Assembly (NCBI GenBank): GCA_028283765.1
Contig: JAPWJY010000003.1
Location: 62,001-126,000, forward strand
Direction: 5' to 3'
DNA length: 64,000 bases
Source: Parvibaculaceae bacterium
Lineage (GTDB): Bacteria > Pseudomonadota > Alphaproteobacteria > Parvibaculales > Parvibaculaceae
The notes under the pieces are model-generated. The model made no database searches. It was not told the DNA's origin and worked only from the letters and a program-made list of their open reading frames with translations. This document shows, piece after piece, positions 1 through 64,000 of this stretch. How positions within the stretch are numbered: position 1 is the first letter of the stretch; every line of letters begins with the position of its first letter. The translations under genes were made by a program, and so were the position numbers.

Positions 1-1187
<1,187 letters not shown>

Positions 1188-1216
1188 GCCAGAAAACGCT
1201 AACGGAGTAAGGGCGT

Positions 1217-1618
1217 ATGGCTCAGAAGCTGAAGTTCGATCTTGTCTCGCCGGAACGGCTGCTGCTGTCGGAAGAAGTCGACATGGTGGTGCTGCCCGGT
1301 CATGAGGGCGATCTTGGCGTCATGGCCGACCATGCGCCGCTCATCACCACGCTGCGCGCGGGCTGGCTCATCGTGAACCCCAAGTCCGGGTATGACGGCG
1401 AGCGGATTTTCGTGCGCGGCGGCTTTGCGGAAGTCACGCCTGCCGGTCTCACAGTGCTGGCCGAACAGGCGCTGCGTCCGGGCGAGATCGATGGTCCGCT
1501 CCTCGACGCCGAGATCAGGAACGCCGAGGAAGATGTGAAGGACGCAAAGAGCGACGAAACCCGCCTGCGCGCCCAGTACAAGCTCGACCAGCTTCGCGAA
1601 GTCCGCAGTGCGCTCTGA
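1217..1618 (+). CDS. atpC: F1 ATP synthase subunit epsilon
   Basis: Epsilon subunit of the F1 central stalk, 133 residues, which couples rotation to catalysis and can inhibit ATP hydrolysis. The N-terminal beta-sandwich (KLKFDLVSPERLLLSEEVDMVVLPG, here split for reading as KLKFDLVSPERLL then VDMVVLPGHEGDLGVMADHAPL) is typical. The C-terminal helical part is short, as in alphaproteobacteria. The start ATG at 1217 follows a GGAG ribosome-binding site at about 1203. The gene sits directly behind atpD and ahead of a strong terminator, so it is the last gene of the atp operon. Confidence 0.96.
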   Translation: MAQKLKFDLVSPERLLLSEEVDMVVLPGHEGDLGVMADHAPLITTLRAGWLIVNPKSGYDGERIFVRGGFAEVTPAGLTVLAEQALRPGEIDGPLLDAEIRNAEEDVKDAKSDETRLRAQYKLDQLREVRSAL

Positions 1619-1643
1619 AACGGTTCCTTCCGGCAATGAAATG

Positions 1644-1678
1644 AAAACCCGCGCGGAGCGATCCGCGCGGGTTTTTCG
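1644..1678 (+). terminator. Rho-independent terminator of the atp operon
   Basis: A perfect 12-bp inverted repeat (AACCCGCGCGGA at 1646-1657 and its complement at 1662-1673) with a GCGA loop is followed by a run of T. It lies 27 bases after the atpC stop. On the other strand it would also be read at the end of the convergent HxlR gene. Confidence 0.9.
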
Positions 1679-1697
1679 TTAAGAGATAAATCGGCTC

Positions 1698-2108
1698 TTA
1701 TGCCGTGTCGGCGCGCTCGTCGTAAGCCTTTCTCGCCTGCTCAATCGCGGGCCAGTTCGCGCCTATCCAGCCGGCAAATTCCCTGAGTGGCGTCTCCATG
1801 CTTTTTCCGATGGGGCCGAGTTCATATTCGACGCGCGGCGGAACCTCTGGATAGTAATGCCGGATGATAAGGCCATCCCTTTCTAGATGCCGGAGCGTGA
1901 GCGTCAGCATGCGTTGCGAAATACCGTTCACGCCATATTTGATCTCGGAGAATCGCAGCCGGTTTCCGGAAGTGACCGATAGCAGCGCAAGGACAAGGAT
2001 GGTCCATTTGTCGCCAAGGCGAGTAAGCATGTCATAGGGCGGGCATGGAGCCAGGCGGATGCCGCGCGGCGCAACTTCGTGAGGCCACCTATCCAGAGTT
2101 AAAGCCAT
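1698..2108 (-). CDS. HxlR-family transcriptional regulator
   Basis: DNA-binding winged-helix regulator of the HxlR family, 136 residues from the chosen start. The family signature is visible: a cysteine in the N-terminal part (CPPYDMLTRLGDKWTILVL), then the RFSEIK and GISQRMLTLTLRHLERDGLI recognition-helix region and the wing (YPEVPPRVEYELGPIG). HxlR proteins often sense electrophiles or oxidants through that cysteine. The start at 2108 was chosen because GGAGGG precedes it; an upstream in-frame ATG at 2186 has no ribosome-binding site. The gene is divergent from an NmrA-like oxidoreductase, which is its likely target. A short dyad TTCAT-N5-ATGAA lies at 2182-2196. Confidence 0.9.
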   Translation of the reverse strand: MALTLDRWPHEVAPRGIRLAPCPPYDMLTRLGDKWTILVLALLSVTSGNRLRFSEIKYGVNGISQRMLTLTLRHLERDGLIIRHYYPEVPPRVEYELGPIGKSMETPLREFAGWIGANWPAIEQARKAYDERADTA

Positions 2109-2309
2109 GGTTCCCTCCATGTGACCGGCATACAGATTTGTGCCGTCTTGCGGACGGTTCGCGTAAGTCTCTATCGTAACCTTCATTCATTATGAAAGGG
2201 AACTTTACGAACCACATCGTGGTGCCCCGGTTTGAGTCTTCTGCGATCCGGGCACTCCCGGTACCTGGATTCGTCCGTAGAAAGATCGTGATCCCGGAGG
2301 AAAGGGTGA

Positions 2310-3266
2310 GTGAATCCCGGCGACAAGAAAGAAAAGTTCATGGAAACGCGAATAGTCACAGTGGTGGGGGCGTCGGGCACCCTGGGGGCGGAGATCGTCC
2401 GGGCCCTCCTCGAAAAAGGGGCCCAGGTCAGGGCCATGGTTCGGGCGACCAGCGACCGCACCAAACTCGAATCCCTCGGGGTGACGGATTTTGTCGTGGC
2501 GGACCTCAGGGATCCCGGTTCTTTGCAACGGGCGATGACAGCCGAACCCCGGGCCGTGGCTGTGGTTGCCAGCGCCGCGGGCTTCAGCGCTCATACGGCC
2601 CGCACGAAGGGAGACAATTCCCGGACGGACACCGAGGGGTACCGGAATCTGGTGGACGCGGCCAGGAATGCGGGCATGCCTCGCGTGGTGCTGATCTCGA
2701 TTCTCGAATGCGACAAGGCACCCGGGGTGCCTCATTTCTCTCAAAAATTCGTGACCGAGAAATATCTGGCCGAGAAAGGCCAGCCATATCTTGCCCTGCG
2801 CGCCGGGGCCTTCCTTGACCGGGCCAGGGACGTCGTGGCCCAAAGAGTTCGGAAAGGCGTGTTCCCCGACATCGCCCCCGGAGTCGCCCTCGACATGATC
2901 TACTCTCCGGATCTGGCCCGGTATGCGGCCGCGGCCGCGCTCGATCTGCCAGCCTCGGCCCTGAACCAAAGCGTGGATATACGCTGCAATGTTCCCGCGA
3001 CCGGGCCGATGGTGGCTGCGGCCTTCACCCGGGTTCTGGGCCGGCCGGTCGTTGCCAAACCCGTTTTACCGCCTCTGTTTGTCGCCCTGTTCCCGCTGGC
3101 GGGCTGGCTCGTTCCGCGCCTCCGCGACCAGATCAAGGCGCTGGCCTGGATCAGAAAGGGCGGTTATGTCAGCCATGAGGGCAATAAGCAGCGAGACCTG
3201 TTCGGGGAACTGCCGACGGTCGAGGACTCGGTGGCCCGGTACTGCCGGGACAAGGGGCTGATCTGA
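2310..3266 (+). CDS. NmrA-like NAD(P)-binding oxidoreductase
   Basis: Atypical short-chain dehydrogenase/NmrA-like protein, 318 residues from the GTG start. The nucleotide-binding glycine motif GASGTLG lies near the N-terminus, followed by an acidic ADLRDPGSL segment typical of NmrA/NAD(P)-binding sugar epimerase-like proteins. The classical YxxxK active site is not obvious, so it may act as a redox sensor or a reductase of unknown substrate. The GTG at 2310 has a well-placed GGAGG at 2296-2300. An ATG at 2340 is the alternative and gives the more conventional METRIVTVVGASG start. The gene is divergent from the HxlR regulator, a common pairing for oxidoreductases. Confidence 0.82.
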   Translation: MNPGDKKEKFMETRIVTVVGASGTLGAEIVRALLEKGAQVRAMVRATSDRTKLESLGVTDFVVADLRDPGSLQRAMTAEPRAVAVVASAAGFSAHTARTKGDNSRTDTEGYRNLVDAARNAGMPRVVLISILECDKAPGVPHFSQKFVTEKYLAEKGQPYLALRAGAFLDRARDVVAQRVRKGVFPDIAPGVALDMIYSPDLARYAAAAALDLPASALNQSVDIRCNVPATGPMVAAAFTRVLGRPVVAKPVLPPLFVALFPLAGWLVPRLRDQIKALAWIRKGGYVSHEGNKQRDLFGELPTVEDSVARYCRDKGLI

Positions 3267-3280
3267 CTGTATCTCCAATA

Positions 3281-3312
3281 AAAAAACCGCCCCAGATGCT
3301 GGGGCGGTTTTC
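3281..3312. terminator. Bidirectional rho-independent terminator
   Basis: A stem of A-rich sequence plus ACCGCCCCAG pairs with CTGGGGCGGT across a 3-base ATG loop. A runs precede it and T runs follow it, so it can end transcription from both the NmrA-like gene and the convergent alcohol dehydrogenase gene. Confidence 0.88.
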
Positions 3313-3387
3313 CGATTGGACAGGCCTCACCTCAAGGATGCGGCGGGAACATGGCGAAGGGGCTTCATTTCAGCCCGGCCCTTTCTC

Positions 3388-4449
3388 TCAGGCGGCTTCC
3401 TGCCTGAGCGAGGCCATATCGATGACGAAGCGATATTTGACGTCGTTCTTCAGCAGGCGCTCATAAGCCTCGTTGACCGACTGGATGGGCACGATCTCGA
3501 CATCGCTGACGATGTTGTGCTCGGCGCAGAAGTCGATCATTTCCTGCGTTTCAGCCATGCCGCCGATGGAGGAACCGGCCACGCTCTTGCGGCCCATGAT
3601 CAGGTTGCCGCCGGAGAGCGGCGGCTCCAGTTCCGTCAGCACACCCACCAGCGCCATGGTCTTGTCGCGCTTCAGCAGATTGACATAGGGGTTGAGGTCA
3701 TGAGGGACGGGAATGGTGTTGAGCAGGAAATCGAAGCTCGCTTTATGCGCGGCCATGGCGTCGGCATCGCGCGAGATCAGCACCTCATCTGCCCCGAGAC
3801 GGGTGGCGTCCTTGCCCTTGCCGGGCGAGGTCGTGATCATCACCACATGTGCGCCCAGCGCCTTGGCGAACTTGATACCCATATGGCCGAGGCCGCCAAG
3901 CCCGATCACCCCGACCTTCTGGCCCGGGCCGACCTTCCAGTGGCGGAGCGGTGAATAGGTTGTGATGCCCGCGCAGAGCAGGGGCGCCACGGCCTTGAGG
4001 TCGAGCGTGGCCGGCACCTTCACGGTAAAGTGCTCTTCGACCACGATCTGGTCGGAATAGCCGCCGAAGGTCAGTTGCTCGCTGCCGCGCTCCCGGCCGT
4101 TATAGGTGAGCGTGGGGCCTTCCTCGCAATATTGCTCCAGACCCTCGTGGCAGGCGGAGCACTGGCGGCAGGAATCGACCATGCAGCCGACCCCGGCGAA
4201 ATCGCCGGCCTTCAGTTTGGTGACATGCGCGCCGACCTTGACGACGCGGCCGATGATTTCATGGCCGGGCACCATGGGGTAAAGCGAATTTCTCCAGTCG
4301 TTACGGGCCTGATGCAGATCGGAATGGCAGATGCCGCTGAAAAGAATTTCGATCTGGACATCGTGTGGGCCGACATCGCGGCGCTCGAAGGTGAACGGGA
4401 CCAGAGGGGACTGGGCATCATGGGCGGCATAGCCGTGAACATGGATCAT
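3388..4449 (-). CDS. Zinc-dependent NAD(P) alcohol dehydrogenase (YahK/cinnamyl-ADH type)
   Basis: Medium-chain alcohol dehydrogenase of 353 residues that interconverts alcohols and aldehydes in the cytoplasm. Catalytic-zinc ligands are visible as Cys41 (GICHSDLHQ) and His63-Glu64 (PGHEIIG). Structural-zinc cysteines are 94, 97, 100 and 108 (CRQCSACHEGLEQYC). The Rossmann motif is GLGGLGHMG. This arrangement matches the NADPH-preferring YahK/CAD subgroup. Start 4449 gives the usual MIHVHGYAAH N-terminus; the frame stays open to 4581 but that extension is low-complexity and unlike the family. The gene is divergent from a LysR regulator and shares with it an inverted repeat that may be an operator. 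Confidence 0.93.
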   Translation of the reverse strand: MIHVHGYAAHDAQSPLVPFTFERRDVGPHDVQIEILFSGICHSDLHQARNDWRNSLYPMVPGHEIIGRVVKVGAHVTKLKAGDFAGVGCMVDSCRQCSACHEGLEQYCEEGPTLTYNGRERGSEQLTFGGYSDQIVVEEHFTVKVPATLDLKAVAPLLCAGITTYSPLRHWKVGPGQKVGVIGLGGLGHMGIKFAKALGAHVVMITTSPGKGKDATRLGADEVLISRDADAMAAHKASFDFLLNTIPVPHDLNPYVNLLKRDKTMALVGVLTELEPPLSGGNLIMGRKSVAGSSIGGMAETQEMIDFCAEHNIVSDVEIVPIQSVNEAYERLLKNDVKYRFVIDMASLRQEAA

Positions 4450-4573
4450 AGACTGAGCCCTTACGAAAAGTTGAACAGATACCGGACTTTGAGCACCGAA
4501 GCGCCGGTCGTCTGGCGTGGTGCCAATGGCTGTGGGAGGGGGGAGGCTGATAGACGGGAAGCTGATTGACCCA

Positions 4574-4599
4574 CCTATCAATTTGTTTAGTGTGATAGG
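4574..4599. promoter_or_regulatory. Candidate LysR operator between the ADH and LysR genes
   Basis: A perfect 7-bp inverted repeat, CCTATCA at 4574-4580 and TGATAGG at 4593-4599 with a 12-base AT-rich spacer, lies in the 256-base gap between the divergent alcohol dehydrogenase and LysR starts. Its size and place fit a LysR-type regulator site, but binding is inferred from position only. Confidence 0.5.
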
Positions 4600-4705
4600 A
4601 TAATCTAGCAGGAAGGTTCCTCAGAAAAACCCTTAAATCCGGGATGAGTTAATGAGGAATTTTCAACAATGGAATCCTGATCTTCATTTTCCTTTCTGGC
4701 TGCTC

Positions 4706-5602
4706 ATGTTTCAGACAAACCTGTCCCACCTAGCGGTCTTTGCCGCGATTGCCCGGCACGGCAGCTTTCAGAAGGCGGCCACTGAAACGGGCATCTCCAC
4801 ATCCGCCGCCAGTCATGCCATCCGCGGGCTGGAGGAGCGTCTGGGCGTCAGTCTTTTCCACCGGACCACGCGCAGCGTCGCCCTGACCGAGGCTGGACAA
4901 AGGCTGCTGGAGCGCCTCCAGCCGGTGTTGCGCGATGTCACCGACGCGCTTGAGGAAATGAACAATTTCCGGTCAACGCCGACAGGAACCCTGCGGATCA
5001 ATACCTCGCGCGCCGCCGCATCCCTGCTGATCGCCCCGCTTCTTTACAGATTTCTGGCCACATATCCCGAAATCCGCCTCGAAATAACCGATGAGGACGG
5101 GTTGATCGACGTTGTTGCCGCCGGTTTCGATGCGGGGATACGGCTTGAGGAGTCGGTGCCGGAAGATATGGTTGGCGTCCGTATCGGCGGGCCGCAGCGT
5201 TTCGTCTTGATCGGCGCGCCGGATTATCTTGAGCGCCACGGTGTTCCTCAGCATCCCGCCGATCTGGACCGGCATAATTGCATCCGGTTCCGCTTTCCCA
5301 GCGGCCGTGTTTACAAGTGGGAGTTCGAGCAGGGGGATACGCGGCTCGAAATCGACGTCAAGGGACAGTTGACCGTGGGGGATCAGGCGCTGGCCGTGCG
5401 CGCCGCCCTCGACGGGCTCGGCCTTGCCTTCACGTTCGAGTCGCTCGTCCGGGCGGAAATAGCACAGGGGCGGCTTGTCACCGTGCTTGATGAGTGGAGC
5501 CCGGTTTTCGCGGGCTTCATGCTCTATTATCCCCGGCAGAGGCAGATGGCGCCGGCCCTGCGGGCCTTCATCGATATGGCCCGGAGCTATCTGCCCGGGT
5601 AA
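4706..5602 (+). CDS. LysR-family transcriptional regulator
   Basis: LysR-type regulator of 298 residues. The N-terminal winged helix-turn-helix runs over about residues 3-62 (LAVFAAIARHGSFQKAATE, then SAASHAIRGLEERLGVSLF and HRTTRSVALTEAG). The C-terminal periplasmic-binding-like effector domain follows, with the DVVAAGFDAGIRLEESV and LAVRAALDGLGLAF segments seen in the oxidative/alcohol-responsive subgroup. The ATG at 4706 gives the canonical start; an ATG at 4652 would add 18 unusual residues. It is divergent from the zinc alcohol dehydrogenase gene, its most probable target, and converges on the alpha/beta hydrolase gene with a 4-base gap. Confidence 0.93.
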   Translation: MFQTNLSHLAVFAAIARHGSFQKAATETGISTSAASHAIRGLEERLGVSLFHRTTRSVALTEAGQRLLERLQPVLRDVTDALEEMNNFRSTPTGTLRINTSRAAASLLIAPLLYRFLATYPEIRLEITDEDGLIDVVAAGFDAGIRLEESVPEDMVGVRIGGPQRFVLIGAPDYLERHGVPQHPADLDRHNCIRFRFPSGRVYKWEFEQGDTRLEIDVKGQLTVGDQALAVRAALDGLGLAFTFESLVRAEIAQGRLVTVLDEWSPVFAGFMLYYPRQRQMAPALRAFIDMARSYLPG

Positions 5603-5606
5603 TTTC

Positions 5607-6608
5607 TTATGGCTGTGTCGTGACCGGCGTCACAGGCACCGGATTGGCGGGCGCCACGGCCGCCTCAAGGAAGGAGCGCACGTCGCCTGCGCTTTGCTCT
5701 GCGATTTCCTCCATCGGGATATGGCCGACGCCGGGATAGATGATCAGTTTCGCGCCCGTGATCAGCCTTGCATATTCATGGGCATAGGCCACCGGAATGA
5801 GCCCGTCCCTGTCGCCCCACAGGATCAGCGTGGGCACCCGGATTTCATCGAGCCGCGCTTCCAGAAGGCTGTCGTTCTCGGCACGGGAGAAGCGGATGAC
5901 GGTCGCCGCGCGATTGCCGCAGCACTGGTTGAGGTCTTCATAGCGGCCGATCATTTCAGGCGTGACCTTCGACTGGTCGCTGAAGGCCTTGCGCACCCCT
6001 TCTTCAATGATCCGATGCGACATAGACCAGCGCATCAGGGTTCGCAGCACCGGCGTGCGGGCCAGGGTGAAGGCCAGAGGCAGCTTTTCTGGCGCACCGA
6101 GCGTGCGGGGCAGCCCTGCGGCGTCGACCAGAATGAGGCTGGTCAGTTCAGCGGGATAAAGCTCGGCATAGAGCGCCGCGATGCCGCCGCCCATGGAGTT
6201 CCCGGCGATGGCGTAGTGCATCAGCCCCAGTTTCTGCGTCACCTCATGAACGAAAGCCGCCATGCCCTCGCGGCTGTAGTCGCCGTTGGGCACCGCGCCG
6301 GTCAGGCCGTGGCCCGGCAGATCGAGGCTGACGACCCGGAACCGGCCGCCCAGCAGCTTCACCCAGGGCTCCCATGTCTGGAGCGAGGCGTTCGAGCCAT
6401 GGACGAGAACGAGCGCGGGCCCCGACTTGTTGCCCTCGTCCCGGACATGAGCTGTTGCGCCATCGGGGAGAGTAATAAACTGTGAGGCGGGCGTCGTATA
6501 GCGCGCCATAAGTTCTTCGCGGGTCAGATCCGGCCTGTAGGCCATGAAGGCAAAACCGGCAATCGCGACGAGAATAATCACCAGAACAGTGAGTGCGATC
6601 CGTTTCAT
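5607..6608 (-). CDS. Membrane-anchored alpha/beta hydrolase
   Basis: Alpha/beta-fold hydrolase of 333 residues with an N-terminal membrane anchor (about residues 4-24, hydrophobic). The oxyanion HGSNAS segment is followed by the nucleophile elbow GNSMGG with Ser138. The acid is probably in LILWGDRDGLIP and the histidine in GVGHIPMEE. Relatives are esterases, lipases or C-C bond hydrolases; the substrate cannot be told from sequence. The C-terminus is rich in Pro, Val and Thr. It converges on the LysR gene and stands alone on its strand. Confidence 0.88.
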   Translation of the reverse strand: MKRIALTVLVIILVAIAGFAFMAYRPDLTREELMARYTTPASQFITLPDGATAHVRDEGNKSGPALVLVHGSNASLQTWEPWVKLLGGRFRVVSLDLPGHGLTGAVPNGDYSREGMAAFVHEVTQKLGLMHYAIAGNSMGGGIAALYAELYPAELTSLILVDAAGLPRTLGAPEKLPLAFTLARTPVLRTLMRWSMSHRIIEEGVRKAFSDQSKVTPEMIGRYEDLNQCCGNRAATVIRFSRAENDSLLEARLDEIRVPTLILWGDRDGLIPVAYAHEYARLITGAKLIIYPGVGHIPMEEIAEQSAGDVRSFLEAAVAPANPVPVTPVTTQP

Positions 6609-6764
6609 TCAGTATCCCCCCTTAATTCCGGCTCCATTCGATCCTAAAGCCCGGTTTTATATGGTTTTCTTTGAGCTTAACCGACTTTTCCCGGGTGCGT
6701 CCCTGTGTCATGTTCTATACGAGAACGTCTGTGCGGCATTCTGCGCGACCCGACCAAGATAATA

Positions 6765-7601
6765 ATGAGCAAACCGATGCGGCGACACTGGACGTTGGAC
6801 GATATCAAATGGGGCGATTTCGACCCTGCGAAGGTTAATCCCGATCTGCTCAATGCGATCAAGGCCGCGGCCATGGTGGAGTTCAATGCGCCAGATTATG
6901 TGACCTATCTCAAGAATGTTTTCGTGGACCGGCCCGACATCAAGAAGACTCTGGAGCAGTGGGGCTCCGAGGAAGTCCAGCATGGCTGGGCGCTCGGGCG
7001 CTGGGCTGAACTGGCGGACCCGACGTTCCGGTTCGATGAGGCCATGGAGCGTTTCCGGGCGGGATATTCGATCAAGACCGATGTGATCGTTTCCGTTCGT
7101 GGCAGCCGCGCCGGGGAACTGATCGCGCGCTGTGTGGTAGAGAGCGGCACCTCTTCGTTCTATACCGCCATCAAGGAAGCGACCGACGAACCGGTGCTGA
7201 AGCAGATCGCAACCAATATCGCCGCTGACGAGTTCCGCCACTACAAGCTGTTCTATGACACGTTCCGGGATATAGACGAGGCCGTGCCGTCGCGCTTCAC
7301 CCGGGCGATGATCGCCATCGGCCGCATCAACGAAGCTGATGACGACGAACTGTCCTACGCCTATTACGCAGCCAACGTCCGCCCGGAAGACGGCATTGCC
7401 TATGACCGGGAAACCTTTGCCAAGGCCTATGAAAAGCGCGCGCTCGGCCTTTACCGCCGCCAGCATCTTGACCGGCTGATCTCGATGGTGGCCAAGGCCG
7501 TGGGCTTCGATCCGCAGGGAGCGATGATGCGCCTGCTCAAGCCCGTGATCTGGACCTTCTGGCGCAGGCGGATCAACCGGCTGGAAAAAGTGGCGATCTA
7601 G
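6765..7601 (+). CDS. Ferritin-like diiron protein
   Basis: Soluble protein of 278 residues with a complete six-ligand ferritin/R2-type diiron signature: Glu39, Glu70-x-x-His73 (EEVQH), Glu126 (VVESG) and Glu156-x-x-His159 (DEFRH). Such proteins are oxidases, oxygenases or desaturase-like enzymes; the substrate is unknown. The start at 6765 gives MSKPMRRHW; the frame is open upstream to 6705 but that extension is unlike the family. It overlaps the end of the convergent NTF2-like gene by 4 bases. It is distinct in sequence from the two tandem diiron paralogues at 43-46 kb. Confidence 0.85.
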   Translation: MSKPMRRHWTLDDIKWGDFDPAKVNPDLLNAIKAAAMVEFNAPDYVTYLKNVFVDRPDIKKTLEQWGSEEVQHGWALGRWAELADPTFRFDEAMERFRAGYSIKTDVIVSVRGSRAGELIARCVVESGTSSFYTAIKEATDEPVLKQIATNIAADEFRHYKLFYDTFRDIDEAVPSRFTRAMIAIGRINEADDDELSYAYYAANVRPEDGIAYDRETFAKAYEKRALGLYRRQHLDRLISMVAKAVGFDPQGAMMRLLKPVIWTFWRRRINRLEKVAI

Positions 7602-7990
7602 CCTTCCGCCGCCATCAGGCGTGCGCCCATCAGCGCGTGCAGCAGGTTGATGGCTTTCAGCGGACGCACCATCACCTTGAAGCTGGTGATCTGCCCCGCC
7701 TCGTTCCAGCCGATCATGTCCACGCCGTTGATCGTGATGCCCTCGATGCTTGTTTCGAACTCGAGCACGGCGGAGTGCGGGCCTGTCCACTCGTTCAGAT
7801 AGCGAAAGCTGTCGTTGCCGAGCACATGCAGGGCGGCATCGAGATATTTGTGCGTGATCGCCTTTCCCCGCTGGGGCGTGTGCACCACCGGCGAGGAAAA
7901 TATCACCTCGTCGGCGAGGAGCGCGTCGAGGTCTTCCGGCGCCCGTGACGCGACATAGCGGTGCCAGCCTTCTATCGCGGCAGGGTGCAT
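7598..7990 (-). CDS. NTF2-like (SnoaL-fold) protein
   Basis: Small cone-fold protein of 130 residues resembling nuclear transport factor 2/SnoaL-like proteins. The N-terminal helix WHRYVASRAPEDLDALLADEVIFSSPV and the later FETSIEGITINGVDMIGWNEAGQIT strands (each shown in part: WHRYVASRAPEDLDALLADE and INGVDMIGWNEAGQITSF) are typical. Members include enzymes and ligand carriers, so no reaction is assigned. The ATG at 7990 follows GAGGA. A GTG at 8002 overlaps the lpd stop, so the gene is almost certainly co-transcribed behind lpd. Confidence 0.75.
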   Translation of the reverse strand: MHPAAIEGWHRYVASRAPEDLDALLADEVIFSSPVVHTPQRGKAITHKYLDAALHVLGNDSFRYLNEWTGPHSAVLEFETSIEGITINGVDMIGWNEAGQITSFKVMVRPLKAINLLHALMGARLMAAEG

Positions 7991-7998
7991 CGTTGTCC

Positions 7999-9405
7999 TC
8001 ACATATGGATCGGGCGGCCATCGACGGCGAGGGCGGCCTCCTTGACCGCCTCCGAGAGCGTCGGATGGGCAAAGCAGGTGCGGGCAAGGTCTTCCGCCGC
8101 GCCGCCGAACTCCATGGCGATGGCGATCTCGGCGATGATTTCACCGGCGTTCACGCCAATGATATGGCCACCCAGAATGCGGTCTGTCTTGCGGTCGGCC
8201 AATATTTTGATGAAGCCTTCGGTGGTCTTGTTCGCCTTGGCGCGGCCGTTCGCGGTGAACGGGAACTTGCCCGCGCGGTAATCCACGCCTTCGGCCTTGA
8301 GCTGTTCCTCGGTTTTGCCGACTGACGCGACTTCCGGGTAGGTATAGACCACGGCGGGGATCACATCATAGTTCACATGGCCCGCCTGACCGGCCAGTTG
8401 CTCGGCCAGCGCCACGCCCTCGTCCATCGCCTTGTGAGCGAGCATCGGGCCCGCGATCACGTCGCCGATCGCATAGATGCCCTCGACGTTCGTCTTGTAA
8501 TGCTCGTCCACGATGACGCGCCCGCGCGGGTCGACGGCAACGCCGACCGACTGGAGGTTGAGCCCTTCGGTGTAGGCAACCCGGCCGATGGCGACGAGCA
8601 CCACGTCGGCCTCGATCTGTTCGGCCGCGCCGCCCGCGGCGGGCTCCACGCTGATCTTGAGGTTGTTCTTGGCGAGTTCGACACCGGTCACCTTGGAGCC
8701 GAGCTTGAACTCGAAGCCCTGCTTTTTCAGGATGCGCTGGAAGTTCCTGGAAACGTCGCCGTCCATGCCGGGCAGCAACTGGTCGAGGAATTCGACCACC
8801 GTCACCTTCGCGCCGAGGCGATGCCAGACGGAGCCAAGCTCCAGACCAATGACGCCGCCACCGACGATGACCAGATGGCCCGGCACCTTTTCCAGCGTCA
8901 GCGCGCCGGTGGAGGAGACGATCCGCTTTTCGTCGATGGTAACGCCGGGCAGGCGTGCCACGTCGGAACCCGTGGCGATGACGATATGCTTCGCGGTGAG
9001 CGAGCGGCCCGTGCCGTCGGCCAGCGCCACGTCGATGCCGCCTGAATCGGTCAGGATCGCCCGGCCCTTGATCCATTCGATCTTGTTCTTCTTGAACAGG
9101 AATTCGACGCCCCTGGTGTTGCCGTCGACAGCTTCATCCTTGAACGCCAGCATCTGCTTGAGATCGGCCTTCACGTCCTTGACGATGATGCCCATCTCGG
9201 CGAAGGCGTGACCGGCCTCGTCGAACAGTTCGGAGGCATGGAGCAGCGCCTTTGAAGGAATGCAGCCGACATTGAGGCAGGTGCCCCCGAGCCGGTCGCG
9301 CATTTCGACGACGCCGACGCTCATGCCGAGCTGGGCCGCGCGGATGGCGCATTCATATCCGCCGGGTCCGGCACCGATGATCACGAGATCAAACTGGTCA
9401 GCCAT
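7999..9405 (-). CDS. lpd: Dihydrolipoyl dehydrogenase (E3)
   Basis: FAD-dependent E3 component of the 2-oxoglutarate dehydrogenase complex, 468 residues, which reoxidises dihydrolipoamide with NAD. The N-terminal FAD motif GAGPGGYECAIRAAQLG is followed by the redox-active disulfide GGTCLNVGCIPSKALL. The NAD-binding motif GGGVIGLELGSVW is central, and the C-terminal dimer domain has the catalytic histidine in CFAHPTLSEA. It lies 34 bases behind sucB on the same strand, the last enzyme of the sucCDAB-lpd cluster. Confidence 0.97.
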   Translation of the reverse strand: MADQFDLVIIGAGPGGYECAIRAAQLGMSVGVVEMRDRLGGTCLNVGCIPSKALLHASELFDEAGHAFAEMGIIVKDVKADLKQMLAFKDEAVDGNTRGVEFLFKKNKIEWIKGRAILTDSGGIDVALADGTGRSLTAKHIVIATGSDVARLPGVTIDEKRIVSSTGALTLEKVPGHLVIVGGGVIGLELGSVWHRLGAKVTVVEFLDQLLPGMDGDVSRNFQRILKKQGFEFKLGSKVTGVELAKNNLKISVEPAAGGAAEQIEADVVLVAIGRVAYTEGLNLQSVGVAVDPRGRVIVDEHYKTNVEGIYAIGDVIAGPMLAHKAMDEGVALAEQLAGQAGHVNYDVIPAVVYTYPEVASVGKTEEQLKAEGVDYRAGKFPFTANGRAKANKTTEGFIKILADRKTDRILGGHIIGVNAGEIIAEIAIAMEFGGAAEDLARTCFAHPTLSEAVKEAALAVDGRPIHM

Positions 9406-9439
9406 GGGACAACTCCTTTCGAAACAACCGTTGCCGCGC

Positions 9440-10726
9440 TCAGATGTCGAGCAGGAGGCGCTGCGGGTCTTCCAGCGATTCCTTGACGCGGACGAGGAAG
9501 GTCACGGCTTCCTTGCCGTCAACGATACGGTGGTCATAGGAGACGGCGAGATACATCATCGGACGGATTTCGACCTTGCCGTTGATGGCGACCGGACGTT
9601 CCTGAATCTTGTGCATGCCCAGAATGCCGGACTGCGGCGCGTTCAGGATCGGGGTCGACATGAGCGAGCCATAGACACCGCCGTTGGAGATGGTGAAGGT
9701 GCCGCCCTGCAATTCATCGAGCTTCAGTTCGCCGTCACGCGCGCGCTTGCCGAAATCGCCGATGGCCTTTTCGATGCCCGCGAGAGACAGGTCCTGCGCT
9801 TCCTTGAGCACGGGCACGATCAGGCCCTTCTCGGTGCCCACGGCCACGCCGATATTGTAGTAGTTCTTGTAGACCAGATCGTCGCCGTCGATCTCGGCGT
9901 TGACCGCCGGGATTTCCCGGAGCGCGGCGATGACGGCCTTCACGAAAAAGCCCATGAAGCCGAGCTTCACGCCGTGCTTCTTCTCGAACAGGTCCTTGTA
10001 CTGGCTGCGCACGGCCATGACGTGCGACATGTCCACCTCGTTGAAGGTGGTCAGCATCGCCGCCGTGTTCTGCGCATCCTTGAGCCTTGTTGCGATGGTC
10101 TTGCGCAGGCGCGTCATGCGCACGCGTTCCTCGCGCGCGCCGGGCTCGGCGGGGGTAGCCGGGATAGACGGCGCAGGGGCGCGGGCCGCCACGGGGGCCG
10201 GAGCAGGAGCAGCGGCGGGGGCCGATGCTTTGGCGTCGATCGCGGCCAGCACGTCGGCCTTGACCAGACGGCCATCCTTGCCGGAGGCGGGGATGCTGGC
10301 GGCATCGAGGCCGTTTTCTTCAATCAGCTTGCGCACCGAAGGGGCAAGGCCCGCGTCTTCAGCCTTGGCGGCGGGAGCGGGAGCCGGGGCAGGCGCGGCG
10401 GCCGGGGCCGGAGCAGCGGCGGGCTTTGCTTCTTCCTTCTTCGGCTCTTCTTTCTTCGGGGCCGTGGGCTTGACGGTCACGCTGTCGCCCGCCGCGCCGA
10501 TGGCGCCGAGCAGGGCACCCACATTCACCGTTTCGCCGGGCTTCACCGAAATCTCGACCAGCACGCCGGAGGCGGGGGCTGGCACTTCCAGCGTCACCTT
10601 GTCCGTTTCGAGTTCGACCAGAGGCTCATCGGCGGCCACCGCCTCGCCCTGCTGCTTGAACCATTGGGCGACGGTAGCTTCCGTGACCGACTCGCCAAGG
10701 GCTGGCACTCGAATTTCCGTGGACAT
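9440..10726 (-). CDS. sucB: 2-oxoglutarate dehydrogenase E2, dihydrolipoyl succinyltransferase
   Basis: E2 core of the 2-oxoglutarate dehydrogenase complex, 428 residues. It has an N-terminal lipoyl domain with the lipoylated lysine in [10 protein letters not shown], a long Ala-Pro-Lys-rich linker, a peripheral subunit-binding domain ([20 protein letters not shown]), a second Ala/Pro linker and the C-terminal catalytic domain ending [16 protein letters not shown], with the active-site histidine in DHRIVDG. The start at 10726 ([13 protein letters not shown]) is the family start; the frame opens six codons earlier. It lies 67 bases behind sucA. Confidence 0.97.
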
Positions 10727-10793
10727 AGCAGGATGCCTTTCCATTTGGCCCTCCTGCTCGCCCCGGGGCGGCAGGTCAGGGCCGATATTGAAA

Positions 10794-13787
10794 TCAGTCG
10801 TCGTTCAGCGCTTCGGAAAGGAGCTGATTGAGTTCCTGAACATGTTTCTTCATCAGGCCCGCCGCCGTCGCCGCCGAGGCGGAACGGCCGACATAGTGGG
10901 CGCGGCGATGGCGCGAGCCGGTATGGCCCAGCACCCATTCGATATTCGGTTCCATGAAGAACCAGGCGCCCATGTTCTTGGGCTCCTCCTGACACCAGAC
11001 GATCTCCGCCTGCTTGAAGCGGGAAAGTTCGGTGATCAGCGACTTCGCGGGGACGGGATAGAGCTGCTCGACGCGCAGGATGTAGATGTCGTCGATGCCG
11101 CGTTCCTCGCGCGCTTCATAGAGATCGTAATAGACCTTGCCGGAGCAGAGCACGACGCGGCGGATCTTGTCGTCGGGCACGAGCTTGATCTTCGAGGCCT
11201 CGGGATCGCGCTGGGCGTCGTCCCAGAGCACGCGGTGGAACGAGCTTTCCGGCCCGAACTCCGAGAGTTTCGACACGGCCCGCTTGTGGCGCAGCAGCGA
11301 CTTGGGCGTCATCAGCACCAGCGGCTTCCTGAAGTTGCGGTGCATCTGGCGGCGCAGGATATGGAAATAGTTGAACGGCGTGGTGCAGTTCGCAACCTGC
11401 ATGTTGTCTTCGGCGCACATCTGCAGATAGCGCTCGAGGCGGGCCGAGGAATGCTCCGGGCCCTGCCCTTCATAGCCATGGGGCAGCAGCATCACGAGGC
11501 CGGACATGCGCAGCCATTTGCGCTCGCCGCTGGTGATGAACTGGTCAACCACCACCTGCGCGCCGTTGGCGAAGTCGCCGAACTGCGCTTCCCAGAGCGT
11601 CAGCGCCTTGGGCTCGGCAAGGCTGTAGCCGTATTCAAAGCCGAGCACGGCGGCTTCCGAGAGCATCGAGTTGATGACCTCGAATTCCGACTGGCCGCCC
11701 AGAACGTTGCTCTGGAATTCGGCAGGCCGCCCCAGCACATTGTTGAGCGGGATGTAGCGGTCTTCATTTTCCTGATCCGTCAGCACCGAGTGGCGCTGGG
11801 AGAAGGTGCCGCGCTCGGAATCCTGGCCCGAGAGGCGAATCTTGAAGCCTTCCTCAAGGAGCGTGCCGAAGGCCAGCGCCTCGCCCATGGACCAGTCGAT
11901 GTTCTCGCCGGTCTCGATCATCTGGCGGCGCTGTTCCATCAGGCGCTGAACGGTCTTGTGGGGATGGAACGTCGGCGGAATCTCGGTCAGCTTGCGGCCG
12001 ATGTCGCGCAGCGTTTCAAGCGGCACGGCGGTTTCGCCGCGCTGGGCCTGGCCGTCCGCCGAGGCGAAGCCCGCCCAGCGGCCATCGAGCCAGTCGGCCT
12101 TGTTGGGACGGAAAGTATTGGAGCCCTCGAACTCGCCTTCCAGCAGCAACCGGAATTCCTCGATGCGCGAGCGCACGCCTTCCTCGGTGATCAGGCCTTC
12201 GCGCACGAGCCGGTCCGCATAGATCTGCAACGTCGTCGGATGGTTGCGGATCTTCTTGTACATGAGCGGCTGGGTGAAGCTCGGCTCATCGCCTTCATTG
12301 TGGCCGAAGCGGCGGTAGCAGAACATGTCCACGACCACGGGCCGTCCGAAGCGCTGGCGGAACTCGACCGCGATCTTGGTCGCATGGACCACGGCTTCCG
12401 GGTCGTCGCCGTTTACATGGAAGATCGGCGCCTGCACCATCTTCGCCACATCCGAAGGATAGGGCGAGGAACGTGAATAGATCGGACTGGTGGTGAAGCC
12501 GATCTGGTTGTTGACGATGAAATGGATCGAGCCGCCGGTGCGGTGGCCCTTGAGGCCGGAAAGGCCGAGGCATTCCGCCACCACGCCCTGGCCCGCGAAG
12601 GCGGCGTCGCCATGGAGCAGCAGCGGGATTACCGAACTGCGGTCATAGCCGTTCTGGTCCTGCTTGGCGCGGGCCTTGCCCAGCACCACCGGATCGACGA
12701 TTTCCAGATGCGAGGGGTTCGCCGTCAGCGAAAGGTGAACCTTGTTGCCGTCGAACTCGCGGTCCGACGAGGCGCCCAGATGATATTTGACGTCGCCCGA
12801 GCCTTCCACGTCCTCAGGGGTGGACGAGCCGCCCTTGAATTCGTTGAAGATGGCGCGGTAGGGCTTGGACAGGAAATTGGCGAGCACGTTGAGGCGGCCG
12901 CGATGGGGCATCCCCAGCACGATTTCCTTCACGCCGAGCGCGCCGCCGCGCTTGATGATCTGCTCCATCGCCGGGATCATGGCTTCCGCGCCATCGAGGC
13001 CGAAGCGCTTGGTGCCGACATATTTGGTGCCGCAGAACTTCTCGAAGCCTTCGGCCTGAATGAGCTTGTCGAGGATCGCGAGCTTGCCGAGGTCGGAGAA
13101 GCTCACTTCCTTGTCCGGCCCCTCGATCCGCTGCTGGATCCAGGCCTTTTCCTCCGGGTCGCCGATGTGCATGAACTCGACGGCGAGCGTGCCGCAATAG
13201 GTGCGGCGCAGGATGTCGAGCATCTGGCGCACGGTCGCGGTCTCAAGGCCGAGCACATTGTCGATGAAGATCGGGCGGTCGAGATCGGCCTCGCCGAAGC
13301 CATAGCTCTCCGGCTGCAGTTCCGGGTGGTGCGATTTCTCTCGCAGGTGCAGCGGGTCGATGTCGGCGTCGAGGTGTCCACGAATCCGGTAGGCCCGGAT
13401 CATCATCAGCGCACGCACGGAATCGAGCGTGGCTGCGCGGATTTCGTCCTGGCTTGCGCCGCCGCCGGCGCGTCCGGTGATTTTCTGCTGGAGCCTGTTC
13501 TGGTCGACGGTGTCGCCAAGCGCGCTCACATAGTCGCCGTCGGCGGTGCCTGCCCAGTTGCTGCGCTGCCAGGAAGCGCCCTTGGCCTCGCGCAGCACAT
13601 CAGCCGGGGCATCGCCCAGTTCCTGGAAGAAAGTCCGCCATTCGGCGCTCACCTGATCCGGGCTGTTCTGATATTTCGCGTAAAGCTGTTCCACATAGGC
13701 CGCATTGGTGCCGTAGAGGAAGGAAGTCTGCTCAAAACGCTCAAGGGCGTCGTCTTTGCTCATCTGGACCGGTGCGGTAACCCGCAT
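10794..13787 (-). CDS. sucA: 2-oxoglutarate dehydrogenase E1
   Basis: Thiamine-diphosphate E1 component, 997 residues, which decarboxylates 2-oxoglutarate and reductively succinylates the E2 lipoyl group. Family hallmarks include the N-terminal [18 protein letters not shown] segment, [17 protein letters not shown], the ThDP-binding [13 protein letters not shown] with downstream NNQIGFTT, and the C-terminal [11 protein letters not shown] region. Length is normal. ATG at 13787 or at 13763 is possible; neither has a strong ribosome-binding site. It follows sucD after a 192-base spacer that holds a perfect hairpin. Confidence 0.97.
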
Positions 13788-13940
13788 CCCTTCAGTTGCT
13801 TCGATTGCATGATCGCATCAGGGAAGCGATGCAACCGGTGACGTTGTCGTACTGGTGCCATGTATGGCGGCGCAGGGTGCGTTCAAGGCTGGTGACGGCT
13901 GGCTCAGGGATCATGTGACCCTTCGATCACTGTTTGATGA

Positions 13941-13968
13941 CTTTACGGGGCCGTGGGGCCCCGTAAAG
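13941..13968. promoter_or_regulatory. Perfect 12-bp hairpin between sucD and sucA
   Basis: CTTTACGGGGCC at 13941-13952 is perfectly complementary to 13957-13968, with a 4-base loop. It starts 12 bases before the end of the sucD-sucA spacer's upstream side. No T run follows it on the minus strand, the direction of transcription, so it is more likely an mRNA processing, stability or attenuation element than a simple terminator. On the plus strand a loose T-rich stretch follows, but no plus-strand gene precedes it. Confidence 0.55.
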
Positions 13969-13979
13969 CATGTTTTATT

Positions 13980-14855
13980 TCAGCCGCGCAGGACTTCGAC
14001 CAGCGTCGTGCCAAGCGCGGACGGCGAGGGCGAAACGCGGATGCCCGCGGCGGTCATGGCTTCGATCTTGGCTTCCGCCGTGCCGCGGCCGCCCGAGACG
14101 ATGGCGCCCGCATGGCCCATGCGGCGGCCGGGAGGGGCGGTCACGCCGGCGATGAAACCGACCATCGGCTTCTTGATCTTCGACTGGATCAGGAAGTCGG
14201 CGGCTTCTTCTTCCGCCGTGCCGCCGATCTCGCCGATCATGATGATCGACTTTGTGTCGGGGTCGGCGAGGAAAAGCTCCAGCGCGTCGATGAAGTTGGT
14301 GCCGTTGACCGGGTCGCCGCCGATGCCGATGCAGGTCGTCTGGCCAAGGCCGACGGCCGTGGTCTGGTGAACCGCTTCATAGGTCAGCGTGCCCGAGCGT
14401 GAGACGATGCCGACCGAACCCGGCATGTGGATATGGCCCGGCATGATGCCGATCTTGCACTGGCCGGGCGTGATCACGCCGGGGCAGTTCGGCCCGATGA
14501 GCCGGGTTTTGGAGCCGGAAAGGGCGCGCTTGACCCGCACCATGTCGAGCACCGGAATGCCCTCGGTGATGCAGACGGCAAGCTCGATGCCCGCGTCGAT
14601 GGCTTCAAGGATCGCGTCGGCGGCGAACGGCGGCGGCACATAGATGGCGGAGGCGGTGGCGCCGGTCTTCTCCACGGCTTCAGCCACGGTGTCGAACACG
14701 GGCAGGTCGAGGTGCGTCGAGCCGCCCTTGCCCGGGGCAACGCCGCCGACCATCTTGGTGCCGTAGGCGATCGCGGCCTCGGAGTGGAACGTGCCCTGCT
14801 TGCCGGTGAAGCCCTGGCAGATGACTTTGGTGTTTCTATCGACGAGTACGGCCAT
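13980..14855 (-). CDS. sucD: Succinyl-CoA synthetase subunit alpha
   Basis: Alpha subunit of ADP-forming succinyl-CoA ligase, 291 residues, which makes ATP from succinyl-CoA. The CoA-binding N-terminus ([20 protein letters not shown]) and the phosphohistidine region [17 protein letters not shown] are clear. The active-site histidine lies in the MGHAGAI motif. The start codon overlaps the sucC stop by one base (TAATG), which indicates translational coupling between the two subunits. Confidence 0.97.
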
Positions 14856-16024
14856 TATGCGGCTTCCTTCACGGCTTTGACGATCTTCTCGGCTGCATCA
14901 GCGAGATTGTCCGCGGAGATGATGGGCAGGCCGCTCTCGGCCATGATCTTCTTGCCAAGTTCGACGTTGGTGCCTTCGAGGCGCACGACGAGCGGCACCT
15001 TGAGGCTGACTTCGCGCGCCGCCGCGATCACGCCTTCGGCGATGATGTCGCAACGCATGATGCCGCCGAAAATGTTGACGAGAATGCCTTCGACATTGGG
15101 GTCCGACAGGATGATCTTGAAGGCTGCCGTAACCTTCTCCCTGGTCGCGCCGCCGCCCACGTCGAGGAAGTTGGCGGGCTCCGATCCGTAGAGCTTGATG
15201 ATGTCCATGGTGGCCATGGCAAGGCCTGCGCCGTTCACCATGCAGCCGATCTTGCCGTCGAGCTTGACGTAGTTGAGATCGTAGCTGGAGGCTTCGACCT
15301 CGGCCGGATCTTCTTCCGTCAGGTCGCGAAGTTCCACGATGTCCTTGTGACGGAACAGCGCGTTGTCGTCGAAGCCGATCTTGGCGTCGAGGCAGATGAG
15401 GTTGCCCTCGCCGGTGACGACCAGCGGGTTGATTTCAAGCTGCGACATGTCCTCGGCCACGAAAGCCTTGTAGAGCTTTTCAACCAGCGCGACGCCCTGC
15501 TTGACCTGATCTCCTTCGAGACCCAGCGCATAGGCGACCTTGCGGCCATGGAAGGAACTGACGCCCGAGGCCGGGTCGATCGAGAAGGTCAGGATCTTTT
15601 CCGGCGTGTCATGGGCGACCGCCTCGATGTCCATGCCGCCTTCGGTCGAGACGATGAAGGCGATGCGCGAGGTCGCGCGGTCCACCAGCACCGAGAGATA
15701 GAGCTCGCGGGCGATGTTGGAGCCTTCCTCGATATAGAGGCGGTTGACCTGCTTGCCGTGCGGGCCGGTCTGGTGGGTCACGAGGATCGAACCCAGCAGG
15801 CGGGTCGACTCCGCGCGGACATCGTCAAGCGTTTTCACGACCTTGACGCCGCCGGCCTTGCCGCGGCCGCCGGCGTGAATCTGGGCCTTGACGACATAGA
15901 CCGGACCACCGAGCTTTTCAGCCGCCGCGACGGCTTCATCGGGTGTGAACGCGGGGATGCCTTTGGGGACAGCGACGCCATATTTGGCGAGCACTGCCTT
16001 TGCTTGGTATTCATGGATATTCAT
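14855..16024 (-). CDS. sucC: Succinyl-CoA synthetase subunit beta
   Basis: Beta subunit of succinyl-CoA ligase, 389 residues, with an N-terminal ATP-grasp domain. The start [17 protein letters not shown] is the family N-terminus; a GTG two codons earlier is possible, but the ATG at 16024 has AGGAA upstream. Further signatures are [27 protein letters not shown] and the C-terminal [15 protein letters not shown]. It is the first gene of the sucCDAB-lpd cluster and is preceded by a 250-base spacer that should hold the operon promoter. Confidence 0.97.
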
Positions 16025-16096
16025 GGGCACATTCCTGAGGCTCTGGGCGGGCCTGGGGCTCTAGGGGCCTGGCTCTTTTGGCGGGCGATAGTGAGG

Positions 16097-16126
16097 CCGC
16101 GTTAAGACGTGCAAAAATAAACGCGG
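16097..16126. repeat. Inverted repeat in the sucC upstream region
   Basis: CCGCGTT at 16097-16103 and AACGCGG at 16120-16126 form a 7-bp dyad with a 16-base spacer, about 75-100 bases ahead of the sucC start. It could be an operator or a leader hairpin of the suc operon. Position is the only support. Confidence 0.35.
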
Positions 16127-16209
16127 GCTCCATAGTGGATGCAGCACGAAGATGAGCGATGGGAATGGTTATAGCACCGGGGATACGGCGCGCAATCTTT
16201 TCCGCAAAA

Positions 16210-16229
16210 GAATGAATGCGGATTCATTC
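16210..16229. promoter_or_regulatory. Palindrome GAATGAAT-N4-ATTCATTC upstream of sucC
   Basis: A perfect 8-bp inverted repeat with a GCGG centre lies between the metallo-hydrolase stop and sucC. It resembles TetR-family operator sequences such as the TGAATGA..TCATTCA type described for fatty-acid regulators. On the minus strand TTTT follows, so a weak terminator for the metallo-hydrolase gene is the alternative. A 10-bp palindrome GACAATTGTC lies close by at 16244-16253. Confidence 0.45.
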
Positions 16230-16274
16230 AGCTAAGCTATTTAGACAATTGTCATTTTTTGTTCATGTGCTCTG

Positions 16275-17354
16275 TCAGAGCAGATCCTTCGTCTCAATCT
16301 CTTTCGTCCCCTGCGGCAGACGGATCAGCAGCCCGTCCTCGCCGATCCTCGTCTTGACCGGTCCGGCAATGTCCTTGACCCCGCGCATGAACATGCGCCG
16401 TGCCAGCGCATTGGGCAATGGCGGCACGATATGGTTGTAAACGAGGAGCGAAACCCCGGCTTTCCGGGCGATTTCGGCGGCCTCGCCGGGGCTGGTGTGA
16501 TAATCGAGCGTATCCGTCAGCATGTCGGAGCGGCGCTGGTCGCCGGTAGCCGCGAGCGCGCTCGCGATCATCCCGACCATGCTGCGGTTCAGCGCCTCGT
16601 GGATGAGCACATCGGCTCCCATGGAGGCGAAGACCATGTTGGGGACAGGTGTGGTGTCCCCGCTGACGATGGCGACCCGGCCGCCATATTCGGCCCGGAA
16701 GCCGAAAGCTGGGTCGATCGGATGATGATCGACCAGAAAGGCGCTGATCCTGAGCCCGTCCCGGTCATAGACCGGCACGAACTGGCCCGGAGCGGGGGTG
16801 GGGATCAGTTCGGGGATCATCCGCGCGGCATCCGGCGGCATGTGACAGGCGTCATGGTGCGCTTCGCGGAAGCCCGCATCGAGGGTGTAGGCGGTGGCGA
16901 AACCGTTGACCACTTCCAGCGTGCCCTCGGGACCCTTGACGTCGAGAGGCTGCCTGCGGCCTGCGATCCAGCTCTGTACCGCGACCTCGCCCAGATCCCC
17001 GATATGGTCGGAATGATGGTGGGTCAGGAGAACCGTGTCGATCGCGTGAGCGGGAAACCGCGCGGCGGCAAGGCGCGTCCAGGAGCCGGGACCGGCATCG
17101 ATCAGCACAATATGGCCGCCCGCGATAATCGCCGTGCAGGTGTTGGCCCGGCTGCTGTCGGGCATGGGCGAACCCGTGCCGCACAGATAGACCTGGAGGC
17201 TCTTGTCGTCGAGCGCAAGGGCGGGCGCTGCGGCAAGCCGGCGGGCGGCCAGGCGCTCAAAGAGCCTGTCTTGTAATCGGGGAAGGAACATGAAGGCAGC
17301 GAGGATGGCAAGCGCCACGACCACGATAATTCCGACTGTGCAGATCAGGATCAT
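16275..17354 (-). CDS. Membrane-anchored metallo-beta-lactamase-fold hydrolase
   Basis: Metallo-beta-lactamase superfamily protein of 359 residues with an N-terminal hydrophobic anchor (MILICTVGIIVVVALAILAA). The metal-binding motif HHHSDHIG is intact, and further ligands are likely in the SGDTTP and YNHIVPPLP segments. Overall it resembles RNase Z/arylsulfatase-like hydrolases, but the membrane anchor argues for a small-molecule hydrolase facing the periplasm. The start at 17354 has GGAG just upstream; a further in-frame start at 17384 lacks one. It lies between the AT-rich island and sucC on the same strand. Confidence 0.85.
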   Translation of the reverse strand: MILICTVGIIVVVALAILAAFMFLPRLQDRLFERLAARRLAAAPALALDDKSLQVYLCGTGSPMPDSSRANTCTAIIAGGHIVLIDAGPGSWTRLAAARFPAHAIDTVLLTHHHSDHIGDLGEVAVQSWIAGRRQPLDVKGPEGTLEVVNGFATAYTLDAGFREAHHDACHMPPDAARMIPELIPTPAPGQFVPVYDRDGLRISAFLVDHHPIDPAFGFRAEYGGRVAIVSGDTTPVPNMVFASMGADVLIHEALNRSMVGMIASALAATGDQRRSDMLTDTLDYHTSPGEAAEIARKAGVSLLVYNHIVPPLPNALARRMFMRGVKDIAGPVKTRIGEDGLLIRLPQGTKEIETKDLL

Positions 17355-17436
17355 TTTGTCTCCGCCTATTTTAATGTTGTACATTATTTTTTGTCAGTCT
17401 GGCATATTTCCCTTCAATTGCAATCCTCTGAAAAGA

Positions 17437-17473
17437 GATCGTCTCCCTGTTACAAACCAGCAGGGAGACGATC
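17437..17473. terminator. Perfect 13-bp hairpin, possible terminator
   Basis: GATCGTCTCCCTG at 17437-17449 pairs perfectly with 17461-17473 across an 11-base loop. On the minus strand the stem is followed by CTCTTTT, so it could end a minus-strand transcript from the island at 17.45-18.0 kb. The stop codon of the hypothetical reading frame 17450-18004 falls in its loop. Confidence 0.5.
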
Positions 17474-18004
17474 ATGGGCTGGACGCAGGTCTGAATCCGT
17501 TCGGCTCATGTCTCCAGACCAGAACCGGAGGGCCAGGATTCCTCGCTCTCCCGTGGTGTTGCCCGTGGTGTTGATTGTCCGGACAGGGGGCTGGTTTTCC
17601 GGGTGGCGTCTTCTGCTTCCTTCAGGTCCTTTGACTTCAGTCCGCTCAATGAACCGATGAGGTCGCTGTCCGCCAAGGTTCCCCGGTTGGCCTGATAGGA
17701 TGGGCGGCTTTCGGCCCGGAACTGTACGCCGGGGGGCGGTGGCCAGGCTTTCCCCGCTCCTGAGGCGCTGAATGGCGGATTTCAACTCTGACGGGCGCTT
17801 GTTGGCTGTTTCCCTGACTTCCGATTGCGCTGTTCGAACGGGAGTCCCGGCTGCCTTCCCGGGTAACGTGTTTCCCGCCTTCTTGCCTGATCTGGCCATG
17901 AACAGGTTTTCGGCATTGCGAAGCGCATTCGGCCGGAGATGTTGTCTCAGGCCGGTCGTCCGGGGTAGCGTAATGGTCTTTGTGGGCGCATCCGGTGTGG
18001 CCAC
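17450..18004 (-). CDS. Hypothetical protein, doubtful
   Basis: A 184-codon frame with GTG start that I do not recognise. The predicted product is basic and rich in Arg, Pro, Thr and Gly, with no membrane segment and no motif I can name. There is no clear ribosome-binding site. In its favour, a perfect hairpin with a following T run sits at its stop, and no better gene occupies the stretch. Against it, composition is like that of a chance frame in GC-rich DNA, and a plus-strand frame (17772-18023) overlaps it. It may be a decayed or acquired gene. Confidence 0.22.
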   Translation of the reverse strand: MATPDAPTKTITLPRTTGLRQHLRPNALRNAENLFMARSGKKAGNTLPGKAAGTPVRTAQSEVRETANKRPSELKSAIQRLRSGESLATAPRRTVPGRKPPILSGQPGNLGGQRPHRFIERTEVKGPEGSRRRHPENQPPVRTINTTGNTTGERGILALRFWSGDMSRTDSDLRPAHDRLPAGL

Positions 18005-18055
18005 AGGGCGGCAGCCGGAGTAATCACGGGCGCCGGTATTTTATCAATGGGCATG

Positions 18056-18240
18056 TGAACCCAAAATTTTGTGAAATAAAATATTTCCAGTCAGCTGGTA
18101 TAAGTGGATGTAGAATGATGATTCATATATTTAACAAAAATATAAATTTAAGACTTTTAAATTTGGAAGATTTTTTGAGTATTTTTATCTTTATTTATTA
18201 AGTATTATTATTTTATTCGAATCTGTATTTCATGCTGCGC
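18056..18240. other. AT-rich island downstream of mdh
   Basis: About 180 bases of strongly AT-rich DNA (long A and T runs, visibly far below the GC content of every neighbour) lie between the mdh terminator and the doubtful gene at 17.45-18.0 kb. I see no gene, tRNA, terminal repeat or integrase. It may be the scar of an acquired element or a nucleoid-protein binding tract. Confidence 0.6.
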
Positions 18241-18265
18241 CAGGTACAGGCCAGAGTCAGCAGAA

Positions 18266-18304
18266 ACAAAAATGGCCGCCCGACGGATCGGACGGCCATA
18301 TGAT
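18266..18304 (-). terminator. Rho-independent terminator of mdh
   Basis: On the minus strand GGCCGTCCGA pairs with TCGGGCGGCC (one G-U pair) across a 4-base loop, followed by ATTTTTG. It starts 20 bases after the mdh stop and separates mdh transcription from the sucCDAB-lpd genes downstream. Confidence 0.88.
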
Positions 18305-18323
18305 TGTCAGGCTATAAAGGAAT

Positions 18324-19343
<1,020 letters not shown>

Positions 19344-19379
19344 TCAGTAGCGCGAATCCGGCTCCGCCGCAATGCGGCG

Positions 19380-20036
19380 TCAGGCCGTTTCCTTCTGCTG
19401 GGCATGCATTCCGGGAGGGGCGAGTTCGGGAGCAGGATCGCTGGCATGGATGCCGGCGCGCAGGCCCGCGATCAGCATCTCGTAAACCCCCTGCAACTCG
19501 CGTTCGAGCCGGTCGAGGGGCAGGCGCGTGAAAAGCTGGGGGTAGCTGAACTTCATGGTGGCCGACTGGATCATCTCGGCGATGAAGTCTGTGTCGGACA
19601 CGCGGAATTCACCCGAGGCATTGCCCATTTCAAGGATGAGCCTCAACACCTTGCGCTCGCGCCAGAGGCCTTCGTCATAAAAAGTGGGTCGTTCGCTGCC
19701 GACGATATGGGCCATTTCGACCAGCTTGGGTGAATGTTCCAGCCGCTGGAAAGTCGTCCGCAGATCCTCGAACAGGAAATCATGGACGCGCTGCGCGGCA
19801 GTGCGGCCGGGCCGGGCCACAACCTTGGCCAGTTCCTCGGCGGTCTCGACCGAGGACTGGCGGCAGATGGCCTCCGCTATATCCAGCTTGCCGCTGAAAT
19901 AACGGTAGAGATTGCCCGGCGACATGTCGCAGTCCTGCGCCAGTTCAGCCATGGTGGTCTTGCCATAGCCATAGTGCGCGATCCGCGTCTTTGCAGCGGC
20001 GATGATTTTATGGCGTGTTTTGTCAGGCTCGGTCAT
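19380..20036 (-). CDS. TetR-family transcriptional regulator
   Basis: TetR-type repressor of 218 residues. The N-terminal helix-turn-helix is about residues 12-50 (IIAAAKTRIAHYGYGKTTMA, then DMSPGNLYRYFSGK). The C-terminal ligand domain contains YPQLFTRLPLDRLERELQG, seen in a group of proteobacterial TetR proteins without known ligand. The gene is divergent from gpsA across 83 bases that hold palindromes, so it may control itself and gpsA. Confidence 0.92.
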   Translation of the reverse strand: MTEPDKTRHKIIAAAKTRIAHYGYGKTTMAELAQDCDMSPGNLYRYFSGKLDIAEAICRQSSVETAEELAKVVARPGRTAAQRVHDFLFEDLRTTFQRLEHSPKLVEMAHIVGSERPTFYDEGLWRERKVLRLILEMGNASGEFRVSDTDFIAEMIQSATMKFSYPQLFTRLPLDRLERELQGVYEMLIAGLRAGIHASDPAPELAPPGMHAQQKETA

Positions 20037-20059
20037 AAGAGCAGTATAGACTTCCTGGA

Positions 20060-20085
20060 TGAATATTCAACGAATCGTTCATTCG
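20060..20085. promoter_or_regulatory. Candidate TetR operator
   Basis: Two adjoining dyads, TGAATATTCA at 20060-20069 and CGAAT-N5-ATTCG at 20071-20085, lie between the divergent TetR and gpsA genes. TetR proteins commonly bind such palindromes next to their own gene. The GAAT/ATTC half-sites resemble those in the palindrome at 16210-16229. Confidence 0.45.
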
Positions 20086-20119
20086 TCATTTTTGGGACGT
20101 TTCCAAAGGAGAGTGAGCC

Positions 20120-21146
20120 ATGGGCGCGGCAGGGACGCAAGGGCACAGCGGTGAATTTGAGCGCTGGGGCGTGCTGGGCGCGGGCGCCTGGGGCACGGCG
20201 CTGGCGCAGGTGCTGGTCCGCGCCGGCCGCAGCGTCACGCTCTGGGCCTATGAGGCCGGCCTTGTCGAGGCCATCAACACGCGCCATGAGAACAGTCTCT
20301 ACCTCCCTGGCGTGACGCTGGAGCCGGCGCTCAGGGCGACCGGCGATCTGGCGGCCATGGCCGAAGTGGACGCCCTCCTGCTGGTCACGCCTGCCCAGCA
20401 TCTGCGCCGGGTGGCGGGCGGGCTCAAACCGTTCCTGCGGGCTGGAACGCCCGCCGTCATCTGTTCCAAGGGTATCGAGCAGGGCACTGGCCGGCTCATG
20501 GACCGAGATGCTGGTGGAGGCGCTGCCGCAGGCCGTGCCCGCCGTCCTTTCCGGGCCAAGCTTCGCGCGGGAGGTGGCGGAAGGGCTGCCGACCGCGGTG
20601 ACCTTGGCCTGCGCCGACAAGGAGATGGCCGCGAAACTGGTCCGCTCCATCGGCCTTCCCACCTTCAGGCCCTACAGTTCGAGCGATCTGGTCGGGGTCG
20701 AGATTGGTGGCGCGGTCAAGAACGTGCTGGCGATCGCCTGCGGCATCGTCGATGGCAAGCGGTTCGGGGCGAGCGCGCGGGCGGCGCTGACCACGCGGGG
20801 CTTTGCCGAACTGACCCGCCTTGCCCTGGCGCTGGGCGGGCGGGCGGAAACGCTGGCTGGCTTGTCCGGGCTCGGCGATCTGGTGCTGACCTGCAATTCG
20901 CCCCAGTCGCGCAATATGTCGCTCGGCATGGCGCTGGGCGAGGGCCAGCCGCTGGCGCAGGTGCTGGGTGAGCGCATTTCGGTCGCGGAAGGGGTCTTCA
21001 CCGCCACGGCAGTCCGCGATCTCGCCCGGGCCAGGGGGATCGACATGCCCATTGTCGAGGCGGTCGCCGCCATCGTCACCGGCGAGGCGAGCGTCGATCA
21101 GGCCATCGAGGCGCTGCTGGCCCGCCCCTTCACCCGCGAGGGCTAG
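20120..21146 (+). pseudogene. gpsA: Glycerol-3-phosphate dehydrogenase, one-base frameshift
   Basis: NAD(P)-dependent glycerol-3-phosphate dehydrogenase, which supplies the phospholipid backbone. Frame one covers 20120-20500 and encodes the NAD motif GVLGAGAWGTALAQ and [15 protein letters not shown]. From 20502 a second frame continues with [20 protein letters not shown], the catalytic-lysine region [18 protein letters not shown] and the C-terminus. Removing one G at 20500/20501 joins them into a normal 341-residue protein. No other defect is visible. As gpsA is normally essential, this is either a sequence error, a recent mutation covered by another copy, or an unusual frameshift. A good ribosome-binding site precedes 20120, and the end overlaps the convergent transglutaminase gene by 17 bases. 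Confidence 0.9.
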
Positions 21147-22041
21147 TTCCGTCCGGGGTTTCCTCGCCGACCGGCGCGACCGTCACCCCCACCGACAGGG
21201 TGTGGGCGCTCGTGCCGCGGATGATGCCGCGCACCGGGGCGACGTCGCCGTAATCCCGTCCGATCGCGAGCACGATGTGGGAGGGGCCGACCAGACAATC
21301 ATTGGTCGGATCGAGCCCGATCCAGCCATTGACCGGGCACCAGACGTCCGCCCAGGCATGGGAGGCGTCGGCCCCGATCAGGCGGGCCTGTCCGGGCGGC
21401 GGCTGGGTCAGCAGATAGCCGCTGACATAGCGCGCCGCAAAGCCGAGCGTCCGGAGCGCGCCGACAAGAATATGGGCAAAGTCCTGACAGACGCCATGGC
21501 GGCCCCTGAATGCCTCGATCAGCGGCGTGGATACGTCCGTGCTTGCCGTCTCATAGACGAAATCGCGGTGGATGCGGCGCATCAGGTCTGTCGCGGCCTC
21601 GGCGAACGGCCGGGCGGGGGTAAAGCTCTCGCGGCCATAATCCCCGATCTCGCGATGGAGCGGAATCATGGGGGAGGGGAAAGTGAACTCGGCCTCCGGC
21701 ACGAAGGGCGCATCTGCCCGGTAGCGCAGCATGTCGTGGACAATTTCGTGGGCGGGGCTTGCTGCGGCATCGACCGGGCGGTCGCCCAGCAGTTCAACCC
21801 TTGAGCGGGCGGTGACCGTCAATGTCTCGTGGGGGCTGTAAAAGGCGAAGAAGGTCCGTTCATTGCCGAACGCATCCATGCTCGTTGAAAGGTGCGCGGG
21901 CTCGGGCTCGATGGTGAGCACATGGGAAAGCACGCTCTGGCGGCCCAGCGTCTGTGGACGCAGATAGGCCAGATGCTGGCCTATCTCGACCATGCGCCGG
22001 TAGCCGTAAAAGGTCTCGTGGGTAACGTCCAGTTCGTTCAT
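21130..22041 (-). CDS. Transglutaminase-like cysteine protease-fold protein
   Basis: Transglutaminase-like protein of 303 residues with an N-terminal bacterial transglutaminase-associated beta domain and a papain-like core. The triad is intact: Cys185 in GVCQDFAH, His228 in ASHAWADV and Asp244 in GLDPTND. Family members cleave or form amide bonds; no substrate is known for this type. It starts 4 bases after the stop of the ATP-grasp/alpha-E gene and is the third gene of a minus-strand cluster with two related proteins, which points to one shared pathway. Confidence 0.9.
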
Positions 22042-22045
22042 GGCC

Positions 22046-24631
22046 TTATGAGAGATAAGCGCTCTCGCCTCCTTGCGTATGGCTGAGATAGCGAAGGCCG
22101 ATCTCGTCGGAGAGCATGCGCGCTGCGCTGGCGCAATTGCCGGTCAGTTCAAGCAGGTTAGACCAGCCGCCGAGCAGGTCGCGGCTGCACAGCGAGCTGA
22201 GGCTCGGCGTCGGCTCATAGGGAGGGACGCCCGCGAGCAGGTCCGCGCTGGCCCCGGCCGCGCTGTCGGGCAGTTTTTCGACCTGCCGGTGGATGACCTT
22301 CAGCACCCGGTAGATCGAGCGCGGATTGTTGGGGTCGAGCACCACGAGGTCGATCAGCGGTGGCACCTGCAACCGGCGCTGATGATAGGCGCGATAGGTG
22401 ATCGTGCTGTCGAACAGGGTCAGCAGGAAATCGAGCGCCTCGTCGGACGGCTGGCTGTCGCTGCCGAACACGGCCTCAAGGGCGCTGGAGAAGAAGGAAA
22501 GCCGCTCGATCTGGCGGCCGATGGTCAGCATCCGCCAGCCGTCGTCGCGGACCATGCGGTCGGTCTGCGCGCCGGTCAGCCCGGCCAGTTCCATGCCCAG
22601 CCTGTCGAGCGAGACGAGCGCCTCGGCGGGGGTGAACAGGGGCATCCCCTTGCGCCGCGTCGGGCGGGGCACGAAGCCATCGCGGGTTTGCAGCACCAGC
22701 CGCCAGTGCTCGGAGGAGAGCCGGTCGCGGACATGGTCGGCGGTGCGCACCAGCGAGGTCAGGCAGAAGCGCACGCTCATGGCGGCGTTGGCGTCGGTCA
22801 GCGAGGCCAGCAGCGAGCGCAGGAAAATATCCCGGGCCTCGCCGGGAGAGGGCGTGCCATAGGGCACGAGGCCTGACGTCAGGCAGAGCCGGTGGAGGCT
22901 TGCCAGCGCCGAGGGCGGCGGCGTTTCCGGGCTGGTCATGGCCTGGATGGCGGTGCGCGCCAGACGCATGCCGTTTTCGGCGCGCTCGGAATAGCGGCCC
23001 ATCCAGAACAGGTTCTCCGCCGAGCGGCTGGAAACGAGACGGCGGCCCCGGCCGATGTCCTCGGGCCGGATGCGGCCGGGCAGCATGGAGAAGGTGTCCA
23101 CGGGCCCTTGCGTGCGCACCCAGGTATCGAGGCTCGAACCGCCCCTTTGCATCGAAACGCTGTTCTGGCCCGCGGCCGCGATGCGCGTCAGCCCGCCCGG
23201 CAGCACTTCCCATTCGCCCTTGCCGGTCGAGATGGCGAAGACGCGGACCATGGTACCGCGCGGCACGATCCGGCCCTTGCGGTCCCATGTGGGCGATTGT
23301 GACAGCGGCAGGAAGGTCTGGAGCGTATAGGCGTCGGGGTCGCTGGCGATGCGTCCGCGCCAGTGCGCGCGCTGTTCCTCGCTCAGCCCGGCTCCGATCA
23401 CGGGCTCGAAGGAGGGGCGCTCGGCGCTGCCGGGATAGGTCGCCTTGATGACCTGCTTGCCGAGATCGGGCAGCACGGCCTCCAGCGCCGCGCGCTCGCC
23501 GCACCACCATGAGGGAAGCGAAGGGAGCGACAGTTCCTTGCCGGTCAGCCGCCGGGCGATGCCGGGCAGGAAGCCGTGGATGGCGGTCGATTCGAGGAAG
23601 CTGGAGCCGAGTGCATTGGCGACCAGCACATTGCCCGCGCGCATCGCCTGCACGAGACCCGGCACTCCGAGCGAGGAGCCTGAGCGCAGTTCCAGCGGAT
23701 CGCAGAAATCATCGTCGAGGCGGCGCAGCACGGCGTGCACGGGTTCGAGCCCGTACATGGTGTTCAGGAACAGCCGGTCCTCGCGCACCGAGAGATCGCT
23801 GCCCTCGACCAGCGGAATGCCGAGGTAATGCGCCAGATAAACATGCTCGAAATAGGTTTCGTTGTAGGGGCCCGGCGTCAGCAGCACGATCCGGGTCGGC
23901 TCGTCCGGGTCGGGGTTCGGCGCATCCTCCTTCAGACGGTCGAGCAGATGGCGGTAGGCCGAGGCGATCCGCTGGACATTGAGATCCCGGAAGGCGGTGG
24001 GGAAAAGCTGGGAGACGATCAGCCGGTTTTCCAGCAGATAGCCAAGGCCCGAAGGGGCCTGGGTCCGCTGCGAGACGACCCACCATTCGCCCTGTTCGTC
24101 GCGGGCGAGGTCGAACGCGGCAATATGGAGATGGGTGCCGCCGGGTGGCTTCGCCCCGATCAGCGGGCGCAGGTAGCCGGGATGCCCCTGCACCAGCGCG
24201 GGTGGCAGGAAGCCTTCCTTCAGCAGGGTCTGCTCGCCATAAATGTCGCCCATGATCTGTTCGAGCAGGGCTGCGCGCTCGGCCACCCCGGCGGCGATCC
24301 GGGCCCAGTCGTCTTCCTCGATGATGAAGGGCAGCAGGTCCAGCGGCCATGGCCGGGCATGGCCGCCGGTCTCCGCATAGATGTTGTAGGTGATGCCGTT
24401 TTCGCGCACCTGGGCGGCGATGTCGTCGGCGCGGCGGTCGAATTCGCCCGGTCTGGCAAGGCCCGACTGCTCGAAGAAGCGCGCCCATTGCGGCCTTAGC
24501 CCGCCGGCCTGACGCAATTCGTCATAGTGACCGGCCGTTGCGGGATCGGCGACACGCAGGATCTGGCTCACATCGGGGGATTTCCCCGTCGTCGATGTGG
24601 TTTTGTCTGTCGGCATCAGGGAATGGGCCAT
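22046..24631 (-). CDS. Circularly permuted ATP-grasp protein fused to an alpha-E domain
   Basis: Protein of 861 residues. About residues 55-500 form the circularly permuted ATP-grasp type 2 unit (former DUF404/DUF407: YNIYAETGGHARPWPLDLLP, TPGPYNETYFEHVYLA, PSWWCGERAALE). About residues 525-850 form an all-helical alpha-E domain (former DUF403: SRSAENLFWMGRYSERAEN and later LFDSTITYRAYHQRRLQVP, IDLVVLDPNNPRSI). ATP-grasp enzymes of this group are thought to ligate a carboxylate to an amine, and alpha-E is thought to assist. In many genomes the two parts are separate genes; here they are one. No strong ribosome-binding site precedes the start at 24631. It follows the DUF2126 gene by 130 bases. 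Confidence 0.9.
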   Translation of the reverse strand: MAHSLMPTDKTTSTTGKSPDVSQILRVADPATAGHYDELRQAGGLRPQWARFFEQSGLARPGEFDRRADDIAAQVRENGITYNIYAETGGHARPWPLDLLPFIIEEDDWARIAAGVAERAALLEQIMGDIYGEQTLLKEGFLPPALVQGHPGYLRPLIGAKPPGGTHLHIAAFDLARDEQGEWWVVSQRTQAPSGLGYLLENRLIVSQLFPTAFRDLNVQRIASAYRHLLDRLKEDAPNPDPDEPTRIVLLTPGPYNETYFEHVYLAHYLGIPLVEGSDLSVREDRLFLNTMYGLEPVHAVLRRLDDDFCDPLELRSGSSLGVPGLVQAMRAGNVLVANALGSSFLESTAIHGFLPGIARRLTGKELSLPSLPSWWCGERAALEAVLPDLGKQVIKATYPGSAERPSFEPVIGAGLSEEQRAHWRGRIASDPDAYTLQTFLPLSQSPTWDRKGRIVPRGTMVRVFAISTGKGEWEVLPGGLTRIAAAGQNSVSMQRGGSSLDTWVRTQGPVDTFSMLPGRIRPEDIGRGRRLVSSRSAENLFWMGRYSERAENGMRLARTAIQAMTSPETPPPSALASLHRLCLTSGLVPYGTPSPGEARDIFLRSLLASLTDANAAMSVRFCLTSLVRTADHVRDRLSSEHWRLVLQTRDGFVPRPTRRKGMPLFTPAEALVSLDRLGMELAGLTGAQTDRMVRDDGWRMLTIGRQIERLSFFSSALEAVFGSDSQPSDEALDFLLTLFDSTITYRAYHQRRLQVPPLIDLVVLDPNNPRSIYRVLKVIHRQVEKLPDSAAGASADLLAGVPPYEPTPSLSSLCSRDLLGGWSNLLELTGNCASAARMLSDEIGLRYLSHTQGGESAYLS

Positions 24632-24693
24632 TGTCGCCAGTTCGTGAGCGGGATTCGGTCACCAGTCTAGAGCATGATCCCCGAATATGGACG

Positions 24694-24709
24694 CTGGTTT
24701 TAAAACCAG
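24694..24709. repeat. Perfect 16-bp palindrome CTGGTTTTAAAACCAG
   Basis: The palindrome has no spacer and lies in the 130-base gap between the DUF2126-type gene and the ATP-grasp gene, about 63 bases ahead of the latter's start. It fits an operator better than a terminator because there is no loop. A 13-base dyad CCGGGA-T-TCCCGG follows at 24741-24753. Confidence 0.45.
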
Positions 24710-24761
24710 ACAGGGTTTCATGAACATAACCTGGCAAATTCCGGGATTCCCGGAGCTTCGT

Positions 24762-27700
24762 TCAACCATTCTCGCGCCGGAGATCGAGGGTGAACGGGTA
24801 TTCGAGGCTCCTTTGCGGTTGGGCGGGGATAAGCTGGCCCGGCGTATGCCCGAACCGGAAGAAGCGCGCAAGGCGGCGGCTTTCGGCCTCATAGCTGTTG
24901 ACCGGGAAGGTTTCATAGCTGCGGCCGCCGGGATGACTGACGTGATACTGGCAGCCACCGAGCGAACGCTCCATCCAGCCATCGACCACATCGAAGGTCA
25001 GGGGCACATGGGTGCCGATGGTCGGATGCAGGGCGGAAGGAGGCGCCCACGCCTTGTAGCGCACACCGGCGACATATTCCCCGACCCGGCCCGTGGGCTG
25101 GAGCGGCAGGGCGATGCCATTGACGGTGATGATATGGCGGCTGCCGTTCAGCCCCGTCGCCTTGACCTCGATGCGTTCCACAGAGGCGTCGACGAAGCGG
25201 ACGGTGCCTGCGGCCGTGCCTTCCTCGCCCATGACATGCCAGGGCTCCAGCGCGCCGCGCACGGTCATATGGATGCCAGCGACGTCTATTTCGCCATAAT
25301 GCGGGAAGCGGAACTCGAAATGGGGCGCGAACCAGGCCGGATCGAAGGCGTAGCCCGCCTGATTAAGCTCCTCGATGACATCGTCGAAGTCCATCGAGAC
25401 GAAGGCTGGCAGCATGAAGCGGTCATGCAGTTCCGTGCCCCAGCGGGTCAGCTTCGCGTGATAGGGCGTTTCCCAGAAACGCGTGATCAGCGCGCGCAGC
25501 AGCAATTGCTGCACGAGGCTCATCCGGGCATGGGGCGGCATCTCGAAGGCGCGCAGCTCAAGCAGGCCAAGCCGCCCGGTCGGGCCGTCGGGGGAATAGA
25601 GCTTGTCGATGCAGAATTCCGAACGGTGGGTGTTGCCGGTCGCGTCGATCAGCAGATTGCGCAGCGACCGGTCCACCAGCCATGGCGGCGTCGGCATGCC
25701 GTGGCGCTCCAGCTGGCGCTTGATCTCCTTGAAGGCGATCTCGATCTCGTAGACCTGATCGTTGCGCGCCTCGTCGATGCGCGGCGCCTGCGAGGTCGGC
25801 CCGATGAAGAGCCCCGAGAACAGATAGGAGAGCGAGGGGTGGTTGTGCCAGTAGGCGATCAGGCTGCACAGAAGGTCCGGCCGGCGCAGGAACGGGCTGT
25901 CGGCGGGCGTCGCCCCGCCGAGCACGAAATGATTGCCGCCGCCGGTGCCTGTGTGGCGGCCGTCGAGCATGAATTTCTCGCTGGAAAGGCGCGACTGGTG
26001 CGCCGCCTCATAGAGAAATTCGGTGTGGTCGATCAACTGGTCCCAGTTGGACGCGGGATGGATATTGACCTCGATTACGCCGGGATCGGGGGTGACCTGA
26101 AGCACCGTCAGGCGCGGGTCGCGCGGGGGCTGGTAGCCCTCCATCATGACCTTGACGTTGAGATCGGCGGCCGTCGCCTCGATGGCGGCGACAAGTTCGA
26201 GGTAGTCGTCGAGTTTCGCGAGCGGCGGCATGAAGACATAGAGGTGTCCGTTGCGCGCCTCCACGCAAAGCGCGGTCCGGGTGATCCAGCCCGCGCTCTC
26301 GAAGCGGTCGGGAAACTCCTCGTCCGTCTCCGCAATGGCGGTGTTGCCGCCCTTGCCCGCGGGCGTGCGTTCTATCCCCGGAATAGCGGGGCCTGAGCCG
26401 GTGCCGAAGCGGGCAGAAGCGCCGCCAGCCGGCGCGGCGGGGTCCGTGCGGATCACGCCGAGCGGATATTGCGCGCGCAGTTCGGCGGCGGTGCGAAGCG
26501 GCGTGGCGGGGGCGAACGGGTCCACGTCGATGATATAGGTCTGGTCGGCTTCCGACGCCCATGGCAGGGAATCGAGCGGCAGGCGGTAGCCCATCGGCGA
26601 ATCGCCCGGCGTCAGATACATGCGCTCGTCGCGGAAGAACCACGGACCCGTGGCCCAGACGGGGCCTGCAAGCTCCTTGGGGTCCTCGCGGCGGATCGGC
26701 AGGCAGTAGCCGACCACGGCGGAGAGGCCCTGCTCGAACACCTTGCGCAGCCGTTCGCGCTCCAGCTCGTCGTCAAGGCGCGCGTCGAAGGGATCGACGT
26801 TGACCGGCAGGCGGCGTTCGCGCCAGAGGTAGTAGAAGACATCCTCGTAACCGGGCTGGATATATTGCGTGTCGAGTTCCAGCTTCCAGGCCAGCATGTC
26901 GATGAAGGCCTTGGCGTCCTCGGCGGTATAGCTGGTCGGCACCCGCTCGTCCGAAAACAGCGAACTGTCGTGCCAGCACGGCTCCTGATCCTTGCGCCAG
27001 TAGATCGACAGCGCCCAGCGCGGCAACTGCTCGCCGGGATACCATTTGCCCTGGCCAAAATGCAGGAAGCCGTTGGGGCCGTATTTCGCCCTGAGCCGCT
27101 GCACCAGATCGATGGCGTAGCCGCGCTTGGTCGGCCCCATCGCCGTGGTGTTCCACTCCGCGCCGTCCCGGTCGAGATCGGCCACGAAGGTCGGCTCGCC
27201 GCCCTGGGTCAGGCGGACGTCCATGCGCTCCAGATGATGATCGACCTCGTGACCAAGATCGACAATGCTGCCCCACTGAAAATCCGTATAGGGCTTGGTG
27301 ACGCGCGGGGATTCAAAGATGCGCGTGACGCTCATCGAGTGCTCGAACTCGACTTCCGCCTCGTCGACCGCGCCCGAGATGGGGGCGGCGGCCCCCGGCT
27401 CCGGCGAGCAGGCGAGCGGGATATGTCCTTCCCCGGCGAACAGGCCCGAGGTCGGGTCAAGCCCGACCCAGCCCGCGCCCGGCAGATAGACCTCGCACCA
27501 GGCATGAAGATCGGTGAAATCCTGCTCTGCGCCCGAGGGGCCGTCGATGGCCTTCACATCGGCCTTGAGCTGGATCAGGTAGCCGGAGACGAACCGGGCG
27601 GCGAGGCCCAGATGGCGGAAGGCCTGCACCAGCAGCCAGCCCGAATCCCGGCAGGAGCCGGACTTCAGGGTCAGCGTCTGCTCCGGCGACTGCACGCCGG

Positions 27701-28190
27701 GCTCCATGCGGATGGTGTAGGCCACCTCGCTCTGGATGCGCTGGTTGATCTCGACCAGAAAATCGATGGTGCGTTTGGGCGTCAGGTCCAGCGACTGGAG
27801 AAAGGCGGAAAAGAGCGGCGTCAGCTTGCCCGGCACAAGGTAGGGCGCCAGCTCATGGGCCTGCTCCGCGTCATAGACGAAGGGGAATTTCTCGGCGCTC
27901 GGCTCCAGAAAGAAATCGAACGGGTTCTGCACCGCCATTTCGGCGATCAGATCGACCGTGACCTTGAACTCCCGGGTCCGCTCGGGAAAGACGAGGCGGG
28001 CCAGATAGTTGGAGAAGCTGTCCTGCTGCCAGTTGATGAAGTGCTCGGCCGGCTCGACCTGGAGCGAATAGGAGAGAATTTTGGTCCGGCAGTGCGGCGC
28101 GGGCCGCAACCTGACGATCTGGGGCGACAGCCCGACCAGCCGGTCGTAGCGGTAACGGGTGACGTGGTTCAACGCAACATGGATCGACAT
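24762..28190 (-). CDS. Transglutaminase / DUF2126 fusion protein
   Basis: Large protein of 1142 residues. The N-terminal transglutaminase module (to about residue 290) has an intact triad: Cys180 in KSGSCRDSG, His229 in DLHAWCEV and Asp245 in GLDPTSG. The remainder is the large DUF2126 region, with segments such as TQGGEPTFVADLDRDGAEWN, YLWRERRLPVNVDPF and TGGGNHFVLGGATPADSPF; its fold and reaction are not known to me. The start at 28190 was chosen for the GGAG seven bases upstream; a GTG two codons earlier is possible. It is the first gene of the three-gene minus-strand cluster with the ATP-grasp/alpha-E and small transglutaminase genes. Confidence 0.9.
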   Translation of the reverse strand: MSIHVALNHVTRYRYDRLVGLSPQIVRLRPAPHCRTKILSYSLQVEPAEHFINWQQDSFSNYLARLVFPERTREFKVTVDLIAEMAVQNPFDFFLEPSAEKFPFVYDAEQAHELAPYLVPGKLTPLFSAFLQSLDLTPKRTIDFLVEINQRIQSEVAYTIRMEPGVQSPEQTLTLKSGSCRDSGWLLVQAFRHLGLAARFVSGYLIQLKADVKAIDGPSGAEQDFTDLHAWCEVYLPGAGWVGLDPTSGLFAGEGHIPLACSPEPGAAAPISGAVDEAEVEFEHSMSVTRIFESPRVTKPYTDFQWGSIVDLGHEVDHHLERMDVRLTQGGEPTFVADLDRDGAEWNTTAMGPTKRGYAIDLVQRLRAKYGPNGFLHFGQGKWYPGEQLPRWALSIYWRKDQEPCWHDSSLFSDERVPTSYTAEDAKAFIDMLAWKLELDTQYIQPGYEDVFYYLWRERRLPVNVDPFDARLDDELERERLRKVFEQGLSAVVGYCLPIRREDPKELAGPVWATGPWFFRDERMYLTPGDSPMGYRLPLDSLPWASEADQTYIIDVDPFAPATPLRTAAELRAQYPLGVIRTDPAAPAGGASARFGTGSGPAIPGIERTPAGKGGNTAIAETDEEFPDRFESAGWITRTALCVEARNGHLYVFMPPLAKLDDYLELVAAIEATAADLNVKVMMEGYQPPRDPRLTVLQVTPDPGVIEVNIHPASNWDQLIDHTEFLYEAAHQSRLSSEKFMLDGRHTGTGGGNHFVLGGATPADSPFLRRPDLLCSLIAYWHNHPSLSYLFSGLFIGPTSQAPRIDEARNDQVYEIEIAFKEIKRQLERHGMPTPPWLVDRSLRNLLIDATGNTHRSEFCIDKLYSPDGPTGRLGLLELRAFEMPPHARMSLVQQLLLRALITRFWETPYHAKLTRWGTELHDRFMLPAFVSMDFDDVIEELNQAGYAFDPAWFAPHFEFRFPHYGEIDVAGIHMTVRGALEPWHVMGEEGTAAGTVRFVDASVERIEVKATGLNGSRHIITVNGIALPLQPTGRVGEYVAGVRYKAWAPPSALHPTIGTHVPLTFDVVDGWMERSLGGCQYHVSHPGGRSYETFPVNSYEAESRRLARFFRFGHTPGQLIPAQPQRSLEYPFTLDLRRENG

Positions 28191-28332
28191 GCCCACTCCG
28201 ATAAAACGGCCCCCGGAACATCACCCCGCGAGGAGGCGACACCGGTTGATAGAGATGCAATCTCGGTGCCGCATCCCGATGCAGCTCTGTCCAAGGAAGC
28301 TTCCCGCCAGATTGATAACAATTGAGGCAATG

Positions 28333-28347
28333 GCTCAAGCGTTGAGC
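28333..28347. promoter_or_regulatory. Palindrome GCTCAA-N3-TTGAGC upstream of the transglutaminase cluster
   Basis: A perfect 6-bp dyad with a 3-base centre lies about 145 bases ahead of the first gene of the transglutaminase/ATP-grasp cluster. A TATAGT hexamer lies just upstream of it on the minus strand. It may be an operator for that cluster; evidence is positional. Confidence 0.35.
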
Positions 28348-28411
28348 AAACTATACCTGTTTTTGGGCACAAACGGATGGCAAGTGACGGGAAGCCCGCT
28401 TTAATTTCGGA

Positions 28412-29755
28412 TTATTTCAGGTTGGCGAGCCTCGCCCGCTCAAGGTCGGCCCTGAGCGTTCTGGCCCCGAGCATGAAATGGACCGCCGACCAGAGCCAGA
28501 CGACGGAGATCGTCAGCAGCGCGTAACGCAGGGATTCTTCCCCGAAGCGCGGCGCATAGAGGTCGCTCAATATGCCCGCGAACTGCGGCCCCAGCCCCAT
28601 GCCGATCAGGTTGAGGATGAAGAACAGGATGGCCGACGCCACCGCCCGCATCCGCAATGTCACCAGCGCCTGGGTCATGGCGACGGCGGGGCCGACATAG
28701 GTTGCGCCCGCGAGCGCCGGGATGACGAAGATGACGAGCGCCAGCACCTTGTTGCTCGCCATATAGAGCGCGAACGAGGAGGGAAAGGCGGCGGCGGCGA
28801 AGATTGCGATCACCCAGAGGTTCCAGCGCACGTCGCGCCTTGAGAGGCGGTCGGCGAGCCAGCCCGCGATATAGGTGCCAAAGCCGCCGACGAAGCCGAT
28901 GATGAGCGCCAGCGAGGTGCCGATTTCCACCGCCGTCATGTGAAACGAGCGGAACAGGAAGGAAGGCAGCCAGGTGATGCCGGCATAACCGCCGAACGCC
29001 GCAAGCGCGCAGCCGAACGCGATATGGCGGAACGAGCGCTGGGCCCACAGGAAGACGAAGACCTCCCGGATCGGCGGGGCGTCGGCCTTTGCCCGCGTGG
29101 CGATGCCGTCGGCGGTGCCGCGCGTCGGCTCCTTGAGGGTGAAGCGGACAAGCAGCGACACGATCAGCCCCGGCGCGCCGACGCAGAAGAAGGCCGCGCG
29201 CCAGCCGTAATACTGGCTGACCCAGCCCCCGACCAGAAAACCGATCAGGATGCCCAGATTGATGCCGACGGAATAGATGCCGATGGCGCCCGCGCGCTCC
29301 TCGGGCGGAAACATGTCGGCGATCATCGAATGCGACGGCGGGCTCGATCCCGCCTCGCCGACGCCGACGCCGATGCGCGCGAAGACGAGCTGGATATAGT
29401 TGGTCACGAGGCCGCAAAGGACGGTCATGCCCGAAAACAGCAGCATCGCGAGGGAAATGATGTTGCGCCGGTTCGAGCGGTCCGCCCACATGGCGATCGG
29501 AACGCCGAGCAGGGCGTAGAAAAGCGCGAAGGTGATGCCGGACAGAAAACCCAGGTGTGTATCCGTCAGATGCAGGTCCTGCTTGATCGGCTGGAGCAGG
29601 ATCGACAGGATCTGCCGGTCCAGATAGTTCATCGTGTAGCCGAGGGTGAGAACGATGAGCGCCCATCGGCGGTAGGCAGGTGAAAAAGCGGCAGAGGGAG
29701 GATTGATGGCAGGCGAAAGCCCTGCCCCTCCCGCACTCGTGGCGTGATCGGTCAT
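28412..29755 (-). CDS. MFS transporter, spinster-like
   Basis: Twelve-segment major facilitator of 447 residues in the inner membrane. The N-terminal half has LGYTMNYLDRQILSILLQPI and the loop WADRSNRRNIIS, both typical of the spinster/Spns-like branch (COG0477-type). The central loop GWLADRLSRRDVRWN marks the second repeat. Substrates of this branch include lipids, sugars and aromatic acids, so none is assigned. GGGAGGA lies just ahead of the start at 29755, preceded by two tandem hairpins. The divergent neighbour is an Ada-AlkA gene. Confidence 0.9.
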   Translation of the reverse strand: MTDHATSAGGAGLSPAINPPSAAFSPAYRRWALIVLTLGYTMNYLDRQILSILLQPIKQDLHLTDTHLGFLSGITFALFYALLGVPIAMWADRSNRRNIISLAMLLFSGMTVLCGLVTNYIQLVFARIGVGVGEAGSSPPSHSMIADMFPPEERAGAIGIYSVGINLGILIGFLVGGWVSQYYGWRAAFFCVGAPGLIVSLLVRFTLKEPTRGTADGIATRAKADAPPIREVFVFLWAQRSFRHIAFGCALAAFGGYAGITWLPSFLFRSFHMTAVEIGTSLALIIGFVGGFGTYIAGWLADRLSRRDVRWNLWVIAIFAAAAFPSSFALYMASNKVLALVIFVIPALAGATYVGPAVAMTQALVTLRMRAVASAILFFILNLIGMGLGPQFAGILSDLYAPRFGEESLRYALLTISVVWLWSAVHFMLGARTLRADLERARLANLK

Positions 29756-29770
29756 ACATTCCTCCCTGAC

Positions 29771-29808
29771 CCGCGTTTTCGCGGCTCCCGCTTTTCGCGG
29801 GATTTTTT
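29771..29808. promoter_or_regulatory. Two tandem stem-loops in the MFS leader
   Basis: CCGCG-TTTT-CGCGG at 29771-29784 and TCCCGC-N5-GCGGGA at 29786-29802 stand side by side just ahead of the MFS ribosome-binding site. On the plus strand TTTTTT follows, so the second also looks like a terminator for plus-strand transcription entering from the MFS side. On the minus strand they form part of the transporter mRNA leader. Confidence 0.5.
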
Positions 29809-29877
29809 AATTAATGCCAGCCTAACAGCGGATCGCGCGCGGCGTCATGCCTTTTGTCGCCTTACAAACTTGTCATC

Positions 29878-29915
29878 CCTGAAACGCAAGGGCTGGCCTG
29901 AAGCGCAAGGACTGG
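29878..29915 (+). promoter_or_regulatory. 19-bp tandem repeat, candidate Ada-binding sites
   Basis: Two head-to-tail 19-base units, 29878-29896 and 29897-29915, differ at two positions and share CCTGAA-R-CGCAAGG-R-CTGG. They lie about 70-100 bases ahead of the Ada-AlkA start. The second contains AAGCGCA, close to the Escherichia coli Ada box AAAGCGCA. The link to methylated-Ada control is inference. Confidence 0.55.
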
Positions 29916-29981
29916 AACGGGTGCCACGGCCATGTCCGATTCCGGCGAGCGCCCGCGCCCGTTCCGGACTAGATTGGCATC

Positions 29982-31484
29982 ATGGAAACGGTTTTTACCC
30001 TTGATCACGACGTCTGCTACCGGGCCCTGAGCGCCCGGGACAGGCGCTTCGACGGGCGGATTTTCGTCTGCGTGTCGTCGACCGGGATTTATTGCCGCCC
30101 GGTCTGTCCGGCCCGCACGCCGGGCGCGAGCCGGTGCCGGTTTGTCCGCAGCGCGGCCGAGGCGGAGGCGCTCGGCTACCGAGCCTGCCTGCGCTGCCGG
30201 CCTGAAACCGCGCCGGGCACGCCCGCCTGGGCGGGGACCGCCGCGACGGTGACGCGGGCGCTGCGCCTGATCGAGGAGGGCGTGCTCGATGAAGGCAGCG
30301 TGCCGGAACTGGCGGAACGGCTCGGGGTGGGCGAGCGCCAGTTGCGGCGGTTGTTCATCCAGCATCTGGGCGCGGGGCCGCTCGATGTCGCGGCGAACCG
30401 GCGTCTGATGACGGCGAAATCGCTTCTGAGCGACACAAGCTTGCCCATATCCGGCATCGCCTTCATGGCGGGCTTCCAGAGCCTGCGCCGGTTCAACGCG
30501 GCGGTGCGAAACCATTATGGCGTGCCGCCGTCATCGCTGCGCGGCCGTACCGTTCCCGGAACGGACGGCATAGAGTTGAAACTGGGCTATCGCGCGCCTT
30601 TTTCATGGGACCGGCTTATCCGCTATCTCGCCTACCGGGCTATTCCCGGCGTTGAGGCGGTCGAGAACGGCTGCTACATCCGCAGTTTTCGCCTTGGCGG
30701 AGCGATGGGTACGCTGACGATCAGCCACGATCCTGCGCGTCACGGGCTTCGGGCGCTTGTCCGCTGTGAAGGGCCGGTCCCCATTCGCCAGATCGGCGCG
30801 CGATTGCGCCGCCTGTTCGATCTCGATGCCGATCCCCTGGCCATTCATCAGGCGCTGGCCCGTCATGAAGCGCTGGCTCCCTGGCTCGATGATGCTGAGG
30901 GATTGCGCATTCCCGGCGCGTTCGATGGCTTCGAGCTTGCGGTGCGGGCCGTGCTGGGCCAGCAGGTCTCGGTCCGGGGCATGGTCACCCTCAGCGCCCG
31001 GCTGGCCGAGCGCTGCGGCGCGCGGCTGCCTGAGACGTTGACGCAGGATAGTGTCGCCCGGCTGTTTCCAACGCCCGCGGAAGTGGCGGCGGCGGACCTT
31101 TCGTCCATGGGCCTGACCGGCGCGCGTGCCGCCACATTGAAACGGCTGGCGGAAGCGGCGATGGCGGACCCTGCCCTGTTCGCGCCCCGGGCGGATCTGC
31201 CCGCCACCATCGCGGCGCTGAAGGCCTTGCCCGGCATCGGCGACTGGACAGCCAACTATATCGCCTTGCGGGCCGTGGGCGAGCCGGACGCCTTCCCGGC
31301 GGGCGATCTTGCCCTGCGCAAGGCGTTCGGGGCAGGCGGCGATCCCCTGCCGGAACGCGAGGTCGCGTTGCGGGCCGAGGGACTGCGCCCATGGCGCGGC
31401 TATGCGGCCATGCTGATCTGGCAGTCGGATCCCGCCCGGCGAGTGAAAACTGAAATCAGGGAGACGGAAAATGCCCCGGATTGA
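29982..31484 (+). CDS. Ada-type regulator fused to AlkA DNA glycosylase
   Basis: Bifunctional alkylation-response protein of 500 residues. The N-terminal methyl-phosphotriester domain has Zn cysteines 38, 42, 69 and 72 (GIYCRPVC, then CLRC), exactly the numbering in E. coli Ada, so Cys38 is the expected methyl acceptor. An AraC-type DNA-binding domain follows (about 85-185: LAERLGVGERQLRRLFIQHL, IAFMAGFQSLRRFN). The C-terminal half is AlkA-like: N-terminal AlkA domain, then helix-hairpin-helix GPD (ALPGIGDWTANYIAL, with the catalytic Asp in AGDLALRK). It should sense methylated DNA, activate transcription and excise alkylated bases. It overlaps the following methyltransferase gene by 14 bases. 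Confidence 0.94.
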   Translation: METVFTLDHDVCYRALSARDRRFDGRIFVCVSSTGIYCRPVCPARTPGASRCRFVRSAAEAEALGYRACLRCRPETAPGTPAWAGTAATVTRALRLIEEGVLDEGSVPELAERLGVGERQLRRLFIQHLGAGPLDVAANRRLMTAKSLLSDTSLPISGIAFMAGFQSLRRFNAAVRNHYGVPPSSLRGRTVPGTDGIELKLGYRAPFSWDRLIRYLAYRAIPGVEAVENGCYIRSFRLGGAMGTLTISHDPARHGLRALVRCEGPVPIRQIGARLRRLFDLDADPLAIHQALARHEALAPWLDDAEGLRIPGAFDGFELAVRAVLGQQVSVRGMVTLSARLAERCGARLPETLTQDSVARLFPTPAEVAAADLSSMGLTGARAATLKRLAEAAMADPALFAPRADLPATIAALKALPGIGDWTANYIALRAVGEPDAFPAGDLALRKAFGAGGDPLPEREVALRAEGLRPWRGYAAMLIWQSDPARRVKTEIRETENAPD

Positions 31485-32019
31485 TCTGACGCCCGAGATG
31501 GCGACGACGGTGCTGGCAACGCCCCTTGGCGACATGCCGATGGTGGCCGGGGAGGCCGGACTGAAGGCCGTCATGTTCCCGATAGAGAATATCCGTCTGA
31601 ACCCGCAAAAAGGCACGGCCGCCGCCGCCCGTCATCTCGACGCCGCCGTCGCGGCCTTAAGCGAATATTTCGCGGGCAGGCGCACCGGTTTCGCCGACCT
31701 CAGGCTCGATGCCGACGGCACCGCGTTCCAGCGCCGGGTCTGGGCCGCACTGCGGGATGTTCCGTTCGGGGCCACGCGCAGCTATCGCGATGTGGCCGGG
31801 GTCATCGGCAATCCGAAGGGCATGCGCGCGGTCGGGCTTGCCAATGCCCGCAACCCGATCCCGGTCATCGTGCCCTGCCATCGGGTGATCGGCGCGAACG
31901 GCGCGCTGACCGGCTTCGGCGGCGGTCTGGACGCCAAGCGATGGCTGCTGGAATTCGAAGGCGTCCGGGTTGCGCCGCCTTCCGCTCCGGCTGGCATTCA
32001 GGCTTCATTGTCCATTTGA
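31471..32019 (+). CDS. ogt: Methylated-DNA-protein-cysteine methyltransferase
   Basis: O6-alkylguanine-DNA alkyltransferase of 182 residues, a suicide repair protein. The acceptor Cys136 lies in VIVPCHRVIG; the DNA-binding helix is TRSYRDVAGVIGNPKGMRAV (in part). GGGAG precedes the start. It overlaps the Ada-AlkA gene by 14 bases, so the two are translationally coupled and form a two-gene adaptive-response operon in which the functions of E. coli Ada are split between proteins. adaB would be an equally fair name. Confidence 0.92.
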   Translation: MPRIDLTPEMATTVLATPLGDMPMVAGEAGLKAVMFPIENIRLNPQKGTAAAARHLDAAVAALSEYFAGRRTGFADLRLDADGTAFQRRVWAALRDVPFGATRSYRDVAGVIGNPKGMRAVGLANARNPIPVIVPCHRVIGANGALTGFGGGLDAKRWLLEFEGVRVAPPSAPAGIQASLSI

Positions 32020-32082
32020 CCTCGATGCCCATAAGATCGGGCTGTCCGCCGAATCGCATGGCGGCCGTCATGGGAGGAGTGG

Positions 32083-32268
32083 ATGTATATGGGTATGGAA
32101 TTTCAGGGGATTTTCGGGGTTCTGCTGCTGATCCTCGACATCTATGCCATCATCAAGATTATCCAGAGCGATGCAGGCGCGCTCGCCAAGGCATTATGGA
32201 TCGTGCTGATCCTGTTCTTCCCCTTCGGCGGCTTCCTGATCTGGTTTCTGCTTGGCCCCAAGGGCTGA
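32083..32268 (+). CDS. Small PLDc_N-domain membrane protein
   Basis: Membrane protein of 61 residues with two hydrophobic segments (about 8-27 and 38-58) and the PFGGFLIWFLLGPKG ending of the phospholipase D nuclease N-terminal (PLDc_N) family. Stand-alone members have no known function. GGGAGGAG at 32069-32076 precedes the start. It follows ogt by 63 bases and may share its transcript. Confidence 0.8.
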   Translation: MYMGMEFQGIFGVLLLILDIYAIIKIIQSDAGALAKALWIVLILFFPFGGFLIWFLLGPKG

Positions 32269-32288
32269 CAGCGCGCTGTCGGCTTTCA
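32260..32288. terminator. Weak terminator-like palindrome
   Basis: GACAGCG-CGCTGTC at 32267-32280 is a perfect 14-base palindrome that can be extended by G-U pairs and is followed by GGCTTTC. It overlaps the stop of the PLDc_N gene and lies ahead of the convergent bioD stop. The T run is short. Confidence 0.35.
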
Positions 32289-32292
32289 GTAT

Positions 32293-32973
32293 TCAGCATC
32301 CAAGTTTCGTCAGGTCCGGCGCGCTCAGGGCCGTGGCGCCGCGCGCAATGGTCTCGACCGGGATGCCCTTCGAGAAGCGGGCGATCGTTTCGGCCGTTTC
32401 CGCCAGCGCCACCGGGCTTCCCACCGACTCGCTGACGACGATGCCGTGCGGGGTCAGGCCATGGCCGCGCATCACTTCCAGCGCGGTCAGCGTGTGGCTG
32501 ATGGTGCCGAGATAGGAGCCGACCACGAGGATCGGGATGAGCGGCACCTGACCGTTCAGGGCCACCATCCAGTCGAGCACGGTATGCCGGGTGTCGAGCG
32601 GCACCATAAGCCCGCCAACGCCCTCGATCACCAGCGGACCGTTGCCGGCCCGGGCCGCCGTCACGCAGGTTTCCACCAGTTCGTCGAGCGGAATGTCGCG
32701 CCCCTCGCGTGCCGCCGCCATGTCGGGCGAGAGCGGTGCCCGGAAGCGCCAGCGCGACACCGCCGAGGCCCGTTCATAGACGACATCGTCGCCCATGGCG
32801 GCCAGCAGCACGGCGGGGTCGCTTTCGGCGAAGCTCTGCTTGTCGAGGCCGCTGACGATGGGCTTGAGGGCGCGGGCGTCGAGCCCCTTCGCCCGGAACT
32901 GGCGCACGAGCAATGCGCTTACATAGGTCTTGCCGATTTCAGTGCCGGAAGAGGTGACGAAGATGGTGGTCAT
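32293..32973 (-). CDS. bioD: Dethiobiotin synthetase
   Basis: ATP-dependent dethiobiotin synthase of 226 residues, third step of biotin ring assembly. The P-loop variant is TSSGTEIGKTYVSALL near the N-terminus; LVIEGVGGLMVPL is the conserved second nucleotide-binding segment. The start codon overlaps the bioF stop by four bases (ATGA). The reading frame continues upstream into bioF but that part has no relation to BioD. Confidence 0.95.
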   Translation of the reverse strand: MTTIFVTSSGTEIGKTYVSALLVRQFRAKGLDARALKPIVSGLDKQSFAESDPAVLLAAMGDDVVYERASAVSRWRFRAPLSPDMAAAREGRDIPLDELVETCVTAARAGNGPLVIEGVGGLMVPLDTRHTVLDWMVALNGQVPLIPILVVGSYLGTISHTLTALEVMRGHGLTPHGIVVSESVGSPVALAETAETIARFSKGIPVETIARGATALSAPDLTKLGC

Positions 32974-34151
32974 TGCGCCGCTTCGGATCCGAGGATCCGC
33001 TCCCTGAAAAGCGAAGAAAGACGGTCTATGTCCTCCGCCCGGTGCAGGGCGGTGAAGGTGGTGCGCAGCCGCGCCGTTCCGGGGGGAACGGTCGGCGGGC
33101 GGATGGCGGTGACGAGGAACCCCTCGGCGTCCAGCATGGCGGAGGCGGCAAGCGTCGCCGTCTCGGCCCCCAGAATGACGGGCACGATGGGGCTTTGCGG
33201 GTCCGGCAGGCCAAGGGCGCGGGTGAAGCGCCGGGCATTGGCGACGGGGCGTTCGATATAATCGGGGTTGGCCTCGATGAAATCGATGGCGGCGATGGCG
33301 GCGGCGACCGTGGCCGGGGGAAGGCCGGTCGAATAGATCAGCGTGCGCGCCCTTGTCCGCAGGAAGTCGCAGACCGGCCTGCTCGCACAGATATAGCCGC
33401 CATAGCCGCCGATGGCCTTGGAAAGCGTGCCCATCTGGAGCGGCACGTCGAGCTTGACGCCCCCCACGAACGACGAGCCGCGCCCGCCGCCCAGAATGCC
33501 GAGCCCGTGGGCGTCGTCGGTCATGAGCCAGGCGTCGTGGGCGCGGGCGAGGCGGGCCATCCCGGCCACGGGGGCGAGGTCGCCATCCATGCTGAAGACG
33601 CCGTCGGTCAGGATCAGGCAATGGCGCGCGCCGCCCCGGTGCGCGGCGAGCAGGGCGGCAAGGTGGTCAAGGTCGTTATGGCGGAAAATATGGCTTTGCG
33701 CGCCCGAAAGCTTCATGCCCGACAGAAGGCAGGCATGGGCGAGCTCATCGGCGAGGATCAGGTCGCCGGGGCCGGTGAGTGCGGGGATGATGCCGAGATT
33801 GGCCAGATAGCCCGAGCCGAAGACCACGCAGTCCTCTGCCTGTTTCAGCCGCGCCAGCCTTGCCTCCAGCCGGGCGAACAGCGGGTTGTTGCCGGTGACG
33901 AGACGTGATGCGCCCGAGCCGGTGCCGTAGCGTCTCGTGGCCTCAAGGGCGGCTTCTTTCACGGATTCATTGTGGGAAAGGTTGAGATAGTCGTTGCAGC
34001 AGAAGGAAATGAGGGTGCGCCCGTCGCGTTCGGCCAGATAGCCGCTCTCCCGGCCCGTATCGACGAGACGGCGGCGCTGGTTGCGGGCTTCGAGTTCCGC
34101 GAGCTTCGCGGCGGCGAAGGCGTCGAGCCCCGGTCTGCCGGTTTTGTCCAT
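32970..34151 (-). CDS. bioF: 8-amino-7-oxononanoate synthase
   Basis: PLP-dependent alpha-oxoamine synthase of 393 residues, joining pimeloyl-thioester and alanine. CCNDYLNLSHNESVKEA opens the conserved region; DDAHGLGILGGGRGS is the PLP-aspartate segment and the PLP lysine lies in GTLSKAIGGYGG. GAGGAGG precedes the start at 34151. It is divergent from bioB and coupled to bioD downstream. Confidence 0.95.
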   Translation of the reverse strand: MDKTGRPGLDAFAAAKLAELEARNQRRRLVDTGRESGYLAERDGRTLISFCCNDYLNLSHNESVKEAALEATRRYGTGSGASRLVTGNNPLFARLEARLARLKQAEDCVVFGSGYLANLGIIPALTGPGDLILADELAHACLLSGMKLSGAQSHIFRHNDLDHLAALLAAHRGGARHCLILTDGVFSMDGDLAPVAGMARLARAHDAWLMTDDAHGLGILGGGRGSSFVGGVKLDVPLQMGTLSKAIGGYGGYICASRPVCDFLRTRARTLIYSTGLPPATVAAAIAAIDFIEANPDYIERPVANARRFTRALGLPDPQSPIVPVILGAETATLAASAMLDAEGFLVTAIRPPTVPPGTARLRTTFTALHRAEDIDRLSSLFRERILGSEAAQ

Positions 34152-34278
34152 GGCGGCCTCCTCAACCTGTTGGATGGCAAATGAACCCGGGACGGGGCCG
34201 CTGTCAAATGACGTCTGCGTATCGGCGGGAGGCCGGGCATGCCCCTCCGGCAGCCTCCCCGAGGGGGCTTGCCAAGTC

Positions 34279-34306
34279 TTGCATCCGGGCAAAAGCTGCC
34301 TATGCT
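34279..34306 (+). promoter_or_regulatory. Possible sigma-70 promoter of bioBA
   Basis: TTGCAT at 34279-34284 and TATGCT at 34301-34306, 16 bases apart, lie about 47 bases before the bioB start in the 201-base bioF/bioB divergent region. I do not see the TTATMTATAA-type BioR site known from other alphaproteobacteria. Confidence 0.3.
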
Positions 34307-34352
34307 CGCGGCGTCTTCTTGTGAAGGGTCTGTTTTCCAGGGGAAACCAACG

Positions 34353-35372
34353 ATGAACGCACTCACCCGTCTTGCCAATGCTGCCGCCAACGCCGTTGCC
34401 GAGGTGGGCGTTCGCCATGACTGGACGCGCGACGAGGTGCAGGCCTTCTTCGACATGCCCTTCAACGACCTGATCTTTCAGGCCCAGATCGTTCACCGCC
34501 GCCATTTCAACCCCAACGAGGTCCAGAAATCGACGCTCCTGTCGATCAAGACCGGGGGCTGCCCCGAGGATTGCGGCTACTGCTCGCAAAGCTCGAAGTT
34601 CGAGACCGGCCTCAAGGCCTCCAAGCTGATGGAAGTGCAGCGCGTCATCGCGGAAGCCCAGCGCGCCAAGGAAGCGGGTGCCTCGCGCTATTGCATGGGC
34701 GCCGCCTGGCGCAGCCCCAAGGACCGCGACATGGACAAGATCTGCGCCATGGTCGAGGGGGTGAAGTCGCTCGGCATGGAAACCTGCATGACGCTCGGCA
34801 TGTTGTCGGACGAGCAGGCGGTGCGCCTCAAGGAGGCGGGCCTCGATTATTACAACCATAACGTCGACACCTCGGAAGAATATTACAAGGAAATCATCTC
34901 GACGCGGACCTTCGCCGACCGGCTCGATACGCTGGATCGCGTCCGCAATGCGGGGATAAATGTGTGCAGCGGCGGCATCGTCGGCATGGGCGAGGAGGAG
35001 AGCGACCGCGTCGGCATGCTGATGGCGCTTGCCAATCTGCCCGAGCATCCCCAGTCCGTGCCGATCAACATGCTGGTGCCGATCAACGGCACGAGGCTCG
35101 GCAATTCCGAGATGATCGATCCCATCGATTTCGTGCGCACCATCGCGGCGGCGCGCCTCATGATGCCGCTCTCGGTCGTGCGGCTTTCGGCGGGCCGGGA
35201 GAACATGTCGGAAGAAACGCAGGCGCTCTGCTTCCTTGCGGGCGCCAACTCGATCTTCATCGGCGAAAAGCTGCTGACCACCAGGAACCCGGAGCAGAAC
35301 AAGGACGAGCGCCTGTTCGCCAAGCTCGGCCTTGAGCCGATGCCCGCCCACGCCTGCCCCTCGGCTGTCTGA
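34353..35372 (+). CDS. bioB: Biotin synthase
   Basis: Radical SAM enzyme of 339 residues that inserts sulfur into dethiobiotin. The [4Fe-4S] motif is [14 protein letters not shown] (CxxxCxxC). Other BioB signatures include [15 protein letters not shown] and [13 protein letters not shown]. The start at 34353 has AGGGGAAA upstream. The stop overlaps the bioA start by one base (TGATG), so bioBA is coupled. Confidence 0.97.
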
Positions 35373-36637
35373 TGGAGCCTTCATGGCTCACGCAAGGGTT
35401 GCCGCATCTGTGGCTGCCCTACACCCAGATGAAGACGACGCCTCCGCCGCTCGCGGTTTCGCGCAGCGACGGGGTCCGGCTCTATCTCGATGACGGCCGC
35501 GTGCTGATCGACGGCATTTCGTCCTGGTGGACGGCGGCCCATGGCTACAACCATCCCCATATCCGCGAAGCGGTGACGAGGCAGCTCGAACTTATGCCTC
35601 ATGTCATGCTGGGCGGGCTGGCGCATGAACCCGCCTGCCGGCTGGCGAAGCGGCTCTCGGACATGCTGCCCGGCGATCTGGGCCATGTGTTCTTCTGCGA
35701 ATCCGGCTCCGTCGCGGTCGAGATCGCCATGAAGATGGCGGTGCAATACTGGATCAACCGGGGTGAGCGGGGGCGCACGCGCTTCGTTTCGTTCCGGGGC
35801 GGTTATCATGGCGACACGCTCGCCACCATGTCGGTCTGCGACCCGGACGAGGGGATGCATACGCTGTTCAAGGGCGCGATGGCCGAGCAGTTGCTGACCG
35901 ATCTGCCAAGGACGCCGGAAAAGGCCGGGGCGTTCGAGCGGTTCCTTGCGGCCCACGCGCATGAGATCGCCGCCGTCATCACCGAACCGCTGGTGCAGGG
36001 CGCGGGCGGGATGCGCTTTCATGACGGGGAGACGCTCAAGGCCATGCGCGCGGCCTGCGACCGCCATGGCGTGCTCCTGATCGTCGATGAAATCTTCACC
36101 GGTTTCGGGCGGCTCGGCTCCATGTTCGCCTGTGATCAGGCGGGCATCGTGCCCGACATCATGACGCTGTCGAAGGCGCTGACCGGGGGCACCATGGCGC
36201 TCGCCTGCGCGGTCGCCCGCGCCCATGTGTTCGAGGCTTTTCTGGGTGACGACGCCGGCATGGCGTTGATGCACGGGCCGACCTATATGGGCAATCCGCT
36301 GGCCTGCGCCGCCGCCAACGCCTCGCTCGACCTGTTCGAGCGCGAGCCGCGTCTGGAGCAGGCCCGGGCGATCGAAGCCCAGCTCCGGGTGGAGCTTGAG
36401 CGTGCCCGGAAGCTTGCCGGGGTGGTTGACGTGCGCGTCAAGGGCGCCATCGGCGTGATCGAGCTGGAAAAAATCAGCGATCTCAACGGCCTCAAGCGCC
36501 GTTTCGTCGAGGCGGGCGTCTGGATCCGGCCTTTCGGCAATATCGTCTACACCACCCCGCCGCTGGTCATCGGGGCTGACGATCTGGGCATTCTGGCCTC
36601 TACAATGGTGCGGGTGGTGGCTGAGGCCGGGGCATAG
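35372..36637 (+). CDS. bioA: Adenosylmethionine-8-amino-7-oxononanoate aminotransferase
   Basis: PLP aminotransferase of 421 residues, using S-adenosylmethionine to aminate KAPA to DAPA. The start region HLWLPYTQMK is typical. WWTAAHGYNHP, SGSVAVEIAMKMA, the PLP-aspartate segment IVDEIFTGFGRLGS and the lysine in TLSKALTGGTMAL are all present. With bioF, bioD and bioB this completes the ring-assembly set; genes for the pimelate moiety (bioC, bioH or bioZ) are not in the window. Confidence 0.96.
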   Translation: MEPSWLTQGLPHLWLPYTQMKTTPPPLAVSRSDGVRLYLDDGRVLIDGISSWWTAAHGYNHPHIREAVTRQLELMPHVMLGGLAHEPACRLAKRLSDMLPGDLGHVFFCESGSVAVEIAMKMAVQYWINRGERGRTRFVSFRGGYHGDTLATMSVCDPDEGMHTLFKGAMAEQLLTDLPRTPEKAGAFERFLAAHAHEIAAVITEPLVQGAGGMRFHDGETLKAMRAACDRHGVLLIVDEIFTGFGRLGSMFACDQAGIVPDIMTLSKALTGGTMALACAVARAHVFEAFLGDDAGMALMHGPTYMGNPLACAAANASLDLFEREPRLEQARAIEAQLRVELERARKLAGVVDVRVKGAIGVIELEKISDLNGLKRRFVEAGVWIRPFGNIVYTTPPLVIGADDLGILASTMVRVVAEAGA

Positions 36638-36780
36638 GGGCTGGCTTTTGTTGAGCCGGGGCCCCGCAGACCGTAAGCTCGCTCCTGACATCTGATTCGC
36701 GTGAATGCCTCCCCGAGGCGGTTCTTGAGGCGGACAGCGGCGCGACGGATTTGAAATGCGCCCGGCGAGAAGGCCAGATC

Positions 36781-37695
36781 ATGCAGAACGAACCTCCCAG
36801 AGGCGGTTATCCCGATGATGACGAGGATGACGATGACATCGGAGACGGCAGGCGCGAGCCGCGTCTCGGCGGGGGCCCCGCCGAGGCCGATCCCGAGTTT
36901 CCGCGGATCACCGGCGGGCCTGCCTTTTCGGCGGGGGAGCGGCCGACGCCGCCCGAGCCCGATATTGTCTATACCCCGGAGGAATTTGAAGATGGCGGCA
37001 GCAGCATGACACGCTGGCTTGTAGGCGGCGGGGCGATCATCGCCCTGATGCTGGGCGCGCTCGCGGCCATCTGGCTTTCAGGTTCGAACGCGCCGACGCC
37101 GCCCGCGGCCTCCGGTCAGGCCGCGCAGACGCCCGAGACGGCGGCGCCCGCCCAGACAGGCGCGATGACGCCGCCTCCCGCCAGCGCGCCTGAAACGATT
37201 TCCGGCGGCTCTTCCACCATTCCCGGCAGCCAGCTTCCGCCTCCGGCCGTGCCCGGCGCAACGGCCCCGCAGACGGTTCCCCCCGCCGCGGCCCCGCAAG
37301 CCGCCGCGCCGGTTCAGACGCCGCCCGCGACCGTGCCGGCTCCTGTCGCTCCGGTGACGCAGGAAGCCCCGGCGGAGACGCCCGCGCCATCGGCTCCCGC
37401 CACCGCCAAACCCGCAGCCCCGGCCAAGCCCGCGACGGCAGCCAGGGGAGCCTATGGGCTCCAGTTCGCGGCCGTCAGCGAGCGGGCGGCGGCGGACAAG
37501 GAAATCGCCAAGCTCAAGAGCAGCTATTCTTCGGTGCTCGGCGGCCACGCCTTCAAGGTCGAGAGCGCGCAAGTTTCCGGCAAGACGCTCTATCGCATCG
37601 TCGCCACCGGTTTCGCCAGCCGCGAGGCTGCGAATTCGGCTTGCGCCAGGATCAAGTCCGGCGGTGGCGCCTGCTTCGTGCGCGCGCCGAAATAG
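36781..37695 (+). CDS. SPOR-domain membrane protein
   Basis: Bitopic protein of 304 residues: an acidic, disordered N-terminus (DDDEDDDD), one transmembrane segment at about 78-99, a long periplasmic Pro/Ala-rich linker, and a C-terminal SPOR domain (about 225-302) that should bind denuded septal peptidoglycan. It is therefore probably a cell-division or envelope-maintenance factor. The start at 36781 (MQNEPPRGG) follows GAAGG; the frame also opens at 36751. It stands alone and ends in a hairpin terminator. Confidence 0.85.
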   Translation: MQNEPPRGGYPDDDEDDDDIGDGRREPRLGGGPAEADPEFPRITGGPAFSAGERPTPPEPDIVYTPEEFEDGGSSMTRWLVGGGAIIALMLGALAAIWLSGSNAPTPPAASGQAAQTPETAAPAQTGAMTPPPASAPETISGGSSTIPGSQLPPPAVPGATAPQTVPPAAAPQAAAPVQTPPATVPAPVAPVTQEAPAETPAPSAPATAKPAAPAKPATAARGAYGLQFAAVSERAAADKEIAKLKSSYSSVLGGHAFKVESAQVSGKTLYRIVATGFASREAANSACARIKSGGGACFVRAPK

Positions 37696-37718
37696 GCTTC
37701 ACACGGGTTTCAGCGTCC

Positions 37719-37772
37719 GGCGCGGCGGCAGGGGGTGGACCTTGCCGCCGCGCCGCCCGTTTTGCCTTTTTG
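37719..37772 (+). terminator. Rho-independent terminator of the SPOR gene
   Basis: GGCGCGGCGGCA at 37719-37730 pairs perfectly with TGCCGCCGCGCC at 37743-37754 across a 12-base loop. GTTTTGCCTTTTTG follows. The T tract is interrupted. Confidence 0.6.
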
Positions 37773-37858
37773 CCGGGATGCGGGAGAGGCGTCCTCTCTG
37801 CTATCCATCGGGCAATCAGCTATTCATCGAATAATCAAAATTGTGGGAGTGGACCGGC

Positions 37859-38503
37859 ATGGCTGTCGAAGCGGTTATCTGGGATTTCGGCGGGGTATTG
37901 ACGTCGAGTCCGTTCGAGGCGTTCGCGCGCTATGAAAAGGAGCGCGGGCTGCCGAAGGACCTGATCAGGACCATCAACGCCACCAACCCCGACACCAACG
38001 CCTGGGCGCTGTTCGAGCGCAGCGAAATCGACATCGACGGGTTTGACCGCCTGTTCGCCGGGGAAGCCGCCCTGCTGGGCCATGATGTGCCGGGGCGCGC
38101 GATCATCGAGCTTCTCTCCGGCGATATCCGCCCCGAAATGGTGGAGGCGCTGAAGCGCTGCAAGGCAAGGGCGAAAGTTGCCTGCATCACCAACAATGTG
38201 CCCGCCGGCAAGGGCGCGGGCATGGCGCGCAGCGAGGAAAAGGCGAAGGCGGTGGCCGAGGTCATGGCGCTGTTCGACCATGTGATCGAAAGCTCGAAGA
38301 TCGGCATCCGCAAGCCAGATCCGCGCATCTATCAGCTTGCCTGCGAGGCACTGGGCGTGACAGCCGCCGGTTGCGTCTATCTCGACGATCTGGGCATCAA
38401 CCTCAAGCCCGCAGCCGCGCTCGGCATGAAGACCATCAAGGTGCTCGGCGTCGAGCAGGCGCTCGCCGATCTTGAAGCGGCTGTTGGCTTTCCCGTCCGC
38501 TAG
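37859..38503 (+). CDS. HAD-superfamily hydrolase
   Basis: HAD-IA family protein of 214 residues. Motif I is WDFGGVLT with nucleophile Asp9; the usual second Asp is Gly, as in the group that includes YihX-like and ACAD10-type HADs. Motif II is ITNN, motif III lies in SKIGIRKPDPRIYQLA (Lys), and motif IV is YLDDLGINL. Phosphatase activity is likely; the substrate is unknown. The start at 37859 has GGGAG at 37844-37848. The P450 gene follows after 44 bases and may be co-transcribed. Confidence 0.88.
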   Translation: MAVEAVIWDFGGVLTSSPFEAFARYEKERGLPKDLIRTINATNPDTNAWALFERSEIDIDGFDRLFAGEAALLGHDVPGRAIIELLSGDIRPEMVEALKRCKARAKVACITNNVPAGKGAGMARSEEKAKAVAEVMALFDHVIESSKIGIRKPDPRIYQLACEALGVTAAGCVYLDDLGINLKPAAALGMKTIKVLGVEQALADLEAAVGFPVR

Positions 38504-38511
38504 GGTCTACC

Positions 38512-38543
38512 CTTCTCCCCAAAGAATAATAATCGGGGAGGAG
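38512..38543 (+). promoter_or_regulatory. Hairpin covering the P450 ribosome-binding site
   Basis: CTTCTCCCC at 38512-38520 can pair along its whole length (one G-U) with GGGGAGGAG at 38535-38543, which is the Shine-Dalgarno sequence of the P450 gene starting at 38548. The 14-base loop is A/U-rich. The stem would block ribosome entry when folded. Confidence 0.55.
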
Positions 38544-38547
38544 CGTC

Positions 38548-39801
38548 ATGCTCAGGCCACAGGCGAAAACGATCGATCTGGACGGCAAGCCGGATCTGAA
38601 GAATCCTGATCTATATATGGACGGCGATTTCCACGAGGTCTTCCGCCGTCTGCGGGCCGAGGAGCCCGTCTACTGGAATCCGGAAGCCGATGCGTCGGGC
38701 TTCTGGGCCGTTACGCGCTATGACGACATCGAGGCGATGTCGAAAAATCCCGCCTTGTTTTCCTCCGCGCGCCATCTGGGCGGACACCGGATTTTCGACG
38801 AGCACACGCTCGAAAACAACAGCACCGACGCCTCGATGATCTCGATGGATCCGCCGGGGCACACGGGCTACCGGCGCATGGTGACGCCGGGCTTCGTGCC
38901 CAAACGCATTTCCGGCATGGAAGACCGCATCCGCGCCCGGGTCACCCGCATTCTCGATGCCATGGAGGCGAAGGGAAAGGCGGACGGCGGGGTGGAGTTC
39001 GTCTCCACCGTCGCAGCCGTGCTGCCCATCGAGGTGCTGGCGGAGCTTTTCGGCGTGCCGGAGGCCGACGGCCCCAAGCTCTTTGAATGGTCGAACGCGA
39101 CCGTCGGCGAGGACGACCCGGAACTGCGCGTCTCCGACGAATATATGCGCCAGTGCGTGTCCGAGATGGCGGGCTATGCGGCGGGCCTGTGGCAGCAGCG
39201 GCAGGAAAATCCCGGGGACGACCTGATCACCATGCTGGCGCACTCGAAGATCGACGGCAAGGAGATGAGCTTTGCGACCTATATCGGCACCTTCATCCTG
39301 CTTGTCGTCGCGGGCAACGAGACCACCCGCAACTCCATATCCGGCGGCCTGCTGGCGCTGACCGAATTTCCCGAGCAAAGACAGCGGCTGCTGGACGATC
39401 CTTCGCTGATCCCCAGCGCGGTTCAGGAAATTGTCCGCTGGGTCAGCCCGGTCCTGCATATGCGCCGCACGGCGACGGCGGATACGGAAATCCGGGGACA
39501 GAAGATCGCCAGGGGCGACAAGCTGGTGATGTGGTACGCCTCGGCCAACCGGGACGAGGACAAGTGGGCCGATCCCTTTGCTTTCGACGTGGGCCGCTAC
39601 ACGAACCGGCAGGCGCCGACCCATCTGGGCTTCGGCGCGGGCCAGCATTTCTGCCTGGGGTCGCGGCTTGCCGAGCTTCAGCTCAAGGTTCTCTATGAGG
39701 AAATGCTGAGCCGGTTCCCGAATATCCGGGTGACAGGTCCGGCCCGGCGTCTGCGCTCTAATTTCATCTCCGGCATCAAGGACATGCCGGTCAGTTTCTG
39801 A
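38548..39801 (+). CDS. Cytochrome P450
   Basis: Bacterial class I P450 of 417 residues; a soluble monooxygenase needing ferredoxin-type electron donors, none of which is encoded nearby. The I-helix motif is VAGNETTRN, the ExxR motif is EIVRW, and the heme-binding loop is FGAGQHFCLG with Cys369. Overall it is like the CYP125/CYP142-type sterol and lipid hydroxylases, but family assignment needs alignment. The start at 38548 follows GGGGAGGAG, which lies inside a hairpin. Confidence 0.94.
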   Translation: MLRPQAKTIDLDGKPDLKNPDLYMDGDFHEVFRRLRAEEPVYWNPEADASGFWAVTRYDDIEAMSKNPALFSSARHLGGHRIFDEHTLENNSTDASMISMDPPGHTGYRRMVTPGFVPKRISGMEDRIRARVTRILDAMEAKGKADGGVEFVSTVAAVLPIEVLAELFGVPEADGPKLFEWSNATVGEDDPELRVSDEYMRQCVSEMAGYAAGLWQQRQENPGDDLITMLAHSKIDGKEMSFATYIGTFILLVVAGNETTRNSISGGLLALTEFPEQRQRLLDDPSLIPSAVQEIVRWVSPVLHMRRTATADTEIRGQKIARGDKLVMWYASANRDEDKWADPFAFDVGRYTNRQAPTHLGFGAGQHFCLGSRLAELQLKVLYEEMLSRFPNIRVTGPARRLRSNFISGIKDMPVSF

Positions 39802-39818
39802 AGACCGGGAATGGACAA

Positions 39819-39860
39819 GCATGATGGCGCGGGGCATCCCGGCCATCATGCCTTTTCATT
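39819..39860 (+). terminator. Terminator after the P450 gene
   Basis: GCATGATGGC at 39819-39828 pairs perfectly with GCCATCATGC at 39842-39851, with a 13-base loop, followed by CTTTTCATTT. Confidence 0.7.
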
Positions 39861-39875
39861 TCGGCGGAGGTTCTG

Positions 39876-40316
39876 TCAGGCCGTGGCGCGGGCGTCGAAA
39901 ATATCGGCGGCGCTCAGGTCCATGTCCTTGCCGAGCTGTTCGAGGATGAGCTGCTCGACGCGGGCGCTGCCTTCGGCATTTGCCGTCGCCTTCCAGACCA
40001 TCCCCAGAATCTCCTTGCGCTCGGCAGGAGGGAACGCCTCCTTGATCGCGCGCGAGAAGATCGAGTCCGCATAGGGCAGGCGCAACCGCTTGTCGGCTTC
40101 CACAACCAGCGCCTCGGCGGCGGCTTCATCGAGGCCGAAATGGCTCATGATCGCGCTCTTGATGGAGTCGCGCTTTTCCGGCGTGAACTTCTTGCCGCCG
40201 CGGGCGGCCTCGACCATCAGCACGGCGGCGGCCATTTCCTTGACCTGGTCGCCGATGCCGTCGCCGGGTTTGCCGGCTTCCTGCCTGATGCTTTTAGCGA
40301 ATTCCTTGAACATCAC
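39876..40316 (-). CDS. TerB-like protein
   Basis: Helical protein of 146 residues of the TerB/tellurite-resistance-like family (also called DjlA-N/TerB fold). The acidic-helix pattern AAAVLMVEAARGGKKFTPEK and later FPPAERKEILGMVWKATANA are typical. Stand-alone TerB proteins are thought to act at the membrane or in metal/stress response, without a defined reaction. It converges on the P450 gene. Confidence 0.8.
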   Translation of the reverse strand: MMFKEFAKSIRQEAGKPGDGIGDQVKEMAAAVLMVEAARGGKKFTPEKRDSIKSAIMSHFGLDEAAAEALVVEADKRLRLPYADSIFSRAIKEAFPPAERKEILGMVWKATANAEGSARVEQLILEQLGKDMDLSAADIFDARATA

Positions 40317-40416
40317 ATATCTCCCCTGCGCCCTGAACGGGATCAGTCCCTGGAAAGAATATAGCGCCGAATGCGGACGAAGTCCCTGCGTCCTTTTGGT
40401 GGGGAGCGGCCGGCAT

Positions 40417-40450
40417 GAAAAAAGCCGCCGGATCGCGACGATCCGGCGGC
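40417..40450 (-). terminator. Terminator of the RND exporter gene
   Basis: GCCGCCGGATCG at 40424-40435 pairs perfectly with 40439-40450 across a 3-base loop. On the minus strand TTTTTTC follows, so it ends transcription of the exporter gene whose stop is at 40470. Confidence 0.9.
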
Positions 40451-40469
40451 TTTCAGAGTTTGAGCGCCT

Positions 40470-42824
40470 TTAGTGGGCGAAGATGTTCTTTTTCTTTTTA
40501 ACAGGGGTGCGGCGCGGGACGACGATATCCAGCACAACCGCCAGCGCGGGCAGCACCGTGATCGCCATGATCATGTTGACCATGAACATGAAAGTCAGGA
40601 GCAGTCCCATGTCGGCCTGGAACTTGAGGTCCGAAAAGGCCCAGGTCGAGACGCCGATGGCGAGGGTGATCGCGGTGAAGACCGTCGCCATGCCGGTTTC
40701 GAGCAGGGCGTGCTTGTAGGCGTCGGTCGTGCTGACGCCTTCCGCGAGATGCACCTGCACCCGGTTGTAGATGTAGAAGGCGTAGTCCACGCCGATGCCG
40801 ACGGCGAGCACCATGACGGGCAGGGTCGCGACCGTCAGGCCGATCTGCAGCACCTCCATGAACCAGTAGCCGAAGAAGGTGGCGAAGGTCAGGGGCAGGC
40901 AGCAGGCGACGACCGCCCGCCAGTCGCGGTAGGTGATGATGACGAGCGCGACGATGACGGCATAGACCCACAGCATCATGGGCACTTCCGCATGTTCGAT
41001 CTCGTCGTTGACGGCGGCCTGCACTCCCATGTTGCCGGAGGCGAGGCGGATATTGACGCCCTTCATCGGATGCTCGGTGCGGTAGCTCTTCACGGCCTCG
41101 ACCACGCCCTTGATGGTTGCGGCCTTGGCGTCCTTCAGGAAGACCTGTACCGGCAGCACGCTGCATTCCTGGTTGAGCAGGCCCGAGGAGGGCGATACGG
41201 GCTGCACCGCCTGCACCAGCGCCAGCTTGTTGCGTGGAATGGCTTCCCATTTGGGGTTGGCCTCGTTCCAGCCCGCGCCGGTCGTCTTCACTGCGAAGGG
41301 CAGCGACAGCACCAGCGACACGCCCGGCTGGTTCTCCATGTACCAGGAGAACTGGTCGAGATAATGCATGTAGTCATATTTGATGCAGGCTTCGGGCGGG
41401 GTTTCCACCACGATGGTGAAGAGGTTGAGCCCGAGCGCGTACTGCTCCGAGACAACCCGGCTGTCCACATTGTAGCGGGCGTCGGGGCGCAATTCGGCGG
41501 AACCGGCGTGAAGCGCGCCGACATGCCGGTTGCGGCTCTGGTAGACGGCGACGCCGAACAGCGTGACCGAGATCACAAGCGTGATCACCGCGCCGCGCGG
41601 CGTCGCCAGATTGCCGAGCATGCCCATCAGTTTCAGGCGGAACACGCGGGCACGGCTGATCTTGTCGGCGAAATTGGCCGGGAATTTGAAATAGCTGACG
41701 ACGAGCGGCAGCATGATCAAATTGGTGATGATCTTGAGCGCCACGCCGATGGAGGCCGTGATCGCCAGTTCCCGGATCATGGGCACGGGGATGATGTAGA
41801 GCGTGGCGAAGCCCGCGAACGCCGTCACCAGCGCCATGGTGCCCGGGATGAGCAGGCCCGAGAAACTGGCCCGGGCGGCCGCTTCCACGCTCTTGCCCGA
41901 ACTGATCTCGGCGGTGATCAGGTTGATCTGCTGCACCCCGTGGCTGACGCCGATGGCGAAGACGAGGAACGGCACCAGCACCGCGAGGGGGTCCAGGCCG
42001 AAGCCGAGCAGGTTGAGGATGGCGAATTGCCAGACCACCGAGGTGAGCGAGGAGAAGAGGGTGGCGAAGGTCAGCGCCGCCGAACGCGAATAGAGATAGA
42101 CGCTCAGCGCGGTGAGGAAAAAGGCGACGGTGAAGAATTTCAGCACGCTCGACGCGCCGTCGGCGATATCGCCGATCAGCTTGGCGAAGCCGATGATGCG
42201 CACCGTGTAGGTGTCATTCTCGTATTTGTCGCGAATCTGGGTTTCGAGCCGGTGGGCAAGGTCGAAATAGTCGAGGCGTTTGCCTGTCGTGGGGTCATAG
42301 TCCTGCAATTCGGCGGAAACCATGGCCGAGGTGAAGTCGTCGGAAACCAGCTTGCCGACGAAGCCGCCGCGGATCACGTTGCTTTCGACATGCTGGAGGG
42401 AATCCGGCGTCAGCGTGTTTGCCGTCACATTGCCCGGGATCACGTCGTCGGCGGAAATGCCGTCCTCGGTGATCTCGATATAACGGGTGTTGGGCGTCCA
42501 CAGCGACGTCACCGTGGAGCGTGAGACGCCGGGAAGGAAGAAGATGTCGTCGGTCAGGTTCTTGTAGGTGGAGAAAAAGGGCTTGTTCCAGATCGTGCCC
42601 TTGTTCTGTTCAAGCACCACCAGGATGCGGTTGGAGCCGAACAGCTTGCTGCGGTACTCCTGAAAGGTCTTGATATACTCATGACCGATCGGCAACTGCT
42701 TGTCGAAACCGGCCGTCATATGCAGTTGCGTGGCGAAATAGGCCGCTCCCAGCGTGATGATCGCCAGTGTGATCAGGATGTAACTGCGCATCCCGAAAAT
42801 AAAATTTTCGAACTTCTTGACCAT
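40470..42824 (-). CDS. RND/MMPL-family exporter
   Basis: Inner-membrane RND superfamily protein of 784 residues, of the MMPL/SSD type that moves lipids, sterols, hopanoids or other hydrophobic compounds. One N-terminal membrane helix, a large periplasmic loop (about 40-225), a block of about five helices with LGFGLDPLAVLVPFLVFAIG and GVSHGVQQINL, a second loop and a second helix block (VMVLAVGIGVDYAFYIYNRV) are visible. The start at 42824 (MVKKFENF) is clear from the hydrophobic onset; the frame extends further. It is divergent from the tandem diiron genes and is clearly paralogous to the partial gene at 62.6 kb. Confidence 0.9.
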   Translation of the reverse strand: MVKKFENFIFGMRSYILITLAIITLGAAYFATQLHMTAGFDKQLPIGHEYIKTFQEYRSKLFGSNRILVVLEQNKGTIWNKPFFSTYKNLTDDIFFLPGVSRSTVTSLWTPNTRYIEITEDGISADDVIPGNVTANTLTPDSLQHVESNVIRGGFVGKLVSDDFTSAMVSAELQDYDPTTGKRLDYFDLAHRLETQIRDKYENDTYTVRIIGFAKLIGDIADGASSVLKFFTVAFFLTALSVYLYSRSAALTFATLFSSLTSVVWQFAILNLLGFGLDPLAVLVPFLVFAIGVSHGVQQINLITAEISSGKSVEAAARASFSGLLIPGTMALVTAFAGFATLYIIPVPMIRELAITASIGVALKIITNLIMLPLVVSYFKFPANFADKISRARVFRLKLMGMLGNLATPRGAVITLVISVTLFGVAVYQSRNRHVGALHAGSAELRPDARYNVDSRVVSEQYALGLNLFTIVVETPPEACIKYDYMHYLDQFSWYMENQPGVSLVLSLPFAVKTTGAGWNEANPKWEAIPRNKLALVQAVQPVSPSSGLLNQECSVLPVQVFLKDAKAATIKGVVEAVKSYRTEHPMKGVNIRLASGNMGVQAAVNDEIEHAEVPMMLWVYAVIVALVIITYRDWRAVVACCLPLTFATFFGYWFMEVLQIGLTVATLPVMVLAVGIGVDYAFYIYNRVQVHLAEGVSTTDAYKHALLETGMATVFTAITLAIGVSTWAFSDLKFQADMGLLLTFMFMVNMIMAITVLPALAVVLDIVVPRRTPVKKKKNIFAH

Positions 42825-42844
42825 GGACGTTTCCCGTCTCCCTT

Positions 42845-42865
42845 CCCCGCCCTGAAATGGCGGGG
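42845..42865 (-). promoter_or_regulatory. Leader hairpin of the RND exporter gene
   Basis: CCCCGCC-N7-GGCGGGG forms a perfect 7-bp stem about 20 bases ahead of the exporter start on the minus strand. It may influence translation or stability. Confidence 0.4.
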
Positions 42866-43234
42866 TTCCTCCCAAAGACACTAAATCCGGCCAATACCCG
42901 CCATCGTACACCAGCACCGCGAGGGTACGGACGAATGGACGGTGCGAGACCGGTCCTCCTGTGTTGTTGCCGGGAGACGGATAGCGGCCATGCGCCCGCT
43001 GGACTCTCGTCCGTGGGCGTTACAGGCCGGATACAGATCAGCGGTATGCACTGCCCCTCCCGGAACAACTTCTTCTTTTTATTCGTTCTTACGCGCCGGT
43101 TTTCCCGGTTTTTGAAAGACCTTGATCCTCGCTCGTGAATACTCCTCCCGAGCTTTCCGGGGCGGAGATCAGGTCTCTGGATAGTAAGGTTAGCACATAT
43201 TTTTTTACGCGATAGTAGGGAGGATTGCAGGAAG
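42866..43234. other. Long divergent spacer between RND exporter and diiron gene 1
   Basis: The whole gap between the two divergent starts is 613 bases. Apart from the leader hairpin on the left and the palindromes at 43235-43272, I see no gene or RNA structure I can name. It should contain both promoters. Confidence 0.5.
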
Positions 43235-43272
43235 TGACGGCACATGTCAAAAAATGACGCTGGCGTCATTTT
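43235..43272. promoter_or_regulatory. Operator-like palindromes before diiron gene 1
   Basis: TGAC-N7-GTCA at 43235-43249 is followed directly by a perfect 9-bp dyad, AAAATGACG at 43251-43259 and CGTCATTTT at 43264-43272, with a CTGG centre. They lie about 170-200 bases ahead of the start at 43438 in the exporter/diiron divergent region. A related element lies ahead of the second diiron gene. Confidence 0.6.
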
Positions 43273-43437
43273 GGCCTTGCCTCCCCTTCCGTCCGGGCCT
43301 ACTTTATTGTCAGCCGCATGATCAGGTCATGGAAGTCCGTACCCCGCGTGAGCGCGGATTTCCAAGAAGAGCCATGGAATGCAAGGGTCACACAACAGTC
43401 TGGTCGAGGCCGCGCCCGCCGGATTTTGGAGGATAGC

Positions 43438-44574
43438 ATGAGCGAAGTGCGCCAGATCACCAAGGACGAAGCCTATGATGCCGTGGCTCCCGACGACTTC
43501 CCGGCGATGCTGGATGTAGAGCGCTATGGCAACCGCTCGACCGCGTTCGACAAGATCATTTCCGCGACCCACGATCATTTCTGGGACCCGCTGGATCTGA
43601 AATACATCGATTTTTCAGAGCCGTTCGACATGGAAAACAACATGGTCATTCCAGAGGAACTGATCATGGAATTCCGCCTGCCGTCGTTCGATAAACTGAC
43701 GCAGAAGCAGCGCGTGAAGTTTGCCAACGAGCAGGCCCGCTGGATGCTCTCGTCGATCCTGCACGGTGAGCAGGGCGCGCTCGCGCTTTCCGCCAGCCTC
43801 TGCCACATTCTCCGCGATCCGGGCGCGCAGGAATATGCCGCGAACCAGACCCGCGAGGAAGCCCGCCACGTCACCGCCTTTTCCCGGTATATTCAGGCCC
43901 GCTGGGGCAAGCCCCTGCCGGTTGGCGAGACGCTCGGCAATCTGCTGACGGACATCGTCGGCGCGCCGGAAGTCTACAAGAAGGTCGTCGGCATGCAGAT
44001 GCTGGTCGAGGGCCTCGCCATGGGCGCGTTCGCCACCTTCTACGCCAAGTCCACCGATCCGCTGATGGTCAAGCTGATGCAGCTTGTCATGACGGACGAG
44101 GCCTTCCACCACAAGTTCGGCAAGATCTGGGCCGACCGCACCATCCCCAAGCTCTCGGAAGAGGAACAGAACCTGATCGAGGACTGGGCGGCGAGCTGCT
44201 TCCAGACGCTGCTGTTCAACCTCGTGAACCCCGAGCAGAAGAAGGTCATCTATGCCGAGTTCGGCCTCGACTGGCAGCAGGTCATGAACGAGATGATCGA
44301 GGCCGTGACGGATGAGGATCGCCGCAAGGACATGCAGGAAGGCACCAATATCTTCCGCGTGCTCATCAAGACCCTGCTCAAGGCCGGCATCATCACCGAC
44401 CGGACCAAGGACTTCTATGCGACCTATGTGGACATGGAGGAACTGAGGAGCGAAGGCGACAGGATGGTTGGCGACGACATCGCCGAAGATGGCATCCGCT
44501 TCCTCCAGAAGATCAATTTCGGCACCAACACGGATGCGTTGAAGAATATCTCGCTGTCGTCCGCCGCCGAATAA
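43438..44574 (+). CDS. Diiron ferritin-like protein, paralogue 1
   Basis: Protein of 378 residues with a complete R2/ferritin-type diiron ligand set: Glu111 (HGEQGAL), Glu141-x-x-His144 (EEARHV), Glu191 (VEGLAMG) and Glu221-x-x-His224 (DEAFHH). It should use O2 for oxidation or oxygenation, but the substrate is unknown to me; AurF-like oxygenases and RNR-R2-like proteins share the fold. GGAGG at 43430 precedes the ATG at 43438. It is about 80% alike by eye to paralogue 2, 214 bases downstream. It has its own terminator, so each copy seems separately expressed. Confidence 0.88.
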   Translation: MSEVRQITKDEAYDAVAPDDFPAMLDVERYGNRSTAFDKIISATHDHFWDPLDLKYIDFSEPFDMENNMVIPEELIMEFRLPSFDKLTQKQRVKFANEQARWMLSSILHGEQGALALSASLCHILRDPGAQEYAANQTREEARHVTAFSRYIQARWGKPLPVGETLGNLLTDIVGAPEVYKKVVGMQMLVEGLAMGAFATFYAKSTDPLMVKLMQLVMTDEAFHHKFGKIWADRTIPKLSEEEQNLIEDWAASCFQTLLFNLVNPEQKKVIYAEFGLDWQQVMNEMIEAVTDEDRRKDMQEGTNIFRVLIKTLLKAGIITDRTKDFYATYVDMEELRSEGDRMVGDDIAEDGIRFLQKINFGTNTDALKNISLSSAAE

Positions 44575-44598
44575 TCCGCAACAGGAAAACAGTGCTGA

Positions 44599-44630
44599 AG
44601 GGCGGTCCGGTCGGGCCGCCCTTTTTGTTT
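44599..44630 (+). terminator. Terminator after diiron gene 1
   Basis: AGGGCGGTCC at 44599-44608 pairs with GGGCCGCCCT at 44613-44622 (one G-U) across a GGTC loop, followed by TTTTTG. Confidence 0.85.
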
Positions 44631-44653
44631 GGGCTTACGGTCCGCCCCTGCGC

Positions 44654-44678
44654 AAAATGACGCATGTGTCACTTTTTG
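44654..44678. promoter_or_regulatory. Operator-like dyad before diiron gene 2
   Basis: AAAATGACGC at 44654-44663 and TGTCACTTTTT at 44668-44678 form an imperfect dyad. The left arm is identical over ten bases to that of the palindrome ahead of diiron gene 1, and the place relative to the gene is similar (about 110 bases before the start). Confidence 0.55.
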
Positions 44679-44788
44679 ATTGTTTCGCGAGTCAAAGACC
44701 ATAATTATTTTGTGTGTATTTGTCGGGGAGGACCCGGTGCCCCCTTCCGGAGGGGAGGGCGGGCAGAACGCAGGGAAGGAACAGGGAC

Positions 44789-45913
44789 ATGAGCGCCGCG
44801 CGCCAGATCACCAAGGACAATGCCTATGAGGCCGTCGCCCCGGAGGATTTCGAGGCGATGCTGAATGTGGACCGCTACAACCGCCGGTCCGGCGCCTTCG
44901 ACAAGATCATTTCCGCGACCCACGACCATTTCTGGGATCCGCTGGACAAGCGCTATATCGACTATGACGAGCCTTTCGACGTCGAGAACGAGATGCTGAT
45001 CTCGCCAGCCCTGGTCCCGGAACTGGAATTGCCCTGTTTTCAGGCACTGACGCAGAAGCAGAAGGTGGGTTTCGTCAACGAGACGGCGCACTGGATGATG
45101 TCGGCGATCCTGCATGGCGAGCAGGGCGCCATGAACCTGTCGGCAAGCCTCTGCCATATCCTTCTCGATCCCGGCGCGCAGGAATATGCCGCGAACCAGG
45201 CCCGCGAGGAGGCCCGTCACGTCACCGCGTTCGCGAAATATGTGCAGGCCCGCTGGGGCAAGCCGCTTGCCGTCGGTGAGACGCTGGCGTCCCTGCTCAC
45301 CGAAATGGTCAATGCCCGGGAGGTCTACAAGAAGATCGTGGGCATGCAGCTTCTGGTCGAAGGGCTGGCCATGGGCACCTTCGCCACCTTCTTCAATCAG
45401 GCCCGCGACCCGTTGCTGGTCAAGCTCTGCCAGCTTGCGATGACGGACGAGGCGTTCCACCACAAGTTCGGCAAGATCTGGGCGGACCGCACCATCCCGA
45501 AGCTCTCGGCCGAGGAGCAGAACCTGATCGAGGACTGGGCGGCGAGCTGCTTCCAGACGCTGCTGTTCAACCTCGTGAACCCCGAACAGAAAAAGGCCCT
45601 ATATGCGCCCTTCGGCCTCGACTGGCAGGTGGTGCAGGCCGAAATGCTGGAGGCCGTGACCGACGACGACCGCCGCGAGCAGATGAAGGAGGGCACCAAT
45701 GTTTTCCGGGTGCTGGTCAAGACCCTGCTCAAGGCGGGCATCATCACCGCGCGCACCCGGCCCTTCTATGCCCTCTATGTGGATATGGACGAGTTAAAGA
45801 ACGAGGACGAGCGGATGGTCGGCGATGATATTGCCGAAGCCGGTATCCGCTATCTCCAGACCATCAATTTCGACAAGAACAAGGCCATCAGGCTGACATC
45901 TGCCGCGGAGTAG
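44789..45913 (+). CDS. Diiron ferritin-like protein, paralogue 2
   Basis: Protein of 374 residues collinear with paralogue 1, with the same ligand positions: Glu111, Glu141/His144, Glu191 and Glu221/His224. Long stretches such as FDKIISATHDHFWDPLD and FHHKFGKIWADRTIPKLS are shared; the region from 70 to 100 and the C-terminus differ most. The start at 44789 (MSAARQITKDNAYE) matches the paralogue and follows AAGGAACAGGG. A tandem duplication kept with both active sites intact suggests that both are used, perhaps on different substrates or as a heterodimer. Confidence 0.88.
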   Translation: MSAARQITKDNAYEAVAPEDFEAMLNVDRYNRRSGAFDKIISATHDHFWDPLDKRYIDYDEPFDVENEMLISPALVPELELPCFQALTQKQKVGFVNETAHWMMSAILHGEQGAMNLSASLCHILLDPGAQEYAANQAREEARHVTAFAKYVQARWGKPLAVGETLASLLTEMVNAREVYKKIVGMQLLVEGLAMGTFATFFNQARDPLLVKLCQLAMTDEAFHHKFGKIWADRTIPKLSAEEQNLIEDWAASCFQTLLFNLVNPEQKKALYAPFGLDWQVVQAEMLEAVTDDDRREQMKEGTNVFRVLVKTLLKAGIITARTRPFYALYVDMDELKNEDERMVGDDIAEAGIRYLQTINFDKNKAIRLTSAAE

Positions 45914-45945
45914 GCCGTCCGCACCCCGTTCCGCGATCCGACCTC

Positions 45946-45975
45946 CCCTCGCACCTCTGGTGCGAGGGTTTTTTT
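45946..45975 (+). terminator. Terminator after diiron gene 2
   Basis: CCCTCGCAC at 45946-45954 pairs perfectly with GTGCGAGGG at 45960-45968 across CTCTG, followed by seven T. Confidence 0.92.
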
Positions 45976-46015
45976 GCCTGTGCGGGGGCAAGGCGAATCC
46001 TCTAGGCTCCGGCCC

Positions 46016-46936
46016 ATGCAAAACAATGTTTCAACCGCCGCTTTGCGCCCCTTTCTCACGGACGACATACCGGACCTGCCGGTCTCGGACTGGCGTCTCC
46101 TTGGAAAAGGGCTCTGGGGCGAGGTCCATGATCTGGGCGACGGCAGCATCCTCAAGCTGGTGCGGCGCGCAGGCGGGCTCGGCTCGGGCGAAAGCAAGGT
46201 GATCCGCGAGGGCGCGGCGCTTGGCCTGCTGGGCGGCCTTGCCAATGATTATGTGCGCGTGCCGCGGCTGATCGGCAGCGCGCTTTTCAGGAACGGCTAC
46301 ATCGGCTCGGCGATGGGGATGCCGCCGCTCGCGGGCTGGGTTCGCATCGAACGGCTCGCGGGCGAGGCTATCGATGGCCATGCGGTGGCCATGGTGCCGT
46401 CGCGGCGTGAGACGCTGGGCGAAAGACTCGGCGCGGCGATCGCGGCCTTGCATGAGGCTGCCGCCCCCCATCTGGATGAGATGGCGAGGCTTGGCGATCC
46501 CATCCTGCGCAGCCTGAAGGAGGCGGTTGTCCATCTGGGCGGGCCTTCTGACCGGTCCCGGCTGGACCGCCTCGAAACGGAATGGCGCGGCAGTGTGAGC
46601 GCGCCCGTCGTTCTGCATGGCGACATCAATCTGGGCAACATTCTCTATACGGAACGGGCCGGGCCCATCGGGTTCGTGGACTTCGCGGAAGCGGGGGCGG
46701 GTGCGCCGGAGGCCGACCTTCGCCATTTCGAAGGGTTCGGGCCGCTGCGCGACGCCATCCTGCGCGGCTATGGCGCTTTTCTGGGGGAAAAGCCCGACAT
46801 GGCGCGCTACCGCATGGCCACCGCCGTGGATGCCGCCGTCACGCTCGCCATCGAGGGGAGCGCGGGACATCCGCGCGAGGCCATGCGGCGGCGCTACTGG
46901 CTGGATGAATGTCTGCGTCAGGCGGGGATAGAATAA
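46016..46936 (+). CDS. APH-family phosphotransferase-like protein
   Basis: Protein-kinase-fold protein of 306 residues from the aminoglycoside/choline phosphotransferase group. The catalytic loop is VVLHGDINLGNILYT and the metal-binding Asp is in GFVDFAEAG. The N-lobe has a glycine-rich LLGKGLWGEVHDLGDGSILK with a plausible ATP lysine. There is no sign that it is a resistance enzyme; small-molecule kinases of unknown substrate are common here. The start at 46016 has no strong ribosome-binding site; an in-frame alternative is 45974. mmcB follows after 43 bases. Confidence 0.82.
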   Translation: MQNNVSTAALRPFLTDDIPDLPVSDWRLLGKGLWGEVHDLGDGSILKLVRRAGGLGSGESKVIREGAALGLLGGLANDYVRVPRLIGSALFRNGYIGSAMGMPPLAGWVRIERLAGEAIDGHAVAMVPSRRETLGERLGAAIAALHEAAAPHLDEMARLGDPILRSLKEAVVHLGGPSDRSRLDRLETEWRGSVSAPVVLHGDINLGNILYTERAGPIGFVDFAEAGAGAPEADLRHFEGFGPLRDAILRGYGAFLGEKPDMARYRMATAVDAAVTLAIEGSAGHPREAMRRRYWLDECLRQAGIE

Positions 46937-46979
46937 ACCGGGATGATTTTCATTTCCGGTGGCTACGGGACGCTCCACC

Positions 46980-47498
46980 ATGAGCAGCGATGACATTGTC
47001 AAAAATCTGAGCCTCGTCGAGGCGGAGCCGGATGCGTTCCTGCTTTATGACGGGCGGCAATCGCCCACGGCGGCCGGGGTGCAGCGCGGCGTCTGCCGCC
47101 TGCTGGCCGACATGGGCTATACGGCCCTGACCGAACTGCCGCTCGCCACGGGCCGCCGGGTGGACATCGCGGCGCTTGGCCCCTCGGGACAGATCATCGT
47201 GATGGAGATCAAGTCCAGTCTGGCGGATTTCCGGGCCGACCAGAAATGGGAGCAATATCTGGACTATTGCGACCGCTTCTATTTCGCTGTGCCGCCGGAG
47301 TTTCCCCGGGAGGTCCTGCCCGGTCATGTCGGCCTTGTCGTCGCCGATCGCTATGGCGCGGAAATCCTGCGCGAGGCGGGCGAGGTGAGGCTGCCGCCTG
47401 CCCGGCGCAAGGCCATGACCCTGCATTTCGCCCGCACTGCGGCCCGCCGCGTGCTGCGCCTGATCGACCCGCCTGCGGTCCAGGTGAGGGAGGGGTAA
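46980..47498 (+). CDS. mmcB: MmcB-family DNA repair protein
   Basis: Protein of 172 residues with the conserved MmcB core: GVQRGVCRLLADMGYTALTE, GRRVDIAALGPSGQI, EIKSSLADFRADQKWEQYLD, and YCDRFYFAVPPEFP. The D...ExK arrangement is that of a restriction-endonuclease-like (PD-(D/E)xK) fold. In Caulobacter the family protects against mitomycin C damage. The start at 46980 is preferred; a GTG at 46959 is possible. It converges on regA with a 13-base gap. Confidence 0.88.
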   Translation: MSSDDIVKNLSLVEAEPDAFLLYDGRQSPTAAGVQRGVCRLLADMGYTALTELPLATGRRVDIAALGPSGQIIVMEIKSSLADFRADQKWEQYLDYCDRFYFAVPPEFPREVLPGHVGLVVADRYGAEILREAGEVRLPPARRKAMTLHFARTAARRVLRLIDPPAVQVREG

Positions 47499-47511
47499 TC
47501 CCTCACCAGCC

Positions 47512-48090
47512 TTACCTTGGCGCGCGCTTGGCCAGAATGCGTTGCAGGGTGCGGCGATGCATGTTGAGGCGGCGCGCGGTTTCTGAGACGTTGCGGTCGC
47601 AAAGCTCATAGACGCGCTGGATATGTTCCCAGCGCACCCGGTCTGCCGACATCGGGTTTTCCGGCGGCTCGGCCTTGTCGCCGGTGCGCGCCAGCAGCGC
47701 GGCCTCGATGTCGTCGGCGTCGGCGGGCTTTGCCAGATAATCGACCGCGCCGAGCTTCACCGCCGTCACGGCGGTGGCGATGTTGCCATAGCCGGTCAGC
47801 ACCACCACACGGGCGTCGGGGCGGGCCTCCTGAAGGGTTTTCACCACTTCGAGCCCGTTGCCGTCCTCAAGGCGCAGATCGACCACCGCGAAGGCGGGCT
47901 TCAATGTGCGGGCGAACTCCTTGCCTTCGCGCACCGTGCCTGCCGCCGTCACGGCAAAGCCGCGCGAATCCATGGCGCGGGCGAGGCGGCTGAGAAAGGG
48001 GGCGTCGTCGTCGACCAGCAGCAGGGTCATCTCGACGGGCTGGTCGATGGACGGCGCGGCGGGTTCGACGGTCGTTTCTGTTTCGGTCAT
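47512..48090 (-). CDS. regA: RegA/ActR/PrrA redox response regulator
   Basis: Two-component response regulator of 192 residues. The receiver domain has the acidic pair in LLLVDDDAPF, phospho-acceptor Asp71 (AVVDLRLEDGNGLEV) and Lys in YLAKPADADD. The C-terminal Fis-type helix-turn-helix SETARRLNMHRRTLQRILAK is nearly invariant in RegA/ActR/PrrA. These proteins control respiration, carbon and nitrogen fixation according to redox state. It lies 113 bases behind regB on the same strand. Confidence 0.95.
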   Translation of the reverse strand: MTETETTVEPAAPSIDQPVEMTLLLVDDDAPFLSRLARAMDSRGFAVTAAGTVREGKEFARTLKPAFAVVDLRLEDGNGLEVVKTLQEARPDARVVVLTGYGNIATAVTAVKLGAVDYLAKPADADDIEAALLARTGDKAEPPENPMSADRVRWEHIQRVYELCDRNVSETARRLNMHRRTLQRILAKRAPR

Positions 48091-48203
48091 GTCGCCATGG
48101 TCTCCGTTTTCCGGCTCATGTTCGGGGATAACTTAGGCTCAAGTGCCGCGGAGACCAAATGCCTCATTGCCGCGGGCGGAACGGGGTTCGGGCCGGGCGT
48201 GCC

Positions 48204-49565
48204 TCACGGATACATATTATCCGCCTCGATCGCGTCGCGGGGCCATTCCACCTTGATCAGCGCGCCGCTCTGGCCATCGGCGCGGTTGCCGATCTGGACG
48301 CGCGCGCCGGTCCGCTCCAGCAGCGTCTTGGCGATGAAGACGCCAAGACCCATGCCCTCGTGCCCGCCCTCATCGCCACTGGCCTTGCCGCCCCGGCGCG
48401 GCCGGGTGGTGACGTAGGGCTCACCAAGCCGGTCGAGCACGTCGGCGGCAAAGCCGGGGCCATCGTCCCTGATCTCGATGCGGACGCGCTTGCGTGAGTA
48501 CCAGGCATGAAGAATCACTTCGGAGCGGGCGAAGTCGGTGGCGTTTTCCACCAGATTGCCCAGCCCGAACATCATTTCCGGGCGGCGGCGTATCTGCGGC
48601 TCGAAGGCGTCGTCGTCGCCCTCCTCGATGTCCATGTGGAACTCGATGTCGCTGCCCTGCCAGGGCTGCATGATCTCATCGAGAAGCACTGTCAGCGGCA
48701 GGCGGGAATAAACCGCGTCGGCCTCGTCGGGCTTGCGGGCGAGGCGGGACAGGATTTCCTTGCAGCGCTCCGCCTGACTGTTGAGCAGTTGCAGGTCTTC
48801 CGTCGTCTGTTCCGGTGAAAGCCCGCCCCTCAGCAGTTCCTTGGAGACGAGAGCAATGGTGCCGAGCGGGGTGCCAAGCTCATGGGCGGCGGCGGCGGCG
48901 AGCCCGTCGAGCGCCGTCAGGCGCTGGGCCCGGGCAAGCACGTGCTGGGTGGCGGAAAGCGCATTGGACATGCGCCGCGCCTCATGGGCGACCCGCCAGG
49001 CATAGGCCGCCATGAAGCCGATGCCGAGCGACAGCGCGGCCCAGATGCCGGTCAGATAGACCCTGGAGAGCCGGAACGGCTCGCTTTCGAGCCAGGGCAG
49101 GGGCTCATGAAAGATGGCGAGGGCGGCGACCAGCCCGAAGGTGAGGATCAGCAGCAGGATGGTGCTGCGCAGCGACAGCGCGGTCGCGGAAATGGTAACC
49201 GGCGCCATGAACAGCAGGGCGAACGGGTTTTCGAGCCCGCCGGTCAGATAGAGCAGCACCGCGAGCTGGAGAATGTCGAAGGCGAAATAGAGCGCCGCCT
49301 GCCACTCGGGGATGCGCACGGAGGCCGAATAGCGCAGCGTGAGGATGACATTGAGCCAGGCCGAGGCCGCAATGGCGGCAAGGCAGAAGCCGAGGGGGAG
49401 GGGATAGCCGAACGCCAGATTGACGCTGAGCACGGCGACGAGCTGCCCGGCGATGGCCAGCCAGCGCAGCACGACCAGCGTCTGGAGCCGGACCCGGCCG
49501 GACGCATCCTCCGAGGGGCTGCGCAGCCGCCACCACGGCAATTCGGTTTCCGTTATCGAAAGCAT
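48204..49565 (-). CDS. regB: RegB/ActS/PrrB redox sensor histidine kinase
   Basis: Sensor kinase of 453 residues with about six N-terminal membrane helices (about 30-190). The quinone-sensing motif GGLENPF is at 109-115 between helices. The phosphorylated histidine is His228 in AAAAHELGTPLG, and Cys268 (QAERCKEIL) lies exactly 40 residues later, the same spacing as His225 and Cys265 of Rhodobacter capsulatus RegB. The ATPase domain follows (LVENATDFA, DDGPGFA, GMGLGVFIAKTLLERTG). The start at 49565 is chosen because the upstream extension of the frame overlaps the preceding gene and is not membrane-like. Confidence 0.95.
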   Translation of the reverse strand: MLSITETELPWWRLRSPSEDASGRVRLQTLVVLRWLAIAGQLVAVLSVNLAFGYPLPLGFCLAAIAASAWLNVILTLRYSASVRIPEWQAALYFAFDILQLAVLLYLTGGLENPFALLFMAPVTISATALSLRSTILLLILTFGLVAALAIFHEPLPWLESEPFRLSRVYLTGIWAALSLGIGFMAAYAWRVAHEARRMSNALSATQHVLARAQRLTALDGLAAAAAHELGTPLGTIALVSKELLRGGLSPEQTTEDLQLLNSQAERCKEILSRLARKPDEADAVYSRLPLTVLLDEIMQPWQGSDIEFHMDIEEGDDDAFEPQIRRRPEMMFGLGNLVENATDFARSEVILHAWYSRKRVRIEIRDDGPGFAADVLDRLGEPYVTTRPRRGGKASGDEGGHEGMGLGVFIAKTLLERTGARVQIGNRADGQSGALIKVEWPRDAIEADNMYP

Positions 49566-49590
49566 ATTCAGAGACCCCCACCTTGGCGCA

Positions 49591-50622
49591 TTACCCGTTG
49601 GCGGGCCAATGTCCGCCCAGGGGTCTTGTCTCGCCGATCCGCATGATCCACAGATTTGACGGATCATAGCCTTTCGCCTTGCCCGCGGCCATGAAGCGTT
49701 GCGGTGGCTCGAACGGCGGCTCAAGCGTCAGCAGCACCGTGCCCCAGTGCATCCCCACCAGCCGGTGGGCGGCAAGGTCGAGCCCCATCTGCACCGCTTG
49801 CTCGGGCGTTGCATGGGAGGCGTGCATCATCTCCTCGGGCGCATAGGCGCCGATGCCAAGAAGGGCGGTGTCGAACGGGCCGTACTGCTCGCCGATCTCC
49901 TTGAAGACGGGGCCGTAGCCCGAATCGCCGCCGAAAAAGAGGTAATGACCAGGGCTGCGGATCGCGAAACCCGCCCACAGCGTCTTGTTGGTGTCGAACC
50001 CGGTCCGCCTCGACCAGTGCACGACCGGCAGGGCGGTGAACTCGGTCTCGCCGACCTTGTGGGACTGGTACCAGTCGAGTTCCACCACATGGGTGAAGCC
50101 GCGGGCATGGAAGAATTCGCCGAGCTTGAGCGGCACGATCACCAGCATCCGGTCCTTGCCGGGCAGCTTTGCGAGCGCCCGCTCGTCCAGATGATCATAA
50201 TGATTGTGGCTGACGATCAGCACGTCGACGGGCGGCAGCGCCGGGATGGCGATCCCCGCCCTGACATAGCGTTTGGGGCCGAGCCCGGCAGGCCCCGCAT
50301 AGGTGGTGAGGTAGGGGTCCGTCAGCACGGTCAGGCCGCCCATCCGGATCAGGAAGGAGGCATGACCGAGCCAGGTGGTGAAATCGTGACCCGCGGCAAG
50401 ATGATGATTGAGCGCGTTCAGCGCTTCCGGGCGCGGCACCACGTGGCCTGCGGGAATGTCCACCTTCTGGCGGCCCATCCTGAACATGTCGAACAGGTAG
50501 GGCGCCACATGCTTCATGCGCGCGGCGCTGCGGCGCGGGCTCCCTTTCGGATTGCGAAAAGTGCCATTTGAAAGATGATGCCAGGGCCGGGGGGAAGCCG
50601 GTGAGGGGCGCGTTTTTTTCAT
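49591..50622 (-). CDS. Metallo-beta-lactamase-fold hydrolase, UlaG/NAPE-PLD-like
   Basis: Protein of 343 residues with the metal-binding motif SHNHYDHLD, a GHASFLIRM start of the fold and the late ligands GGDSGY and GMHWGT. It belongs to the UlaG/NAPE-PLD-like branch that cleaves phosphodiester or lactone bonds in small molecules or lipids. The N-terminal 35 residues are basic and proline-rich, and MKHVAPYLF may be the true start (50517). It lies 25 bases ahead of regB on the same strand, so regB may be read from its transcript. Confidence 0.85.
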   Translation of the reverse strand: MKKTRPSPASPRPWHHLSNGTFRNPKGSPRRSAARMKHVAPYLFDMFRMGRQKVDIPAGHVVPRPEALNALNHHLAAGHDFTTWLGHASFLIRMGGLTVLTDPYLTTYAGPAGLGPKRYVRAGIAIPALPPVDVLIVSHNHYDHLDERALAKLPGKDRMLVIVPLKLGEFFHARGFTHVVELDWYQSHKVGETEFTALPVVHWSRRTGFDTNKTLWAGFAIRSPGHYLFFGGDSGYGPVFKEIGEQYGPFDTALLGIGAYAPEEMMHASHATPEQAVQMGLDLAAHRLVGMHWGTVLLTLEPPFEPPQRFMAAGKAKGYDPSNLWIMRIGETRPLGGHWPANG

Positions 50623-50716
50623 CGCCTCAAGATAGGCACTGGCAGGCCGCTGTAAAAGGCGGAAAACCGCCGGACCGGGCCCGTGGAGCCGATCCGGAGC
50701 TATTTTTCCATATTGT

Positions 50717-51325
50717 TTACGGGGCGCCTGCCGCCTCCAGCAGCTTGACGATGTCGTTGAAGCGGCGCTCCTTCGCGATGTCCAGCGCGGTGCGTCCCGT
50801 CAGGTCCGTTTCGGTCAGGTCCGCCTTGTAGGCGATCAGGACCTTGACCACGCCGGTGCTGTGCTGGCGGGTGGCGACGATGAGGGGCACGTCGCGGTCG
50901 GCGCCGGTCTTGTTGGCGTCGGCGCCGCCGGCCAGCAATATCTCGGCCAGACCGTCATTGCCATTGAAGGCGACGATGTTGAGGGCGGCGTTGCCGTCCC
51001 GGTCCGTGCTGTCGGGACGCGCGCCCCGGGCCAGCAGGTAGCGGACCGCATCGTTCTGGCCCTTCTGGGCCGCGAGCACGATGGCGGGGGTGCCGGAAAC
51101 GTCCGTGCCGTCCGGCGAAAGGCCGCGCAGGATCGCCTTGTTGATCTCGGACAGATCGCCCTTGGCCGCCGAATCGGCGATCGTGGTGTCGGCGCCGACC
51201 GTGTTGCCGAAATCGGCCCGGGCCGGACCCGATACGGCGAAACCAAGGCCAAGCGCCAGAGCGGCTATCGCCAGTTTTCGGGAAAGAAGGGCCGGAAAAG
51301 GGCCTGAACCTGTGGGCCGTGTCAT
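50717..51325 (-). CDS. Exported ankyrin-repeat protein
   Basis: Protein of 202 residues with a signal peptide (basic start, hydrophobic LAIAALALGLGFAVSG, cleavage after ARA near residue 37) and about four ankyrin repeats (TPAIVLAAQKGQNDAVRYLL, NAALNIVAFNGNDGLAEILL and two more). It is probably periplasmic and mediates protein contacts; no enzyme motif is visible. It is divergent from the Sco gene across about 150 bases. Confidence 0.87.
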   Translation of the reverse strand: MTRPTGSGPFPALLSRKLAIAALALGLGFAVSGPARADFGNTVGADTTIADSAAKGDLSEINKAILRGLSPDGTDVSGTPAIVLAAQKGQNDAVRYLLARGARPDSTDRDGNAALNIVAFNGNDGLAEILLAGGADANKTGADRDVPLIVATRQHSTGVVKVLIAYKADLTETDLTGRTALDIAKERRFNDIVKLLEAAGAP

Positions 51326-51487
51326 ATCGCCACCTGAATTTTATGTCTTTCCGCGCTAGGGTCGCACCGCCTGTTACGCGGCGTCTGGCCGGTTCCGGCG
51401 GGGAAAGAAGCGCGGGGACCCGCGCGAAGGGGCAGACTGTAGGGCCGTGGACCATGGCTCGGCAAGCCGGTTAAGGAAGTGAAAGAG

Positions 51488-52087
51488 ATGAACAAGACAC
51501 GCTGGATCATGCTTCTTGCCGCCCTGATCGTTCTTCTGGCGGGCGGCGGCTGGTACATAAATGGCCGCATGGAGGCGCAGGAGGAGGCTGCCTCCTCGGG
51601 AGAAGTACTGATCGGCGGGCCGTTCAGGCTCACCAACCAGAACGGCGAGAGCGTGACCGAGCAGAATTTCCAGGGCAAGTTCATGCTGGTCTATTTCGGC
51701 TACACTTTCTGCCCCGACGTCTGCCCGACCGAACTCCAGATCATGACTTCGGCGCTGGGCGAGCTGGGAACGGATGCCTCGAACGTGGTGCCCATTTTCG
51801 TGACCGTCGATCCGGAGCACGACACCGTGGCCGTCATGGCCGATTACGTGAAGCATTTTTCGCCCCGTCTCGTCGGGCTGACCGGTACTGCCGAGCAGAT
51901 CGCTGCAGCCGCGAAAGCCTACCGGGTCTTCTATCAGAAGGTGACGGATGACAGCGCGACCGGCGGCTACAGCATGGATCATTCATCCATCATTTATCTG
52001 ATGGGGCCTGACGGGCGCTTCATCGAGCATTTCGGCCCGGGCACCACGCCTGAGCAGATGGCGGCGGGCATCAGGAAATATCTTTGA
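51488..52087 (+). CDS. Sco1/SenC/PrrC-family copper chaperone
   Basis: Membrane-anchored thioredoxin-fold protein of 199 residues, expected in the periplasm, that delivers copper to cytochrome oxidase. One N-terminal helix (about 7-25) is followed by the copper motif FCPDVCP with Cys75 and Cys79, and the third ligand His165 in SMDHSSII. Start 51488 has GAAAGAG upstream; a GTG at 51479 is the alternative. It lies 210 bases ahead of ccoN, consistent with a role in cbb3 oxidase assembly. Confidence 0.93.
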   Translation: MNKTRWIMLLAALIVLLAGGGWYINGRMEAQEEAASSGEVLIGGPFRLTNQNGESVTEQNFQGKFMLVYFGYTFCPDVCPTELQIMTSALGELGTDASNVVPIFVTVDPEHDTVAVMADYVKHFSPRLVGLTGTAEQIAAAAKAYRVFYQKVTDDSATGGYSMDHSSIIYLMGPDGRFIEHFGPGTTPEQMAAGIRKYL

Positions 52088-52168
52088 GAACAATTCTCCG
52101 CCGTCGGACGCCCGAATAATTATCCCCGGATTTATGCCTCTGCGACAAGCTGCGCGCTTTCATTCTGG

Positions 52169-52201
52169 CCCGTAATCAAATAACCCTATTATCGTTACGG
52201 G
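52169..52201. promoter_or_regulatory. Dyad upstream of ccoN
   Basis: CCCGTAA at 52169-52175 and TTACGGG at 52195-52201 form a perfect 7-bp inverted repeat, with further partial symmetry inside the AT-rich 19-base spacer. It ends 96 bases before the ccoN start. It could be an operator or a leader hairpin. I find no convincing TTGAT-N4-ATCAA FNR site in this gap. Confidence 0.45.
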
Positions 52202-52297
52202 TTTGCCGCTGATCTGTTTGCGGTGGCGGGGGGATGACCGGAAACGGGGCACGGCCAGAATAATTTTTGCTTCGGCAATCAGCGAGGAGACCGTCGT

Positions 52298-53980
52298 ATG
52301 GCAACGGCGAGAGAACCGGGACTGCGCGTTCCCGGAATGTTGACATCCGCCTCGTGGGCAACAGGGGCGGCCTTCGTCATCGGCGCCCTGTGGAGCCTTA
52401 CCGTGGCGGCGAAGGCGAAAGACTGGGGCATGGCTGTCCATGCCTGGATTTTTCTGGCCTTTTTCCTCGGGGGAATTTTCTGGCTGGGGCTCCGGCATCT
52501 GAATGCGGTGGAGGGGAAAACCGACGATGACGGCACCGGCTATAATGACGGCGTCATCAAGGCCGGTGTGATCGCCACGCTGTTCTGGGGCATCGCGGGA
52601 TTTCTGGCGGGCGTTTATATCGCCGCCGAACTCGCCTTTCCACTGTTGAACTTCGATCTTTCCTTTCTGAGCTTCGGCCGCTTGCGGCCGCTCCACACCT
52701 CGGCGGTGATCTTCGCCTTCGGCGGCAATGCGCTCATCGCCACGTCCTTTTACGTGGTGCAGCGCACTTGCCGGACGCGGCTTGCGGGCGACATCGCGCC
52801 CTGGTTCATCTTCTGGGGCTACCAGCTTTTCATCGTGGTCGCCGCCACCGGCTATCTGATGGGGATCACTCAGGGCAAGGAATATGCCGAGCCTGAATGG
52901 TATGCCGACATCTGGCTCACTATCGTCTGGGTGACCTATCTGCTGGTGTTCATGCTGACGCTCGCCAAGCGCAAGGAACCCCATATCTATGTGGCGAACT
53001 GGTTCTATCTGGCCTTTATCGTCACGATCGCGATGCTGCACATCTGCAACAATCTTTCGATCCCGCAGACGGTGTTCTCCAGCAAGAGCTATCAGCTTTT
53101 CTCCGGCGTGCAGGACGCGCTGGTCGAATGGTGGTACGGGCACAATGCGGTGGGCTTCTTCCTGACCGCCGGGTTCCTCGGGATGATGTATTATTTCGTG
53201 CCCAAGCGCGCGAACCGTCCCGTCTATTCCTACCGGCTCTCGATCATCCATTTCTGGTCGCTGATCTTCATCTATATCTGGGCGGGTCCGCACCACCTGC
53301 ATTACACCGCCCTGCCGGACTGGGCGCAGACGCTGGGCATGACCTTCTCGATCATGCTGTGGATGCCCTCATGGGGCGGTATGATCAACGGCCTGATGAC
53401 GCTTTCGGGCGCATGGGACAAGCTGCGCACGGACCCCGTGATCCGGATGCTCGTCGTCTCCGTCGCCTTCTACGGCATGTCCACCTTCGAGGGGCCGGTC
53501 ATGTCGGTGAAGGAGGTCAACTCGCTTTCTCACTATACGGACTGGACCATCGGCCACGTTCATTCAGGCGCGCTCGGCTGGGTCGGTTTCGTCACCTTCG
53601 GCGCGGTCTATTGCCTGGTGCCGTGGCTGTGGAAACGCGAGCGGCTCTATTCGATGGCGCTGGTCTCGTGGCACTTCTGGATCGCGACCCTCGGCATCGT
53701 GCTCTACATCACCTCCATGTGGGTGTCGGGCATTCTTCAGGGCCTGATGTGGCGCAGCTACGACACGAACGGCTTTCTTGAATATTCGTTCGTGGAAAGC
53801 GTCGCGGCGATGCACCCCTTCTATGTCATCCGGATGCTGGGCGGCGTGCTCTATCTCGTGGGTGGCGCGATCATGGTCTACAACTGCTGGCGGACGATCA
53901 GAGGCGATCTCCGGGCCAAGGAACCAGTGACGCAGGATGATCTCGCGCATCGCGTGCTCATGCCTTCGCCTGCTGATTGA
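52298..53980 (+). CDS. ccoN: cbb3-type cytochrome oxidase subunit I
   Basis: Catalytic heme-copper subunit of the high-affinity cbb3 oxidase, 560 residues and about 12-14 membrane helices. The [18 protein letters not shown] segment carries the low-spin heme ligand; [15 protein letters not shown] carries a CuB ligand and the cross-linked tyrosine; [15 protein letters not shown] supplies the histidine pair, and [12 protein letters not shown] the C-terminal heme histidines. GAGGAG precedes the start. It heads the ccoNOQPGHIS cluster. Confidence 0.97.
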
Positions 53981-53991
53981 GGAGCGTCTAG

Positions 53992-54726
53992 ATGGCCAGT
54001 TTTTCTCATGACAGAATCGAAAAGAACTCGATTCTCCTGCTGCTCCTCACCCTCGTCGTGGTCTCCATCGGTGGGCTCGTCGAGATCGTGCCGACCTTTC
54101 TGATCAAGAGCACCATCGAGGATGTGAAGGGCGTCCGTCCCTACAGCCCGCTGGAGCTGGAAGGGCGCAACATCTACATACGTGAAGGCTGCTATCTCTG
54201 CCACAGCCAGATGATCCGCTCGCTGCGCGCGGAGGTCGAGCGTTACGGCCATTATTCACTGGCGGCTGAAAGCATGTACGACCATCCGTTCCAGTGGGGG
54301 TCGAAGCGCATCGGGCCCGATCTGGCGCGTATCGGCGGCAAATATTCCGACGAGTGGCAGCGCCTCCATCTGGAGAATCCGCGTCAGGTGGTACCGGAAT
54401 CGGTGATGCCCGGTTTCCCGTTCCTTGCAACGACGCCGCTCGACTATTCGGAAATCCAGGATGACATGCGCGCGCTCATCGCCACGGGTGTGCCTTATAC
54501 AGATGAGGACGTCGCCAACGCGAAGGCGGATCTGGAAGCCCAGGTCAATCCCGACGCGCCGGGCGCCGATGGCCTGGCCAAGCGTTATCCCAAGGCGGTT
54601 GTGCGCACGTTCGACGGGAAAGACCCGGCGCAGGTGACGGAGATGGACGCGCTGATCGCCTATCTCCAGATGCTGGGTACGCTGGTCGATTTCAACGCGT
54701 ATGAAAATGCGGACTTCAAGCAATAG
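53992..54726 (+). CDS. ccoO: cbb3-type cytochrome oxidase subunit II
   Basis: Membrane-anchored monoheme cytochrome c of 244 residues. One N-terminal helix (about 14-33) precedes the heme motif CYLCH (Cys67, Cys70, His71) in [28 protein letters not shown] and VMPGFPFL (axial Met region) are typical. It starts 11 bases after ccoN. Confidence 0.97.
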
Positions 54727-54734
54727 GCAGCGCC

Positions 54735-54914
54735 ATGAGCGATTATGAACTCTATGTCTTTTTGCGTGTCTGGGGCGGCAGCGGCGGGCTCGTTCTGATC
54801 TTCGTGCTCTTCCTCATCTTCAGCGGCTATGCGCTGTGGCCCGCCAATCGCGACAAATTCGACCATCTCGCCCGTCTTCCGCTCGATGACGATGATGCAG
54901 GACCCCGCCCATGA
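54735..54914 (+). CDS. ccoQ: cbb3-type cytochrome oxidase subunit IV
   Basis: Small one-helix subunit of 59 residues, starting MSDYELYVFLRVWGG with a hydrophobic segment at about 17-34 and an acidic C-terminus. It stabilises the oxidase. It starts 8 bases after the ccoO stop and its stop overlaps the ccoP start by four bases (ATGA). Size and order identify it. Confidence 0.92.
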   Translation: MSDYELYVFLRVWGGSGGLVLIFVLFLIFSGYALWPANRDKFDHLARLPLDDDDAGPRP

Positions 54915-55798
54915 CCCAGGAACACAAACATCGCGATGACCTTTCGGGTGTGGACACCACGGGCCATGAGTGGGACGGCATCCGGGAACTGAACAATCCC
55001 CTGCCGAAATGGTGGCTCTACACCTTTTATGCCTGCATTCTTGTGGCGGCGGTATATTGGGTGCTGTGGCCGACCTGGCCCTATATCCATGACGGAGTCT
55101 GGACCCATACGAACGGCGTCCTGTCCTATGTCCAGCGCGACACGGTGAGGCAGGAACTGGCCGCGGTGGCGGCGGGCCGCCAGCAGACGCTCGACCAGAT
55201 CACGAAGACGCCGATTGAGAATGTCGCCAGCAACAGCCAGCTCATGGAAGTGGCGCTGGCGGGTGGCAAGGCCGCGTTCGGCGACAATTGCGCGCCCTGC
55301 CATGGTTCCAATGCGGCGGGCAGCAAGGGTTTCGCCAACCTCAACGACGACGACTGGCTCTGGGGCGGTTCGCTGAAGGAGATTCAGCAGACCATCACCC
55401 ACGGCATCCGCTGGGAGGCGGATGATGAGACGCACCAGAACCAGATGCCGCGCTTCCTGAAAGACGGGATGCTGCCGCGCGATCAGGTCAATGACGTGGT
55501 GGAATATGTGCTGTCCTTCTCCGGCCGGGAGGATGACAAGGCGGCGGCCACACGCGGCGCGGCGGTGTTCGCCGCCAATTGCGTGACCTGTCATGGTGCG
55601 GACGGCAAGGGCAACAAGGATCTGGGCGCGCCCAACCTGACCGATGCGATCTGGCTCTATGGTGGCGACAAGAATACAATTCTTGAAACCGTGTCCAATG
55701 GTCGCGGCGGCGTCATGCCAGCTTGGAACAGCCGTCTCAGTGAAGGCACCATCAAGGAACTTGCACTCTATGTGCATTCTCTTGGTGGCGGAAAATAA
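54911..55798 (+). CDS. ccoP: cbb3-type cytochrome oxidase subunit III (diheme)
   Basis: Membrane-anchored diheme cytochrome c of 295 residues. A helix at about 35-53 follows the conserved GIRELNNPLPKWW. The two heme motifs are CAPCH (Cys127, Cys130, His131) and CVTCH (Cys224, Cys227, His228). It passes electrons from soluble or membrane cytochrome c to the oxidase. Translation is coupled to ccoQ. Confidence 0.97.
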   Translation: MTQEHKHRDDLSGVDTTGHEWDGIRELNNPLPKWWLYTFYACILVAAVYWVLWPTWPYIHDGVWTHTNGVLSYVQRDTVRQELAAVAAGRQQTLDQITKTPIENVASNSQLMEVALAGGKAAFGDNCAPCHGSNAAGSKGFANLNDDDWLWGGSLKEIQQTITHGIRWEADDETHQNQMPRFLKDGMLPRDQVNDVVEYVLSFSGREDDKAAATRGAAVFAANCVTCHGADGKGNKDLGAPNLTDAIWLYGGDKNTILETVSNGRGGVMPAWNSRLSEGTIKELALYVHSLGGGK

Positions 55799-55801
55799 AC
55801 T

Positions 55802-57316
55802 GTGACAGAACTATCGCTTGAAGGGCTTGCCGCCCGGGCAGCACAGGAAGCGTCTCATCCTCATGGTGTGGCGGGCGAGATAATAACGCCCGTCAATTCC
55901 AGCAAGAACCGGCCCATGTATGCGAGCCGGGTGAAAGTCTATCCCAAGCTCGTCCATGGCTTCTTCCGCAAGATGAAGTGGATCGTCATGGCGGTGACGC
56001 TCGGCATCTATTATCTGACGCCGTGGCTGCGCTGGCACCGGGGACCGGGCCTGCCCGATCAGGCGGTTCTGCTCGATTTCGCCCACAGCCGGTTTTACTT
56101 CTTCTTCATCGAAATCTGGCCCGAGGAAATCTACTACATCACGGGCTTGCTGATTCTTGCGGCCATCGGACTCTTTCTGGTCACCAGCGTCGCGGGGCGG
56201 GTGTGGTGCGGCTATACCTGCCCGCAGACGGTGTGGACCGATCTTTTCATCCATGTCGAGCGCTGGATCGAGGGCGACCGTTCCGCGCGCATCCGTCTCG
56301 ACCGGGAAGGCTGGAGCGTCCGTAAACTTTTCCTCAAGGTTTCAAAGCATATCGTCTGGCTGCTGATCGCGCTGGCGACGGGTGGCGCCTGGGTCTTTTA
56401 TTTTGCGGATGCGCCGGCGCTCGCGGACCAGCTCTGGCATCTCGATGCGCCGGTCATCGCCTGGGGTGCCATTGCCGCCTTCACGGCCTCCACCTACCTT
56501 CTGGGCGGTATCGCCCGGGAGCAGGTCTGCATCTACATGTGCCCGTGGCCGCGCATCCAGGGGGCGATGTTCGACGAGGAGTCGCTGCTCGTCTCCTACA
56601 AGGCGGACCGGGGCGAACTGCGCGGACCCCACAAGAAGGGGACAAGCTGGGAGGGGCGCGGCGATTGCATCGACTGCGGCCAGTGCGTCGTCGCCTGCCC
56701 GATGGGCATCGACATCCGCGACGGGATGCAGCTTGAGTGCATCCAGTGCGCGCTCTGCATCGACGCCTGCAACGACATCATGGACCGGATCGAGCGCCCG
56801 CGCGGCCTGATCGGCTACGATACGCTGAGCAATCCCGATCGCCGCCGGGCGGGGTTGAAACAGCGTTTCCGCATCGCGCGCCCGCGCACCCTTGTCTATG
56901 CCGCCGCCATGCTGCTGGTCGGCGGGATTATGCTTTATGCGCTGACCCACCGCCAGACGCTGGAACTGAACGTGCTGCCGGACCGCAACCCGCTGTTCGT
57001 CACCCTGTCGGACGGTTCGATCCGCAACGGCTATACGCTCAAGATCCAGAACAAGGAGTTGACCGGCCATAATTACAGGGTCAGCATCGTGGGGCTCGAT
57101 GGCGCGCGTCTTATTCGCGCCGTGCCCGACGAGGCCGATCCCTCCATGGTGCTGGTCGGCGCGGATACGCTGCGCGCGGTCAAATATTTCATCGCGCTGC
57201 CGCCTGACAAGCTTTCGCAGGTGAAGGATGGCGAGGCCGCCTTCTCCATCCGCGTCACGCGGCTCGACGACGGCACGATTACGGAAACGGAAACCGGTTT
57301 CAGGGGGCCGCAATGA
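55802..57316 (+). CDS. ccoG: Oxidase accessory protein, polyferredoxin
   Basis: Membrane protein of 504 residues (also FixG/RdxA) with about five helices and two [4Fe-4S] motifs, CIDCGQCVVACPMG and CIQCALCIDACND. It is a cupric reductase-like factor for copper delivery to cbb3 oxidase. The C-terminal periplasmic domain is immunoglobulin-like. GTG at 55802 lies 3 bases after ccoP, and the end overlaps ccoH by four bases. Confidence 0.95.
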   Translation: MTELSLEGLAARAAQEASHPHGVAGEIITPVNSSKNRPMYASRVKVYPKLVHGFFRKMKWIVMAVTLGIYYLTPWLRWHRGPGLPDQAVLLDFAHSRFYFFFIEIWPEEIYYITGLLILAAIGLFLVTSVAGRVWCGYTCPQTVWTDLFIHVERWIEGDRSARIRLDREGWSVRKLFLKVSKHIVWLLIALATGGAWVFYFADAPALADQLWHLDAPVIAWGAIAAFTASTYLLGGIAREQVCIYMCPWPRIQGAMFDEESLLVSYKADRGELRGPHKKGTSWEGRGDCIDCGQCVVACPMGIDIRDGMQLECIQCALCIDACNDIMDRIERPRGLIGYDTLSNPDRRRAGLKQRFRIARPRTLVYAAAMLLVGGIMLYALTHRQTLELNVLPDRNPLFVTLSDGSIRNGYTLKIQNKELTGHNYRVSIVGLDGARLIRAVPDEADPSMVLVGADTLRAVKYFIALPPDKLSQVKDGEAAFSIRVTRLDDGTITETETGFRGPQ

Positions 57317-57838
57317 CAGGCACTTCGCAGACAAGACCTTTTCCGGGCGGCATGACGGGCTGGCGCTTCCTTTTCATTATCCTCGGTTTCTTCGCCGTGG
57401 TCTTCAGCGCCAACGGGGCGCTGATCTATTACGCCGTGTCGGGCTTCAGCGGGCTTGAAACCGACAACGCCTTCCAGAAGGGGCGCGCCTATAAACGAGG
57501 TGCTGGCCGACATGGAGGCGCAGAAAGCGCGCGGCTGGACGTCCCTGATCACGGCGCAGGCGGTGCCGATGCCCGCAGGCGCGCTGACCCGGGTGGTGCT
57601 CGTCATGCGGGACAAGTCCGGCACATCCGTCACCGGCCTCAAGGTTCATGCCACCATGTTCCGTCCGGTTTCCGCCGGTTCGGATGCGGATGCGGAGATG
57701 ACGGAAGGTCCGGCGGGTTCGTACACGGCGGATTTCCACCTGCCCTATGAAGGCAACTGGGTCGCCCGGGTTGCGGCGCTGGGCAAGGACGGCGCGAAAT
57801 ACGCCGCCGAGGAGCGCGTCTTCGTGGGTGCCCGTTAG
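57313..57838 (+). pseudogene. ccoH: Oxidase accessory protein CcoH, one-base frameshift
   Basis: FixH/CcoH-type oxidase assembly protein. The first frame (from 57313) gives the N-terminal helix WRFLFIILGFFAVVFSANGA and the conserved GLETDNAFQKGRAY. The match then jumps frame to NEVLADMEAQKARGW and runs to the stop at 57838. Removing one A from the run at 57493-57495 restores a single 174-residue protein of normal length. Nothing else is damaged. The neighbours ccoN, O, Q, P and G are intact. Either a sequence error or a true lesion that would weaken oxidase assembly. Confidence 0.85.
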
Positions 57839-57852
57839 GGAAAGAGGATGTC

Positions 57853-60079
57853 ATGAGCGAGCAGGCGGTTGCCATCGAAGAAAGGCCGTCCTTCCGGCCC
57901 GATCCCTCCCTGTTCGTGCAGGCCGAGAGCAGTGGCCAGTCGCGGCTTGATCTGCTGGTGAAGGACATGCATTGCGCGGGTTGCCTGCGCAAGGTCGAGC
58001 GGAGCCTCGGTGCGCTGGATGGCGTCACCCATGCGCGCGCCAACCTGTCCACGCGCCGGGTCACCGTGCGCTGGCGGCCGGGTACGACGCAGGCGAGCGA
58101 TGTGCTCTCGGCGCTGGCTGGCGTCGGCTTCGAGGCGGTGCCGTTCGACGGGCGCATGATCGGCATGATCGACGACCGCCAGCAGCGCACCCTTCTGAAG
58201 GCGCTGGGCGTCGCGGGCTTCGCCGCCTCGAACGTCATGCTTTTGTCGGTTTCGGTCTGGTCGGGACTCGTCACCGACATGGAGCCCTCGACCCGGGCCT
58301 TCTTCTACTGGATTTCGGCGCTGATCGCCCTGCCGGCGGTCGCCTATTCGGGCCAGCCGTTCTTCCGTTCGGCCTTTGCCTCGCTCCGGCGGCGGCAGAT
58401 GAACATGGATGTGCCGATCTCGCTGGCGGTCATCGTGGCCACGGGCATGAGCCTCGCGCAAACCATCGTGAACGCCGAGCATGTCTATTTCGACGCCAGC
58501 ATCACCTTGCTGTTCTTCCTGCTGATCGGCCGCTATCTCGATGTGCAGGCGCGCGCCAGGGCCTGCGCGGCGGCGCAGAACCTGCTCGGCCTGCGCGCGG
58601 TCGCAGCAACCGTGATCGAGCATGACGGTATGGAGCGGATGGTCTCCATCGAGAGCCTCATGCCGGGCATGATCGTGCGCGTGGCGGCGGGCGAGCGCAT
58701 CCCTGCCGACGGCACCGTGCAGGGCGGCATCAGCGACGTGGACACCAGCCTCGTGACCGGTGAAAGCCTGCCCGAGGCGATTATCCCCGGTGCGGCCGTC
58801 TTTGCGGGCACGGTCAATCTCACCGCGCCGGTGACGGTTCAGGTGACCGCCCGGGATCAGGACTCGCTGCTTGCGGAAATCGTCCGCCTCATGGAGGCGG
58901 CCGAACAGGGACGCAGCGGCTATATGCGGATTGCGGACCGTGCCGCACGGATTTATGCGCCGGGCGTGCATATTCTGGGCGGGCTTACGCTGCTCGACCT
59001 GGCTTCTCCTTGGCGCGGGCGTCTGGAACAGCCTCAATTACACGGTGGCCGTGCTGATCGTCACCTGCCCGTGCGCGCTCGGCCTTGCCGTGCCGGTGGT
59101 GCAGGTGGTTGCGACGGGGCGGCTGCTGCGCCGGGGCATTCTGGTCAAGTCCGCCGACGGGCTGGAGCGGCTGGCGGAGGCCGATACGGTCGTTTTCGAC
59201 AAGACCGGCACGCTGACGCTTGGCCGTCTGGAGCTTGCCAATCGCGCCGGCGTGCGCGATGCGCAACTGGCTGTCGCGGCCTCGCTGGCGCGCTCAAGCC
59301 GCCATCCCCTGTCGCAGGCGCTGGTCCGCGCCGCCGGGCTCTCGGTCGCCCATACCGTTGAGGATGTGCGCGAGCAACCCGGCATGGGCCTTGAGGGGCG
59401 GATCGATGGCAGAAGCGTGCGTCTCGGCAACCGGGACTGGATCGGCGTCACCGGGGAGAGCGACGAAAGTCACATGGGCTCTGAACTCTGGTTCCGCCAT
59501 GGCGAGGAGGCGCCGGTCCGGTTTCTCTTCACCGATGAAGTGCGGACCGATGCCCGTGAGACGGTGAATCGTCTGAAGGAGATGGGCTTTGCGGTGATTC
59601 TGCTGTCCGGCGACCGGGAGGGGCCGGTTACCGCCGTCGCCCATGAACTGGGGATTGCGGATTATCAGTGGGGGGCGCGGCCCGACGCCAAGATTGCCCG
59701 GTTGAAGGAACTGGGTGCAAGCGGTGCGTGCATCCTCATGGTCGGCGATGGCCTCAATGATGCCCCGGCGCTTCGCGCCGCCCATGTTTCCATGTCTCCC
59801 GCCAGCGCCACGGACATCAGCCAGATCGCGGCGGACTATGTGTTTCAGGGCAAGGCGCTCGCGCCCGTTCTGGACGCCATCGCCGTCGCCCGCAAGGCGC
59901 GCCGCCTCGTTTACGAGAATTTCGGGCTGGCGCTGGCCTATAATGCTGTCGCCATCCCCTTGGCCATGGCGGGCTATGTCACTCCGCTCATTGCCGCGGT
60001 CGCCATGTCGAGTTCCTCCATCACGGTGACGCTCAATTCCCTCAGGCTCAACCTGCGGGACACGAAAGGGGGATATTGA
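57853..60079 (+). pseudogene. ccoI: Copper-transporting P-type ATPase CcoI, one-base frameshift
   Basis: P1B-type ATPase (FixI/CtpA-like) that exports or delivers copper for cbb3 assembly. The first frame has the metal-binding domain with CAGC (Cys41, Cys44), membrane helices and the actuator motif VTGESLP. At 58996 one extra G shifts the frame; from 58997 the second frame continues with TWLLLGAGVWNSLN, the ion motif TCPCALGLA, the phosphorylation motif DKTGTLT and GDGLNDAPAL to 60079. Without the G it is a normal 741-residue enzyme. As read, translation would run out of frame to 59361 and lose the catalytic half. Confidence 0.88.
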
Positions 60080-60225
60080 TGGACGCGTTGATCTTTCTCA
60101 TCCCCGTCGCCCTGTTTCTGGGGGCCGTGGGCCTTGCCGGGTTCCTGTGGTCGCTCAAGACGCACCAGTATGACGATCTGGAGGGGGCGGCTGAACGCAT
60201 CCTGCTGGATGAAGAGCCCTCCTAA
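60079..60225 (+). CDS. ccoS: Oxidase maturation protein CcoS
   Basis: Small membrane protein of 48 residues with one helix (about 3-24), then SLKTHQYDDLEGAAERIL, a good match to CcoS, which is needed for cofactor insertion into cbb3 oxidase. The start overlaps the ccoI stop by one base (TGATG). It closes the cco cluster. Confidence 0.9.
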   Translation: MDALIFLIPVALFLGAVGLAGFLWSLKTHQYDDLEGAAERILLDEEPS

Positions 60226-60330
60226 ACCAGCGCCGGTGCGTTAAGCGCCTCCCAATCCGCAAGCTTCTGTGGCAAAACGAAACAAGAGGCTCTCCGGGGC
60301 CTTGCGGTCCTGAACTGGCGAGGGTGCCTC

Positions 60331-62130
60331 ATGTCCATGATGATCACGCTGGCGGTGCTGTTGCTCGGCATGGTGCTGGTCGTGCCCTTCACCAAGCGTC
60401 TCGGCCTTGGCAGCGTGCTGGGCTATCTGCTGGTCGGCGCCATCGTCGGGCCGCAATGCCTCGGCCTGGTTCAGGACAGCAAGGGCGTCAAGGAGGCCTC
60501 GGAACTGGGCGTGATCATGCTGCTGTTCCTGATCGGCCTTGAAATCAAGCCTGCGCGCCTGTGGACCATGCGCAAGACGGTTCTGGGACTTGGCGGGTCG
60601 CAGATTATCGTTACCGGCGCGGCGATCGGCGCGGCGCTGTATTACATCGCCGGTTTCGGCAGCCAGGAGGCGATCATTGTCGGCCTGGGGCTGGCATTGT
60701 CGTCGACCGCGCTGGTTCTGCCGCTCCTGTCCGACCTTGAACTGATCAAGACTCCGGCGGGCCGGACCTCGTTCGCCGTTCTTTTAATGCAGGACGTGGC
60801 CGTTATTCCCCTGCTTGCCGTGCTGCCCCTGCTGGTGGACGGCCCTCATGATCCCCCGGCGGACGTGGAACGGACGCAGGTCTATATCGCGATCGCCATG
60901 ATCATTGCGGTGCTGACCGGCGGACGCTTCCTTGTGCGGATGCTGCTTCAGGCGGTGGACAAGGCCCGGGCATCCGAGATCGCCACGGCGACGGCGCTGC
61001 TGATCGTGCTCGGCATGGCGTCGCTTGCCTCGATCGCGGGGGTCTCGACCTCGCTCGGCGCGTTCCTCGCCGGGGTCATTCTTTCCGATTCTGAATACAA
61101 GCATGAGCTTGAGGCCGATATCGCCCCTTTCGAGAGCCTGCTGCTCGGCATGTTCTTCGTCTCGGTCGGCATGTCCGCCAATTTGAGCCTTCTTTCGGGT
61201 GAGCCCGGCAGCATCTTGCTGGCGGTTTTCGCGCTGGTGGCCATAAAGGCCGTGGTTGGCATCGGCCTCATCAAGCTGACGGGCCGGCGCTGGGACAGCT
61301 CCATCCGGACGGGCGTCGCCCTTTCGCAGGGTGCGGAATTCGGCTTCGTGCTGTTTGCGGCGGCCCTGAAGGAGGGGCTGTTCGACGATGCGATGTTCTC
61401 CAAACTGCTGCTGATCATCGCGCTCTCGATGGTCACGACCCCGCCGCTGATGCTGCTGGTGGAGGCGCTGCTCAAGCGGTTTTCCCCCAAGACGGCGGCG
61501 CGTGAGTATGACGCCATGGAGGATAGCGGCGCGCCGGTCCTGATTATCGGATTTGGCCGTATCGGGCAGATCGTCGGCCGCGTCCTGCGGGTCCGGCGGA
61601 TCGCCTTTACAGCCCTTGAAACCGACATCAGCCAGCTTGATTTCGTCCGCCGTTTTGGCATCGATGTCTATTATGGGGATGCCTCCCGGCCCGATCTTCT
61701 CAGAGCGGCGGGTGCGAACTCGGCCAAGGCCGCGCTGGTTTGCATCGAGGATGAGGAGCAGTCGATCCAGGTGATTGAGACCATCCGCAAGCATTTCCCG
61801 CACCTGAATGTGCTTGCCAGCGCCAATACGCGCCAGCATGCGCACCGGCTGATGGCCTCCGGTGTCACCAATGTGGTGCGTTCGACCCTTCATTCCAGCC
61901 TGCTCATGGCCGAACGCCTGATGGAAGCCCTGCAGATGCCCCATGCCGAAGCCCGGCGGACGATCGAACTGTTCCGGGTCCATGATGAGCGCGCGCTGAA
62001 CGAGCAGGCGGCGTTCTGGGATGACGCCCAGAAGGTTCTTCAAAATGCACGCCAGACCGCCCAGGAACTGGAAGAGCTGTTTGAAAGCGACGCGAAGTCT
62101 GACCTGGTTTCCACACAGGCTGCCCAATAG
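60331..62130 (+). CDS. Kef-type cation:proton antiporter
   Basis: CPA2-family membrane protein of 599 residues. About 12 helices form the exchanger domain (residues 1-380; GLGSVLGYLLVGAIVGPQC near the start, STSLGAFLAGVILSDSE in the middle). A TrkA-N/RCK nucleotide-binding domain follows (about 408-525; VLIIGFGRIGQIVGRVL). The C-terminal tail is helical and acidic. It resembles KefB/KefC potassium efflux systems; regulation by glutathione adducts is possible but unproven. It follows ccoS after 105 bases. Confidence 0.9.
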   Translation: MSMMITLAVLLLGMVLVVPFTKRLGLGSVLGYLLVGAIVGPQCLGLVQDSKGVKEASELGVIMLLFLIGLEIKPARLWTMRKTVLGLGGSQIIVTGAAIGAALYYIAGFGSQEAIIVGLGLALSSTALVLPLLSDLELIKTPAGRTSFAVLLMQDVAVIPLLAVLPLLVDGPHDPPADVERTQVYIAIAMIIAVLTGGRFLVRMLLQAVDKARASEIATATALLIVLGMASLASIAGVSTSLGAFLAGVILSDSEYKHELEADIAPFESLLLGMFFVSVGMSANLSLLSGEPGSILLAVFALVAIKAVVGIGLIKLTGRRWDSSIRTGVALSQGAEFGFVLFAAALKEGLFDDAMFSKLLLIIALSMVTTPPLMLLVEALLKRFSPKTAAREYDAMEDSGAPVLIIGFGRIGQIVGRVLRVRRIAFTALETDISQLDFVRRFGIDVYYGDASRPDLLRAAGANSAKAALVCIEDEEQSIQVIETIRKHFPHLNVLASANTRQHAHRLMASGVTNVVRSTLHSSLLMAERLMEALQMPHAEARRTIELFRVHDERALNEQAAFWDDAQKVLQNARQTAQELEELFESDAKSDLVSTQAAQ

Positions 62131-62614
62131 GCCGGAGAGGGGGCTGGCCTCTTCCCGCAAGGTCGGCCTTGCACTGCAGCATAGGATTTAGCTAGACGCA
62201 GGCCTCCACGTTTGAGAAAACCCCATTTCCCTGTGGTACAGGGTAACGTTTGCTTAAGGGATCTGGCTCGTCCAGGCCTTCAAACACAGGCGAAAGAGGG
62301 GTTTCTCATGGCCGTTTCAGGTCGTGGCGAAGCCCTTTCAAGGACGATCAGTATTTATTCAGGCGTTGTCATGCGCGTGGCGGGAGTGGAGAGAGTGAAT
62401 GATTGAATAGGGTGCGGCGCCTTGCCGCACCGCGGAGAGTGTTTCCGCAGACATGCCGGAAACGGGCCAGGCAGACCCCTGTTTCGCACCCGGTTCGGCC
62501 GCTCATCCATTTTTATCGTGTTTATCGTGCCAAAGACGTCAGGCCGCCGGGAACAGGCGGCGTAAAAAACAGAACATCAACAGCAATAAGCCGTGCCACC
62601 AAAGGGAGGTTCCG
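62131..62614. other. Intergenic region with two tandem hairpins
   Basis: A 484-base gap without a convincing gene. GGTGCGGC-N5-GCCGCACC at 62411-62431 and GTTTCCG-N9-CGGAAAC at 62441-62463 are perfect stems close together, without a T run. A 32-codon frame (62308-62406) ends just before them but lacks support. The stretch may hold a small RNA or the exporter leader. Confidence 0.45.
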
Positions 62615-64000
62615 TTGCAGCGCATTGAGAATTTTGTGTTCAAGTACCGCGCGATCATCCTCGCGTGTCTGGCCGTTCTGACTGTTATCATGGGTTTTTT
62701 CGCGTCCCAGCTCCGCATGGACGCCGGTTTTGCCAAGATGTTGCCCATCGGGCATCCCTACATCAATACGTTCATGAAATATTCCACCGACTTCGGCGGC
62801 GGCAACCGCGTGGTGGTTGTTCTTGAGTCGAAGAAGGGCACGATCTTCGACGCCAAGTTCCTGAAGGCGCTGAACGATGCGACGCAGGATCTGTTCTATA
62901 TCCCCGGTGTTGCACGCCACACGGTGACCTCGCTCTGGACGCCCAACACGCGCTACATAGCGGTGACGGAGCAGGGGCTTGAGGCTGGTGACGTCATTCC
63001 CGCCGATTTCAAGCCGACCAAGGAAAGCATCCAGCAGGTTCTGGAGAATGTGCTCCGGGCCGGCCTTGTCGGACGGTTGGTTTCCAACGATTTCAAGTCC
63101 GCCATGATTCGCGCCGATCTGCTCGATGTGGACCCGACCACGCAGCAGAAGCTCGATTATTTCAAGGTTGCGGACGAGCTTGAGAAGAATATCCGCGACA
63201 AATATGTGAGCGACGATTTCGATGTGAAGATCATCGGTTTCGCCAAGCTTACCGGCGATATTGCGAATGGTGCGCGTTCGGTTGTCACCTTCTTCGCGGT
63301 CGCTTTCGTGCTGACGGCCTTCATGCTCTGGCTCTATTGCCGGTCATGGGTGCTCACCTTCGTGACCGTCGGCTGTTCGCTCTGCTCGCTTGTCTGGCAA
63401 TTCGGCGTACTCCATCTGCTGGGGTTCGGGCTTGATCCGCTGGCCGTGCTGGTGCCGTTCCTCGTCTTTGCCATCGGCGTCAGTCACGGCGTGCAGCAGA
63501 TCAACATGGTCGGCGCTGAAATAGCCGCCGGTCTCGACAAGAATCAGGCGGCCCGCGCCACCTTCACCTTCCTGCTGCGCCCGGGCTCGGTTGCGCTGCT
63601 GACCTGCCTTGCCGGCTTTGGTACGCTCTACATCATCCCCATCGGCATGATCCGCGAACTTGCCGTCACCGCGTCCATCGGCATCTCGTTCAAGATCGTC
63701 TCGAACCTCATCATGCTGCCGCTGCTGGTTTCCTTTCTGGCGCCTGGCGCGGAATATGGCGACAAGGTGCGCCGCGCGATGGAAATGCGCGCCAAGGCCT
63801 GGCCCTTCATCGCCCAGGTCGCGGTGCCGCGCAATGCCTTCATCCTCATCGGCTTTGCGGTTCTGCTTGGCATTGTCGGCCTTTATGAAAGCCGGACGCG
63901 CCAGATCGGCGACGTGACGGCGGGCGCAGGCGAACTCTGGCCGGAAGCGCGCTATAATCAGGACAGTCATTACATTGCCGATCACTTCAATGTCGGCCTC
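62615..64000 (+). CDS. RND/MMPL-family exporter, second copy (3' end outside window)
   Basis: The visible 462 residues are collinear with the exporter at 40470-42824: N-terminal helix, GHPYINTFMKYSTDFGGGNR, VTSLWTPNTRYIAVTEQGL, LGFGLDPLAVLVPFLVFAIG and GVSHGVQQINM are shared or nearly so. Hydrophobic compounds are the likely cargo. No ATG fits: the start is best taken as TTG at 62615, which has GGGAGG at 62604-62609. A GTG 21 bases further on would cut into the conserved start. The frame is open to the window end. Confidence 0.85.
   Translation, partial: MQRIENFVFKYRAIILACLAVLTVIMGFFASQLRMDAGFAKMLPIGHPYINTFMKYSTDFGGGNRVVVVLESKKGTIFDAKFLKALNDATQDLFYIPGVARHTVTSLWTPNTRYIAVTEQGLEAGDVIPADFKPTKESIQQVLENVLRAGLVGRLVSNDFKSAMIRADLLDVDPTTQQKLDYFKVADELEKNIRDKYVSDDFDVKIIGFAKLTGDIANGARSVVTFFAVAFVLTAFMLWLYCRSWVLTFVTVGCSLCSLVWQFGVLHLLGFGLDPLAVLVPFLVFAIGVSHGVQQINMVGAEIAAGLDKNQAARATFTFLLRPGSVALLTCLAGFGTLYIIPIGMIRELAVTASIGISFKIVSNLIMLPLLVSFLAPGAEYGDKVRRAMEMRAKAWPFIAQVAVPRNAFILIGFAVLLGIVGLYESRTRQIGDVTAGAGELWPEARYNQDSHYIADHFNVGL

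Follow-up and report, generated by a model that had tools for sequence, protein, structure and literature searches.

Two neighbouring genes for putative diiron oxygenases are each preceded by a similar palindrome, which raises the question of which protein might read these elements and what else it might control. A preliminary description of the 64-kb stretch of DNA analysed here (hereafter the window) had proposed that one regulator acts on both copies and perhaps also on the divergent RND exporter. We now consider it likely that the palindromes are operators for one distant TetR-type regulator, which controls a small oxidation regulon. The features on which this reading builds are listed in Table 1. 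The first dyad lies exactly where it had been placed before, its arms being 10 bp long and not 9 bp as claimed; the second has the described place and left arm and spans 44654-44675, slightly less than the 44654-44678 originally given. Within the window, AAAATGACGC is found on the plus strand only at dyads 1 and 2; its sole minus-strand occurrence is the right arm of dyad 1. Each gene had also been credited with its own terminator, and terminator-like hairpins are indeed located directly 3' of both diiron stop codons, while hairpins of this class as a whole are not enriched (2 found versus 2.3 expected in shuffles). Likewise, it is correct that no regulator gene adjoins the locus in the window. 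In the diiron proteins, the ligands E111, E141/H144, E191 and E221/H224 are invariant among 15-16 aligned homologues and follow the E, ExxH, E, ExxH type, and the AlphaFold model matched CmlI, AurF, R2lox and RNR R2 about equally well.

Table 1. Coordinates of the genes, palindromes, hairpins and putative promoters in the window, and of the unlinked TetR A gene.
Feature	Position	Strand	Description
Divergent RND/MMPL (HAE3-like) exporter	40470..42824	-	784 aa; conserved neighbour
Operator-like palindrome 1	43251..43272	.	AAAATGACGC-TG-GCGTCATTTT; 10-bp arms, perfect; conserved in relatives
Putative promoter, diiron gene 1	43277..43305	+	TTGCCT-N17-TACTTT; -35 starts 4 nt past palindrome; same geometry in orthologues
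Diiron (AurF-like) putative oxygenase paralogue 1	43438..44574	+	378 aa; Pfam AurF PF11583, 33.9 bits (cut-off 29.6)
Terminator-like hairpin after diiron gene 1	44597..44624	+	hairpin scan
Operator-like palindrome 2	44654..44675	.	AAAATGACGC-AT-GTGTCACTTT; 8/10 arm pairs
Putative promoter, diiron gene 2	44676..44708	+	TTGTTT (44680)-N17-AATTAT or TTGATT (44676)-N18-CATAAT; 0-4 nt past palindrome
Diiron (AurF-like) putative oxygenase paralogue 2	44789..45913	+	374 aa; ~76% identical to paralogue 1; Pfam AurF, 33.8 bits
Terminator-like hairpin after diiron gene 2	45946..45968	+	perfect 10-bp stem + 7 T
TetR A	G000:C3:310909-311580		222 aa; unlinked to the diiron genes of the window

Across the 3.24-Mb source genome, the pattern AAARTGACRCNNGYGTCAYTTT was searched with up to three mismatches, with the reversed pattern as a control. 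It matched five places and the control none, so that the number of sites is far above chance, and the palindrome withstands the suspicion that it occurs at chance frequency. Three sites have at most one mismatch and stand one before each diiron paralogue, namely the two genes of the window and a third paralogue at C3:1071211-1072327, and therefore every diiron copy of this genome possesses one. The fourth site (TAAATGACGGATGCGTCATCTT, three mismatches) precedes genes for a ferredoxin reductase and a 2Fe-2S ferredoxin (L007:5264-6505 and 6559-6879), and the fifth is weak and probably a chance match. A pattern restricted to the core (ATGACGCNNGCGTCAT) was discarded as too loose at three mismatches (449 matches per strand versus 54 for the control); its one-mismatch match at C3:649474, which lies inside a DNA-polymerase-like ORF, was taken as chance. 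The third diiron paralogue (G000:C3:1071211-1072460; L006:5209-6460) is split over two overlapping reading frames, while the sister genome G001 (L086) has an unbroken copy, which suggests a frameshift or a sequencing error in the copy of the source genome.

Relatives do not lack the element either. Among 61 relatives searched with up to two mismatches, all 36 other Parvibaculaceae genomes contain two to nine sites each, with no match of the control in all but one of them. In 40 site regions, the genes recurring downstream code for diiron proteins, ferredoxin reductases, ferredoxins, P450s, alpha/beta hydrolases and a GMC oxidoreductase, and MMPL exporters are found divergent from the diiron gene. 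In a sample of the class, the motif is present with at most one mismatch in 24 of 289 genomes and the control in none. Outside the Parvibaculaceae, a site separates a diiron orthologue (72-79% identical) from a divergent MMPL gene in G156, G259, G174 and G087, and before other diiron homologues in G151, G254, G184 and G261; it also precedes a run of three CYP153-like P450 genes (G156, G259), a GMC oxidoreductase gene (G087) and an acyl-CoA dehydrogenase-like gene (G184). Among GTDB genomes, 50 of 76 distinct diiron upstream regions carry the palindrome with up to three mismatches; among 1371 other windows taken from these loci, 23 do, and real sites are included in that number. In an alignment of 70 distinct sites, T5, G6, C8, C17 and A18 are invariant, and the two-base centre shows no preference. 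The matching palindromes are real, conserved switch sites, found ahead of these and kindred oxidation genes in many Alphaproteobacteria. In some Parvibaculaceae (L074, L088), the palindrome precedes a gene that resembles those for tRNA nucleotidyltransferases and follows a NUDIX hydrolase gene; this gene would be an unexpected member of the regulon.

Candidates for the regulator were sought by phylogenetic profile among proteins with a TetR_N domain. The numbers of TetR proteins listed were 5 in G184, 6 in G282, 9 in G174, 18 in G087 and 44 in the source genome, and of the proteins read, TetR A is the only group common to all five genomes. TetR A is encoded in 35 of the 289 class genomes and in 22 of the 24 motif-positive ones (Fisher p=7e-22); counted by family, it occurs in 12 of 14 motif-positive and in 5 of 144 other families (p=1.6e-12), both p values being inflated by kinship. 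The two motif-positive genomes without it, G202 and G206, carry one site each, next to unrelated genes, and 13 genomes with TetR A have no site at up to one mismatch. When only diiron-bearing genomes are considered, one or more diiron genes have a palindrome (up to three mismatches) upstream in 21 of 27 genomes with TetR A and in none of 12 without it (p=5e-6, again inflated by kinship). The two genes are neighbours in G264 (L265), where TetR A adjoins a diiron gene. In family f42, the TetR A gene itself has a palindrome upstream, which is clear in G077 (L264:2380, AAAATGACGCCAGCGTCAATTC, two mismatches) and more degenerate in G203 (L267:2298) and G299 (L266:1337); none was found upstream of the TetR A gene of the source genome. 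Across 26 TetR A orthologues, the recognition helix hardly varies. The proposal of one regulator for both copies therefore holds up well: the same element is found at both, at the third copy and across the family and the class, and it tracks a single unlinked TetR protein. Judged from sequence and distribution, TetR A very probably binds the palindromes. A second TetR protein, TetR B (window 19380-20036), served as a control and was rejected as the regulator. It overlaps with 16 of the 24 motif-positive genomes and shares only phylogenetic signal with the motif, which occurs in 0 of 11 genomes that have TetR B without TetR A and in 6 of 12 that have TetR A without TetR B.

The palindromes could instead be read by a conserved regulator of another protein family, the distribution of which tracks that of TetR A. 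All screened candidates were TetR_N proteins, the spacing TGAC-N6-GTCA also suits ArsR- or CRP-type dimers, and co-occurrence shares phylogenetic signal, as the partial correlation of TetR B illustrates. However, three observations are specific to TetR A: its linkage to a diiron gene in G264, the f42 palindrome before its own gene, and the split of 21 of 27 versus 0 of 12. We regard a regulator of another family as rather improbable. Far less credible still is a local TetR_C_33 protein of G002 (L068:3582-4199), whose gene adjoins a diironB-ferredoxin pair that has two palindromes. Its orthologue is absent from the palindrome-bearing genomes G000, G001, G003, G005 and G011, its own palindrome is another one (CTCAATGTTG-N7-CAACATTGAG), and a different TetR protein occupies that place in another genome; its distribution and its own operator largely rule it out. 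The two window genes are tandem paralogues with 76% identity, and the shared element might accordingly be a functionless remnant of their duplication. Yet it is kept across families and before unrelated P450, ferredoxin and GMC genes, whereas its flanks are not kept, and we attach practically no weight to this idea.

If TetR A is the protein that reads the palindromes, the position of the sites relative to the promoters bears on the sign of control. Diiron genes show a -35-like TTGAC/TTGNNN 2-5 nt past the palindrome and, after another 16-17 nt, a -10-like TA-box. A 145-bp scan covered 30 GTDB diiron promoters from many families, and in 27 of them the promoter with the highest score begins at +2 to +5. 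Several P450 promoters show the same spacing between the palindrome and the -35 box. Such a fixed spot before the -35 box suits an activator, and TetR A could resemble FasR in binding directly upstream of -35, contacting RNA polymerase and being switched on by a long-chain acyl ligand, a reading to which its weak full-length match to this TetR activator also points. Against it, TetR-family proteins are mostly repressors, the FasR match is far below the cut-off (see below), and in genus g2 the site takes up the spacer between -35 and -10 at ferredoxin genes or lies 2-35 nt from the start codon of ferredoxin reductase genes, positions that suit a repressor. A single repressor is the simplest account of all site positions. 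We lean towards TetR A being a repressor and think activation unlikely. A still wider proposal, in which an acyl-chain-responsive TetR activator upstream of -35 coordinates AurF-like diiron proteins, CYP153-like P450s, a ferredoxin chain and the MMPL exporter widely in Alphaproteobacteria, with the diiron proteins oxygenating lipid or alkane chains and being supplied by the redox partners of the P450s, appears doubtful to us.

What might TetR A sense? Its N-terminus matches Pfam TetR_N (58.1 bits, cut-off 24), and its C-terminal domain matched no Pfam family. The AlphaFold (AF2) model (pLDDT 88) is an all-helical TetR fold with a C-terminal ligand/dimer domain, and its best structural match is Bacillus FadR (3whb, Z 19.5, rmsd 2.2 over 182 residues). 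The top Bacillus FadR entries lie between Z 19.2 and 19.5, with the stearoyl-CoA complex 3whc at 19.4, followed by 3lwj (Z 18.2) and Sulfolobus FadR (Z 18.1), with DesT and FasR lower. By sequence, TetR A is far below every NCBIfam equivalog cut-off, with 40.5 bits against 200 for FadR (NF053878), 35.1 against 330 for FasR (NF053731) and 32.3 against 368 for RutR (TIGR03613), and is therefore placed in none of these families. In at least two further lineages, an HSL-type esterase gene follows TetR A. Since the targets would oxidise hydrophobic chains and the fold matches FadR, an acyl-CoA or a similar compound is our best guess for the ligand, and on the strength of the model we give an acyl-CoA type about an even chance.

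These comparisons place TetR A beside several known systems. Bacillus FadR, a repressor of fatty-acid degradation that binds long-chain acyl-CoA, resembles it in fold, as the top structural match, and in having a small chain-oxidation regulon with palindromic operators; it differs in its operator, and the targets of TetR A are oxygenases and redox partners, not beta-oxidation genes. The palindrome of RutR, a TetR protein of pyrimidine catabolism, is TTGACCA-N2-TGGTCAA and has the TGAC-N6-GTCA spacing in common with ours, whereas the TetR A regulon contains no pyrimidine genes and the sequence match is low. Mycobacterial FasR shares the TetR fold (6o6p, Z 15.9), a weak match over most of the length and a site that, like that of TetR A, lies upstream of -35 as for an activator, but it belongs to another bacterial class and has other target genes. 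FasR is a TetR-like activator of mycobacterial fatty acid synthesis that senses long-chain acyl-CoA (PMC7382501). By their description, the PsrA, FadP and LiuQ regulons of Proteobacteria, TetR regulons for acyl- or branched-chain catabolism which were defined through comparative genomics of palindromes, are also alike; FadP and LiuQ are described as restricted to Betaproteobacteria (PMC5343134).

We propose that both palindromes would be read by one homodimeric regulator of the TetR family, TetR A, the gene of which lies far off in the same genome. The dimer would bind the 22-bp sequence AAA(A/G)TGAC(G/A)C-N2-G(C/T)GTCA(C/T)TTT just upstream of each diiron -35 box, would act as a repressor and might be released by an acyl-CoA or a fatty-acid-like ligand. 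In the source genome, the predicted regulon would comprise the three diiron oxygenase paralogues and the ferredoxin-reductase/ferredoxin operon; in relatives, it would also include CYP153-like P450s, ferredoxins, a GMC alcohol dehydrogenase and hydrolases, and would thus serve hydrophobic-chain oxidation. The sites, their conservation and their co-occurrence and linkage with TetR A, from which this model starts, are computational observations. The divergent RND (MMPL) exporter is possibly under the same control, as the arrangement of diiron gene, site and MMPL gene is kept in several families. Between the site and the MMPL start there are 225-450 bp, and a search for a conserved MMPL promoter beside the site found none.

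Judged by its sequence features, the P450 in L070 looks like a member of the CYP153 alkane hydroxylase family. The source genome has a CYP153-like gene of its own (C3:1275928-1277136, 74% identical to its counterpart in G011), and no palindrome was found at this gene; regulon membership has therefore shifted between lineages. A gene for a CRP/FNR-type-looking regulator (L350:630-1355) is divergent from this palindrome-less P450 gene, which may have passed to another regulator.

In the open-licence literature searched, no earlier description of the palindrome or the regulon was found, and the TetR-operator regulon is apparently new, of a known type and undescribed. For a conserved, unstudied family of diiron oxygenases, it supplies an unlinked regulator, an operator ready for use and a metabolic setting, in which hydrophobic chains are oxidised together with CYP153-like P450s and their redox partners. 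This concerns Parvibaculum-like and other Alphaproteobacteria, among which are several degraders of oil or surfactants. The TetR-operator pair could act as a sensor for the substrate class of the diiron proteins.

Some observations concern variant sites and further targets. Two families with a diiron gene and without TetR A (L384 and L390 in G068 and G293; L386 in G117) have TTGACGT-N2-ACGTCAA upstream of the diiron gene, which is perhaps read by a related regulator of altered specificity. In the small f49 genomes G303 and G084 (L161-L163), which have a divergent TetR A, the palindrome is located not before a diiron gene but near genes for outer-membrane efflux (TolC-like) and periplasmic adaptor-like proteins, and a switch of targets to efflux is possible. 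Finally, in genus g2, including G018 (L068:3458-3600, L044, L107), FNR-like boxes (TTGAC-N4-GTCAA, TTGAT-N4-GTCAA) adjoin the palindrome at diironB, ferredoxin and TetR genes, which suggests an additional control by oxygen or redox state.
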